Assembly: GCF_000003815.2 (NCBI RefSeq)
Contig: NC_049990.1
Span: 16,029,548-16,093,547, forward strand
Direction: 5' to 3'
Length of the DNA stretch: 64,000 bases
From: Branchiostoma floridae
Lineage: Eukaryota; Chordata; Leptocardii; Amphioxiformes; Branchiostomatidae
The position numbers and the translations under genes are program-made. How positions within the stretch are numbered: the stretch's first letter is position 1; each line of letters starts with the position of its first letter. Positions 1-64,000 of this stretch are shown here, in pieces. The notes under the pieces are model-generated. The model was not told where the DNA came from and did no database searches. It was given only the letters and a program-made list of their open reading frames with translations.

Positions 1-1045
1 AAAATAAATTAAAAGAGACCATGACAAGCGCGAGTACTGGTATGATTATCTCGGCCTGCTTGCCGGCTCTACGTGTCAGGCTCTTTCGAAGATCGTATCA
101 TGATATGCTATCAACAAAAAGATGCCATCATACAAAAATCATAAGCATTATATCATATATATTTCCGACTCATAGAGCCTGCTTTTATGTTCGAGTTGTC
201 CCCATGGTTATTACGATTATGGTAAACTGACCCAAGACCGACGAGAGCTTAGATTTGATCTAATTATAAACTCACGTGCATGAAGCGATCAAATAATTGT
301 CTGCATCACCTGTGCGGGGCGCGCTGTTCTCTTGTTGCGACTGTGGCAGTTGCGACTGATATATTTTCCCTTTTCGTCAATATCGACAATATCAGGGAAA
401 ACTGAAACCATCACAACATGCTAACAATTCATAGATCTATAACCTCATCAGTAGACAAAATTTGCCGCAATGAAGTCTGCTATGGGGGCAAATATAATCT
501 TACGACGATAGCGAAATTTTGAACATGTTCAAAATCCATTTCAGCTCTATTTTTCGTCAAAGGACGCTCCCCGATTTACTGCGATTGACGCAGGTACGCT
601 CTTATGACCTCATCGTACGATGCACTACGCTCTTTGTGACCACGGCTTTATATATTTAAACCATTGCTTCCGATTTCCCCCCGACTTACGATGCACTGCG
701 CTCATACTGCGCATCGGAAGGAATCGCAAGGAATTGTACGCGCTTTGTGACCGGGGCTTTAGTGTATCAAAACAGCATAGCACAGAAATTTTCAAAGAAA
801 AAAGGGATTTGTTCTTTTCTAGATGCTTGTGCCCAAGGTAATTTGAGTGTAGATGTAGACTATAAATGTGAAACAAGTCGGCAATCCTTCAGAATCAACA
901 TTATCTTAGTCATCAACCGATCCTGTTCCATCAAATACTTTGAGCAAGTTTAATGCTAAGTGCTTAGTACATTTCTATTTTGGTCTTGTTGGTTTTTTAA
1001 AAAGAGATGTTACCATATTATAAAAGACTTGTGACTTTCTTTTAG
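1..1045. other. left flank, no gene recognised
   Basis: I see no convincing exon here. The 5' exon(s) of the kinase that follows should lie in this stretch or beyond the window edge, because the first recognised kinase exon begins with a split codon at an AG acceptor. Short open frames around 620-950 have neither protein-like composition nor splice sites and look like chance. Confidence 0.5.
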
Positions 1046-4000
1046 AGGAGTATTTGATTCCACCAAGTGCACTGCGGTTGAGGGTAGATCCGATTGGACG
1101 GGGTGCCTCTGCAACGGTATTCAAGGCCAGCTGGAAGGGCACCATTGTTGCTGCCAAAGAGTTGAAAGGTGTTCGGATGAACCAGATCAGGAACAATGAG
1201 ATTGAAATCATGAGGTATTATTCATTTGGAGACTAATACTACAATAATGATGAAAATGGAATTCGTCTTGATAGGAATGGTTTGCTTGTCAAATTCACTG
1301 AATGCATATCATCTACTATATACTGTACTCCAGAGGAGAGTGTGCCGGCTCTGCTAGTAATATTTTCTTGAATCCCAAAACATTATTGTATCGGACCTCC
1401 ACCCCCCCAGTACCCTCTAGATTACAGCCAGGTGTAACATATTGCGAACAACCATTGGTAATAATGCACAGTGATCTCCAAGCAGATCTTGTGGTGGTTT
1501 AAGACAGTAACATAAGCTGGGGAAGGAGTTTAGCCGGCAGAGGAGTTTTATTCGTTCACGTGGCCAATCAATTAAGTCCTCTGCCGGCAAAACTCCGCCA
1601 GCCAGCTTATGATACTGTCTTATGCCACGCAAGATTTGCTTGGAGATTATAATTCAAGTATATGTAGCAATGATGGTATAAATTCTTACGCAATATAGTT
1701 CATCTGTGTTGTGGGTGACTAGTAACATATCTGATGTATTTCAGCAAACTACACCATCCCAACATTGTGTCTTTCTTTGGAGTATGCTTCCGAGAGTCAG
1801 TGATCATTGTGACAGAGTTTGTCAATGGATATGATCTGAGCAAGGCTATCGCTGACAAGAAGAAGGTCAATATTATTTGATAGAGTTCTTTGGAATGTTT
1901 TGAGTTCATTAAGTAATTTGTTGTTAATAATGGTGGTATGCACCTACGCCCAAACTACCCATCCTTTATTTAATTGTATTAGAATAAAAACCTCCTTTGA
2001 CCAGTTCGAAATGTAAAATGCAATTCAACACAAATGTAGGCATGCAAAAATTTTCGCTTATTGGTTTAACTCTTTTGATAAATTCTAATGGACAGCAAGG
2101 ATTATGGTAAAAAAAATCCAGTTTTTCAACACGTACAATGTACCTACGGAGCAAATGTACTAACAGTTAGGTTCAGCTTAATTTGTATATAAATGTGCAT
2201 TTAATTTTTGATGGGCTTCTTAAATCTTAATCAACGATTAATTTGTTTTGTGCAGTTCCCTCCAGGCTCCCAGGGCTACATCGCCTACCAGCTTGGACAA
2301 GCACTGGATTATATGCACCAGAGGAAGATTGTTCATCAAGATGTGAAGCCAAGCAATGTCTTGGTATGTCACACTTCCTTCCGTTGTGTATCAATGATGC
2401 ATATGATCTGTCATAATTTTGAACATGCTTGATCAGGAAGCAACACTGAAAAATCTGAACATGTATATGAAGTAAGTAAACGAATGCTGCCTTAGACTTA
2501 GTGATATTTTCTGACTGCGTGCACATTACCATTGTAATACATGCACAATGTTTTAATGCTCTGTTCTGAAAGTTGAACTGTAAAGAAGCCCTCGACTCTT
2601 TGTAAAGGGATTAGCAGTAAACCTACTTGGTAACATCACGATATGCATGTGAACACGTGACTTGGTGAGCAGTAAATAGTATGTTTGCAGAAAGCTTAGG
2701 GTATCCCCGACCCTGTCTCTGTTGAGAGGTGGTTGTAACTATGCAAGGCGTGCGCCTCCTTTATCTACGAGGGTAAGTCAGAAAGTAATGCAAGTGGTTT
2801 CATAACAGACTCGTTTTTTAATCAATTGAGTTTAAATTTGGCATAAAGGTAGAGATATATGTCCTCTTGAGATTGAACGTTTTAGATTTGGTCTTTATCA
2901 TTTTGTGAGCAACTGAGTTGATTTCAAGATGAACACACCCTTGGTAGCTTGTCAGACTATCGATTCCTCTAAATCTGACCCACTGAAAATCACTGTAGGA
3001 GGTTGAAATTATATATGTATGATAACAAATGTCTCTATAGGTTGTACCAATTTTCATTTCTAAACTCGTAATGGTTCTTTATTTACAGCTGCTAGCATGC
3101 AGTAAGTTGCGTTATAGAGCGGTTGGATTTATACACGAATTCGTGAGTTGTTGGTTAAAAGACTACTTTTCCATTTACCAAAAGAAACGAAACTTTACAC
3201 AGTTATTAACTGTTTAAAGACTAAAAAGTGTGCTAAGTTTCATTTCTCTTTGTTAATGAAAAAGTAGGCTACAGAAAGTTTTAATCATAACACTGCAGAT
3301 CTCATGACCCTGAAGACCGCGTATACCTCACTCTACACCAGCAACGAAAAAAGAAATACTGCTCGGATTTCAGTGTTGAAAATAAGCGTGTGGCTTATAG
3401 AGAAATGCAGCTTATTGCATGTGCTGGCTTAGTCTCCTACAATAAAAAAAAAATTGGTTTAGGGAAATTCTTAATTGTACGTTAATTGGACCCCACTTTT
3501 CATTTGACGAGATACCAAGGGTGTGGTCACCTTGAAAGCAGCTCAGTCACTCATAAAACAATGAGCAACAAATTTAGATGTTTCAATCTCAAGAGGAGAG
3601 ATGTCTTAACCTTTGTGCCAAATTTCAACTCATTCTATCAAAGAAAGACTCTGTTATGAAACCACTTGCATTACTTTCTGACTCACCCTCGTATGTATGG
3701 GTGCCATCCATGTATTCTTACCATCACACAAAGGAGTTGCGCATATCCATGTTGTTCCGAATGTTCTAAATACAAATGCCACACAATCACTTGAATGTGT
3801 ATCTAGCGCAGCCCTATATATATACATGTATATAGTTCCTATAAAACACTACTGTCATCCAGCCAATACAGACTTATAATGACATAGACTGCGCAAAACA
3901 TTTATAATAAAAAAACAACAACATACATTTGGTGATGGTTAGGCAGATTTTTAATCGTTAAGATGACTGTTGAGTGTGGAACCTTTAGGCTTCTATACAG

Positions 4001-4844
4001 TTACATTTGCTGCCTTGCCAACTGGAACTGAAGGCATAAAAGTTTATATGAAATGAAATAAAGGAAGTTGTTTTCCTCCTCCCCATTTATGTTGAATGAG
4101 ATCTACAAAGTTATCTATGATTGCTGTCAAGTTTTACCCACTTACGCTTAAGGGTTATATTCTACAAATTTGGTACACTGATACATTTTCTCTACTGATC
4201 TCCGAGTCATCAGATGGTTCTTCGTCTACAAAATTTGACAAAACAGCAACAGTGAATTGATCCTTGCTTGGCAAAGTCAGCTGGTATTGGACAGTGAAAC
4301 AACCTCCATAAGTTCATCTTTTGTGTTGGAAATTACAGTTCTCAATTATGATGATTCCGGATGGTTTCTACTAACATGTCCAAGCTAAGATCTCATTAAT
4401 CTGTATATATCATTTTCACTCTGTTCCCTGCTGTAGGTTGATGAGAAAACCTATGTCACAAAGTTGTCGGACTTTGGACTAGGAGACTTCAGGAGAACGC
4501 GTCATTCTCTCACGAGAGAGACAGGGCTGCAAGGAACCATCGGCTACAAACACATTGAAAGCCTGGAATCTACACAGTTACAGCCAGCCAGTGACGTTTA
4601 TGCATTTGGTTGCGTTTTTTATGAACTTTTCCTGGGTGAAGAAGTATGGAAAGGTCTTATGGACTGGCATATCGTGTCTAAGATACATAAGGGAGAATAT
4701 CCAAGTTATGACCATATGTCTGTACCTGAGGAAGTTCACAATGTATTGTCTCTGTGCTTCACTGATGCTGATAGGCGAGCAACTATGTCAGAACTGCTAC
4801 CCTATGTGAAGAAGTTGGTTGGGCGAAATTACATTGTGGACTAG
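1046..4844 (+). CDS. non-RD protein kinase domain, 3' four exons (partial)
   Basis: Exons by splice site and frame: 1046-1214, 1745-1865, 2256-2363 and 4437-4844 (stop TAG 4842-4844). Phases agree across all three introns and give about 267 residues covering one whole kinase domain. Visible motifs are a glycine loop GRGASATV (from 1096), the ATP-anchoring lysine in VAAKEL (codon 1156), HPNIV, the catalytic loop HQDVKPSNVL (His codon 2334), DFGLGD (Asp codon 4470), GTIGY in the activation segment and SDVYAFGCVFYEL. The catalytic loop has HQD where most kinases have HRD, so this is a non-RD kinase; the lysine, both aspartates and the asparagine are kept, so activity is plausible. APE is replaced by HIE. 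Lobe motifs suggest a serine/threonine kinase of the TKL/RIPK/IRAK-like group, but the subfamily is not certain. The protein ends about 15 residues after the domain. The start codon and any N-terminal domain are not visible. Intron 3 holds a mariner-like element. Confidence 0.85.
1472..1649. mobile_element. foldback MITE (TAGTCTCC family) in kinase intron 1
   Basis: The ends are inverted copies: TGATCTCCAAGCAGATC on the left and GATTTGCTTGGAGATTA on the right. Further inward are GCCGGCAGAGGA and TCCTCTGCCGGC, so most of the 178 bp could fold as one hairpin. The same TCTCCAAGCAGA end recurs at 8472-8618. It carries no coding sequence. Confidence 0.75.
2768..3691. mobile_element. non-autonomous mariner-like foldback element in kinase intron 3
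   Basis: The element starts CGAGGGTAAGTCAGAAAGT and ends with the inverted complement ACTTTCTGACTCACCCTCG, flanked by TA on both sides as expected for Tc1/mariner insertion. The inverted similarity runs inward for roughly 200 bp, so the element is a long foldback. No transposase frame is present. An incomplete copy in the opposite orientation lies at 8381-9255. Confidence 0.8.
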
Positions 4845-5084
4845 GATTCGTAGAGAGTATTCTATGAAAAAGTGACAAAGGTACAATCATAACTTTGAAA
4901 ACATCTTTTAACCTGTATATATGTGCTAAGATGCCACATTAATAAGATGTAAATTCATTTATTCTGACGACATTTAAAGCATTTCTTTTATAGATTTTAT
5001 TGAATAATTGACTGTACCATCTTTGTTATATATAAGTTAGTATATAGATTTCTTATTTCTCTTCAAAAATAATAAGGATTTTAA

Positions 5085-6033
5085 CCCTATTCAGACCGGG
5101 CTTTTTTGGTCATCCCTGGACGGGGGGGGGGGGCTTTTGAGTCCCTCCACTTCTAAGTCCTCTAACTCTTGAACGACGTGCCGTAGGGCCACCAAATTTT
5201 CAGGACATGATATCGACATAATATCTGACAAGCATTTGACGTTTGACGATACGTTGACGTAAGATGACTTATTTATGACGTCATCAATTTGATTATATTG
5301 GCCGGACCCATGAAAAAAGGGTATTCTCAGAAAACTCCAAGTTATACAACAAAAATGTAACAACAAGTGCAGATAACAGAATAATAATGTTTATTACGAC
5401 TTGTATTGCCAATAGCAACATTGATGACGTCATAATGACGTCATAAAATGACGTCATGCACATCTAAGATGCGAGTTAGGCTCCGCCATATTATATCCAC
5501 CACCTTGAATTTTTAAAACTCCTTTTTTTACAACAAATAATCACAAAGGGCAATGGAAATAGACTAAATTCATTCATTTAGATGGTTTTTGATGAAAAAA
5601 TACCAGATAGTTACAAATTTTAAGGGATAATTAGCTTGTTATTCTCGATCTGGCCATACGGTCCGCCATCTTGGATTTTGGGCTGATGACGTCATAAAAT
5701 TAGCATAATTTATGCATATATAATTATGAAAGATATGCTAAATAATATAAGATTTTATTTATGTAACAAAATAGCAGTAATATAGCAAATAAATTTGAAA
5801 AATACATTGTTAGAACCAAAAATAGTGATTTTTGGCAAAACTGCCTGTCAGCAGACGGTTGCCATGGCAACACGAAAAAATGGAAAATTTGTCAAACTTT
5901 GTAAAATTGTTGCCAACAATATTTTAGGAAAACTCACCAAATTTGGTGGCGCTAGCGTTAGGCGTACTGGCGTTATAGGACATCGAAGTTGGCGCAGGCC
6001 TCAAAAGCCCCCCCCCCCCCGGTCTGAATAGGG
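5085..6033. mobile_element. piggyBac-like non-autonomous element, TTAA flanked
   Basis: TTAA at 5081-5084 and again at 6034-6037 flanks perfect 16-bp inverted ends CCCTATTCAGACCGGG and CCCGGTCTGAATAGGG. TTAA duplication with ends starting CCC fits the piggyBac superfamily. The 949-bp interior has no transposase; it is AT rich with scattered TGACGTCAT-like words. It sits about 240 bp after the kinase stop codon, so it may lie in or near that gene's 3' UTR. Confidence 0.8.
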
Positions 6034-6219
6034 TTAAAGGTACATGCAGCTAAATTATATATGAGTATTGGGTTAGTTACCAACGGATTCAGATACTTGC
6101 CGAGTGCTGCTAATGGGTAACAAGCTTTCAGTTTTGCAACGAAGTAGATACCAGCAAAAGTAGAAGAAACTAGAGTTCCACGAACACATACCTTTGCCAA
6201 ATAAACCAGGTTTGTTATG

Positions 6220-7130
6220 TAGAATGATGTCTGTAGACAAATGCATTACTCATTTCATTTTCTTTATAATTGTATGCTTGGAGTTGGTTTATAAAATTGC
6301 GGCATTGATTATGCAAATTAGATCCCAAGTTACAATTTACGATATCTATCAGCATACCAAAAATCATGATGATCCTTTGATCCATTCTTGACTTATTCTC
6401 TTTCAAAGTCTTTAAACACACCTCTTTTTCTCTTCCCTTTTTCTCAGTTACATATGTGACAACTTTGATGAAAGTACTATAATGGAATGCAGTGGATTTA
6501 TGAACTTTTCCTCATTAATTATGCAACTTAGCTGTTAATTTGCATAATAAGTATCACATTATATAAGTCTTCACTTAGGCTATCTACATGCCAAAAATCA
6601 TGACGATCCTTCAACACGTTCATATTTTCTCATTAATTATGCAAATGAGATCACCATTTGCATGATAAACAATTATTGACATTTCTCTCTTTCTCAGCTA
6701 CATATGTGACAAGTTTTAAAGTCCTATTGTGGAATGTAGTTTGAATTTATAAAATATCCTCATTAATTATGCAAATTAGCTGTTGATTTGCATAATTCAT
6801 TATGTAGGTATCTCATTATGTAGGTCTTCATTTACGCTACCTACATACCAAAAGACATGATGATCTGTCAACATGTTCATATTTTCTCATTAATTATGCA
6901 AATGAGGCCATCATTTGCATAATTGATATCCATCGACTTTTCTCTCCTTCCCAGCTACATATGTAACAAGTTTGAAAGTCCTATCATGGAATGCAGTGGA
7001 TTTATAAATTTTCCTCATTAATTATGCAAATCAGCTGTTGATTTGCATAATTGGTATATCATTATGTAAGTCATCACTCATTCTATCTACATACCAAAAA
7101 TCATGACGATTCGTCAACACGTTGTAGAGT
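6220..7130. repeat. AT-rich tandem repeat, unit about 250 bp, rich in ATGCAAAT
   Basis: A block containing 'catgatgatc...tcattaattatgcaaat...' returns near 6366, 6600, 6857 and 7103, spacing 234-257 bp. Each unit has several copies of ATTATGCAAAT or its complement ATTTGCATAAT, the octamer bound by POU/Oct factors, often as inverted pairs. Sequence from 7130 to about 7480, ending in a short CA run (7420-7443), looks like the tail of the same repeat. Confidence 0.75.
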
Positions 7131-7483
7131 TATTCTCGTCCAAAGTTTGAAAGGAAACCGGCGCCTGCAGTTCCAAACAAGCCGCTAGGGGGTCCAAACT
7201 GACAGCACTTACTCTCTGCCCCAAGGGCTATCTACCAGTCAAAAATCATGACCACAGCATGTCCAGAACACGAGATATAAAAAATTGAGGTTCTGCTGCA
7301 GTACCTTAGCAAGCCTCTAGGGGGCCCATTATCGAACTTGACCTTCGTTTTCCCGACCTCTACCCACCTACCAAATATCATTGGGATCCATCAAAGGCTT
7401 CTCGAGTTATGCTGTTAACACACACACACACAGACACACAGACTCACAAGCCTAAAACATAACCTTAGCCATTCTGGCAAAGG

Positions 7484-8113
7484 TAATTATTGCTCTATAT
7501 CTGCGTCCTTAACTAATATTCAGTAAAGTTACATTGAAACAAAATAATTATGTAACTTTAAATGTATTGCATTTATAGAGTGTGTAGTTTAATACTGATA
7601 ACTTAAATGTGAGTACAGTAAAGACTGTTTGCAATAGATTCTCTAAATCTAACTTAGAAGCGTCTCCTAACGACATATTGCACTAGAGTTTGATATTCAG
7701 CAATTTGATGTTTGCAATGACAACAAATGTTTGTAACGATTACACAACAGCAGAGGGAATATGAAGACTTAAAAATATAAATTCGCTGAGAGTAAAGATC
7801 CTTTGTGAAATAAATTCAATCAGTGGAACGATGGAAAAGTCGACTTTTGGTCATTTCTTTACATGATTATAATGAGTTGAATCTACATTGCCACATATTT
7901 GTCTACAGATGCTCACAGAGTACATATGGGGCGTTGTCGTATCGTATAAACGTGATGAAAAACTGGGAGTTGTTTTTTATTTATTTGTGAATAATACACA
8001 AATAAACAAACGAAAAATTATACACTTAAAGATAAAAAAGCAAAATTATTCTTATAAAGATCAGAAACAAGCGAAACTTGTTGTTTACAAAACGGTTTGT
8101 TTTGGTCCGTAGC
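7484..8113. other. intergenic DNA before assembly gap
   Basis: AT-rich sequence with no exon, repeat end or RNA gene that I can support. Short open frames near 7888-8112 are lysine/tyrosine rich and look like AT bias. Confidence 0.4.
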
Positions 8114-8213
8114 NNNNNNNNNNNNNNNNNNNNNNNNNNNNNNNNNNNNNNNNNNNNNNNNNNNNNNNNNNNNNNNNNNNNNNNNNNNNNNNNNNNNNNN
8201 NNNNNNNNNNNNN
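8114..8213. other. assembly gap (100 N)
   Basis: Exactly 100 N bases, the usual placeholder for a scaffold gap of unknown size. Confidence 0.97.
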
Positions 8214-8471
8214 GTACTGGTCGTCTGATCTGTTGACCCTATACATGGACGAACAATTGAAATCTGATGGAATGTCCCAACTGTATGTTTCAGAAATCGT
8301 CATGAATGGAAAGATACAGCAACATTTTCTTTAAAAAAAAGTTTCGGTGCCCAAATCTTACAAGAGGGCATTTGAACGTACGAGGGTGAGTCAGAAAGTA
8401 ATGCAAGTGGCTTCATAACAGACTCGTTTCTTAATCGAATGAGTTGAAATTTGGCACAAAGGAAAGGTAGA

Positions 8472-8618
8472 TAGTCTCCAAGCAGACCCTACGGTGCCTT
8501 AGAAATAGTATCAAAGCCCGTTTGACTCCCTTAGCCGGCTATCTCCCTTTGGCCGGCTATACTCCTTTGCCAGCTTTGATATTGTTTCCAAGGCACCGTA
8601 GGGTCTGCTTGGAGACTA
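8472..8618. mobile_element. foldback MITE with 8-bp target duplication
   Basis: Long inverted arms start TAGTCTCCAAGCAGACC and end GGTCTGCTTGGAGACTA. The direct repeat AAGGTAGA at 8464-8471 and 8619-8626 is a clean 8-bp target-site duplication inside the mariner-like element. The uninterrupted mariner copy at 2768-3691 confirms the empty site. Confidence 0.85.
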
Positions 8619-8650
8619 AAGGTAGAGGCATATGTCCTCTTGAGATTTAA

Positions 8651-8884
8651 CCCTTAAACTGCCAAACCCTGATATATCTGGCAAACATATACATGCCCTG
8701 TGTGCCACGCCTGGATATATCCGTGATAGCGTATTCCCCCGAAGTAGCAGCTTTGCACGCGTGCAGCGCACGAACCCCGGAAATTAGGGACTTCGGCGTT
8801 GTTCGGGGGTTTCTTGTTGGAGGTCAGCAGCCAACCCTGGCACTGATAGCAGTTTATAGGGCTGAAACTCTGGCAGTTTAAGGG
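8651..8884. mobile_element. piggyBac-like MITE, TTAA flanked
   Basis: TTAA at 8647-8650 and 8885-8888 flanks inverted ends CCCTTAAACTGCCA and TGGCAGTTTAAGGG. The 234-bp interior is non-coding. It interrupts the mariner-like element, whose intact copy reads across this position. Confidence 0.8.
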
Positions 8885-9255
8885 TTAAATATCTAGAGTG
8901 GTTCTTTATTATTTTATGAGTGACTGAGCTGATTTCAAGATGACCATACCCTAGGAGTCCCGTCAGAAGAAAAGTGAGGATAATGTACAATCAAGAATTT
9001 CCCTAAACCAATTTTTGCTAAAGACTGAAAAAATAACCAGATGCTTATTTTCAACTCTTACATCCGATCAGTTTTTCGTTGCTGGTGTAGAGTGATGTAT
9101 ACGCGGTCGTCAGGGTCATGAGATTTGCGGTGTTATGATTAAATGTTTCTGTAGCCTACCTTCCCATTAACTAAGAGATATAAAACTTAGTACACTTCTT
9201 GGCCTATAAACAGTTGATATCTGTGTAAAATTTCGTTCCTTTTGGTTAATGGGAA

Positions 9256-10466
9256 AGGCATTGCAAATGTGTATCTAACTAGACTAGGCAACATTTGAGA
9301 GCAAATACAACATATTTCAACCATTTCCCACCCATGCAAAAATAGATTGTTCCAAAAGTGAATATTAAAAAAGGTTAACCCTAATGCGAGAATCGACTCT
9401 TTGTAAGTGCAATTCGACTCTTTGTAAGTGTAATTCGACTTAAAATTGGCCAGTTCAAGACACTTCCACTCAAATTTTACTTCACATATAATCAACCCGG
9501 TTTAAAAATTGATTTTTAAAAAATCACGCAGCAAGAATGTACCAACATGTAAAATGAACAAGTCCAAAAACACTTCAGTTAAAAAAAATTTAAATACCAG
9601 TCCAAGATAGATTTGTAACCCCCTTCTATGAAAGAATGGCATCACCCTTATGTAAAGTGTGGCAGTCCAAACTAAAGGACTTCTGCATAATCAGACTAGT
9701 CAAGAAATGAATTTAAAAAATCCCCCTGCGACATGAGGAAAAGCAAAATATTTCCCATACCTGTATGGTGAAATATAATTATCAAGAGGGTGTTAGGATC
9801 CGACTGTATCAGTATTAGCCGTTTAAATGATTCATTGGTAAATGATGTGAATCTCATACTTGTGACATGTTTAATGTTTTATTCAGTAAGGATCTTGTGA
9901 CATGTGTAAGTTAGTACGTTAAACTTTAAGGTGTACATTACCACGCATAGATTATGAAGATGCGATAGTCATTTGTATAATTCGCCAAAAAATGGAATTC
10001 TTCAAAAGTTTGGTAGTATTTTGGTAGAGAAGACGATCTTTGAAATAGATAACGCTAATTACATCTTTATTTGCATAATCAAATGAGACAACGTAAGACA
10101 ATTTAACGGAGATATGAGGTCTCCAAACTCTAGTTTGGAATGATTTCAATATGCAGAAGTTATGCAAGGCCCTAATTCAAATGTTTTTGCCTGAAAAGAT
10201 ATGGCGATTTGAAATCTGAATACATGCAATTCAATTTTCATCTGCTAGAAGACGCTTTTGATCCATGAGCGCTAGCTTTTGATCAAGTCAATATACAGTA
10301 TCAAATCATTGATGCTGATTGGCTCACACTATGATACACTTACGTATGCCCAAATAAGGTGTTTTGACTTTGCAATCTAAAGAGATCGAAGTTATTCTTC
10401 AATAGAAGAAACAAATCGATTGGTGATAATTGAATGACATAATGTACACATGAAAAATTGTTATTT
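9256..10466. other. intergenic DNA, no gene recognised
   Basis: AT-rich sequence without supported exons. A short direct repeat (CGACTCTTTGTAAGTG-AATT, two copies) lies near 9390-9440. It probably includes the 3' flank of the minus-strand esterase, whose stop codon is at 10467. Confidence 0.4.
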
Positions 10467-13400
10467 TTATAGATTTTCATTCAGAAATGACACCAGACTT
10501 TTCATCATCTCCTTCCCAACTTGAAACTCTAGCGGTTTTCTTATAAGATTTAGGACACCGTGGAAACCTTTCTGAAAGTGTTCCAGTCTGACCCTAACCC
10601 CAACCTGCTCCAGACGTTCGGCAAACATGATACCGTCATCTCTGAGCACGTCAAACTCACAAACCAGAATACAGGTGTTTGGAAACCCTGTCAGCTGGCT
10701 ATCCTCTGCCATGAGAGGGCTGAAATAGGGGTTTACGATATCCTTGATTTCTTCTGGCAGGTCGATAATGACGTCATCCGTTAGGGCCATTTTGGGAAGG
10801 GAGGGATCGATAAGGTGTCGGTCTACATAGCCGGCGAATCGAGACGTTTTTAAACAGTCGCTTATGTGAGTGTTACTCACAAATCTCTTGGCCCAAGAGA
10901 TGTTACCAGTCAGATACAAGCTACAGCTTGACGCATGGGATAGCGTATCCAACCACGGTGTCTCCCTCGTTCTGTGCGAAGTTGTCTGAAAATCTAAGGC
11001 CTGTAGAGCAGGGTAGACCAGGGCTTGTAGCTTGAGGGGACAGGCGTTGTTGCTGGTTTCTAGTGCCAGTTTTAAAGCCACTGCCGCTGCTAGGTTTCCC
11101 CCTGTACTATCTCCTGCTACACCCACACGGGTAGGGTCTACACCGTACTCTCGGGCGTGGTGTAGGAAGTATTTTGTAGCGTGGAGGCAATCTTCCAATG
11201 GTACGGGAAACTTGTACTCAGGCGCCAGCCTATAACTGAAAGATATAAAAGATAAAGAAAAAAGTTTGATTATCATCGTGATAGTCCAAAGTGGAAGTAT
11301 ACATCGAGGCAGGTGTTACTGGTACATTCAGTGCACAAAGCACAATTTATTCTCTAGGCCAAGTTTACTTAAAGGGTAAAAAGGTAAATGTAGTCCCATA
11401 GCCATTGTGAGGCTGTAGGGACAGTGTGTTGTTATCCATGGTGTCTAAGGCACAGTATTGGAAGGCGGAGCCCATCCCTCTTCTCCCATCGCCTTTTACC
11501 TCCACAACAGAAGTCAGGTACCCATTTTACACCTGGGTGGAGTGAGGAAAGTTTTATGAAATTCCTTTCACATTAATATGACCTTGTGTATGTAACGCTA
11601 GTTCACCTTTATCCGCGGGGTAACCTATATCTGTTTTTTCAAACACGGTGGTTTCAAACTGAGTTTGAGTGCCTGTGGCTTAGGATACGCCCAGATCGTC
11701 TGCCGAGAGGGGTTAACAGCATCATCACCGGCGTGCTGTACAATCCTCCACCAGGTACGATAAGGTGCAAACCTGACACAGAAGTCATCTCGTACTTGTG
11801 TAAGTCTATCCAGTCTGCAGAGATGAAATACCCCCTGTCTGGAGTGATTCTGATGGGGGACACGAACCAGTTGAAGCACCAGCCCCTGTGCACAAGGTGT
11901 CGACTGAAGCAGGTGGTAAAATCTCCAACACGAGGTCAGAATCAGCTGGATTCTATATTCACTAATCTGACCAAGTTCTACAACGAACAACCGCAGCATC
12001 ACCCACCGCTTGGCCAGTCTGACCATCAGCTCCTAACTCCCCCGGGTAGACCCTGGCCAAAGGATCCAGTGTTTGTTCACCGCCGTAGGAAGTGTACTCC
12101 TGAGGCGATGCGAGCGCTCGGGCTAGCACTTAACCTTGTAGACTTTACGCCAGTGGAGGAAACCGCAAACGTTGACCAGAAAGTAGAGCGCTTTTACTCC
12201 ATCGTGTGTCCACTCCTTGACAAGACAGTGCCACTGAAGAAGGGAAAAGTCACGTCCCAAGACAAGCCGTGGATAACCCCACACATAAAGCGCTTGATAG
12301 CTGAGAGACAGAAAACCTACATGTCGGGTAACACTGGTGCTTACCAAAAGCTAAGAAACAAGGTTCAACGCTGTCTGAAGTTTGCCAAAAAGTTGTACTA
12401 CCAGAGAGAAGTGGAAGAACTCAAGCACACAGACTCAAACAAATGGTTCAGCATGGTCAAGTCCCTGATAGGAGTGTCGGCGCCGAGAGGGAGAATTCCT
12501 CAAAGCTCAGCTACCGAAGAGAAAGACATGTGCGAGTCCCTGAGCGAACACTTCTCCTCAGTCTGGGCCAACGTACAGCGTTCCATTCCTGATGTTGCGG
12601 ACGTAGCCAGCCAGCTCTCGGACGGGCTTTTACCTGAACTGAGCATAGGCCAGGTGAAGCTTCAGCTGAAACGGGTCAATCCACGTAAGGCAACCGGGGG
12701 GGATCAATTACCACCCTGGCTTCTGACAACCTTCCACGAGGAGCTCGCTCCGATCCTGACGGACATTTACAACAGTTGTCTTCAGAAGGGAACCTTTCCA
12801 AGCAAGTGGAAAGAGGAACTTGTCGTGCCTGTACCAAAAACACCTAAACCGAAAGGTCCCGAAGAGTATCGTCGGATCTCCTTGACTAGTTGTCTTGGCA
12901 AAGTGCTGGAGGTCTTTGTCCGTGAGCTACTATTGCGAGACACCGATGACTAAATTCTCAATTCACAGCACGGTTTCAGGCGTGGTAGGTCTACCGTCTC
13001 AGCCCTCATACAGACAACACAAGCATGGCATGACGCTGTAAATAGCAATCCTAAAATGGACGTCCATGTTGCATTCATAGACTTTTCCCGAGCGTTCGAC
13101 AACATTGACCATGGGAAGCTCCTGTGTAGCCTGGCAAGGTTGGGCGTAAGACGAAACCTCTGGGCATGCATCTCTAGCTACCTGAGTGGTCGCAACCAGC
13201 GCGTGAAATGGGGAGGGTGTGTCTCGGATTCGCGACCCGTTCTAGCTGGCACACCCCAGGGAGGAATATTGTCGCCGACGTTATTTGTCATAGCCATGAA
13301 CTGTCTGGACGAAAACATCCACCCCAGTGTTACCCCAGTGAAGTATGCGGATGACCTGACTAACTCTGAGTGTCTAATGGGATCACTTCCTGGTATCCTA

Positions 13401-15299
13401 CAAACCTCTATGACTGCTGTAGAGTCATGGGCTGCTTCATACAGCATGGAGGCAAACGCAAAGAAAACAAAAGACATGGTGATAAGCTGTCGCAGAGTTC
13501 CAGTTAATCCCCCACCGCTTATGCTGGGTGGCCAGCCAGTGGAAAGAGTCACGAAATTCAAACTTCTGGGAGTTATTGTTACACATGATCTCACATGGAA
13601 CGAACAAGTTAAAAGTATGGTATCCAAAGCACAACCACGGATACACTACCTACGCCTTGCTAAAAGGGCCGGACTACCCTCTGACTTACTACTAACTATC
13701 TATACCTCATTCATCCGGCCAATTGTGGAGTATGGATCACCTGTGTGGGGAGGGCTTCCAAAGACCCTGTCGGATGAACTGGAAAAAATTCAAAAACTCT
13801 GCTGCAAAATCATTGGCGTGGACCATCATCTACTCCCTACACTACAGTCCAGGCGACACAAGGCCTCTATGCGCGAGCTGCAGCGGATCCTTAAGGACAC
13901 TACACATCCCTGCAGACAGTTTCTGCCCCCTGTTGTAAAAACTCAATACAACCTACGTCGCAATGTGGAAATGAAAACGCCACATAGTAAAACAAGTCGA
14001 CACAAGATGTCGTTTGTACCGCGGACACTAGCCCAAAAAGCTTTATCTAAATGTTGATGTAAATATGTTTTAAGATTTTATATTGATATCTCGCTTCTTT
14101 CTCAAATTGTCAATATGTATAACGCTGGTGACTGAAGTGCTATTTTGTGTTATGATATGTTGTGTAAAATCAATGCAATTCAGCCCCTATGGGGGCTGCA
14201 AAGTTGATTGTAATAAAGTTTCAAGTTTCAACTGCAATAGTATTCAAGGATATTGCAGACGTTGCAATATTTTGAAAATAATTGCAATACTTTGAAAATA
14301 TTGCACTTCGAAACCACCGTCCGTTGACTTGATATCCCTGAATATCTTGTTTTAGAAACAACGGACATAGGGTACCCCACGGATAAAGGTGAACTAACGT
14401 TACAGGAACGTTAACGTCTGTCGGAGAAGAAGAAATGGTAGACACTCACTCAACCGAAAATACTACTGCTCCAGTCTCCTTTGCTATGTGCCAGGTCACA
14501 TGATCGTAAACATCTGAAAGACGAAATGATTGGTCATGAGCTCGAGAACATGAACACATTTAGATATCACACAACAAACAATAGTTAAGTGGAATTTGTT
14601 ATCACAAGTACAGTATCTTCTCTGGATAGTTTCAAAGAACGCTTGCAGATAGATGTGACGGGTCGTTCGTAGTCTCTACCAGACTCCGGATCGCTGGAAA
14701 ATCGTAGAAATGGAACAAATAGAGAGGAATATAACCGGCCAGGGAACAGCTCGCTATCCGTAGATCGCGTGCTGTTCCCTGGCCAGTTATATTCCTCTGG
14801 ACGGCTTACTCCTCTATTTGTTCCATTTCTACGATTTTCCAGCGATCCGGAGTCTGGTAGAGACTAGGTCGTTCGGTGTAGTATAACCAGCTGCTGCCGC
14901 GCCGTGTGCCTGCGAAGCTGGTGTGTTACGCGGAAGGGCGGTTATACCGGCTATATAGATACAGATACAGATACAGATACAGCAACCTGTTCGGAACCAG
15001 TTGGCGAACGTCGTTAAAAAAAGTCGCTAAGCGGTCGACGCAGTGAGATACGCAAGTTACTTAAGATCACTCACCAGGAGACAACATAACCCATCCTCCG
15101 CCATGTATAAAGACCAGGCCTGCCCTGTCCATGTCTTGTTCTTGCCCCTGTGGTTGGTAGACTAGCACCCGGACACCGTCAAAGGTCGGTCTGTCACCCG
15201 CATGGACGGGTCATCTTCAACACGAGGCCGGCGTTTCTTCCCGTTCTTTCTGCGGTACTCTAGGCTTGACCCGAACCCCAACAACTCGTACATCGCCCC
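10467..15299 (-). CDS. arylacetamide deacetylase-like alpha/beta-hydrolase (HSL/AADAC family), 5' incomplete, probable frameshift
   Basis: Exons on the minus strand: 15075-15299, 14450-14513 and 10467-11235 (stop TAA 10467-10469); introns are GT-AG and the last two joins keep frame. Family motifs appear in order: RVTDRP then FDGVRVLVYQP, the oxyanion motif HGGGW, DYRLAPEYKFPVPLEDC, the nucleophile elbow GDSTGGN, CEFDVLRDDG (acid) and GFHG (base). These enzymes hydrolyse ester or amide bonds of lipids and xenobiotics, usually at the ER membrane with an N-terminal membrane anchor. Two oddities: the first exon present lacks one base between VTDRP and FDGV, so the frame breaks before HGGGW; and no anchor-coding exon is found upstream, where a Death-domain gene begins by 17.6 kb. 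It is a decaying gene, an allele with a sequencing error, or a gene whose first exon I cannot see. The elbow has Thr where AADAC usually has Ala. Confidence 0.8.
11390..11560 (-). mobile_element. SINE fragment (family 2), tRNA head missing
   Basis: Sequence 'tagtcccatag...gttgttatcc...gagcccatccctct...cagg/tacccattt..acctgggtggagtgagg' recurs at 28024-28290, 40155-40780 and 57140-57445. The last copy has a tRNA-like promoter at its head, which identifies this one as a 5'-truncated minus-strand copy. Confidence 0.65.
11663..14057 (+). pseudogene. LINE endonuclease-reverse transcriptase, truncated, one in-frame stop
   Basis: About 800 codons in one frame. The endonuclease remnant shows ITGVLYNPPPG, ILMGDTNQL and the SDHQLL catalytic end. 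The reverse transcriptase shows HGFRRGRSTVSAL, VAFIDFSRAFDNIDH, AGTPQGGILSPTLF and the active site YADDL, followed by the thumb region with YGSPVWGG. A single TAA at 12951-12953 interrupts the frame between the fingers and palm; the same frame resumes immediately as ILNSQHGFRRG. Its 5' end lacks at least the first half of the endonuclease and any ORF1. With so little decay the insertion is fairly young. Confidence 0.9.
11663..14233 (+). mobile_element. 5'-truncated CR1/L2/Jockey-like non-LTR retrotransposon
   Basis: It encodes the end of an AP endonuclease and a whole reverse transcriptase. The tail follows the coding region directly, with the hairpin CAGCCCCTATGGGGGCTG (near 14182), AATAAAG and a short TTTCAAG repeat, the usual 3' end of CR1/L2-like LINEs. 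The start is truncated within the endonuclease, and insertion was into a MITE in the esterase intron, antisense to that gene. Confidence 0.9.
14670..14866. mobile_element. foldback MITE with 9-bp target duplication
   Basis: Near-perfect inverted arms begin TAGTCTCTACCAGACTCCGG and end CCGGAGTCTGGTAGAGACTA. The direct repeat GGTCGTTCG flanks it at 14661-14669 and 14867-14875. Arms of about 90 bp leave only a short loop. It lies between the second and third visible esterase exons counted from the 3' end. Confidence 0.85.
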
Positions 15300-15336
15300 C
15301 TATTAAGTGGAAAATCCATTGTTTTTATAATCTCCA

Positions 15337-15496
15337 CGCAGATCCTATGGTGGTATAAGATAATATCAAAAGCTGCCGGTGGAGTGAAGCCGGCCTAGGA
15401 GTGTGTTTGGCTACCGGAGGCTGATGACTCCCTTTAGCCAGCTTTGATACTACTAGTATCTTATGCCACTGGTAAATCTGACTAAAGATTATTGTT
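15337..15496. mobile_element. degenerate foldback MITE (TCTCCAAGCAGATC family)
   Basis: Inverted segments include 'gcagatcctatggtggtataagataatatcaaa' and 'tttgatactactagtatcttatgccactggtaaatctg'. They resemble the elements at 1472 and 8472. No coding sequence. A second imperfect foldback ('ttctcaaatgccgggaag' and 'ctcccggcactagagaac') follows at about 15565-15735. Confidence 0.6.
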
Positions 15497-15857
15497 TTTA
15501 TACTGCGTATATCGCTAGGTGATATATCCTCCTCGAGGGCCAAGGGGGACTGGCCTATATTCAATGGGAGGGGCAAGGGATTTCTGGCTGGCTAGTTGGC
15601 TTAGGTTCTCAAATGCCGGGAAGGGCAGTTTGCAGGGGAATAGAGCTTGTCTGGAAAAGTACTTTGCCATAGAAGAGAGTCTTGGCCCGCCTCGAAAACT
15701 CCCGGCACTAGAGAACCTTTGCCAATTTTGAGACTAGCGAATCAGCGCTACACAGATTGGCGACGCGCGCTTTACGCGAAGCGGCTAATGGTACAATGGG
15801 CACAATACCTCTATTTCCTATGCATGTGTGTAGGTAAATGTATGCGTTTGTCTTATT

Positions 15858-15901
15858 TCAAACAAACAAACAAACAAACAAACAAACAAACAAACAAACA
15901 A
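15858..15901. repeat. (CAAA)n microsatellite
   Basis: About eleven uninterrupted copies of CAAA. A similar shorter run lies at 31876-31901. Confidence 0.95.
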
Positions 15902-16727
15902 AATGTATGCGTGGCAACTTGAGACCTTTAGTAGTTTGTCTTAGGAACATGAGAAATTATGTAACCATGGACTATGAGAAGGGCTGATATTATGTTAACT
16001 ACTAAATTACAGAAAGAAATCTTTTATGTGGGGAAAAGTAGGTTGTGGGAAAAAGGACTTAAGACTTGTGAGAAAAGTTCGGGAACAACGTTAACATCGA
16101 CTATCCTAACTCCACCAGGTGCCATAATCAAGAGTCTATTGCTCAGTACACCATACTCTGTCTGCTTGATCATTTGTTAAACCCCCCTGAACACTTATAT
16201 GTCATAATGAAGGTCATATTTTTGTCAAACCTTTTTATTCGCACGCTCGCATAAGTTTTTTGGGGTTCCCAGAGGATCAAATCCATACGGCTTTGTAAAT
16301 AAAAGGACACGGGGACCGATCGAGCAAAACACTGTACGCAAGTTTCCGTTGTTCATGAGATTTGTAATGTCTCAAAGGGAAAAATACATATACATATTTC
16401 ACAACACGCATGCAGCGGACATATGTATGTACAACTCTAAAACAGATGTGAAAATCTAAACAAGATATGCTTCTAAAAATAGAATAACATCCAATCATGA
16501 GTGTTAAAGTGAACTAGTAAGCAGTGTCTTCGACATACTTTGAGAAGCAGTATATATCAGGGCCCTACATGTACAACTATCCCTGAATAGGGACGGAGGA
16601 CGCCACAGGCTATCTGCTACATTTGACCCATTACCGTCGCTACAATTTGCATAAAATGACGTCATAGAAACCCTGGACTCATTCCTTGACAAGGACTGTT
16701 TAGGTCGCAAACTGTACTCCTCGGCCA

Positions 16728-16812
16728 ACCAACTCCTCTGGTGTGTTTTCTGTCTATTTGGCCAATTTCTACTATTTTTCTAGCGACCTGGGGAGCCTGG
16801 TAGAGGCTACAG
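16728..16812. mobile_element. half of a foldback MITE
   Basis: 'cctctggtgtgttttctgtctatttggccaatttctactatttttctagcgacctggggagcctggtaga' is the reverse complement of the left arm of the element at 56045-56230. The matching second arm is not recognisable here. Confidence 0.6.
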
Positions 16813-17169
16813 TCGAGACATTGGATAGGTCCAGTCCTGACTGTCTATCACAATTAACAGTCCGACCAATGATAGCATGGCAATTAGTGCGGTTCGACCA
16901 ATGGGAGCGTGGCTGTATGTCCGTCAGATATTTGCATTCCTACGTTTTGATGTAGCCAGTGTTTACACAGTCTCTCGCTGGCTGGGGTTAATGACCCCCT
17001 CCCTCGGTGATGGCAACTGTAAGGCCGGCCGCTAGGAGCGCGATTTTAGTCAGGCTACGTTTTGACGGAGGTGGACTGGGCTTTGGGGATCGTTCTAGTT
17101 TTAATGTTAACAATTGCAGTTTAACGATTTACGCCTTCATATACTATTATATTACAACCGAACTCCTCC

Positions 17170-17558
17170 TAATGATAGACTATGTATATTTTGCGATAAG
17201 AACCATGCACTGTGACATGTATGTAGAAAACGAAAAATCGAAATACACTTTGTCCTAGAGTGTTCACTGTACAATGATCTGTACAATACATTCGTTAATG
17301 CGACACATGTAGATCAGAAATATTCACACCTAACGAAGGAAGATATGTTCAAATATCTTATGTCATCATTTGACCACGATATGCTGGAAAATCTCTGTAA
17401 GTTCGTCTTCAAAATCATGTTTTAAGAAGAGAGAAGAAGCATGTAAACTATAGCGTATGTGTAACTTTTCGTTCACTACCTTTTTATATCAAACTGACTG
17501 AATTTAGCCCCAATGGGGCATGAATATGCAATAAAATTCATTGTCAGTGTCATTGTCA
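17170..17558 (+). mobile_element. 3' end of a second LINE (C-terminal remnant)
   Basis: A frame from about 17242 to 17425 reads EIHFVLECSLYNDL...DMLENLCKFVFKIMF-stop, the zinc-knuckle-like C-terminus (E-HF-L-C--Y) typical of CR1/L2-like reverse transcriptases; LCIFC lies just upstream in another frame. After the stop come the hairpin TTAGCCCCAATGGGGC, AATAAAATTC and a short ATTGTCA repeat. It abuts the stop codon of the Death-domain exon on the opposite strand. Confidence 0.75.
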
Positions 17559-17833
17559 CTACTCAGAGTGCCTTTCTTCTACGGCCGCAGCTAGATCCTT
17601 GCGGCCACATTTCTTCAGTGCTTCCGCGAGTGCCCTTATCTGCGTCCCCAGCCCCTTGTCTCTTGTTCGCGTAAACCACAGGACCAGCATAGCATACACG
17701 GCCTCGGCTTCATTCCCAGGGTGATCGGCCAGACAACGGTCGACCTCCGCCTTCTTGATGGCCAGGTGTGTGCCCAAGCGCCGCCATTCGTTTTCCAGTT
17801 GATCTGCAAGTCTCATCAAGAAGGCGTCATCGA
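17559..17833 (-). CDS. Death-domain protein, C-terminal exon
   Basis: The exon follows a clear acceptor (TTTTTTCTTTGCAG before 17833) and ends in TAG at 17559-17561, 90 residues. The sequence reads FLMRLADQLENEWRRLGTHL, VDRCLADHPGNEAEAVYAML, LWFTRTRD and IRALAEALKKCGRKDLAAAV, matching the six-helix Death domain: leucine-rich helix 1, the W-R-LG motif, and the terminal L--AL---GR-DL-- helix. Death domains join by like-like contact in apoptotic and innate-immune receptors and adaptors. The exon starts in phase 1, so at least one upstream exon exists; the exon candidate at 19727-20050 has matching phase. The 3' flank is an antisense LINE tail. Confidence 0.8.
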
Positions 17834-17989
17834 CTGCAAAGAAAAAAGAACACATCTTATGATTCATCAATTGGCCATTTGTTTCTTTGTATTGCATACA
17901 AGGTAAACGACCTCATAGCATAACACACCAGGTTTGTACCGAACACTGCAAGCTGCATATCTGGAAAATTCATTTGACGCACTCAAACT

Positions 17990-18530
17990 GGGAAGAACCC
18001 CTACTCATTTTTATAAGTGTGGTGGGTTCTTTAACGTCCTACCCATTGGACGTCCCTAGGCCCAGTTAGGTACTCATTTTCACCTAAGTGAAGTGAAAAA
18101 TCGTTTTGCACCCATCTTTTCAAGACCCTACTGAACTTCTGTTTAATATCTCAATGGCTAGTACTTTAATTTATGAGAAGATGTAAAAGAATACAGCTAG
18201 AAGTTGCTGGACCTAAAATGTAAATAGCTTGAATAGTAGGTAACGTTAGATAGATCCATACAAAAGAGTGACGCTACAATGGCTTTGCTACCAGACGAAA
18301 GGCTTTCACAAATGTATCGTGACTTGATTATATTGACTACGTATACTGTAATCCACACCAACTTTCACTTGTGATCAAGCGTGGTTCACGTCTACTCTAA
18401 GATCGAACAGGATTGATATTTCAAATGCTTATGTCGTGAATATGAACTTCTGAGTTGACTAGTCATAGTGAATCCTTGTTCATCACGTCGAGAAGCAGGG
18501 TCTAAAGATTAAACTGGTCGCGGTAAAGGC
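17990..18530. other. repeat remnant and unassigned sequence
   Basis: 17990-18125 ('gtggtgggttctttaacgtcc...cccagttaggtactcattttcacct') is a dispersed repeat, also seen inverted near 31735-31790. No gene is visible in the rest. Confidence 0.4.
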
Positions 18531-18725
18531 CTAGGGGTGTAGCTCAAACGGCTTCACGGTTGAGCTCCTGGTTCCAACACGTTTGTAACTGAGAGATTCT
18601 GATTAGAATCGGGGAAGGGTATCCCGGTTGGAGCTGCATTCAATTTTCGGAAGGGACCAAATGCGGGTCCAGTGTTCGAAGACGTGCCTTGAGCACGTTG
18701 CAACAACCAAATTTACTCAGATTGT
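18531..18725 (+). mobile_element. tRNA-derived SINE (family 1)
   Basis: The head carries an A-box-like TGTAGCTCAAACGG, and the body reads 'ggggaagggtatcccggttgg.gctgca..ttttcggaagggac...ttcgaagacgtgccttgagcacg'. It matches the copies at 20226-20402 (minus), 32150-32285 and 36590-36735. Confidence 0.65.
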
Positions 18726-19726
18726 ACCTATGGCTGTAGTGATACAGTAATATAGGTATACGTGCATAGTCACACATCGCAAACTGGTCAACAGTGACGG
18801 AGAATGCGTTGTGACAAACATAGCTTCATTGTAACAGTCTCAATTCATGCTCACGGCAAGGGCGAAATCAAGAAGTTGTCAAGAATGTAACCAAACTGGC
18901 TCCTATAAAGTGTTTCCGTTGAAGAGAGTCACTCTTTCCTAGTAGTATTTCGTCGTTGTTTTTGCTTACCTTGTTGTGCGTTATGGAAGCACGTTACCTT
19001 GCTGTTTCTGTATCAGGGTATAGTTCAACAATGAGGGGTTGCTAGCCCTTCTCTTGTTAAATGTACTCGAGGGAGGCACCTCATAAAATATGTGGCCCAC
19101 ATCATACGTCCCTTCCGTCAACTTTCCCGAATTAGAATACGCTGTGAAGTATTTAATGTTAAAACAGATGGTCTACAAGACTGAATGGGACATTCTCGCC
19201 TAAAAATTGAAAATGTTCTCGAGAACAAAACCTTCATCGGAATGGAGTAACAACTACTTTTCAGCACATTTTCATCATTAGTTAGTATTTCCGATATGTT
19301 TGTGCATTGTGCAAAATTAAAGTACACAAGTACAAGGTCCACTGAGTGTCTGAAACCGTGGCCATCTCAAACTATACCACTTCTGTTGTAAACGTCAACA
19401 TACTGTACACTGGTTTGAAAAATCAGTTTTTAACATGTTTGTATAGTGTACCTCTTATGCCGTACCCCCTCTACTTTGTGTATATTGTCCTAATGTTACA
19501 TAATGGGCCTTTAAGGCATACGGAAGAATGTCGTTTATGGCTATATCTAGAAATAACTCACCTTGTTTCAGTTGATTGTCAGACTCCATGGCTAACAAAA
19601 CTCAAAGTATGTCGCACAGTACGTTCTTTACCAAAACAAGTGCGGCATGTGAAAAGGCTTTCCGCTTGCCGTTCCTAAACCGCCTTTCGTAGAAACCTTT
19701 CTACACAAGTTCTCTTGTGACAATAC

Positions 19727-20050
19727 CAGCGTAGCTCTGAAAGTATCGTACAAGATCCGGTGTGCTTTGACGCTTGTACTTCGCAGTAGAGTTGCTGTAG
19801 TTAAGTGGATGTCCCAATCGACCAGCAACCACAATGCTCCTAAGAACGCGCTCCAATCTTTTCATGTCAACATAGCCACGAAAGGCGTTCAACTCGTAGT
19901 GGACAAAAGCTCCGTGTGTTGTACAAATAGCACCGTAGGCTTGATCCTTGGTAGCTAATCGCGTCTCAAGTTTCTTGGACAAATAGTCCTCAAACGACAA
20001 TTCAGGGAACGAGTCATTGATCCTTGCGGTGTGGTTGGAGAGACTTTCAC
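19727..20050 (-). CDS. possible exon of the Death-domain gene; protein not recognised
   Basis: An open stretch of 107 codons between an AG acceptor (ACAATCCAG before 20050) and a GT donor (GCTG-GTATTG at 19727). It starts and ends in phase 1, which would join in frame to the Death-domain exon at 17833. Residues include SFPELSFEDYLSKKLETRLA, YGAICTTHGAFVHYELNAFR and STPDLVRYFQSYA. Composition is protein-like, but I recognise no domain. If the donor is not used, the frame runs six codons further to a stop. It could instead be an old transposon or retrocopy fragment. Confidence 0.35.
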
Positions 20051-20225
20051 CTGGATTGTTTTGGCAACTCCACCGGGAGGGAGACAAGAGGTGCAGGTGT
20101 TGTTGTTGTTGTTAGTCTTGAAGTGCGTAGTGGTACATAGGGTCAGAAAGTTTACTTGATGTTTACATAGCAGGGTATATTTTTCCGGGGGGGGGGGGGG
20201 GGGTAGCTCTTCCACTTTAAAGTAC

Positions 20226-20402
20226 TTGAGTCACCTTCTTGAACATGGGACCTCCATTTTACGTCCCTTCCGAAAGCATGGTGCAACCCAAACTGAGATG
20301 CCCCTCCCATGATTTGAACCGGAGTCAGTTACTAACAATTGGAACCCTAACCAGGGACTTGACTGTGAAGCTGCTACCAGTTGAGCTACAGGGACATCCC
20401 TT
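20226..20402 (-). mobile_element. tRNA-derived SINE (family 1)
   Basis: Reading the minus strand, an A box TAGCTCAACTGGTAGCAGC and a B box GGTTCAAATC stand at the usual RNA polymerase III spacing, though with extra bases between. The SINE body follows: 'gttgcaccatgctttcggaagggacg'. The promoter and dispersed relatives make it a SINE, not a tRNA gene. Confidence 0.75.
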
Positions 20403-20599
20403 GGTTATCTTTGTGTTGTCGATTCCTTGGTGCCCTTGGAGTTGAAAGTTTCTTTTTTTCCTTAGATATATTACTTTTTTTCCAGCAAAACTCAATTCCA
20501 AAAGCTGTGTTATTTTCTTTAAGACCACTGTTATGAATGCAAAATCAACCAATTGAAGTTTTATCAAATTTCATCAGTCAAATGTAGACACGGACAGTT

Positions 20600-21424
20600 A
20601 TAAACCAGTAACTGTATAGTACACCCCCCCCCCCCACCCCCACCCCCGCACAGACCCTTCTTGGTATCTAGGTATGGATTCCAATAGGATATACACCATG
20701 TACTTGATGAATGTCAGGTTTGATTGATTTGAATAAAAATGGTCTGAAAGGGGGCACAGACACACCCTTAAGAGGTTAGAAATACGTTAAGGGCCATGTA
20801 CAACACATTTACACAGTGGGAGATCTTATCTGTTGTTTAGTCTTTGGCAAAAAACGTATGAATGCCTCAAAGGTTTAAGTTTGGTTTGGACAAACTTGTT
20901 TGTTTGCTCTATTGCCTCAAGTTCAACACATGGGACCCCCTGTATTCACCAACAGTTCATATACAGTAACGTGATACGGACAGCGAACAAAGGGGGCCAC
21001 CAAGGGAAAGGTGCTCAAGTGTTGTACTGTCGTCAGCGAACACAAATACTGCCTTAAACGGTTCACTTAGAATAACACTTCAAGTGTGAGAGGTTCAAGT
21101 ATACAAAGGTCTCGGTTTCCTATATTTACTTCAACTTTCCCCTCAAAATCTGCACAACTTTTTTAGTGTCAATATTATGCCAATGGCAATAGAATTCAAC
21201 AGTCATACTTTGCAGTATTGACCTCCAAATGGAGTGAATTTTTTGGTATTACTAAGCTTTAGGTCAGGCTATTTCATTATGTTAAGAATAAAAGAGGTGT
21301 CAGACAATGGTTAATGTTTCCTTGTTTATGTGTTGATGTGACCTCAATGACACCAGCATATATATGGCCTCCTTCGGTCAATATTGACCATGGTAAAATC
21401 CTAATTGATATCAGCCCTACCACA
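20600..21424. other. intergenic DNA, no gene recognised
   Basis: Contains a C-rich run (20626-20648) and AT-rich sequence. No exon, RNA gene or repeat end can be supported. Confidence 0.4.
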
Positions 21425-21682
21425 TCAACTGTAGCGAAACAGTCCTATACGAGAATGACAGTCTCTGCCAAATAGGGCACATATGTAAGCTGACTCAGGT
21501 CTGTTGCAGAGCTCTTTTCGCAGGATCTGTTTTTCTTCTGCCATGTGCATCAGTCTGGTTTCTCCTGATTTTAGCTGCCTGGACAGACTATATCCAGCTG
21601 GATCTGTCAATGGCACCAGCAAGGCAGCTGATATCACAGTGTTGTCAAGAGACGAATAAGCAGTTGCTGGGTTCCACCTCAC
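21425..21682 (-). pseudogene. probable LINE-derived or unassigned ORF remnant
   Basis: An 85-codon frame ending in TGA with protein-like composition: WNPATAYSSLDNTVISAALL, MAEEKQILRKELCNRPESAY and GRDCHSRIGLFRYS. The C-x3-GRDCHSRIGL ending resembles a zinc-finger-like motif often found beside or within non-LTR retrotransposon proteins. No acceptor, donor or partner exon was seen, so a host exon is less likely. Confidence 0.3.
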
Positions 21683-21766
21683 AACTATATATAATTAGGT
21701 TGTTTGGCACAACTTAAACTCAGGTTGTGCAGTGTGCTACAAAATGCATCTACGTTCGAGACTACT

Positions 21767-22468
21767 GTAAATGCATTTAAGTTCGCGGGGATTTAATTTC
21801 GGGGTAACGTTTCGACATCTGTTTAAAAACATCTGCATCTTTGTATGAAAATAAATTTGTTTAATTTACACCACTAACCATGGAAGACTGCAACGTATGA
21901 AAAAGGCCTAAAAGTTGATAAAATACATTAGGCAACTTTAGAGTGTTTTTTGTGTATGAATCTTATTTCACCATGAACTAACATTGAACAATCAAAGACC
22001 TTAAAATCATCAGAATGTACTTGTAGAGCTAGTGATTTGGGACTAGGGCCAGTGGTTCCCTAAAATGTTCATGCACAACATACTAATAGAATTTGGGCGA
22101 GAAAAATGTCATGAAATATAACGTTGCATAACATTATGCTTGATATTTCTATTCCAGATGAAAAACACCACAACGGAATTATGAGATAAACATCATTTAT
22201 TATGACCAAGGACATTATAATTTACATAACGTTCTTATTTTAACAACTATGTCAACTACTTATACTCTATGTACACGTAAATCATGAATTCTTTTTATCC
22301 AAAACTCCTTCATTTTCGCATTCAGAATTTATTGGATATGACATAACAAAATTTAAAGTAACTATTATCCTGGTGAAGAGAAATAAACAGAACAAACTAA
22401 TGTCAGTTTCTTGATCATGAAGAATTATGAAATGCTCCCCTCTCACACGCCAGGCCATATGTGTTATT
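21767..22468. other. intergenic DNA with a MITE end
   Basis: TACTGTAAATGCATTTAAGTTCGCGGGG near 21767 matches one end of the MITE family at 34382, 47015 and 48863. The rest shows nothing I can name. Confidence 0.4.
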
Positions 22469-22741
22469 TATGTCATACCTGTGACGTGAAAACGTTCGAT
22501 ACGGGTGTTCCGGACCGGCTGGTAACTTTCCGTACGGCCCGGGGTTATCACACGGGCTCCATTCGAGTAAATCGAACTGTTTCGAGTGGGCCGAGTACGG
22601 CGCCATCGAAAGTTCAAATACCTGATTCGGACGTTGGAACATTACTGTTGGAACGCTTTTTTTTTTCGAGGGCACCAAATTTGTTCAACTTCTGGCGCAT
22701 TTCGCATCAAAACATGGGTTTTCTCAGGTGGGTATGACATA
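22469..22741. mobile_element. MITE with TATGTCATACC ends
   Basis: The ends are TATGTCATACC and GGTATGACATA. The interior has a conserved block with 'aacgttcgatacgggtgttccggacc' and 'cctgattcggacgttggaacattactgttg'. Copies occur at 28781-29058, 41871-42139 and 46135-46350. It adjoins a GC-rich palindrome, as does the 41871 copy. Confidence 0.75.
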
Positions 22742-22746
22742 AATAA

Positions 22747-22888
22747 AATACAACACGGTCTATTCCGCATCACCCTCGGTCTCAGCCCTCCCGCGGGTCG
22801 GATCACCCTCCGGCCTTCGGCCGTCGGGCGATCCGACCCGCGGTCGGGCTGATACCTTGGGCGATACGGAACACACCGTGTTGTATTC
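22747..22888. mobile_element. GC-rich foldback (AATACAACACGG family)
   Basis: The arms ATACAACACGGTCTATTCCG and CGGAACACACCGTGTTGTAT enclose further inverted words (GGGTCGGATC and GATCCGACCC), so the 142 bp is almost one hairpin with CpG-rich arms. Relatives are at 41740-41863 and 44231-44346. Confidence 0.8.
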
Positions 22889-22909
22889 TATATATATGGG
22901 ATTTACAGG

Positions 22910-23243
22910 CAGGGCTTGAAATACCACCAGCATATGCAGGTAAGTGCAGGTAAAATTGGAGCTGTGCAGGTATTTCTGGTGTCTACCTGCACCTAACCTG
23001 CACTGGTCCATGTACTGGGTTTTATACATAAATGTCCTATAATGTAGGTGTATGTGGATTGTTATTAGCTGTATGTTACCACCTACAAAGTATTAAGAAA
23101 AAAGTAGCAATGGTTCCTGAACAATTTCAGTATGATCCATACTTCCTAAATTCAAATTGGTGTAGGTAAAATGTCTGGTGCAGGTAATTTTGAATGTTAC
23201 CTGCACCGGTGCAGGTATGCAGAAAAAAGTATTTCGAGCCCTG
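22910..23243. mobile_element. hAT-like MITE
   Basis: The ends CAGGGCTTGAAATAC and GTATTTCGAGCCCTG are inverted repeats beginning CAGGG, as in hAT elements. The interior repeats TGCAGGTA many times. A recognisable 8-bp duplication is not preserved. It lies just beyond the 3' end of INTS4. Confidence 0.65.
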
Positions 23244-23370
23244 ACAGGGGAAGTTTATAAATGAATAAGTCAACTTTCAGTCCATCTTCTTCCTATGTAA
23301 ATAGTCACTGTACATAGTTATATGGAGAGTTTGTCATTATACATCTGTACAACATCTGGACAATACCACC

Positions 23371-26300
23371 TCATCTCTTGGTGGGGGTGGGTAGGATATA
23401 AACTTTGACAGGTTTACAGAGAGGGATCACATTGGATGCTGCTCCCCCCTCCTCCTCGTCCTCTTGGTCTCCCCCAGAGTAGGGCAGTACCATTCCCAGC
23501 TCCACATGGCATGGCTCTGTGGGGTGGGGAGTTACACAGTTATTCCAAGCATACATTGATGTTTTGGTGGGACTAAATCACAAAGGTTTGTAATGACAGT
23601 ACCTTGAGTGATCTCAATACGATTGTAATTATAGTAAGACCATTATATTGATTTGACTATATGGATGACATACTCTGGGAATCCCAAAACTGATGCGTTT
23701 TAATAAATAAATAAATAAAAAAAGTTTGCCAAAAAAAGTTTCCTTCAGTGTGAAATCTAAGTGTTCAGGATGGCTCAGCAAATGACAGAACACATGAATA
23801 TGGTTATACTGAACAATAGACTGTCCATTTTTGTTCTTTCATGTCTTCTTTCTTGACCTGTTGCTCATTTTACCACTGCTTTGTACAGTATACTTAGTAG
23901 TCAAAACCAAAAACTTTTATTTTTGCAAATAGACAAAAATTGATGCACGCATGGATATCATCCATAATAATCAAATCAACATGGCCTAACTGCCCCAATT
24001 GAGGCGAGGAAAGTCCAATAATGAGCCTTTCCCAAGGGCACAAGATTGGTGACATGGCAGGATTCAAACCCATGACATTATCATCAGAGATAAAATAGAG
24101 ATGTATTTCTCACCTGTCCATTGTTGGTGAGACAGGTAAACTTGTGTCAGCACGCGGTGACGGAGGGGACCCAGTCTGTGGATGTCGGCAGGTCTCACAC
24201 TGGTGAGCTGGGTCTGGCCATCTGGGAACTTCAGCTGGGAGAAACACCAAGGGGAGACCATGGTTGTAGTCGTGTATAGTTTGTGGTTGGATTAACATCA
24301 AACGAAATGGGATCGTGCATATGCAGAGCATTATTTCTGTGGGCAAAGACATTCATAAGTTTGCAACATGATACCGGTAATGCTACAGCCCCATTTCGTA
24401 AAAGGGGTCCCTTTGGATATGGTCTGTTTTTCTGCACTTTCGGGCATGACCACTACCTGTGGCTATTTTGGGGCATGGCAGGGCCCTGGGATTTCTTTAG
24501 TATGCAGTTAAAATCAACCCAGGACCCGGTAGCAAATAGATGCAGTGACCTAATTGTAAAAACAGCAAGAGGAACCCCTTCGTTCACTATTACAAATTTG
24601 TGGGTTTACGTTTTAGTACAAAGCCCGAGTTGGTGAATTGCCTTCAGCAGAACAAAATTTAATATTTTTCACTCCTATCAAATCCACCCCCCTCTTATTT
24701 CTTGCTCTATACCTTACTTGTATGAGCACATCTTGTGCCTGAGTCACATTATCCAGTGTGGCGTCCACATCTATCGCCAGTGCCAGCCCGGCGGTGAACC
24801 GCTGGACGTTATCGGACTCTCCGGACGGCTCTACGATGTCTGCTCGCGCCTGCCGCACACAGTTCCCTATCTCCATAGCTGGGGGGATATGACCTGTCAT
24901 CACACATAAACAACAATAGGTTCTTTGATCCCTCAAATTGCGATGCTTTGGTCTCAAAGGAATAAAGTGATATATTTGTCATCATTATTGATAACGCCAT
25001 AATAAGTTTTACCTTTTTGTTAAGCATCTACTACTATGTTTTCTGTTAATTACATGTAATACAGGTTTAATGGCCTGCATAAGGTGTTTGACATAATAAA
25101 CAACTAAGGAATACACCAGCTAATTTGCTTCGCTCACTCAATGGTTTATTCAGTGAGGTTATAGGTCACAGGCCATGCATTATCTCACTCTAAACACCTA
25201 TTTAACCTTGAATCAATTTGTCCTTTGTCATTAATATTAGCCTAAGGGTGAGTGCTTAGCTAGGGTGACATAATGAATAAGCTACCGAATACACCAGTCT
25301 TCATTTGCTTTGCTCACTCAGTGGTTTCTTCAGTTGTAACTGGTCACTGGCCAGGTGTTTTCACAACTCATGAAGAGTTGCACAATTTGTCCCTTGTAAG
25401 TAACCGTAGGGCATAATTCACATTGAAGAATATCATTATGACATACTATTATGATAATGATATATATTGATTATCATATCATAATAGATTTTTCTGACAA
25501 CTTTGCACTACTCTAAACTTACCCTGAATGAGTGGATAGATTTTTCTGACAACTTTGTGCTGCTCTAAACTTACCCTGAATGAGTGGATAGATTTTTCTG
25601 ACAACTTTGTGCTGCTCTAAACTTACCCTGAATGAGTGGATAGATTTTTCTGACAACTTTGCACTACTCTAAACTTACCCTGAATGAGTGGATAGATTTT
25701 TCTGACAACTTTGTGCTGCTCTAAACTTACCCTGAATGAGTGGATAGATTTTTCTGACAACTTTGCACTACTCTAAACTTACCCTGAATGAGTGGATAGA
25801 TTTTTCTGACAACTTTGCACTACTCTACACTTACCCTGAATGAGTGGATAGATTTTTCTGACAACTTTGCACTACTCTAAACTTACCCTGAATGAGTGGA
25901 TAGATTTTTCTGACAACTTTGTGCTGCTCTAAACTTACCCTGAATGAGTGGATAGATTTTTCTGACAACTTTGTGCTGCTCTAAACTTACCCTGAATGAG
26001 TGGATAGATTTTTCTGACAACTTTGTGCTGCTCTAAACTTACCCTGAATGAGTGGATAGATTTTTCTGACAACTTTGTGCTGCTCTACACTTACCCTGAA
26101 TGAGTGGATAGATTTTTCTGACAACTTTGTGCTGCTCTAAACTTACCCTGAATGAGTGGATAGATTTTTCTGACAACTTTGCACTACTCTAAACTTACCC
26201 TGAATGAGTGGATAGATTTTTCTGACAACTTTGCACTACTCTAAACTTACCCTGAATGAGTGGATAGATTTTTCTGACAACTTTGTGCTGCTCTAAACTT

Positions 26301-29300
26301 ACCCTGAATGAGTGGATAGATTTTTCTGACAACTTTGTGCTGCTCTAAACTTACCCTGAATGAGTGGATAGATTTTTCTGACAACTTTGTGCTGCTCTAC
26401 ACTTACCCTGAATGAGTGGATAGATTTTTCTGACAACTTTGTGCTGCTCTAAACTTACCCTGAATGAGTGGATAGATTTTTCTGACAACTTTGTGCTGCT
26501 CTACACTTACCCTGAATGAGTGGATAGATTTTTCTGACAACTTTGTGCTGCTCTACACTTACCCTGAATGAGTGGATAGATTTTTCTGACAACTTTGTGC
26601 TGCTCTACACTTACCCTGAATGAGTGGTAGGAGGTACTTTGCAATGAGGGAGGCTTTACTGGACTCTAACATGGACATCTCAGCCATCAGGGCCTGTGTG
26701 AAGGGGTCTGCTTGCACCTTCTTACTGTTCAGATAACTAGGAAAGAAACATACAACATAACAGTAGAGTTTTGTCAGTAGAATGTATGCATGAGTATATA
26801 ATTTTGTAACAAAATCTTCATACTTACTAATATTCTTTGATAAAATCAAATTCTAAAAAGCATCCTCCAGTTGACGTAAATTTTGTGTGATTCACAGATC
26901 TCTGAATCTAAATACAAATATCTGTATTCACATTCAAAAAACTTTATTAGTTTCACAATGACAAGAATACAAATGCCTCTCATCTTATGTTTTTGTACTT
27001 CCCTTAACTAACAATATAATGTATATCAGATACAGTCAATGATTATTTGCTTAAAGATTTACAACAAAAAAGCATTATATAACCCACCTCTGTACTTCAG
27101 TCACTCTCTGCAGATACAACTCACACAGCTGTGAGGAGGTCTTAGTCCTACAAAATTCAACAGAACCAAACAAGTACTTCAAGATACATTTTCTTTAGCA
27201 ACTTGTCAACTGCCTTCTATGGGGGAGTTGGGACTTAGGTGAATATAATTTTCAAACGATGGGCAAAAGTAAGTAATATTCGCAAAGTAAGCAGTTGAAC
27301 ATAATTTTGCATATATCAAAGATGTTTATATCCTTCCTTAAATTTGCAAAAAATGCCAGTGTTCCCCACTGGCACTAACTCAGTCTGCAGACTTGTGAAT
27401 TACCTACTGCAACTTACAAAATTGCTCAAAATAGAAGAAATGAACACAAAAACAATGTGAACAGTTTGCACCCCTCCTATAAACACATCACTGTACCACA
27501 TCACTGTACCACATCTGTGCAATAAACTCAAATAAAGTATGCATCTCGACTTGGGCAACAACTTGCTGATTCACAAGCTGTTAAATTTTGAAAAGTTAGA
27601 AAACTGTAAACAAAACAAAAAACTGAAAAATTTACAGAATTCCCATTGGTGAGAACATAGCCTACCCTTTAGCTCCTGCTTGTCTCCCCCGTAAGTCCAC
27701 CAGCAGCTGTAGTGTGTGAGCCTTCAGTCTCATCTGCAGGACACACCCCACCTCTTCTGAACTCAGACCCAGGAACAACTGCTCCATCTGATGGGTCAAC
27801 TCCAACATCTGCAGAGGGAGTAGGGTAAATGGATGTAACAGCCATACAGAATTTCTGTAAATACCTTTAATTGTGGTGACTTAATTTGCCAGTAGTCAGA
27901 AAATGATGTGTCTGTGGTGATTCTAAGTTAGCCGTAGTGGTATTATTATGTACTGTACTGTAATGGAAAGACTGGTTTTAAGTTCTTCAATCAAACTGGA
28001 AATGGTTTTAAAAATTGCTTTTTTTTAGGCCGTAGGGTCAGTGGGTTGTTATCCTCTGTGTCTACAGCACGGTATTGGGAGGCAGAGCCCATCCCTCTCC
28101 TTCCACCACCTTTAATATCCCTAAACAAAGTCTGATGTACCAACCATTTTCACACCTGGATGGAAATTGAGGAAAGGCATAAAAAGTGCATTTCCCAAGG
28201 GCACAACATCAGTGGCATGTCAAGGGGACTCCAACCCAGGATCTTTGGGTTCAGGGCCAAACACCCTAACCATTATCCTAACTCGTTGCCACAATACAGA
28301 CTGCTTGTGTCAGATACAAGAAAAGTTGGTAATGCTGCGAGTATGATCTACATGTAGTACCTGTCTGACTGATGCCCTGACTGTCGCACACTGTACTGCA
28401 CCTAGTGCTGCAGGCATGGCCCACAGCTGGTCTGACAGTGCCTATAGGAAACACAAAAATTTACTGTAACTTCACACGTAACACAGAACTGGTCAGACAG
28501 TGCCTATAGGAAACACAAAAACATTACTGTAACTTCACACGTAACAAGCTATCTTACATTGTATAACATGGTAGACTATGGAAAAGCACATGATGAAAGT
28601 AAAATATTTATTCCACTGAAAAGAAACATTAATTTTGCAGGATAACAAATATGGAGGAATAGAATCTTTCTTATATGGCCAACATTTATCTACGAATGTG
28701 ACAAGGTACATTACTCAGACTCTCATGCAGCACCGCTGATATTGGAGAGTCTGATATTGGCCAACATTATCGACCGACATTTGGTCATACCCACCTGAGA
28801 AAACCCATGTTTTGATGCATAATACGCCAGAAGTTGAACAAATTTGGTGCCCTCGAACCAAAAGTGTTCCAACAGTAATGTTCCAACGTCCAAATCAGGT
28901 AATCTAATTTTTGACGGCGCCACACTCATCCCGCTCGAAATAGTTTGATTTATTCGAATGGAGCCTGTGTGATACAACTTAGAGCCCGTCTGATACGGAA
29001 GTTATCACCCGGTCCGGAACACCCGTATCGAACGTTTTTGCGTCACAGGTATGACATAAATACTAGTACTCCATGTAGCATGTACCCACCTTGCGGAACA
29101 GCATGTGACAGTGTAGGTACATGGCAGTGCAGGCAGCCGTAGCAGCGAGTTGGGGCTCTAAACTCCCCACTCTTTCCAAGTCTCTTTTAACACAAACACA
29201 ATCATGGTCATCACATATACCAAAAAAGGACCAACAATGTTATCCAAAATTACTACCACAATCTTATTGAGGAACAATGTCTTTTTACAAAAATGTACAA

Positions 29301-32300
29301 GATAGTGGCACCCATTTTCCAAGATGGCGACACCCATTGCCTATGGGTAAAACAGAACAGGTTTTGCTTTCTTAATAAACCCATAATACTAGGATGTAAG
29401 ACAAAATACGGACCTACTATACATGTAGATACTATTATAGACCATATAAACACAAAAAGTTTGGAATAATCATCTAAACTTTGGTTGATCATATATGACA
29501 CACAGACGTGCACACACAAAAGCATAACCTTCTTGGTGAAGGCAGGGTTCTCCCCAGAATTTTTTAGTATAGTGGAGGGGCTGGCAAAAATAACCCGAAC
29601 CAACGTGCTGCACTTTCATGAAAATGGGTTCATTTTGCACTGACAGAGGGTGTCTCACAAAATAGTGAGTCCTTTGTTGTGAAGTGGCAAAACGACTATT
29701 GTTTTCATAATGGCCAATTCACGTCAAGTTTTTCCAGACAATGCTGACTGGAAAAATGATGCCACTTGCACAAAAATCTGTGAATTTTTATTAATTTTAG
29801 CAAAACTAACCAAAAAAAAGGGAAGAAACACCCTAAATTTCAAAAGTAGTATAGTGGCGCTGGGCGAGGAGTATACTGGAGGGCCTCTGCTATTCCATAC
29901 TCTGGGGAGGACTCATTGAAGGTAATAAAAAGATGAAATATAAAGGTTAACCTTATTGTCATCTGCAGAAGTCCCACAGCTGCAGTATGCTGCATGTTCG
30001 GCAGTGCCCCCAGGCGGCTCAGGATGTGCTGCAGGAAACTCCCGTGGTCGTCCAGGCTCGGGCGCCGCTGTCGCTCAGGACTCATCATCAGGGAACGATG
30101 GCCTTCCAACTGATGGAACGACAAAGGTGTTTTAGAATGTTGTAACATACAAATTGTAGTATAGTATCCAATATTCGAGTGAGAAATTTTGACTGGACTG
30201 TTATGTGGGTCCCTAACACAGGTATGGGCAGCAGTCAGCTAGTCTTCATAACGTGCTTCCAAGCGGCTCTGTCCAGCAGGTTCACCCTGGTTAGTCCACA
30301 CACTTCCATGTCCTTCACACACCTTCCAAGATTTCCTTGGTCAGCTTACAACTTTGATCTGTTGCCTGGTAGCTTGGTGATGGTGCTGATGCAGCCACTG
30401 GCTTGTTCATTGTGTCCAAAATACCATAGAAGTCGGTGTACCTGTAGCACTGAGTCGGCGTTTACACCCTTATACCCTTACCAGGCACTGACATGATTAC
30501 TGTCATCATCATTATGATCGGTTGGCTGCAGCGCAGATCATTGCAAGCTTTTCTCCAGTTCCGTCTATTGGCAGCAAGCTGGCGAAACTGTCTGGGGGTG
30601 ATCTGACCGTGATGATCTCCCATTAGACGTATTGCAGATAACCATTTGATTGTCATAGTATAGACATTCAAGCAAAAATGTAACAGTTTTTATAACAGAG
30701 CATTTTTACTCATTTCCATTCTCTCGCAGGTGCCAACAACCATGTTGGTGTCACTAGTATCTGCATTTCAATATTCGGTAATACATTAAATATATTTCGG
30801 TAATTCATCTGCTCTGTTTTCAAGTCTAATCTTCTGCTTTTTCATTATTTGAGATTCAGACATTTAAAAGTGGTCATTTGAGAGGGTAAGAAGATCCTTC
30901 AATATTGGAAAATAATTCACAGAAATGCAAATAGGGACCAAAACATGGCAGCAAACTCAGCACTGATGTCACTCAAAATCGGTCTTTTGAAACAGAACAG
31001 TTTCCTAACCTTGAGTTGTGGCACCAGTTCTGTCAGGCTGTCTCTAAGGTAGTCGTAGTGCCTGAGTGTGTGTTCTGGGAACATGGGCTGTAGGGTGGGG
31101 CAGGACACTGCTGCGTTAAACACCAGGATCAGGATAGCTATGTCTGGTGGGAGGGGTTAAGGTTCATACACAAAACTGTGGTGTCAGCATGGCGTAATGG
31201 TAATTGGTTCAGACTAGGGTTAAGTACTGGTACAGAAAATTCAGGTACAGGTACGGTCCAGGTCCAGAGGATTAGGTCCAAGTCTAGACCTGAACCTGGA
31301 CCTAATTGTTTGTGAATGGGCAATACTCAAAACAATGGTCCATTTTGCTGCAAAGGAATCTGTTTTGTGCAATAAGCTGACTTAATGTAAGCAAGGCTAA
31401 CTGACTCGTAAGTAAGACCTAGTTTGACTGTAGAAATGACTGTTAACTCTCCTTTACATGTATTTCACTCTTGATAGTTTCTTGGACAAATAAGCCTCAA
31501 AACATGTTAATGCCTGTCACTACAGTGCCGGTATAATCTGTTCATTTTCTAATTGGTCAAACATCCGGTCCACTGGATTTTTTGGGGTTCGGTTTTTCAA
31601 GACCATTCCAACAAGAAAAAAATGGTACCCCTAATCCTGACCATACAGGCCATGGATTTTAATCATCTGACATGCCCTGTGTATATTGTGTCACAATCAT
31701 AAAATACTCTACACAGATGTATAGGACACTTTGGACACATTAAAGAACCCACCACACTTATCAAAAAGAGTAGGGGTCCTTCTCAGTGTGAATAGATCAG
31801 ACAAATCTGCCCAGGTATGTAGCTGTATTAACAGGGAGTATTATGCAATGAGGTGGTTTATGGGGTATACAATACAAACAAACAAACAAACAAACAAACA
31901 AGTAACAGAAGGATACATGCTGGATCATCCATGTCAGGTTCTGTGGCATCGAAGTACGGGTGTGCACACAGGAGTTCAGGGGTCAAGGTCGCCACAAGGT
32001 CAGCATGATGGCTGCCCACCTGCTGCATGCACCTGGGAGGTCAAAACAGTGACCTTAAGGTCAAAAATGTATATACACTGCAGTGTAGTTTTTTAAAGTT
32101 TAAAATACTAATACAGACATTCTAAATGATATTCTACATCCGGATGTCTCAGCCAGTGGTCCAACTATACGAGACCCCCTGGTTTAAATTAGTTGGTAAC
32201 TAGGAGACCAGGGTTCAAGTCATGGGATTGGTTGTGGCTGCCTTGTCTTCTGGAAGGGGTGCAAAAAGGGTCCCATGTTCAAGAGATTTGACAGACTCAA

Positions 32301-35300
32301 GCAGGTCAAAAGGAGAAAACCAACAACGGCAATGATAACATACATTTCTATTGACAATGCAAACCTCCATGTGAAAATTTACCCTGCTACTGAAACAGAA
32401 AGGATACTTTCTGTTCTATGTCCTACTAGGCATTACAAGGGCTACAACAACTACTATATCAACATTAATAGTACATGTACATTCAGGGTCCATAATAACT
32501 AATATGTACAGATTATGAAATCAAATGTTTCATGCTTAACTGTACAGAATTCTAAAATTCTTGGTTGGTACTGTCTCAATACTGAAGAACTACATGTTCA
32601 TAGTTGTTAGCCCTTATACACAAAGACCGGAAGGAGGGACATGCATTGTAAGTTCTAGCAGATTTCTTTGGAACTGCAGGGAGCGTTTCAGTTGCAGACT
32701 TTCAAACAGTTAGCTCTTTTACATGTACATATTTAAGTCCAAACAAAAGTTGCTAAAACATTCAAGCCTTTTTTGGCAATGCCTCAGGAGTGGAGGCACT
32801 ACATCCCCACAGTAATACCCATGAGTACTGACCTCCATATAGACAGCCTGTCTGAAGGGTACTTGCTGAGGTTACGCAGCATGGCGTGGATGGTGCTGTT
32901 CAGACAGGCCTTGGACAGCTGCTGACAACTGCACAGCAACTCGTGAAGGGCCTCACGGATTGGTTTAGACGCATCCTGAAAAGAAAACAATCATAATTTT
33001 CAACAGTGTATTTCAAGCACAAAAATCAAAGCCATGAAAACGTTTTCGAATTACGGAATGCTAACATATTATGAATGGCTAAAATTTAGTCATCTAGTAC
33101 TTTTCCAGCAATTTTCATCAATTTGTTTCTTGACTACACAATCAGAGATGGCAGACTTCACCCCCTTTAGTATTTGTGTACTGCCTTCACTTGCAACTCT
33201 TCTAGTCCCACTGACAAAATTACAAATGTAGGCCATTCTGACTGTCCATCACAATTAGCAATGCAACCAATGACAGCATGGCAATTAGCAGTTTGACCAA
33301 TGAGACAGTGACTGCTTGCCTGTCAAACATTTAAATTTCTATGTTTAGACAAATGTGGGCTGAGCTACATGTAAAATTCAACCTATTCTAACATAAAGGA
33401 CGTATTAGCATGTATTAGCATTACTAGTACATATATTGGGAACCACAGAAACACAGACAGACAAGGCAAAAAAAACAAACTTCATTCCTTCTGAATGAGG
33501 TGTGAGTATTACACTTTGAAAGCTTAAAATGTATCAGATACATGACAGCTTTACTACTGTGTAAAATGTTCTAAATCTGTGAAACCACTCTTGACACAGA
33601 AGTTGCTATTATCTAAAAACCTACATCGAGTGCTCCCAAAACTGTATCCAACTGGTCCTCCCGTAACACGACATGGCGACAGATCTTGCGCAGGGAGCGG
33701 ATGGAGTTGAGTCTCACGCCCTCGATCTCATCGTTAAACATGTCCACCAGGAAGTCCAGGCTCTGCTGAGCAAAGGTCGGGTTGTTGGAGGCAAGTTCGC
33801 AAAGGGAGTCAACAGACGCACTGCGAACCTCTGTGGGGAAGACACATATTTGGTATAAGGCCACAGCAAGTAAAATTTCATGGATGACATCCTCAGCAGA
33901 CTGCATATTTATGAAACAAAAAAACAAACAAGATCGTTAAAAAAATGCTTAAATCTTTAGTATAGACAACCATAAACGTTGTAACAGTTAGAGTGACAAA
34001 ACATGGTATCACTATGGGTCAATAACTCTTATTCCTGCATTCAAGTGCACAAAGTGAAACATGTGACAACAGGTACACTCTAAGGCTGTTAAAGAACTCC
34101 CGAGACTTATCTAACAACAAGAGTAGAGGCCCTTATGATCATGATAAAACCTTACATGACTGTGCAGTAACTGTCAAAAGCTTCCATGCCAAAAGATAAT
34201 AAAGTCAAGTTTACTTAAGACCATTCGCATTCATTTACACAAAGTGGAGAAAGAACAGAGCTGCCTGCAGCTTAGATTTTTCCCATCCCACATATACATT
34301 TTGTACTAGTAGTTTGAGGTGCCCGCCCTGTTGTTACTTATTGTTGCTATCTTAAGCTTACAAAATGCATTTTCAGGAAGTTACTGTAAATGCAGAAATG
34401 TTCACGGTGGATTAATGTTCGCGGTGGATTAATGTTGGCGGTTTTCGCGGTGACCACTTCACCGCGAACATAAAACCACCGCGAATATTTTTCTATTATG
34501 GTATTAGACTGCAGTCTATGGTGTTACCGCGAACTTAAATCCACCGTGAAAAGTCCCTTTTCCCGCCCCCTCAAAATTAAATCCCTGCGAACTTAAATGC
34601 ATTTACATTAACATTTTTGGAAGGATGGGGTGTCAAATTTTTTGCTGCCCTTACCGGCAAATTTTCATTTTGGGATGGAGGGACAGGTCCAGGAGACAGC
34701 TCTGACATAGAGTCAGGGACAAGGACAAAAATGGCTCCACCCCAGAGTTGATGCCAAAAACCGTTACCTAAGAACTCGTCCTCTAAGCCATGAACGAAGG
34801 CCCCGCAGGCTCCGCTGTCAATCAAACTGATGGAGTCCGTGTCCAGCTCTTCCTTTGGGGCGTCGTCTCCCCATTTCTTCCCCGTGGACCACTCCCCGCG
34901 CGCGTACATTTCCTTCGCTCGCTCGTGAGCTGTTCTTTTCCTCTGGTGATGAGAAAGTTTTGCATACATTAAGCCATGTTGATTTGATTATATGGATGAC
35001 ATCCTCTGGAAAACCCAAAACTGATAAGAGTGCATGAATATGAAAAGGTTTGGCACCCCCAAAATTGTTTTTACCTTGAAATGTAAGCTGTCAAGAAGGT
35101 TGAACAAATGACTAAACACATTCTTACGATTACAAAAATATGTATTTTGTTGCATATGGATGAAAATCGATGCACATGCGGAGTCATCCACACAATTGAA
35201 TCACAGCACAAATTTTCTCCTTAATATAAAGAAACTAAAACCACTGTGATATTCAACAGGAAAATCATCTTGTGGGGGAATCTCTGTTGGTTTAAATCCA

Positions 35301-38300
35301 TGTCAAAGAAACCACAAGAGTTTTCCAAGCTCAACAGTGACTTACCCTAAGATGAGACATGAGCTTTTTGTCCAGAGTCTGTTCCAGGAACCGAGCACTG
35401 ACTCTGTGTAGTGAACCCTGAAAAGTATTAAAACATGACACTGTATTTTTCTTAATGTATAATCAGGATTTAAATAGAGATTGACCACCCAAACACCATT
35501 GAAAAGATTTTTTGTCAAGCAAAACTAGTGGTGTCAAAAAGAAGAAACCCTTGCATATAATGTGCCATGCGCCAATTATAAAGAAAATCCTAGGCTAATT
35601 GTAGTTTTTTTTTCTTCAAATAATCAATGACGTGGGTAATTGCAATTTTGCTTACACAGTATCTCTGAGGTCAATCAAGGTCATATTCAACACATATAAA
35701 TATGCACAGTATTTACAACAGGTACACACCACTTCCTATGCTTTCCAGCTATGTTGGCATTTAATGTAATTTCACAGCAGACAATAAGAAATGTCAACTG
35801 AAACCTAAACCCTTGGAAAGTTTCTGTCACTTTTTTTTGCAGTGAGCTACCAAAGACCCCGGTCTCAGAAGAACTGGGGTCTGTACCAATTACTGAAAAC
35901 ACAACACAAAGAAAGAAAGAAACAAACAAAGACAACAGCAGTACATGTACCTCCATTTTCATGGAGGTAACAAATGGAAGAATGTTTAAAGTTTACCAGT
36001 AGTCCAGCGGCCTCTGCTCTCACTGTCATAGTCAGGTCATTCACCATGTTACAGATCTTTGCAAACCCATCATCCACAAGACGCAGCTCCTCATTGGAGG
36101 AGGGGACAGGGATCATTCTGCAAACAGTAAACAGAGCTGTCATTGGTCATTTTCTCTACAGTAATCATACAACAGCACTAGACGTATGTCAGCCTAGAAA
36201 CAGTATTATTTGGCTGTTCTTTCACACCAATACCATCTTCCATCAAGACCATAATCTATGAGACGCGGCTCCTTATTGGAGGAGGGGACAGGAATCATTC
36301 TGCAAACAGTAAACAGCTCTGTCATTGGTCAGTATCTCTAAAGTAATCATACAACAGCACTAGACGTATGTCAGCCAAGAAACAGTAAGTATTTGGCAGT
36401 TCTTTCACACCAATACCATCTTCCATCAAGACCATAATCTATGAGACGCGGCTCCTTATTGGAGGAGAGGACAGGGATCATTCTGCAAACAGTAAACAGC
36501 TCTGTCATTGGTTAGTATCTCTAAAGTAATCATACAACAACATTGCAAGTATGTCTGCCATGAAAACATGCATTGACTGTCGTTGGTAGCAGCATCACAG
36601 TTGAGTTCCTGGTTCCAGTTAGGGAGACCCCGGTTCAAATCCAGGGAAGTGGATCTCGGTTGGGGCTGCACCCGTTTTTTGGAAGGGACGTAAATGGTTG
36701 TGCCATGTTCAAAGAGGTGCCTCAAGCACGTAAAAGAGTTGTAATGGCTAGCAACAATTCCCTGTAAAAATTTATCCTGCTACAGAAACCGCAAGTTAAC
36801 CTGCCTGTGCACTACAAGGGGACAACAAAAGTTAGATTGATAAGGCCACCTTGACTTAATTCTATGGATGACATCCTATGGAGACCCCAAAACTAATGCA
36901 GGAGGAAAAAAAAAAGAAAAATCAAGAAAGAAATGCTGCTAAACCACGGGCCTAAACATTTTTTCCCAGGCTTGGTTTGTCTTATGTTCACCTCCAGTAA
37001 GACTGTAAGAGAAAATCATTGCCATTTCAATAATGTTTTATTGCCATTCTTGTTTGAAGATAGAACAAGGGAGCTGTAGCCCCATGCCCTGACCATGTGC
37101 ACCCTTACCCTGGAGAGGAGATCCTCTGCGCTGGCAAGCACCAAATACCAGGGACGCTATTTATGTGACATGTGGCCACAGTTTTTTTGTGGCGAACAGA
37201 TGAAAATTAATGTCATCCGTAAAATTATAAGTTAGTGTGGCCTAAAGGATGAACGGAGATGTAAAACTACTAACGTTTCTGGATATAGCTGACTGTAGAC
37301 CCAGATGAGTTTGACTGCAGCCAGTCTGACCCCCTCGTAGTCATCAGTCAGAGCAGCACAGGACTGCTGGTACCCGCCTAGGCTCAGCTTCAGCCCTCGC
37401 TGGTGTAGGGTCAACTGGAAGGGTTTACAAGTAGGGCTGTGTACCTAAATACCCGTACCTGTACCGTACTTAAAAAACTGTTTAGGTACAGCGCAGGTCT
37501 GGACCTAAACATCTGTGTACCTGTACCTGTACCTAAATTTAGTAAATCACTAATAAACACTACTTTTTAAGACTGCTGGACAAGTAAATCCCGAATCAAC
37601 AATGACAACGGTGATAATCTTGCAGTTGAAACTTAAGAAAACTTGCAAAGAAATTGTTTTGAGATTCAAATATGTAATTGCCCATACAAAGATGACAATT
37701 TATCACTAGAAAACACAGTTAGCTACATGTTTAACTCACATATACTTGGTTAAACTTATTTTAGGTACAGGTGCAGGTCCGGACCTGTACCTAAACCAGT
37801 GTACCTGTACCTGAAAATTTGGTTAGGTACACAGCCCTATTTACAAGCAAATCTTAGTTTATTACCATCAATATCTACAAAGAATCGTAAAACAGATTGG
37901 AACAGACAAAGTCAAATTTTTCTTCCAGTATAATGTACTATGCTCATATCTATGATAGAAAGATTGATTTTGACCTAGTTTAGCTCATTGAAGAGCTACA
38001 TTTTTGTATTCTTCCAATGGCTGTGACAGTGGAGACAGATGCTATGTACAATATTTACAGCTTCACTGTATCGGTGAAATTCCGCAGGCTTGGCTCTATT
38101 TGACAAGCACAATGAATACTGGACCGTGGGTTAATATAACAGTTCTGTTATACCAGAAGAATTAAGGACATCCCAATCCTGTTGACTTAAGTTTATGTAC
38201 CAACATGGTCTGACTGACCACCATGGAATTAGACTGTTTTTTTTTAACAGTGTCAGAAAATCATGCGCTTTTCACAGTGATTAGGAATTCTGAGATCCTA

Positions 38301-41300
38301 TTGGATCAATTTTCAAAGTGATTAAGAATCCTGAGCTCCTATTGGATGGATTTTCAAAGTGATTATAAGAATCCTGACACCCCATTCGTGTACCAATGGC
38401 CCAGAACTGCACATTTGCCACCAAGAACCATAATGGTTTTTTAAAACCCTACCATCGCTTGCAGTGCGCTGGTTCTGACCCTGGGGTCCTGGTCATGTGA
38501 CGCATCCGCCAGGATCCTCTCTACTGCCAGGTCTCCCTTCCCAGCAACCCCTGCTGTACCCAGGCAGCCAATCAGCTCCAGGCATTTAGAGCGGACAAGA
38601 TGGTACGTGTCTGCTAAGAACTATGGGAAGGGGCAATGTAAAACAATATGAGTAAATCTTCTGGAAAAATTGTAAAACATACATTTTGTATTGAACAACT
38701 TGTAACTGGACATACATGTAGGTATGTGCAAATGATGGCATAGTTCACACAAGTTAAAGGGGCATTCCACTCCAGAAGGGAGTATTGTTTTCCAATAGAT
38801 AATGTGTCAATGAATACATAATCAGCCGAATTTTGTGGAATTCACTATGTGATGAATTACGTGATGTGTGTTTTATAAAACAATAATGACACTCACTAAA
38901 CCCATGCAGACCCTACCCATGCATTCCCTATATGCATAGACACTTTGTTTATCGTGAATATTTCCGGAATAAATGAGGTACGCTAAGCATACCGAGAGGG
39001 CAAATTGCTCATAATATAGCAAAGAATACAAGAACAAGACGAGATTTCTTAGCGATCCTGAAATTAGTTTTGTAACCTTACCTAAAAGTTTTGCATTGTA
39101 TTCAGCCATAGGATTAATTCAATTAGAGGGTACTTGGGGAGTTTAGTAGAACATTGAATGCTTTTGAGGTATGTGGAGCAACTGGGTACTTTATCGTATA
39201 ATGTGAAGTAGTATGCAGTTATCACTTCCTAAAATTTATATCTATCGGAAAAAAACACTCCCGTGTGGAGTGGAATGCCCCTTTAATAAATCTTGAACAT
39301 GCCCAGTACCATATTCTATTGCACTTTGAAATATGTTTCAACACTTGGGCAGTTTGCATGTTTCGCTGTGGTAAATTGTGAACATTATAGCATTTGGAAA
39401 CGTAAAAAACACGTACAGTACCTGTTGTGCTATGGCCACCAGTTTCCTGTGCAGGTCTTGGTGTAGGGGGAGACCACGCCCGATCTGTAGCAGGGAGTCT
39501 AGCAACTGGGCTCGCACCTGGTGGGAATCTACACACACAAAAAAAAAAGAACTCATGTAGTAGCTTCAGTGTCCTTCACAAAACCATCCTTTTCCTCACA
39601 CTTGGAATCGTCTATAATAAGGCTAGGTATCGGTACAGCGTACCGGTACAAAACCGTTTTTTCTTATTGGACCGGTCCAGAAAAACCGGACCTGAAAAAA
39701 TTAGGTTGACCGGATGTTGGACCGATTAGAAAATTAACAGATTATTTTATCAGGCATTCACACGTTTTGGCGCTTGCGGGTGGAAGAAAATAACAAGAGT
39801 GAAGTACAGTAGAGTTTATAGTAATTTCTACCAAGTTTTACAGCCAATCATACAGGTGCAGACAGCGTTGAAGGCTTTTAAAACGCCAGTGTAAGTCTAA
39901 TACTCCACCAAACAGATTTCTTTGTAGTGAAATGGACCATTGGTATGAGTCATACTGCATCAGGTCCAGGTTCAAGTCCAGACCTGGACCTGATCCTCTG
40001 GACCTGGACCTGAATTTTCTGTACCGGTACCCAGCCCTAGAGTTTGACAGTAATTATGAAGTGCATCTCTTTACAATTTTAGGCATTTGTGGAAATAGTA
40101 AATCTGATACAGTGTGGATGGCATAGATTTAGATAGAATATGACAAGGGCAAAGGTAGTCCCATAGTCTTCTTAGGGATGTAGGAACAGTGGGTTGTTAT
40201 CTACTGTGTCTAGGGCATGGTATTAGAAGGTAGAGCCCATCCCTCTCCTTCCGCCATCCTTTTACCTCCTGAACCAAAGTCAGGTACCAGGCTTTTAGCC
40301 AGGCATGCGTCAACGCGTCATCTGGACGCACTTTTCTTAGAATAACAAGAAATTTGACGCTCTGGACGCCCTTACACTGGGGAAAAAATCCTCTGACAGG
40401 CATGAAATTCTGATTGACCAGGGATGCTACCAGGTCATCTGTGGTCACAGCCTTCTACTGTGACATCTGTAACAGTATTTTTGCCTCTTAGGATACCTTT
40501 TAGAATGCACTATTTTAACTCAAAACATCAAAAACTCAGCACCATGGAAGGTGGATGCACCCGGACCCCCCTACAATAGTCACCAATAAATTTGGACTCC
40601 CTATAATAAAATCCTAGCTAAAAGCCTGTCAGGTACCCATATTTATAACTGGGTGGAGTGAGGAAGTATTTCTCAAATGCGTTTCCAAAGGACATAAGAT
40701 AAGTGGCATGGCAGGATTCGAACCCAGGACCTCTTTGCTCTGGGCCAAGTACAAGTACCCTTCAGTTACGCCATGTGAAGTTGTCTCACCTTCGGCCTGT
40801 AAGAGCGATGTGAGGTCGTCCACAAGAGCGGCTGCTGCAAACCCTGGCGTGTGGGCAAGTCTCCCCAACAGCTGGGCAATCTTGCTACGTACATACGACT
40901 CCTTCTCCTGTAAACAACAAACACAATTCATTGTTTACATTACAGTCAAAAACATCAACAACCTCTTGTTAAAGGGGAGATAAACTGAAAATTGAAAAGC
41001 CTGCTTTACTATTGTATGCTCCAAAGTCAATTTCTCATTTGTTTTTATGTAAAATCATCATAGTTTGAACAGGACTCTTTCATGGTGTGCCGTTTGCTTT
41101 GAAAGTTTGATACCGCACTGATGGCTTCTCGCCTGATCATTGAATTAGTTTATTGTTATGTCACAATAAAAATTAGGTAACATCAGGTTCCAATTCTCAA
41201 ACAGTTTGAATAGGCTTTTCGATCTGGCTTTTCTGAGGATGGATTTCAGCGAATTTTCCGCATTCAAAGTCCACTAACCTGTCTGGACCTGAACCTGGAC

Positions 41301-43170
41301 CTAACTGTCTGAAAAAAGTTGTAAAGAGACTTTGAGACAAAATGGGCTATACCAAGGATACTTAAAAAAATAATGGTTCATTTTGCTCCAAAGGAAGCTG
41401 TTTGGTATCTAACACCCATTGGCATTTTAAGCTTCTATCTTCATGTAAACAACGCTATGTTGACTGTAGAAGATTGGTAGAAATGACTATAAACCCTACT
41501 CTACTTCGCTCTTGTTATTTCCCTAAACCCATAAGCACCAAAACGTGTGAACGCCTGCTGATACAATCTGTTCATTGCTAATTGGCATCAGCCCAAGATT
41601 TGGTCCATTGATTTTTTTCAGGTCCAATTTTTAGGACCGGTCCAACAACAACAGACAAAAAATGGTTTTGTCCAATAGTCCAAAATTTGTCAGAAAATTC
41701 TTTTAAATCCATTTACTAATTACAGATGCTGTATTATAGAATACAACACGGTGTATTCCGTATCATCCGAGGTACCAGCCCGACCGCGGGCCGAAGGCCG
41801 AAGGGTGATCCGATTCGCGGGAGGGCTGGGACCGAGGGTGATGCGGAATACACCGTGTTGTATTTTATTCATGTCATACCCACCTGAGAAAACCACTGTT
41901 TTGATGCGAAATGCGCCAGAAGTTGAACAAATTTGTTGCCCTCGAAAAAAAAGCGTTGCAACAGTAATGTTCCAACGTCCGAATCAGGTATTCGAACTTC
42001 CGATGGCGCCGTACTCGGCCCACTCAAAACAGTTCGATTTATTCGAATGGAGCCTGTGTGATAAGCCCGGGCCGTACGGAAAGTTATCACGCGGTCCGGA
42101 ACACCCGTATCGAACGTTTTCGCGTCACAGGTATGACATGAAAGGCAGATATCATTCAAACAATTGATAACCATGCACAAGGCCCCCATGCTACCTGGAC
42201 CTCACCTTGTACCAGAACTCCAACAGATGTCTGACTGCACCTTCCACAGCACCTGACTCATCAGGCAGGTTGTTTGAGAACTTCAACAGCAGCTGGACAG
42301 CGGCCTGGGGGGTCTTGGCTGTGCTGAGGTCCAAGACTTCTTCTGGAGATGGTTTCCTGGCAAGCTTGAGCTTCTTAGGAGGTTTGATCTCCTCCTTAAA
42401 AGAAAGATAAGACACAGTCAATACTTCTTAGTACAACACTGATTTGAATAAGCCCTTTCACAGAGGTTAGAGTGCATGTGTGGCAACAGGGATTCTAGGT
42501 AATATGTCAAACAGTAAGGCCCCGAAATTGAAAACAAAACCCATCTGGGCATTGTCATGCAAATCGAGACAAGGACTGTTTACATTTTTGGGGCCTTCCC
42601 TTTTGACATATTACCTAGAATTCCTGTTGCTGTACTAGTAGTACATGCGTTCTGAGCTCTGTGAAAGGGCTTATATACCGGGTATATGTTTTCTTCAGAA
42701 TTAGAGAACTGATCCTGGAAACAAAAAAACTTGGTACTGAAAAACAGCACTAGATATATGGTGACCAGCCCCTCCAGCTGTCCTGCCACTTGCTACAACA
42801 CCTCAGTGTGCCTGCTACACCTCCATAGCTCCAGTAACCATAGTGACAGCTGTCTGGTCCAGGTCATTTAACCTTATTTGTTTAGGGAAGAAGAAAGAAC
42901 CTAGCCCAAACAAGACTTACCCTTTCGAGACGGTAAACATACAATAAAGCCTAAAAATCGACACAGTGCACAGTTCAGTCCATCAAAAAATATATCGCCC
43001 CCCTCCCCACCTCTTGCAGAAACCGCGCGCTACACCACATTTTTCGAGCACGATTATCTTGACATTATACCTGACACAATATTTCATTCATAAATCATAT
43101 AATATAATACAATTACCTGAATAACGTGGCTGAATTCTTCGTAGGCTCGTTTTTTCAGATGTGCCGCCAT
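23371..43170 (-). CDS. INTS4: Integrator complex subunit 4, complete, 22 exons
   Basis: Coding exons (minus strand, 5' to 3'): 43117-43170, 42206-42394, 40790-40907, 39422-39528, 38453-38620, 37275-37414, 35997-36117, 35346-35417, 34768-34942, 33625-33830, 32833-32975, 31917-32032, 31010-31143, 29952-30109, 29090-29183, 28361-28441, 27666-27808, 27088-27147, 26615-26736, 24718-24878, 24114-24234 and 23371-23516. All introns are GT-AG and every phase matches, giving 943 codons with stop; human INTS4 is 963 residues. Matching blocks include [17 protein letters not shown]-type HEAT motifs ([12 protein letters not shown]), [121 protein letters not shown] and the end [18 protein letters not shown]4 is a HEAT-repeat scaffold binding INTS9-INTS11 in the nuclear RNA-cleavage module that processes snRNAs and attenuates RNA polymerase II. 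Three exon borders (exons 7, 16 and 19) are tandemly duplicated. It is divergent from CFAP300. Confidence 0.97.
23637..23985. mobile_element. foldback MITE (GGCCATGTTGATTTGATTAT family) in INTS4 intron 21
   Basis: 'gaccattatattgatttgactatatggatgacatac' at the left is answered by 'gatatcatccataataatcaaatcaacatggcct' at the right. Relatives occur at 34971-35215, 36840-37245, 49815-49860 and 50390-50495. A SINE family 2 fragment ('gagcctttcccaagggcacaag...ggcaggattcaaacccatga') follows to 24085. Confidence 0.65.
25483..26626 (-). repeat. 52-bp minisatellite, 22 units, each carrying the exon 19 splice donor
   Basis: The unit (plus strand) is GATAGATTTTTCTGACAACT-TTGTGCTGCTCTAAACTTAC-CCTGAATGAGTG, repeated 22 times with period exactly 52. 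Two sites vary: GTGCTGCTC or GCACTACTC, and TAAACTT or TACACTT. The unit at the right end overlaps INTS4 exon 19: on the minus strand it reads CACTCATTCAGG-GTAAGT, the last coding bases plus the donor. So all 21 intronic units repeat 12 exon bases plus a consensus 5' splice site in sense orientation. The GCACTA variant appears in units 1, 4, 6, 7, 8, 14 and 15; the TACACTT variant of the true donor is concentrated in the units nearest the exon. Confidence 0.97.
28024..28290 (-). mobile_element. SINE (family 2) in INTS4 intron 16
   Basis: Matches the copies at 40155-40780 and 57140-57445: 'gtagggtcagtgggttgttatcc', 'gagcccatccctctcc', 'tttcccaagggcacaacatcagtggcatg' and a head region ending 'caaacaccctaaccattatcctaactcgttgcc'. 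Orientation is minus, the same as INTS4. Confidence 0.7.
28431..28555 (-). repeat. 62-bp tandem duplication of the INTS4 exon 16 acceptor
   Basis: 'tggtctgacagtgcctataggaaacacaaaaa..ttactgtaacttcacacgtaac' occurs twice, with CCTATAGG at 28441 and 28503. The left copy holds the true acceptor and first coding bases of exon 16; the right copy is a decoy upstream in the transcript. Confidence 0.9.
28781..29058. mobile_element. MITE with TATGTCATACC ends in INTS4 intron 15
   Basis: Reverse-complement copy of the element at 22469-22741: it begins 'ggtcatacccacctgagaaaacccatgtttt' and ends 'cgtcacaggtatgacata'. It lacks the GC-rich foldback that adjoins the other two good copies. Confidence 0.75.
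31213..31650. mobile_element. GGTACC-rich hAT-like MITE, INTS4 intron 12
   Basis: It starts 'tagggttaagtactggtacagaaaattcaggtacaggtacgg' and ends 'aaaaaatggtacccctaatcctgacc'. The arms are full of GGTCCAGGTCC-like words and their complements. The interior ('gtagaaatgactgttaactctcctttac', 'atctgttcattttctaattgg') is shared with 39621-40041 and 41270-41690. Confidence 0.6.
31876..31901. repeat. (CAAA)n microsatellite beside INTS4 exon 12
   Basis: Six copies of CAAA begin about 16 bp beyond the donor of exon 12 (in plus coordinates, just below 31917). Confidence 0.9.
32150..32285 (+). mobile_element. tRNA-derived SINE (family 1), decayed
   Basis: 'gaccagggttcaagtcatggga..ggttgtggctgc' and 'ctggaaggggtgcaaaaagggtcccatgttcaag' align with the family at 18531, 20226 and 36590, including the B box GGTTCAAGTC. 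Confidence 0.6.
34382..34610. mobile_element. MITE with TACTGTAAATGC ends, INTS4 intron 9
   Basis: Starts TTACTGTAAATGCAG and ends TAAATGCATTTACATTA. The interior has many 'ttcgcggtgg/ccaccgcgaa' inverted words. Related elements lie at 47015-47217, 48863-49074 and, partly, 21767. It sits about 158 bp from exon 9. Confidence 0.8.
34971..35215. mobile_element. foldback MITE (CATGTTGATTTGATTAT family), INTS4 intron 8
   Basis: 'aagccatgttgatttgattatatggatgacatcc' and the opposing 'gagtcatccacacaattgaatcacagc' form decayed inverted ends; the interior includes 'gatgaaaatcgatgcacatg', as in the copy at 23637-23985. Confidence 0.6.
36066..36545 (-). repeat. 182-bp tandem repeat duplicating the INTS4 exon 7 acceptor
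   Basis: A unit containing 'ctcctcattggaggaggggacagggatcattctgcaaacagtaaacag...' occurs 2.5 times; 'atcattctgcaaac' falls at 36112, 36293 and 36477, spacing 181-184. The leftmost unit contains the true exon 7 start (upper end 36117). The two others keep the acceptor CTGTTTGCAG and about 45 exon-like bases with changes (for example GAG to AAG and CTG to CCG), but no donor follows. Confidence 0.9.
36590..36735 (+). mobile_element. tRNA-derived SINE (family 1), INTS4 intron 6
   Basis: B box GGTTCAAATCC after 'agttagggagacccc', then 'ggatctcggttggggctgcacccgttttttggaagggacg' and 'caaagaggtgcctcaagcacg'. Antisense to INTS4. Confidence 0.7.
36840..37245. mobile_element. foldback MITE (AAGGCCACCTTGA family), INTS4 intron 6
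   Basis: 'ataaggccaccttgacttaattctatggatgacatcc' at the left and 'aatgtcatccgtaaaattataagttagtgtggccta' at the right are decayed inverted ends. It stops about 30 bp short of exon 6. Confidence 0.6.
37432..37839. mobile_element. GGTACC-rich hAT-like MITE, INTS4 intron 5
   Basis: The ends TAGGGCTGTGTACCTAA and TTAGGTACACAGCCCTA are perfect inverted repeats; the arms repeat GTACCTGTACCTG and GGTACAGGTGCAGG. It begins about 18 bp before the exon 6 acceptor. Confidence 0.8.
38758..39282. mobile_element. piggyBac-like MITE, TTAA flanked, INTS4 intron 4
   Basis: TTAA at 38754-38757 and 39283-39286 flanks the inverted ends AGGGGCATTCCACTCCA and TGGAGTGGAATGCCCCT. The 525-bp interior shows no transposase. 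Confidence 0.8.
39621..40041. mobile_element. GGTACC-rich hAT-like MITE, INTS4 intron 3
   Basis: Starts 'taggtatcggtacagcgtaccggtacaaaacc' and ends 'gaattttctgtaccggtacccagcccta', inverted ends of the same family as 31213 and 41270, with the shared interior 'cattcacacgttttggcgctt'. Confidence 0.7.
40155..40780 (-). mobile_element. SINE (family 2), interrupted by a hAT-like MITE
   Basis: Minus-strand reading gives the B box GGTTCGAATCCTG near 40719 and the tail 'cccatagtcttcttagggatgtagg' at the far end. The element is split at 40288-40628 by an insertion; the two halves rejoin at TCAGGTAC. Confidence 0.8.
40288..40628. mobile_element. hAT-like MITE nested in a SINE, 8-bp target duplication
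   Basis: The ends CAGGCTTTTAGC and GCTAAAAGCCTG are inverted repeats. TCAGGTAC is duplicated at 40280-40287 and 40629-40636. CAGG ends plus an 8-bp duplication are diagnostic of hAT elements. The empty site is visible in the SINE copy at 11390-11560. Confidence 0.9.
41270..41690. mobile_element. GGTCC-rich hAT-like MITE, INTS4 intron 2
   Basis: 'ctgtctggacctgaacctggacctaactgtctg' at the left and 'caggtccaatttttaggaccggtccaac' at the right; the interior matches 31213-31650 and 39621-40041. The ends are decayed. Confidence 0.55.
41740..41863. mobile_element. GC-rich foldback (AATACAACACGG family), INTS4 intron 2
   Basis: The arms AATACAACACGGTGTATTCCG (left) and CGGAATACACCGTGTTGTATT (right) are perfect inverted repeats, with inner CCCGACCGCGGG words. 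It adjoins the MITE at 41871-42139. Confidence 0.85.
41871..42139. mobile_element. MITE with TATGTCATACC ends, INTS4 intron 2
   Basis: Reverse orientation to 22469-22741 but very similar across its length ('cgtccgaatcaggtattcgaact', 'cggaacacccgtatcgaacgtttt'). Ends about 67 bp before exon 2. Confidence 0.8.
42449..42672. mobile_element. foldback MITE with TAAGCCCTTTCACAGAG ends, INTS4 intron 1
   Basis: The left end TAAGCCCTTTCACAGAG and right end CTCTGTGAAAGGGCTTA are perfect inverted repeats. Further inverted matches follow inward ('tctaggtaatatgtcaa' and 'ttgacatattacctaga'). Confidence 0.85.
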
Positions 43171-43453
43171 CTTGCCTTCCCAGAGTGCACCCCGGCGGGA
43201 CACCTGATATCCCCTAGTGCATCCCGCGGGACAAGATGAGGGTCTGCATGGAGGGTCCCCACAACGATTAACGCTGCAGAAGAACCCCCTATGTATTTCG
43301 CGAAATCAAGGAAGGCAACTGCGCTAAATTTTATCGCCTCGCTACGAATTACGTAGATAAGATGGTTTTCCCAACGAGTTACCGGAAGTATTAAAAAATA
43401 GGCTGCCTTGTACGCCGTACGGAGTTCGGAAAAGAGCATGCAGACCCTCAAAG
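43171..43453. promoter_or_regulatory. divergent INTS4/CFAP300 promoter
   Basis: Only 283 bp separate the two start codons. Each ATG lies inside AAGATGGCGGC on its own strand (INTS4 at 43168-43170, CFAP300 at 43454-43456); this is the YY1 consensus often found at start codons of constitutive genes. A CCGGAAGT ETS-type site lies at 43382-43389. No TATA box is evident on either side. A 13-bp inverted repeat, GAGGGTCTGCATG (43238-43250) and CATGCAGACCCTC (43437-43449), brackets the centre. The CpG content is raised compared with neighbouring introns. Confidence 0.8.
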
Positions 43454-46400
43454 ATGGCGGCCGGCGGCAAGTTTGGTTTCCAGCTTCTTTCTCGAACTTT
43501 CGGCTTCATGGAAGATCGTGAGATCAAAGATCTGTTCATGAAATGGTATGTACGATTCGGCACGAGGAAAAGGCGACAAAGTTTATGTTTTGTGTTGTTT
43601 GTGTGTCGGTCGTAGCTTGCATTTAGTCGATTCATATAGTTGTTGCTTGTTGCCCCTCCCCCTTCGAAACATGTTTTGCTCTCGGTTTTGTTTTGTCGTC
43701 GTTTACATGAAGTTTGCAACCAACAGATCAACTCATATCTTTTTTGCGATCTTGACGATCGATTTTCCCAATAATTTCTTGACGATTTTTCTCCTAAGTT
43801 CATTCATGTCAATGCATTAAACAGTGTCTTGTTCGTTTCATGTTTCATTGACTTGCTCTGTCCATAGCAACGGCGTTCAATTACCATAGAAACGTTATAC
43901 TCATGCTCCTTGGCCCCAGGTTATTGCTGAGGACACCAAATTTTCTCCACTTCACATTGAAACAATCTTGGTTAGGTCGATGAAGGTTATACATCCAGGT
44001 AATAAGATCACTGCTACTGGATGTCGGGGAGCCCCTTACGACCACTGAGGTTACGGGCCGTGAGGGAGTGAATAAGATATGCCAAAAAGCAGTTACTCAC
44101 CCTGACGAAAGACACCAAATGGTTGTCTGAAATGTTTGACCATTTCCAAAATCATATCCAGTTGCACAATTGCTTGAGTAACTGCTTTTTGGCGAATCTC
44201 TTGTGGGTATGACTTCGTATGAGATCAGTAAAATACAACACAGTGTATTTCGCATCACCCTCCGTCCTAGCCCTCGGCCTTTGGGTGCTCCTACCCGCGG
44301 TCGGACAGATACCCAAGTTGGGTAATACGCAATACACCGTGTTGTAATTGTTTTCTATGTTAATTGTCCTAATCTTTTGTTACTCTCCTCAGGGGTCTGC
44401 AGGGATACCTGTCAGTACAGACCTACATGTTTGAGAAACACTTCCAGGCCTATCAGAAGGATGACTTTGTGCTGGTGAGTCAAGATCATCCAAGTTACAA
44501 ATGCTCATGTAATAGTGTGTAGACTGTAGAGTAATGTACTACTAGAACTATTACATGTAAACATATGACAATACAGAGCATTTTTATTGTTGCTAATTTG
44601 AGATATTTATTATGTTTTATTGCTGTCAATTCTGGAATACACAATCAATTTTTTTTATATTGTTATTTATATTAATTAACATTTAAAATGTTTCATAAGC
44701 TAGTCTAATGTCCTGCCTTTTGTATGTATTAGTCATCAGTTCTTTTATGTATGATGTGCACTACCACTACCAGTATACATGATTGTATACAGTAATGTGT
44801 CCTACAATAATACAACTTACATGTATTGGTGTTTCCTATGCAGGATTTCCTAAGAGACCCCACAGTTACCAGCACCCTGTTAATGCCCTCCAAAAGGGGA
44901 GGATTGTCAGCTGTAGGTGGGTACTTCACTGTCCTTTGTTTTTGAAAATTAATGATTCCTCTGACACAATACACGATTGATATAATTTTCTATTCTCTAA
45001 CTCGGACTGAATTTCTTACATCTCAATACAATGCAGCATCAAGTTGGTTTTAATGAATGATCCCAATAAGGGTGCCTTTTTGTCTGTTTATGTTCAGGGA
45101 GTGCGGCAGCAAGTGTAACAGCCAAGGCTGTTCCATGTTCCATCATCTCCATGGATTTCTTTGACCGTCTCCGAGCGGACGGACTGGTCCATGACGACGG
45201 GAGGATCTGTGGCTGCTTCGATGAATACGTTGAGGGTTTCACAATCTCCGACGAGATTAGAAAGGTTGGAAAGACTCATTCTCCTACGCAGAGGAACCAC
45301 AGTCGTGTCAAAACTTCCTGTGTTACCTCTGCTACCTTGTGTACTCAGACCAGTTAGGGACCGCCCTACTTATAAATATTAATGAGCTTGCCCTTATATG
45401 GGCAGTCAGCCGTTGGGGATCGAGCGTAGGAGGATGGTTCTATGTAAGACGTAACATGATTGGCTGGTAGCTTCCCAGCGGCCTTTGCGAGACAGCTTGC
45501 GACAACAACAAGCCCAAGAAAGGCCTATTCTCTGATTCGTTGACAGCTTGTTTGTGACGATAAGGGCCCCATAAGGTAATGCCGTTGGGGACCGGGCGTT
45601 AGGAGGATGGAAAGACTAGAACCTTATCAATGAATTAAGAGACTCTATTTTTATTCCCATCCACTTTTCGATGACCGTATGTCACCTTCCTCAAGGCAAT
45701 TCTGACTGGTTCACATTGTACTGCAGCATAGGTGGCGCTGCTTACAAAGTCAAATGCAGGGCCGCATGATAAACATCGCATAAAACAACCACTGTACTTA
45801 ATGGTTGGGACATGTTGGGACACCTATGCTGCAGTACCATGTGAACCAGTCAGAATTGCTTTGAGGAAGGTGACAGATGGTCATCAAAAGATGGGTGGAA
45901 ATAAAACATTGGTTGGGTAAAAAGAATCTTGTTATTCAGTAACTAACTGATTTTAGTTAGTTAGTTTAGTTAGTATCCATTTTAGTTTCATTTGTAATCT
46001 GATGATACTATTCATGGAAGGACCTCAATGCAATGAAATAACTGTATCAAGATATGTATCTATATAGAATTCAACTTGTCTAGTTGTATAGTATATTGTA
46101 ACCCAAAGATGGAGGGTGATGCAGAATACTTATCTATGTCATACCCACCCAAGGGAACACATGTTTCAATGCACAATGCATCAGAAGTTCGGAAAATTTG
46201 GTGTTGTCGAACAAAAAAATGTAACAACAGAAATGACAATGTCTGAATCCGGTATTCAAATTATCGAGTGGTGCACTCGATTTTTAACCTCCTTGATGCA
46301 CTAGATGTTCCTTCCAATTGTTTTTGGAAGCTCCCGTGATAACAACAAATCCCGATGTGATTTATTTATAAATTTATTTAGTTCTGTCTTTTCTACTGCC

Positions 46401-48736
46401 TAACTTCCTCATATCTTCCATGTATTTGTGCTTAGCATGAAAGTTCATCTGTGTTGGTAGAATACATTATAGAGAATTGCTAAACTTTCATTCCAACACA
46501 AAGATAATGTAGGGACTAACCCCTATGGAGGCCTTGCACATCAGAGCTCATCGGCCCACACTCAACCGAGACGGGGGCGACATAGACTTTCTGATATTTA
46601 TGACCCCCTCCTGCAAAAGTGGTGTCTTCCTGACGTCACTGCTGGAGTGAGAAAGGGTCATGCTGTGAACAAGGTCGACGGAGATCGACCGAAAATTTAG
46701 GGGTAAGTCCCTACATTATCTTTGTGTTGGAATGAAAGTTTAGCAATTCTCTATAATGTATTTGTGGTATTTTCCCATCTTCCTCAGATGCTGTTAATGG
46801 AAGAGTCTGACCATTACGACCTGTACAGTGATGAGGAAAAGGAGCAGTTTCTCTTCCTGCTGTTCCGCCATGTTGTGCTAGGGGGCGGTTGTTGTCAGTA
46901 CGAGGACAATGTCGAGCCCTATCTGAGCACTGTGAAGACTATCTACAAGCAGCTTCTCAGGTCAGTCACCTTTGAACTTTGAACCTTCCATGCTGGTATT
47001 CATTATATATTCCATGTATTTAAGTTGGCGGGGATTTGATTTCGAGGTAGCCGGAAAAAGGAGTTTTCGCAGTGGTTTTAAGTTTGCGGTAGCACCATGC
47101 ACTGTAGCCTCTTACTGCCTTGGAAAAACGTTCGCTGTGGTTTTAAGTTTACGTTGACTTGGCTACCGTAAAAACCGCGAACATTAAACCACCGCGAAAG
47201 TTTCTGCATTTACAGTAGGTTAGTGTTGGGGGAAAGGTCACTAGTACAAGCAAGTGCCAAGGGTCCACTTTGTGTCCCCTCTTTGTGAGGTGAGTTGGTA
47301 TGACCTGGAATGTTTACAGATGAGATTATGACATCCTAAACTTGCCTAGTATTTTTGCGTTATCTTTTCTGATTTCTGATTTTAATCGGTCAACAACTTG
47401 TGTGAGCCTGAACTTCACTGTATAATAATAATAATGATAATAATAAACTGCTGGTTACGAGTGGTTTCATATATATGGATTCCATTTTGTTTCATACAGT
47501 GTACAAAAGGACCCCACAACCAAGGCATTACAAGTCCTATCCAATGTCTTCAGAGTTACAGCATTGGTAGGTACATTTTCTGTTTATTGTGTAATAATTT
47601 TCTAAGTTACCTCAGCAACAGTACTCTATTACATTGTTTGGCAAATGCAAGTCTTACCATAATAAAGGGCAATGGGTGCATGTCATAGGCCGGTCATATT
47701 TGTGCATTCAATCTTATTATTACCCTTGCCAAGCTTTTGTATATTTGTGTATATGTGTGGATGAAGAGCATAAGGTCTCATTGATGTATTACTCCGCGAG
47801 TGGGTACCCTAAAAGAGATCCGAGCCAAAAATGAACGGCTGCACGGACGCATGTTTTTAGCGGTGAGAAATTCCCTTTTAGCCAGCGGAACTGATCCCAA
47901 AAGTTAGTTTGGTGAAAGCTTGTTTGTAACTGAAGAAATTAGCAGGTAAAGTTTTGCAGCCGCGCGCTAGGTCGGAGGTACACAGTCGTGGGTTCTGAGT
48001 GGTGCGGTTGTACACCAGCAGCGAAAATGTGCCTTTTTTGGGGATTGACTAATAGTAGTTTGTAATTGCTATAAAAAAGTTCCAATGTCTAGTTTAGGTT
48101 GGCAATTTTTTCCCACGATATAGGGTAAATGTGCTCAACATAGAATGAAAAATCTGCTGAAATTTCACGTAGCTTCATTATGAACGTGCCCATTTAAACC
48201 ACGAATTATAACATAGAAGTCTATGGGGTGAACAAACTCATCAATGAGACCTTAACTCAAGAAGGTCTTTACCGATTGTTTTGATATTTGTGTATAGGCC
48301 TTGATGAGACATTGAAATAATTAGATATAGTAGATTAAGCTCTTGTCCTTGTCAAGGTTTCATTGAGAATGTTGTTGCTACATGTATGATGTCAGATGTT
48401 ATGATGTCAAAGCTTGTATAATAATATTTCTGCATTGTCTTTTGTCATGTATGATATTGATAAGCCCAATTAGATACCTTTTAACCCTCAATGCCTTTAA
48501 ACTGATCAAAGCTGCCTCCTAGCAGGTCAAGGCAGAACTGCAGGAAATAAATCACCAATTATCATAACTAAAGTCATGACATCACACTTTCGACCTTAAT
48601 GCAGGATGAGAAGGGGAACACTTACTATCCCAGCGAGGACTCGGACCATCCCCAGAACTTCTCCTATCTCTTGGTGGATCCTCTGAAGAGACACGTGACA
48701 GTTCTCTGTCATGTTTACGGTGGATCTCCTTTTTAA
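43454..48736 (+). CDS. CFAP300: cilia- and flagella-associated protein 300, complete, 7 exons
   Basis: Exons 43454-43545, 44393-44474, 44844-44916, 45098-45264, 46788-46960, 47500-47566 and 48605-48736 join in phase with GT-AG introns and give 261 codons plus TAA; human CFAP300 (C11orf70) is 267. Matching blocks are FQAYQKDDFVLDFLRDPTV, VPCSIISMDFFDRL, ISDEIRKMLLMEESDHYDLY, EQFLFLLFRHVVLGGGCCQY, VEPYLSTVKTIYKQLLSVQK and the end VDPLKRHVTVLCHVYG. CFAP300 is a cytoplasmic factor needed for assembly of outer and inner dynein arms; loss in humans causes primary ciliary dyskinesia. Transcription diverges from INTS4. Intron 4 contains two large foldback sequences, one ending 25 bp before the exon 5 acceptor. 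Confidence 0.97.
44081..44193. mobile_element. short foldback in CFAP300 intron 1
   Basis: GCCAAAAAGCAGTTACTCA and TGAGTAACTGCTTTTTGGC are perfect 19-bp inverted ends of a 113-bp sequence. Confidence 0.8.
44231..44346. mobile_element. GC-rich foldback (AATACAACAC family), CFAP300 intron 1
   Basis: AATACAACACAGTGTATTTCG and CGCAATACACCGTGTTGTA pair with a few mismatches; third copy of the 22747 and 41740 family. It ends about 46 bp before exon 2. Confidence 0.8.
45648..45906. mobile_element. foldback MITE in CFAP300 intron 4
   Basis: The arms of about 85 bp start TTTTTATTCCCATCCACTTTT and end with its near complement; inside, 'gtcaccttcctcaaggcaattctgactggttcaca' pairs with 'tgtgaaccagtcagaattgctttgaggaaggtgac'. 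No coding sequence. Confidence 0.8.
46135..46350. mobile_element. decayed MITE with TATGTCATACC end, CFAP300 intron 4
   Basis: 'tatgtcatacccacccaagggaacacatgttt' and the following 200 bp resemble 41871-42139 at lower identity. 'agatggagggtgatgcagaatac' just before is a remnant of the adjoining GC-rich foldback, so the paired arrangement is kept here too. Confidence 0.55.
46463..46762. mobile_element. long near-perfect foldback next to the CFAP300 exon 5 acceptor
   Basis: A 63-bp arm at about 46463-46525 and its reverse complement at 46700-46762 differ at only one base that I can see (GGGGTTAGT against GGGGTAAGT). The arms read 'atacattatagagaattgctaaac...'. The right arm stops 25 bp before the exon 5 acceptor. 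Confidence 0.85.
47015..47217. mobile_element. MITE with TACTGTAAATGC end, CFAP300 intron 5
   Basis: The right end TTTCTGCATTTACAGTA is intact; the left end is decayed (TGTATTTAAGTTGGCGGGG). The interior GCGGTTTTAAGTTTGCGG-type words match 34382 and 48863. It lies 55 bp beyond exon 5. Confidence 0.75.
47773..48252. mobile_element. foldback-ended element (GGTCTCATTGATG), CFAP300 intron 6
   Basis: Starts AGGTCTCATTGATG and ends CATCAATGAGACCT. A copy lies at 51262-51735 with the same interior ('gatccgagccaaaaatgaacggctgca', 'cagccgcgcgctaggtc', 'gataggg/tagggtaaatgtgctcaacatag'). No transposase frame. Confidence 0.85.
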
Positions 48737-48862
48737 GGGCTATAACATTGGTATTGGAGTTTCTTTTACACAATCAATAATGTTTCCTCAGATTACGTTT
48801 CAATGCCTTATATCAGACACCTTCCTCAGAGTTTTTAACTGAAGAACTGTTTCTTGCCGTTG

Positions 48863-49074
48863 TACTGTAGATGCAGAAACTTTCGTAGTGGTTTAATGTT
48901 TGTGGTTTTTGTAGTGGCCGCTTCACCGCGAACTTAAAACCACCACGAACATTTTTCCATGGAAGTAAGAGACTACAGTGCACGGTGCTACCGCAAACTG
49001 AAAACAACCACGAAAAGTCCCTTTTCCCGCTACCACGAAATTAAATCCCCTCGAACTTAAATGCATTTACAGTA
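48863..49074. mobile_element. MITE with TACTGTA-ATGCA ends, 3' of CFAP300
   Basis: Starts TACTGTAGATGCAGAAACTTTCG and ends ATGCATTTACAGTA. It lies 127 bp after the CFAP300 stop codon, so it may be in the 3' UTR. Confidence 0.8.
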
Positions 49075-49316
49075 TGTAGTCAATGTAGATGGTACTTCTT
49101 TTGCATCGAGAACACAAACTAAGCCACGTTTGGGATTGTGTTCTTGCCACAAAAGCGTCACCTACATTTGCTACATAAAGTAACGACTAACAGCACTCCA
49201 GTCAGAAGCTCTGTGGAAGATACCTGATAGCCATCGAAACTTAAGCAGAAGAGAGACATTTCTGAAAACTCAAGTATCCTATGTTCTGCCAACCTGATGA
49301 AATTATTTTTGTTCTT

Positions 49317-49672
49317 TAGGCCACACCAATATAATTTCTTGGTTCACGGATTTTTTCATAAAAAATATGGAGCGAAAGGGCGAAATAAAAATAAAAATTG
49401 TAAAATGGTTGGGGTAAAGGTAACGGCTAATCCAAAACATAAAGAAAAAAAGTTTTCAGCTTGAAAAAAGTACAAAAACACTATTATTGTACAGTAACAG
49501 CACGTGTACCCACACTTTAAGGAGCTTATAAAGTTGGTGAATGGTTGGTGAATGGTTTCATTAATGGTGAAAATTTGCTGAGTGGTAATTTTTATTTTCA
49601 TTTTTATTTTTTTTTCCAAAAAATAGGAGCGAGCAAATCCGTAAACCAAGAAATTAAATTGGTGTGGCCTTA
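49317..49672. mobile_element. foldback MITE with AGGCCACACCAAT ends
   Basis: TTAGGCCACACCAATATAATTTCTTGGTT at the left pairs with AACCAAGAAATTAAATTGGTGTGGCCTTA at the right; further inverted matches follow ('cacggatttttt' against 'gcaaatccgtaa'). Confidence 0.8.
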
Positions 49673-50845
49673 TGGTGAAAATGTTGACAATGAATGTTGT
49701 GCTCACTGCTTTTGTCAGAGATAAGAAGTTATATAGCATTAAGTGTATGTTATTTTATAAGTCGTAGTGATGTACATGTTCATCATTGCTACTCAGCTTC
49801 AGAAAAGTACCCGATTAAGCCATGTTGATTTGATTATATAGATGCCATCTGCAGAAAATCTTTTGAATTATGTAACCATGCTGCAAATCGTACAAAGCAG
49901 TTGCAGAATGTCATAGAATGCCATGGTCTGTTCCAGGGTCAAAAAAATGAAGGGTCTATTGCAGGGTTGTAGCCAGCCTGAAATCATTTTCAGTCCACTT
50001 GATTTTGAATGGGAATCCTATCGAGCACTGAAGGCATGGCGTGACGTTGCGTGTCATTTCTAGGGGGTCTGGGTCCCAGAAAATTTTTAAATCAAGACAC
50101 TCTGAAACACTATTTCCTGCATTTTGAGGTGCAAATTTTGCCTGTAGACTAAGATGTTCAATGGCATCATGGGTTTCAGTTTTTTTATATCTTTACATAT
50201 CAATTTTTGTCTGTCCCAAGGGACGGAATGGGGAAATTTTTTTTCAGTCCCCAGCTGCAAAATTCCTTCAAAGGACTGAAGGACAGGTACTGGCTACAAC
50301 CCTGGTCTATTGTTTGGTATTCAATACAAATGTTAAGCTATTGTTGGTTCAACCTTCCTGACCACGTTAATAGATTTCGATAATGAAGGCAACTTTATCT
50401 GTGCCAAACTTTTTTTTTTTCATTCATACGCTCAGTTTTGGTGTTCCCAGGGGATGTCATCCATCTAATCAAATCAATGTAGCCTTATTTATTAGCAGAT
50501 GTTGTGGTGTATGATGTATGTAAATAGTCTTGATTGTTTCCTGGATTATATTCACCTGTACTTGTTTCATTATTTGTTTTTCATGCTCCCTATGTGTATT
50601 TTGATTTTGAAAATTGTGATTACAAAATAAAATTTTGAAAATGTTGTATACATGTGTACGTATATGGTTTATGTCTGCAAGTTATATTATCTATGCATCA
50701 AGAAAGATAAAAAGATGTTGTTCTTCAACCAAATGCTGTGCTGAATGGTTTATTCTATTCTTTATAACACACGCATACATATGATGATCATCGCAAAAGT
50801 GTTGGCTATGTTGAGTGCCTGACATTTCAATCGAATTATCGTAAA
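49673..50845. other. intergenic DNA with repeat fragments
   Basis: Fragments of the ATGTTGATTTGATTAT family at about 49815-49860 and 50390-50495. The remainder shows no exon I can support. Confidence 0.4.
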
Positions 50846-51180
50846 GGACCAATCAGAATGTTGATTTGTCCTTCAATGTTACTTGTGACCAATCAGGAGT
50901 GTTTTCCACCAATGTGACCTTCGTGGTCTCTTGTTATGATCAATTATAGTTTTCCCGCCATTTGGAGTGCTTTGTTGTGACCAATCAGAACGTCTCCCGT
51001 CGATGTGATTTTCGGAGTGCCTCGTTGTGACCAATCAGAGCGCTTCCGATCCTGTCGATGCAATTTTCGGAATGTCTTGTGACCAATCAGAGCGTTTCCC
51101 GCCGGTGTGCTCTCCGGAGCGTTTTGTTGTCTGGACACGACTTGCGACGGTTTAGCACAGGTGGTGACGTCACTTCTTCA
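50846..51180. promoter_or_regulatory. CCAAT-box cluster with a CRE
   Basis: Five ACCAATCAG boxes occur near 50851, 50889, 50979, 51031 and 51081, all in the same orientation, followed by TGACGTCA (51166-51173). The three right-hand boxes lie in a degenerate 50-55-bp tandem repeat ('cggagtgcctcgttgtgaccaatcagagcg'). CCAAT with TGACGTCA suits NF-Y and CREB/ATF. No gene start is recognised beside it: the coiled-coil gene ends at 52087 pointing this way and CFAP300 ends at 48736. It may be a promoter of an unrecognised transcript or just a repeat. Confidence 0.45.
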
Positions 51181-51261
51181 TCCTCGGAAATACTGTTGAG
51201 CGACTGACGGGGGCTTAGACTGCTCGGCGCCTGACCTGTGTAGTGAAGATTTAAAGAGTCA

Positions 51262-51735
51262 AAGTCTCACTGATGTATACTCCGAGTGGGTACTAAAAGA
51301 GATCCGGGCCAAAAAATAAACGGCTGCATGGACGCGTGTTTTTAGCGGTGAGAAATTCCCCTTTAGCCAGCGGAACTGATCTCAAAAGTTAGATTGGTGA
51401 AAGCTTGTTTGTAACTGAAGAAATCAGCAGGTAAAGTTTGTCAGCCGCGCGCTAGGTCCTGGGTTCTGAGTGGTGCGGTTGTACACTATTAAAACAGCGA
51501 AAAAGTGCCTTTTTGGGGGATTGACTAATCGTAGTTTGTAATCGCTATAGAAAAAAAAGAACATACGTCTAGTTGACGTTGGCAATCTTTTCCCACGATA
51601 TAGGGTAAATGTGCTCAACATAGAATGAAAAATCTGCTAGAATTTCACGAAGCTTCATTATGAACGCACCCATGTAAACCACGAATTATAACATGGAAGT
51701 CTATGTGAAGAAAAATAACCTCATCAATGAGACCT
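51262..51735. mobile_element. foldback-ended element, second copy
   Basis: Starts AAGTCTCACTGATGTATACTCCG and ends CATCAATGAGACCT; the same orientation and interior as 47773-48252, lying about 350 bp from the coiled-coil gene's stop codon. Confidence 0.8.
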
Positions 51736-51831
51736 CAAACTCTGTCAGGTTGGGCGAAAATGAAGGTCAGGTGGCGTAACAATGTAGGTCACCATTATTC
51801 CGCGAGGTGACTTACATCCCTTGTTAAAAAA

Positions 51832-51930
51832 CAGTCCACGGACGGTGGTTTAAAACTAAAATACTTAGAAAACGTAATTTGAAACCACCGTCCGTCTACT
51901 TGATATCCCCAAATAATAGTATCCGGTTTT
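51832..51930. mobile_element. MITE core fragment (ACGGACGGTGGTTT family)
   Basis: CCACGGACGGTGGTTTAAAAC pairs with GAAACCACCGTCCGTCTACTTG, the central arms of the family at 11593, 55755 and 61068. The outer TAGTTCACC ends are absent. Confidence 0.7.
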
Positions 51931-52086
51931 CCCGTTGCACTTAAGAAGCCGGAGTTTGGGAAGGGGCCTAGTACACAAACATTTACGGAACCCTCAAGAG
52001 TCGGCAGAATTTCAGCTAATACATTTTCATCTGTTTTAGATATCAAGTGATCATAATTACGAATAGATATGAGTTTGATTGAAAGG

Positions 52087-55000
52087 CTACTGACCAGGGG
52101 TAAGTTTTGCAGTCTGTCCGGGAGTCGTGATCCCAGAGGTGACACCTGCACGTCTCACCGGCTCCCTCTGGCGGTTCTCCAGATACTGCAGCTTCTTTTC
52201 CTTTCGGTCCACCATATCTTCTAGAGAACGCACCTTACGAAGTAATCGATATAGTCACGTTTTATTCTAGTCTGACTTACATAAAATGTCCCACCATTTT
52301 CCTTCAAAGCAAATACTTCATGACAAATCCGAATGGTTGATGTCTTACCCTATTGTCTGCCTCGATTTTCTGGTGTTCGCTCAGCTGCAGTTTCCTCTCA
52401 AGCCGCGAGAGGGCTCTCCCCTTGCCGTTCAGGTCAGTCTCCTTTCGTTTGATCTCAGCCTCCGCCCTGGTCAGATCATCTCGTGTTCTCTGCAGATCCA
52501 GTTCACACTGCGTGGGCAGATATTTGTGGTTATCATTACAATTCGAAGAAACAAACAACATTTATTATGTAAATGTGATCCTAATTTACATAAACAGCAT
52601 CTGATTACACCAAGCATCATTTGAGCTATCTACACATAAGAAAAACTATTCGTAAACCCCTTCTTGAGTAGTTCAAAGTCTCTCAACAAAATCAGCCCCT
52701 GCAGTTCCAAAAAGGCTACTAGGGGGCCGAAGCTTACATCACTTACTCTACCCCCAAAACTATCTACCTCGACTATGGTGCCTGTGTGTGCGCATGTGTA
52801 TGTATGTGTATGTGTTTGTGTGTGTGCCAGTGTGTGTGTGTATGTGTATGTGTGTAGGTTCGTGTGTATGTACATATCTCACCTGTACTTTTTCCCGCAT
52901 GAGTTTGCTGTCCGAATTTTTCTCCAGTTCCTCCTCCAGATGTTGCACCTGTTGTTGATACCTCTCCATCTTCTTCTGTAGGTCGTTGACCTCTTTCTGT
53001 AACCCCTTCACCACCCTCTCGTGATTGGTCTTCACTTTGACGAACTCACGTGACTGTCCATCCGACTTCTCTCTCCAGTACTTGACGTCATCTTTCGCCC
53101 GTTTCAAATTTTCCTCCAGTTCTGCCATTTTGCGTCTTCCTTCAAAATTTTTGGACGCCGAAACATCTTTTCCTTTCAAACGGATGCTTTCATTTTTTCC
53201 CATCTCTTCCTTCATCCGATGGTTTTCGGTTATGTACTTGTCTCTTTCCTCTTTTACCCTAGCGAGCTCTGTGTAGATTTCTATCTGCGAATCGTGGAGT
53301 TCGTTATATTTTGAAATGTAACTGTTCCTCTCTTCGACCAGTTTGTCGCTGTAGCTGGTCGCTTTTTGAAGTTTATCTTTCAGAGTTATGATTTCTCTTT
53401 GTAGATGTCGGTCATTTTCACGAAGGGTCTTTATCTGTGCTTCTTTTTCTGGACAGTGGGAACAGGGCGTGTCCTCGTTGCCTTGGTAACGGGGGCTCAC
53501 AGACGATTGGATGTTGGGACTACAGAACTCCTTCGGTAACCGGATGTGGAGGTTCTTTCCTTCCGGTGTCCACCTGACCCATGGATCAATACTGGGGTTT
53601 GGCTCCGGACCTGCTATTGCCTAGGGATTTAAAAAAACCCAACTAATTTATCTGTTTGCTTTCTTTGAGAATTGTTTGTCCATGGCGTCAGTGGTAGTTA
53701 TAACTAATGTTCGTGGCAAAGAATTAAAAAAAAAAACGCTCTTTCTTAGCTTACCGGTTGTTCTGTATTTGTTAGGTCCATCTTGGTGTCGAATGTTGTC
53801 TCAGTTTCTTCTGTTTCATCAGAATATTCAACTGGTGGCTGACTGGGCTCTTCTGTGCAACGCGACGGTGGTATGATAGAAAACAAAATATACCATAATT
53901 ACACAGACGTAACAGACAACAAATGCGTTCAAAATTAAATTGGAGCGAAAATGACGTTAAACCCTCTGCACAGAGATGCCATTGTCACAATTTTGTCAAT
54001 GATGTTCATATGGAAATACGCTAACGTTATATACAACACATGAGAAATGAAAGAACTGAGTAGAGCTATTGAACAGAATAATAAAACACACCATCGAATA
54101 GCGTAGTGTGACAAGACCTTCTAATATGATTTGTGATTGGAATTACTTAATAGACTTCAAGATGGCCGACCTATGACGACACAAGTCAATATGGCGGTGC
54201 CCATTGACCCATGTATAAAACAGAATAGTTTTTTTAAACCTTTGAAGAAGAGCTTAAAAGAGAAGCATTATCTAGTAAGTTATAAATTGAAGGTTGAATC
54301 GTCCCTACCTGTGCTATGCTCCACACCAAACCCAGTCCGTTCTATACTACCGGGATGCCCCAGGTATATATTGGAGCCTGGCCCGGCGTGGATGACTGTG
54401 TTGTGCGCGCCTGACACTTCCGAGCTGCTGGTTTGTGTGGCTTCACCTTGACGGGGAGCTAAATGAAATGAAAACGTCACTTTTTCTATTACTAGTATTA
54501 GTCCTTTTCTTACTTACAAGTTCGTCAAAATACCAAAGCCTCCAGATCTGACCCGTTTACAATTACTGTAGGAAGCTTTAGTTACACTTCTTGATAAATT
54601 TTTCTATGAGTTACAATTCAACTTTCATTTCTGAACACCAAATAGTTAATCTCTTACAGTCTTACTGATCTACTGCGATGAAGCGAGGTGTGATATTAGA
54701 GCCAGCTGGATTCATAGTCGATTACGTGATGTGATGATCAAATTGAGGTAATTTTGATACTTACTCTGCAACTGCGGAGTCATCGATTCGACTCCCAACT
54801 CCGACAAGCTGCCTGTTTGAATTGCTTCGCCTTGATGGGGATCTGAAGTAATGTGAAAAACATTTAGGCCCAAAAGATTTATTTTCTTTTTCATTTCTCA
54901 GATATATTTGGAATCATCTTAACGTTTCAATTTTGTTGTATTATTAATCACAGCTTATTTTTTTAATAATCTGTACGGTTTATAGCGTTGATAACAATAA

Positions 55001-55450
55001 TAAGAACTTACTTTGTAACTGTGAGGTCGTAGGTTCGATTCCCAGACCAGTCCCGTCATCTTGACCGGGAATTTGCACCGTTCCTTGAGCACATCTTCCC
55101 TCTTGGTCTGGAAAATGAAGGCAGATTTGTCAATCTAAAGTGTATGTATACGGACGTAATGGCGTATTGACATAAAAATTATACACAAGTTATGTTACAA
55201 TGCATTCTCTCTTTTGAAAGCACCACATATGTGTTGTCCTAAGTTCGTATGGAGTCAGAACATGGCATATGCAGTTTGAAAAAAAAAACAGTTTGTGTTT
55301 GTCTTCCGCAAGGGTGTACTAAACGTACATGTGATCATATCCATTGATGTCCGTTTATCTGCAATATGGGAGGGACATACTAGTACCTTGTGGCTGGTCC
55401 CTACCAACACCGTCCGTAGATGTCATTTCATTTTGCCCACCGACTACCAT
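52087..55450 (-). CDS. uncharacterised coiled-coil protein, complete, 8 exons, 509 residues
   Basis: Exons, 5' to 3': 55387-55450, 55012-55107, 54765-54842, 54309-54458, 53755-53852, 52883-53620, 52349-52507 and 52087-52233. ATG is 55448-55450 (MVVGGQNEMTSTDG) and TAG is 52087-52089; all introns are GT-AG and phases agree. The first ~160 residues are low-complexity, with three related phase-1/phase-1 cassettes (DQEGRCAQGTVQ, DPHQGEAIQTGSLSE, TPRQGEATQTSSSE). Then comes IDPWVRWTPEGKNLHIRLP, CSHCPEKEAQIKTLRENDR and about 280 residues of heptad-like coiled coil (for example RVVKGLQKEVNDLQKKMERY, YQQQVQHLEEELEKN, LSRLERKLQLSEHQKIEA), ending in a basic tail with GITTPGQTAKLTPGQ. It has no membrane segment or signal peptide. 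I recognise no family. A cytoskeletal, centrosomal or adaptor role is only suggested by the coiled coil. Confidence 0.85.
52783..52865. repeat. TG/TATG microsatellite in a coiled-coil gene intron
   Basis: Imperfect (TG)n with TATG variants in the intron just beyond the large exon's donor at 52883. On the minus strand it reads as (CA)n, so reading through the donor would append threonine/histidine-rich residues; this is intron, not coding. Confidence 0.9.
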
Positions 55451-55754
55451 CTTGACTTAAGAAGTCATTCAAGGCTTACGACCTGTAGTCTCCCAGCAGA
55501 CGTGTCAGCTGGATAGATAAAGAGAAGAATTCGGCCCAAAAGGGACAAATAAGTTGCCACGGGATTTCAGTCAGTCTGTTGCAGCTATCCAGCTATCCGC
55601 CGACCGGTCAGTTCACTTCTAGGTCCACTTCTACTTGGCTTTTATTCCTAACTTGGCCAAAGTCCCCTATATTCGGCCACGGCCGGAGTCTGATAGAGAT
55701 TTAAAGTCCTGATGGAAAGATAGAAAGAAGCTATATACGATCGATGTAACTGTT

Positions 55755-55912
55755 TATCTTTATCCGCGTTGTATTAAAAAAAAGTCTTTCGTGATATCAA
55801 GTCCACGGACGGTGGTTTTGGATTTTTGGGTCATATTTTCAATATATTGCAGTTTGAAGTACAAACAGCGGATATAGGTTACCCCGCAGATAATGTTGAA
55901 CTGGCTTGAAAA
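55755..55912. mobile_element. MITE (TAGTTCACC family), partial
   Basis: 'tttatctttatccgcgttg' and 'gcggatataggttaccccgcagataatgttgaac' are decayed inverted ends around GTCCACGGACGGTGGTTTT. About 300 bp upstream of the coiled-coil gene's start codon. Confidence 0.65.
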
Positions 55913-56044
55913 CCATAGAAAGCAAGAATTTCAAGAACTCACTCAACCAAACCTCCGCTGCACACATAGCTATATATACATGGGGGGGGGGGGGGCTGTT
56001 ACAATCCACAACATCTAGCCCTATGTAAACAAAGCGTCTCTATC

Positions 56045-56230
56045 GTCTACCAGGCTCCCCAGGTCGCTGGTAATAGTCGAAATTGGCCAAATAGACAGAA
56101 AACACACCAGAGGAGTTTGCCGGCTTCAAACTACAGTAAACGTTTGTGCAAAGTTTAAGTGTTGTCAGGTGTCTTATCTGTCTACCTGGCCACTTTCTAC
56201 TATTTCCTGCGACACGTGGAGTCTACTTAG
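56045..56230. mobile_element. foldback MITE (GTCTACCAGGCTCC family)
   Basis: 'gtctaccaggctccccaggtcgctggtaatagtcgaaattggcc' pairs with 'tggccactttctactatttcctgcgacacgtggagtctac'. Half of a relative is at 16728-16812. Confidence 0.7.
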
Positions 56231-57139
56231 AACCCACCTTTTTTTCTTCTCACCTGCGTTGGTAACCTGCACATGTGTCGGCCAGAACTCGTATGTGGGA
56301 CTGAGACTTTTCACTGACTTACTCTACACAAGAAGTTTCAACTCCTTGCTCTACACTATTTCACGCCCGAATGGCTATTAGGAGCAAACCTACAATATCG
56401 TTGGATATCTCGTTTCACGTAGGACTTTTTCTAGCCTCTGAGCTCATGTCGGCTACGGTTACTGTTTGTTTGCGTTGGAAACTGGCCATTGTGCACCTTC
56501 GTGTTGGGTTCACGAGGTTTAGTTCCTCAAACTGTGCTGAAAAACATTTCACTTTATGAGTAGGGGTGACCCCCTACGAATAACATATAGCGCTGGTAGA
56601 GTTTCTCTATCTCATGCTTATCCAGTATATTGCAGATTGTTTCCATTGCTTATCCACACTCTACTGTGTTGTTAACTTTGCAGGAGTTCGCCACGGGGTG
56701 AGGAGCGTCGGTACTGCAGGCTGCTGATGTTATGGACACGGGTGACGTCAGGGCCACCTGTAGGATTCAGGCTTCCTGCTAGGCTTACGAGACCACGTCT
56801 GCACTGCATCGGAGATCAGGCAGGTGGCGCTTGTAGCTGTTCTGGTAACACTACTCTGTGCTCATCTTTCATTCCCAGCCAGGCGCCCTGGGCGTGGTCC
56901 CTCTGTCTGCTCAAGGCCACGTCCACGAGCTACAGGCTAGTTTAGTTCTGCTTGGCGTATACGTTGAAGAAGAGAAGGTTACGCAGCTAGAACTGTTCTT
57001 CAACAATATCTGATGTAATTTTTTTTCCAATGGAGTGTAGGTATATTTGTCCGATTTGATGTAACGATATTGTCTGCTTCGATATTGAATATTCTGTGAA
57101 TAAAAAGATTCTAAAGTTTCTAACCCAGGCAATGTGGCG
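56231..57139. other. intergenic DNA, no gene recognised
   Basis: GC content is close to coding level in places (56700-56940), but I find no frame with splice sites or protein-like composition. Confidence 0.35.
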
Positions 57140-57445
57140 TCGTGCTGGCGTAATGGTCAGGGTCACGGTTTAGAATAGAACCCAGAGGTCCTGGGCCGGG
57201 TTCGACTCTTCTACAGTGTCTCACTTACAACCAATATTGTACCTTTTGGAAAGGCATGCACTTTACAGGACTCCACTTACTCGAATCAGGTTTAAAAATG
57301 GGTACCTGACTTCGGTTAGGGAAGGTAAAATGCGGTTGTAGGAGAAGGATAATACCGTGCCCTAGGCACAGTGGATAACAACCCACTGCCCACACGGTTT
57401 CAAAAAAGGTTCTGGGACTACCATTACCTTCACCATTTACTAAGG
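57140..57445 (+). mobile_element. tRNA-derived SINE (family 2), nearly full length
   Basis: The head has TGGCGTAATGGTCAGGG (A box) and GGGTTCGACTC (B box). The body follows: 'gtttaaaaatgggtacctgac', 'gataacaacccactg' and 'gttctgggactaccattacc'. It fixes the orientation of the copies at 11390, 28024 and 40155. Confidence 0.75.
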
Positions 57446-59390
57446 CAATCCCATAGAAAATTATAAAGATGTTGTGTCGGTTATACCAGAAATCATTATG
57501 CGTTCTGAGAATAGAGTAAAACCTGAACGGGGCATGAGCGGTCGATTTGGCCAGGTGGTCGATTAGAAGAGTATCCACTTGTTCGACTCACAACATGCCC
57601 GATGCATAGTTTAAATGGTTTCCGGTATGTTTAATGGCAAATAGCAAGCACACGCGCGTGCATCCGCCGCTATCTTTATTTTGAATATAACATCGTAATG
57701 GTAGTCAAATTCCGATGCAAACTGTGCTAAAACCATGCTAGTTATCGATCATTGAAAATGGATGAAACCTCAAGATTTGAAACTGATGCGGTCGTTATGG
57801 GCAGGGATTTGGTCCCAATGTTTTGGCGGTCGCGGTCGCGTTGGCCAGGTGGACGTTGTAAAGAGGTCGCTTAATGCTTACGTCAATGGGGAAAATTTTC
57901 GGGACCGAGAAAAACCGGTCGTAATGGCCAGGCGGTCGCTAACAAGAGGTGGTCACTTGGGTAGGTTTGACTGTACTCTAGAAAACTTACGGTAGACTTT
58001 TGGGCCTGTATCTTCGTTTTGTCTCGAAAACTACTCTATACAGGCCCTGATTTCTTTAAGTGGAATAACCTCTGAGAAATTAAACCTTCTTTCTTAAAGA
58101 TGCATTTCCAATGGGGGGTTAAAAAGGCGCTCACATGTGCATGACTCCGGAACACGCAGCCACTGTAAACCTAGCCGCCGATTTCGCACGCCCCGTACCC
58201 ACAAATACCTACCCAAGCGTTTCCCTTACGCCATGATACAAAAGTCACTACGGCGACGTTGTTGTTGACTGAAAGCCGACGCCGGGTAACATTGTTGTGG
58301 GTGTAATGTTACCCCTTTATGTTGACCGGTATCACTGTTTGTCTCCGTGTTGCACGTTCCGATAGTCTTTATGTAAACAAAACAAAACAACACGACGTTT
58401 ACAGTAAACTAAAAGACGGCGTAGAAAAATTGACGTTTTTGTATTATAGTAATCCACCGTAAACACCACAGAAAATCGCTGGGTTAAAAACATTCTATAA
58501 GAAGGAATGTATCAGCTTTAGTACACATTTTAGGAGTATGAAAATGCTTTTTATGGGAATGATATTACACCGTTTTTAAGAAAGAAATATTCCCATATAA
58601 CAAGAATTAAACAGAAATATTCTTTTCCAGTTTCTGACTAGAAAATAACAAAATTGTCGTGGAAATTTTAAGTCTGTTGTTCTTTGAAAGCTGTTCATAC
58701 GAAAATGGTTATTTGAAAAGTTTTATCAAGTATTTTCGTATTTTTATGATGACAATTTCAAGTTTTTACTAGTTTTTGATACGTACAGTCGAGGGTAACA
58801 GCTAGGTAAAATTTAGTTAAACATAAATACAGTGTTAACAATAATGTATTGGAACAAGTACAAATATCTTTCTCTGACAAGTCAAAACGAGTTTTTCTAC
58901 CAGACGAAAGACCTAGAAAATAGGTTGCCTGATTAAACATTGTCTGGCGGTTACTTTGTACTTTTGTACTCTCATTTCGTCTTTAAATGTCGCAGTTATT
59001 ACCAATTATGTCTTCCGTTAATGAGGTTCTTTCAACTTCCCAGTCCGCCTAATTGCTAAGTAACTGTATCTCGTACTTTCCTATTTGCTCTAGCTGCATT
59101 ACTTTGGTGTTGTTTGCATAATATCGCACATTTTCTTGCTTATAATTTCTCCTCGGTGTTATAACTAGTTTGAAATAGAGCTACAGAGGTGTTGTGATAG
59201 AAAAGACATCTGTGTGCATCTCTGTTTTCAGACGAGCTAAGAATAACAGACGAAACTGTATCTCTTGCGCCCAAACGCACTCAGCTAGTGTATATATTAC
59301 GTAGCGGGATCGGGGAAACAAAGGGGGAGGGTGTCAAATTTGCGGGGAGAAATTGCCGACCACTCCGCTCTTTGTTGGCAGGTAAATCAA
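57446..59390. other. intergenic DNA with one dispersed repeat
   Basis: 57535-57985 has repeated words GGTCGnnnnGGCCAGGTGG and ends GGTGGTCACTTGGGTAGGTTTGACTGTA, like a decayed MITE. From 58000 to 59390 it is mostly AT rich without recognisable genes. Confidence 0.4.
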
Positions 59391-59394
59391 AGAT

Positions 59395-59503
59395 GGTGGC
59401 CGTCACATAAACACTGCGTGTGTCGTAGAGATAGTGGGAGCAAAAATGGCGATTCCTCAACGACGAAGAAAGTCTTAGTTTTTAAGAAGAAGAGCAATAC
59501 AAG
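59395..59503 (+). promoter_or_regulatory. candidate first exon/promoter of a plus-strand CARD gene
   Basis: AAAATGGCGATTCC near 59446 resembles an initiator-proximal YY1-type motif. A sequence ending AATACAAG-GTAAGG gives a strong donor after 59503. The ATG opens only ten codons (MAIPQRRRKS-stop), so if transcribed this would be a 5' UTR exon with a short upstream frame. Raised CpG just before (59280-59400) fits a promoter. No homology supports it. Confidence 0.3.
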
Positions 59504-60916
59504 GTAAGGTGTATCATACTTCTGACATTGCATTTGCTTTGTGTTGTCCTTGGTTTGACGTTGATACAAACGCACATGAGTGAATACGGAAAAGATGCAC
59601 TCTGACTAGCAAAGGATATGGACCAAGTGATACACAAGTTACGTGTCATAGAAAACATGGTGTAGGTATGGACTCAGTTGGCTTACTAAACATCACACCC
59701 TCAGCAACTTCTGAAGCGTAGGAAAGATATAGAGAACTGTTACCTAGACTGCATATGGAGGTGGGAGGGGTGTAAAGCATTGTACATATGACTCTATTCA
59801 ATGAAAAACGAGATGTGTTCACAAATTCACACTCTCTTCAAGACTTCGCTGTCCATTAACACCTGCAGTTACAGATTGTCATCTGTTTTCTGTATCTTTT
59901 CTGTGTTTTTTTATGGAATTGACTTGTAGCATTATAGCTTGTTATTTGAGACGGAGAAAGCACACTTCAGACGTATAACGCTTACGTAGTTCTTTCTTGA
60001 CATAAACTTACACCGATGGTGACCTTGAAATTTACTATACAAACACACCGTCCCTTCTAGCTTGGCGTTTAAGACTCTTTTAACGGGTTTCTTCGTTGGA
60101 ATTCCATTTAACCACTTTTTGGAAATTGTAATGAACTAAGTTGATGTAGACTGGAAATTATTTTGCCAAGAGAAAGCGGTGAACATTGGTTCCGAAGGCT
60201 TGGAGATTGTATACAGAAGAAAAGCAGTTGTAATCGAGAGATTTCCATAGTTCGCACTATTGCTCATTATGTAATATCAGGACAACGTAGTAAAGTAGAT
60301 TTTCCTACCGTTTCTTTCCATGGATAGATCAACCTTTTAGATTTGCATATCTAGCTAGCTTTTTTATTTACATGGTTTCAGAAACTCAGCGGGCCTTGTG
60401 TAGCTTAATTTTGCACAATTCGCCCACAAATATCAGAATGCCAAATAATGATTCAAATATGCCGAAAAGAGGTTGAACATGTCTTTCACATGAAATTTTT
60501 CAATTCTTCAATTCGAATCGTAAGCTTACATAAAGTCCTTTTATTATATCTTTCCTGTAATGGCTATTCTTATATTGTGCCGGAAAACCTACCAATAGCC
60601 AACTTGGATTCGTGTTATTTACAGGAATATGTCAGCGTTTAAAGAGTAAGTTCTCTTTCCCAATTTTCGGGTCAACTTTGAGTCCGTAGGGAGATCCATA
60701 TTCCTATTGAATTGTTAAAACCAGGTATAGGTTACAGCTTATCATTTTTAAATCACGCTCGAAGGGCCTGATGTTACCATCATGGTATGATGAAGAGCAG
60801 CCCCTAGCGATAACTTTAGCAGCATCTCTTCTCCCTATTAAAGTCAGAAACATCAAGCTTTCTAAAGGCAAGCTTGACTTCACTGACTCAATAGGCGAAG
60901 CAGGGGTTATACCCCC
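59504..60916. other. putative intron or intergenic DNA
   Basis: AT-rich. A minimal exon-like piece, TTTACAG-GAATATGTCAGCGTTTAAAGA-GTAAG (exon 60624-60644), would begin MSAFK, but its phase does not join the CARD exon without a stop, so another exon would be needed between them. Confidence 0.3.
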
Positions 60917-61016
60917 NNNNNNNNNNNNNNNNNNNNNNNNNNNNNNNNNNNNNNNNNNNNNNNNNNNNNNNNNNNNNNNNNNNNNNNNNNNNNNNNNNNN
61001 NNNNNNNNNNNNNNNN
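60917..61016. other. assembly gap (100 N)
   Basis: Exactly 100 N bases. It could hide an exon of the CARD gene. Confidence 0.97.
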
Positions 61017-61067
61017 TGTCTCAGGATTCGAACAAGGAACGGGCTGGCAATTTCCACCTCTACATAA

Positions 61068-61290
61068 CGCTAGTTCGCGTATATCTTCGGGTTAACCTAT
61101 ATCCGTTGATTTAAAAAACGGGGTAGCAAGTACATAGGGATATCAAGCTGACGGACGGTGGTTTCGATCTTCAGTATTTTTTTTGAAACATTGCAATTTC
61201 AGACCACCGTCCGTCGACTTGACATCCCTATCATATATAATAAATACCATGTTTCCAAAAACAACGGATATAGGTTACCCCGCGGTATAT
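61068..61290. mobile_element. MITE (TAACGCTAGTTC family), intact relative
   Basis: 'taacgctagttcgcgtatatcttcgggttaacctatatccgttg' at the left and 'caacggatataggttaccccgcgg' at the right; the central arms are GACGGACGGTGGTTTC and GACCACCGTCCGTCGACTTG. It shows the uninterrupted form of 11593-14402. Confidence 0.75.
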
Positions 61291-61593
61291 ATATGTCCCA
61301 ACTTATATTTTCTAGAGGACATGAATAGAATGATTCCAGATTTATTTAGATATCTTGAAATTGCACTTTGTAACAAATGCGTTATAGTAGCGCCGTCTTG
61401 CATATAGTCATGAAATTGCACGTTGATTTCACCTCTTACTCCAACAATTGTCGTATGGTCAATTCAACCTATTCATGATTCATTTTTGGACTCTCCAGTA
61501 AGTACTTGAAATTTCCTACTACATCATGTATTGTAAAAAGATGCCATGCGCATTCTGAAGTCAAACTGTGGATTGTAAGTATACTCCACGCAG

Positions 61594-61740
61594 TCAGCGG
61601 ACATGAAGGACGCCCAGCGACTTGCGGAGGTAGTGCAGAAGCACCGTGTGCTGCTGGTAGCGGAGCTGGAGCTGACCAAGGTGCTTCAGGAGCTGAAGGG
61701 ACACGAGCTGCTGACCAAACGGGCTCTCAAAAACATAGAG
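61594..61740 (+). CDS. CARD-domain exon (partial)
   Basis: Bounded by an acceptor (ATACTCCACGCAG) and a donor (ATAGAG-GTCAGG). It reads MKDAQRLAEVVQKHRVLLVA, ELELTKVLQELKGHELLTKR and ALKNIE from the ATG at 61603; SAD precedes in frame. The pattern QKHR-LLV-ELEL--VL-EL---LLT fits helices 1-3 of a caspase recruitment domain. CARDs pair with other CARDs in inflammasome, apoptosis and RLR/NF-kB signalling. The rest of the domain and protein is not found before the window end. Codon and GC content stand out from the AT-rich flanks. Confidence 0.6.
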
Positions 61741-61759
61741 GTCAGGAAATTAGCATATA

Positions 61760-61955
61760 AAGCTAGTTCACCTTTATCTGTTTGGTAACTTATATCCGCT
61801 GCTTTTTAAAACTTTACTTTTTAGGGTATTTCGAGATATTGCAATATTTTCAGTACATTGGAGTGTAAAACTACCACCAGTCGACTTGATGTGCCTAAAT
61901 GTCTTGTTTTGCAAAACAACGGATATAGGTTACCCCGCCGATAAAGGTAAACTAG
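61760..61955. mobile_element. MITE (CTAGTTCACC family)
   Basis: AAAGCTAGTTCACCTTTATC at the left and GATAAAGGTAAACTAGCTTT at the right are inverted ends, with GGATATAGGTTACCCCGCC inside. It begins 20 bp beyond the CARD exon donor. Confidence 0.8.
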
Positions 61956-62569
61956 CTTTATGGTGAAAAAGCTATAACTTTCTTTGGTAGACTTGTCATT
62001 GTAGATGTAGGAAGATGCCACATTCTTATACATGTTTTTGTATCCCTGTAGTTGCTCTCCTGCTTTTTAAAAAGTTATCACATTCACATAAATATACTTG
62101 ACTTGTTAAAGCATAAATGTGCAATTGAGGTACGGTATTCATTCAATATCATACAGAAGTCGACAATTCGTTGAATCCACTCTTTTTGTTTTCTTATTGA
62201 ATGAAGTCTTTTCATTATTATGTCTTTTCATACATTGCTGTACCATATAAGCCAAATTCCTACATATTTCGGAATGGGTTCCACTTATCTAAATCATAAT
62301 GTTCGCAGCAACACAAGTAGGAGGGGTCTTCGTTTTGTTACAGACCAACAATAAATGAGGAACTGAAATGTTGCTTTGTAATCAATATCCTGATTGGCTA
62401 ATCATTACGTATAACGACCAATCACAGAGCGAAACATTAAGTGGTTCGTGAAGTAAGGTGGCCTTGATCCGAACCACTTATACTAAAACATAGCCACATG
62501 ATATTTGAGTAAGCTAATATTTACGAACTAGGTTAAACTTACACTGTGCGAAAGGGTGTCATTTCCGGA
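61956..62569. other. unassigned AT-rich sequence
   Basis: Either intron or 3' flank of the CARD gene. I find no further CARD-gene exon I can support. Confidence 0.35.
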
Positions 62570-63030
62570 CGTTTCTATGTTTGTATACATCCGGATCGGG
62601 ACCGTTTCTGGATATATCCGGACAATATCCGGACGAAATCTGACATGACTCCCCTGCGTTTTCGGAAAATTTCAGGAGTCCGGAACGGGACCATTTAATT
62701 CCTGCCTCATATCCGGAATTCCAGTAATGGAACGTTTTCGGACTCTTTGGAGACAAACCACGTTCCGAACATTTCGTATATATCCGGATAATTTCAGAAG
62801 TCCGGAACGGGACCAAATAATTACGTCTCATATCCGGATTTCCCGTAATGGAACGTGTTCGGACTCTTTGGATACAAATCACGTTCCGAATATTTCGTAT
62901 TAATCCGGATAATTTCAGGAGTCAAGAATGGGACCATATAATCATGTCGCATATCCGGATTTCAAGTAATGGAACGTTCTAGGACTCTTTGGAGACAAAA
63001 CACGTTCCGAATATTTCATATTTTCTGAGC
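62570..63030. repeat. tandem repeat, unit about 122 bp, rich in TCCGGA
   Basis: 'tttcaggagtccggaacgggacca', 'tcatatccggatttc.agtaatggaacg' and 'tcggactctttggagacaaaccacgttccgaa' recur near 62668, 62793 and 62913, spacing 120-125, about 3.5 units. BspEI-type TCCGGA words are frequent throughout. Confidence 0.85.
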
Positions 63031-63543
63031 GCGTTCGGGGCTATTACGCCCCGGAAAGGTTGCATAAACTTAAGATATACTGAAACATCATAGGAACAAT
63101 ACAACACATTATTTCAGAATATCCAGTAACTTTACGATCATGCTAAATACCTAATATTTAACGTTTCCTGTCCGTTTTAACCCCGAAAATGCTAACTCGG
63201 TAAGGCTACATTTTGTGAAAGCTTTTCAAAGACTTTCCTGTATAAATCAGATGACACAAGTATCACAACAAATACATTATGTGGAGGAACAGATCATGTT
63301 AACGTCAAGGGGCAACTCAATATGCATTTGTCTCTTAGTCTTACCAAGGAAGTTTTAGCTCACTACAACCTCATTGGTCTTCACAAAAAGTGAAGCTCGA
63401 ATGAAGCCAAAGTTAAACAGTTCACTGTCAGATCCAATAATATCAAGCCCAAGTCAATAACATCATAACAAAACTGATCAGTTTAAATGTACAATATCAA
63501 ATGTACAGTATCCGACACAAGTCTAACGTTATAAACCATACAA
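63031..63543. other. unassigned sequence
   Basis: AT-rich with no feature I can support; it would be the 3' flank of the minus-strand reading frame that follows. Confidence 0.35.
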
Positions 63544-63859
63544 TCAATATTCGTAGGATAAAAATGTCATTACGAAATCAGTACGACAGTCCATTTTCAA
63601 GTCCTCTATAAGTCCGTATCGTGTTGACTGTGGAATCATCGTCCGGGCGCCCTCTTCTGCGTCTTTGTGGTAGTGGACGACCATTGGCGACGGAAGATGC
63701 TCTGGCAAGACCCCGCAATATCGACGGCACGTCTCGAGGACAGTCCGCTCCATTGCATAGTCCAGGCACCGTCCGTCTTCAGAGTAGAAACAGGATACAA
63801 CGGCACCAGGCACAGACTGTCGTAAGTGTTACCAGGAGGTAGGCCTCGGTCGTCGGCAT
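63544..63859 (-). CDS. possible small secreted protein, frame broken
   Basis: ATG at 63857-63859 opens a hydrophobic stretch MPTTEAYLLVTLTTVCAW like a signal peptide, but that frame soon stops. A neighbouring frame starting about 45 bp on carries SVPGAVVSCFYSEDGRCLDY, AMERTVLETCRRYCGVLPEH and LIEDLKMDCRTDFV with regularly spaced cysteines and ends TGA at 63544-63546. Together they look like one secreted cysteine-containing protein with a one-base indel near 63810. The local GC is coding-like. I do not recognise the family; either frame alone may be chance, and an upstream exon beyond the window is possible. Confidence 0.3.
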
Positions 63860-64000
63860 GGCAGGACAGGCGATTGGGAAACAGAGGCTCAGCGGCTGGA
63901 ATGGAAAAAAAAACGGCTAGTAACTGCCCCGAACCCATGAACGGTACATGTAAAATTATTCAAACAACACGGCCATAAAAATCACAGCAGGACAAGACGG

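Follow-up and report, generated by a model that had tools for sequence, protein, structure and literature searches.

Within a 64,000-nucleotide window of the Branchiostoma floridae genome, a 52-bp minisatellite lies across the 3′ border of an INTS4 exon and repeats its 5′ splice site 22 times. We propose, with a probability of about 0.85, that this array is an amphioxus "mirage", as tandem duplications across exon-intron borders have been called in amphioxus Adh3, globins (PMC3087553), TnC and PGBD5 (PMC3902484): a tandem duplication that arose by chance across an exon edge, expanded, was homogenised and is largely silent. Its unit spans the exon-intron border and its copies carry duplicate splice signals, as in other mirages, and the decoy donors are probably ignored by the splicing machinery. 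The kind of repeat is already described in amphioxus; the INTS4 case stands out because all 22 of its copies keep an intact donor.

Table 1. Features of the INTS4 locus discussed in the text (positions within the window).
Feature	Position	Strand	Remarks
INTS4 exon, 122 nt	26615..26736	minus	Pfam PF24493; 3′ end proposed as founder of the array; intron phase 1, true donor following 26615
Host intron, 1721 nt, about two-thirds array	24894..26614	minus	
Next INTS4 exon (...VLIQ)	24718..24893	minus	contains the stop met on use of donor 2
Minisatellite ("mirage"), 52 bp x 22	25484..26627	minus	unit 1 = true donor; units 2-22 = 21 decoy donors
Inverted repeat, AT-rich, 11-nt perfect arms	25446..25487	.	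at intronic end of array
Second INTS4 array across a border, 183 bp x 2.7	36079..36565	minus	across acceptor of exon 36117-35997; decoy acceptors 36299, 36482
Third INTS4 duplication across a border, 62 bp x 1.9	28427..28546	minus	across acceptor of exon 28441-28361; decoy acceptor 28503

The identity of the host gene, named as INTS4 in the earlier note, is well founded. The array-bearing exon alone matches the Pfam family INTS4_8HBD (E 1.4e-8), and the C-terminal sequence obtained by splicing aligns with solved INTS4 chains (best E 1.2e-39) as well as with Pfam 8HBD and INTS4_C. The exon is bounded by the acceptor tttctttcctag/TTATC and the donor TCAGG/gtaagt, and its frame agrees with those of the neighbouring exons. 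The earlier note counts it as exon 19; if our map is right it is at least the 17th, as 15 exons were mapped upstream, the first of them placed by a weak match (E 0.0024), and at least one more lies unmapped between 31010 and 29183. A missing exon within the host intron was considered and judged unlikely, since the product aligns almost without a break to INTS4 chains and Pfam.

Tandem Repeats Finder reports 22.0 copies at period 52 with 97% matches, in agreement with the amplification originally described. In transcript sense the units fall into four types that vary at 4 of 52 sites, with a mean pairwise identity of 96.6%, and each combines 13 exonic with 39 intronic nt, the repetition extending on the intron side. 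Both CACTCATTCAGG/GTAAGT and the 18-mer donor motif CACTCATTCAGGGTAAGT are intact in all 22. An exact search of the animal's own assembly (513,431,437 bases; counts can be lower bounds) found at least 22 matches to the 18-mer, every reported one inside the INTS4 array. The decoys had been called identical to the true donor, which holds over these 18 nt but fails at position +7, where 16 of 21 decoys have T; G is found in the true donor and in five decoys, including the nearest two. Decoys with T pair more weakly with U1 (-10.0 vs -11.9 kcal/mol), and of 17 mapped INTS4 donors the true one matches U1 best. Masking of the decoys by RNA structure is not supported: predicted unpaired probabilities are 0.002 at the true donor and 0.001-0.043 at the decoys. 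Matches to Chromo_2 in the array frames are read as repeat artefacts, no single stretch of which passes, and nothing in Rfam and tRNA scans reached their thresholds.

What would follow from use of a decoy can be read from the frame, and here the earlier account was reproduced: beyond the true donor the frame continues for 17 codons to GGG-TAA, donor 2 shifts the frame and leads to a stop in the next exon, and donor 3 and all later donors lead to stops within the array. Each of the 21 decoys leads to an early stop lying far upstream of the last junction, and only the exon-proximal donor among the 22 keeps the INTS4 frame open, so that routine decoy use would cost INTS4. These early stops, the intact donor motif in every unit and the length instability described for mirages (PMC3087553) would suit an array that functions as a source of NMD isoforms, in which a fraction of transcripts use decoys and array length tunes INTS4 output. 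We consider this unlikely. Invariance of the motif does not clearly exceed what chance would give at such low diversity (0 of 18 sites variable, vs 4 of 34 elsewhere in the unit; P 0.17), and low unit diversity itself suggests recent homogenisation, not selection. Moreover, other amphioxus mirages are reported as regularly spliced (PMC3087553, PMC3902484), and an exon-proximal donor is favoured under exon definition (PMC9225289). It is very doubtful, too, that the array works as a hypervariable dial on splicing, with decoy number differing among individuals and somatic cells, decoys capturing a measurable share of U1 binding and splicing, and INTS4 dose following array length through NMD. A series of recursive splice sites, or ratchet points, was also rejected: in TTCAG/GGTAAGT the donor lies one nucleotide past the AG and does not abut it, so the frame would shift by an extra G at every recursive step.

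Our view of donor choice at the array is extrapolated from a minigene study and from genes other than INTS4. Since the introns flanking the exon measure 929 and 1721 nt, we propose that exon definition governs its recognition; splicing would therefore use the donor closest to the acceptor of the same exon, and the decoys would leave with the intron. Minigenes in which two identical CAG/guaagu donors were spaced by 52 nt, with introns of 365 nt, used the upstream one exclusively (PMC9225289). These constructs share with the INTS4 array identical strong guaagu donors, a 52-nt spacing and flanking introns of more than 250 nt, but they are artificial, transfected into non-lancelet cells and limited to two CAG/guaagu donors, whereas the array has 22 strong donors. 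The classical intron-centric rule (Reed and Maniatis, via PMC9225289) prefers the downstream donor and would predict the opposite choice. According to the same source, the downstream donor is favoured in about 60% of human events overall, and when donor strengths are nearly equal just 60% of events favour the upstream donor. The array, whose 22 donors share 18 identical nt, recur every 52 nt and preserve the frame only at the first, offers a clean test of donor choice set up by nature. It is much more demanding than the published minigenes with two donors, and it pits intron-centric against exon-centric proximity rules.

A tolerated accident with exon-proximal donor choice, one of the options raised in the earlier note, fits both these minigenes (PMC9225289) and the published mirages. 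We suggest that a chance tandem duplication across the exon-intron border would have arisen first and been tolerated because it left the exon intact, and that the array may then have grown and been homogenised through unequal exchange or slippage. Rare use of a decoy would yield NMD substrates, and the array would need no dedicated function.

The closest precedents are the Adh3 mirages (Canestro et al. 2002, via PMC3087553), which, like the INTS4 array, consist of a border-spanning tandem unit within a gene, with decoy splice signals. Regular splicing and both length and somatic instability are reported for them, RT-PCR of globins together with the Adh3 data suggesting that splicing proceeds regularly, and instability of both kinds is ascribed to mirages as a class (PMC3087553). 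The INTS4 unit of 52 bp falls within the 10-72 bp cited for Adh3; the array differs in its 22 copies with all donors intact, and INTS4 is not among the mirage genes named in the available part of that source. Among the B. floridae globin mirages, proposed as a way in which introns may be gained, BflGb9 duplicates an exon's 3′ border, as the 52-bp array does, and BflGb6 is an acceptor-side duplication like the two other INTS4 arrays; the units of both are 150-160 bp long, in contrast to 52 bp here, and the BflGb6 haplotypes have 6 and 3 repeat units as against 22 (PMC3087553). Lancelet PGBD5 carries 60- and 108-bp repeats over splice sites and is thought to be spliced accurately; unlike the INTS4 array, these repeats are imperfect and the 108-bp one is a triplication (PMC3902484). 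Three mirages in INTS4 extend the few genes named for them in the parts of these papers that were available (PMC3087553, PMC3902484).

Another reading, raised in part by the earlier note as a U1 sink and a feedback point, has the array act on U1 itself, the 21 extra sites buffering U1 or suppressing intronic poly(A) signals by telescripting, and tying INTS4 to snRNA supply. The sense strand of the array is indeed rich in strong U1 sites (22 vs 0.42 expected in 1144 nt), and two poly(A)-signal hexamers, at 25150 and 25071, lie downstream in the host intron. Hexamers are no peculiarity of this intron, however, at least one being present in 10 of the 15 other mapped INTS4 introns and two in two of them, and the nascent RNAs of one gene are an implausible titrant of a very abundant snRNP. 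The other two INTS4 mirages copy acceptors, and no strong donor-like site is present in their units (at 36117 and 28441). In 294,176 sampled contig bases, where tandem arrays are common (81 of period at least 20, or 7.7% of the sequence), repeat units show no enrichment of strong donors, with 4 found, the INTS4 array being one of them, against 4.16 expected. Both the sink and the feedback link therefore lose their footing, and we regard them, together with telescripting, as having next to no chance of being correct. Around three other arrays (62663, 6433 and 50964) no Pfam families were found.

That three of the four INTS4 arrays of period at least 40 span a border (P 0.008 under random placement, counting 34 borders of 17 exons and leaving out three in-gene arrays of periods 4, 13 and 17) could mean that tandem duplication in this genome favours exon borders, through a mechanism linked to splice signals or co-transcriptional structures. 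We think this improbable. The test is post hoc and gives P 0.06 without the 52-bp array, and by position borders fall in tandem tracts no more often than shifted points do, the observed count of 3 in 36 being attained in 12,941 of 17,534 shifts (one of the 36 positions being the end of the coding sequence, no border); nor do the 81 sampled arrays, in which donors only were counted, show donor enrichment. Elsewhere in the genome, one of ten globin loci (L041) carries a 158-bp array of 4.2 copies across an exon acceptor, the true acceptor at 1506 having a 32/32 copy at 1348, and resembles BflGb6 in unit length and acceptor side (PMC3087553). No 157-bp duplication corresponding to the published BflGb9 mirage was found in these ten loci of about 3.2 kb each, which may or may not include BflGb9. 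The globin loci L037, L038 and L039 have short arrays of period 20-25.

A false array or wrong copy number arising in assembly deserves mention, as the amphioxus mirage BflGb6 was once misassembled (PMC3087553, supplement legend). An artefact is highly improbable at INTS4, where unit types are interspersed, a coding exon adjoins one side of the array and unrelated intron sequence the other, and the frame is consistent, although the exact copy number may be wrong or allelic.

A palindrome as shared cause of the mirages was rejected: one adjoins the 52-bp array, but the sequence searched near its two sister arrays yielded none. The one that is present, the AT-rich inverted repeat, overlaps the last 4 nt of the array and has a DNA fold z of -2.2, 6 of 200 shuffles folding equally well or better.

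Mapping of the 52-bp array onto its host gene showed that it overlaps the 3′ border of an INTS4 exon on the minus strand of the window. Exons were located from matches of stop-masked frames to solved INTS4 chains (the best-matching PDB chains are, presumably, human) and to Pfam, and their borders were set by phase and a simple splice-site score with approximate weights. By this comparison, 18 exons running from 40907 down to a stop near 23372 read as INTS4, with a weakly matching N-terminal piece near 42436-42203 (E 0.0024). The array-bearing exon, 26736-26615, is at least the 17th on the map, which has one gap between 31010 and 29183.

The earlier note had described, from sequence, an amplified INTS4 donor, and TRF, unit counts and a frame check showed this observation to be right and well described. 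Each unit joins 13 nt of exon (CCACTCATTCAGG) to 39 nt of intron, and the units fall into four types (10, 6, 5 and 1 copies) that vary at four sites, three of them fully linked. The low diversity of the units (96.6% identity) and the mixing of types along the array suggest that it expanded or was homogenised recently. An 18-mer donor motif is present in 22/22 units, and an exact search of the 513,431,437-base assembly listed 22 matches, all within the array, a count that may be a lower bound. Conservation of the motif across units was not in excess (P 0.17), and its invariance is uninformative. Owing to variation at +7, U1 pairing is -11.9 kcal/mol for the true donor and five decoys versus -10.0 for the other 16 decoys; the true donor is the best U1 match among 17 mapped INTS4 donors. 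Sites at or below -9.9 number 23 in the 62,855 nt of window sense strand outside the array, a rate that predicts 0.42 strong U1 sites per array length, versus the 22 found. Each unit also carries TTCAG directly 5′ of GGTAAGT, with some pyrimidines upstream, forming a near-ratchet site one nucleotide out of register; on an approximate scale, the site scores 7.2 as an acceptor in the one unit checked.

Border-spanning tandem arrays in INTS4 (window positions)
Feature	Position	Strand	Repeat	Splice sites
Minisatellite	25484-26627	minus	52 bp x 22.0, 97% (TRF)	
Acceptor-side duplication, second INTS4 mirage	36079-36565	minus	183 bp x 2.7	true acceptor 36117; decoys 36299, 36482
Acceptor-side duplication, third INTS4 mirage	28427-28546	minus	62 bp x 1.9	true acceptor 28441; decoy 28503

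Only the first of the 22 donors keeps the INTS4 frame open. Reading frames bore out the claim that donor 2 adds 52 nt and that donor 3 or later leads to a stop after 17 array codons; with donor 2 the stop falls in the next exon, and for 21/21 decoys it precedes the last two exons. Donor choice may follow an intron-centric rule, preferring the donor closest to the acceptor at the far end of the intron, or an exon-centric rule, preferring the one closest to the acceptor of its own exon. At the INTS4 array these rules make opposite choices, the former favouring the last decoy. According to PMC9225289, the exon-centric rule applies when splicing proceeds by exon definition, with a switch at flanking introns of ~200-250 nt. 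The paper also reports exclusive use of the upstream donor in minigenes carrying a pair of identical CAG/guaagu donors 52 nt apart. In the human survey described there, the downstream donor wins ~60% of all events, and the upstream donor wins 60% only at near-equal strengths. Since the array-bearing exon is 122 nt long and its flanking introns are 929 and 1721 nt, the first donor would be expected to be used. Predicted folding gave no sign of decoys hidden by RNA structure, which leaves exon definition as the probable main protection against decoy use. Proposals that the array acts as a U1 sink, or as a feedback point between INTS4 and snRNAs, found no support.

Tandem repeats spanning exon-intron borders, termed mirages, are known from amphioxus, including B. 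floridae and B. lanceolatum; PMC3087553 describes length and somatic instability, and Adh3 data and globin RT-PCR that suggest undisturbed splicing. TnC and PGBD5 are further mirage genes, according to PMC3902484. As a control, globin exons were searched in the same genome, giving ten matches. At one of these ten loci (L041, 954-1601) a 158 bp x 4.2 array (91%) overlaps a globin exon start; the true acceptor lies at 1506, is repeated perfectly over 32 nt at 1348 and recurs less well (26/32) at 1036. This array is like the published mirage BflGb6 in unit length and side, a resemblance and not a named identity. Three other globin loci have short arrays of period 20-25, and the remaining 6/10 have none of period at least 20. 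The INTS4 array is a new, high-copy mirage of a kind already known in amphioxus.

In 3/3 border-spanning INTS4 arrays the exon-proximal copy is the authentic site and the decoys lie on the intron side; a fourth array of period at least 40, at 38269-38377, is wholly intronic. AT-rich inverted repeats (25430-25487) touch the intronic end of the 52-bp array and may have made a fork stall when the array was founded. No inverted repeat was found in the sequence searched near the second and third INTS4 mirages, so fork stalling as founding cause is only suggestive.

Repeats were sampled over 294,176 bases, comprising the window and 24 further pieces of its contig, of which 4 are nearby and 20 are spaced over the first 6.2 Mb; in this sample, 81 arrays of period at least 20 occupy 7.7% of bases. 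Array units were not enriched in donors: 6,893 unit bases, both strands, held 4 strong donor-like sites, one supplied by the INTS4 array, versus 4.16 expected from the remaining sequence. Nor was there a border excess by position within INTS4, where tandem tracts hold 3/36 tested positions versus 11% of intron and 2.3% of exon positions; the observed value is reached in 12,941/17,534 circular shifts. A preference of tandem duplication for borders retains some plausibility; a founder-segment test gave P 0.008 with the 52-bp array and 0.06 without it. In our reading, the INTS4 mirages arose by chance duplication in a genome rich in repeats and were retained where the exon was left intact. Besides the INTS4 array, the sole array in the 294 kb sample with period at least 20 and at least 10 copies is 84 bp x 14.3, at 8527-9727 of another stretch (L019).

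Elsewhere in the window, a reverse-transcriptase ORF (12954-14057; RVT_1 plus an ALKBH8_N-like segment) lies just downstream of a 458-aa ORF (11577-12953) with no Pfam match, and together they look like a LINE. There are also an alpha/beta hydrolase ORF (10467-11315), a Death-domain match (~17819-17574, minus strand) and two 100-N runs (8114-8213 and 60917-61016) that are probably assembly gaps.
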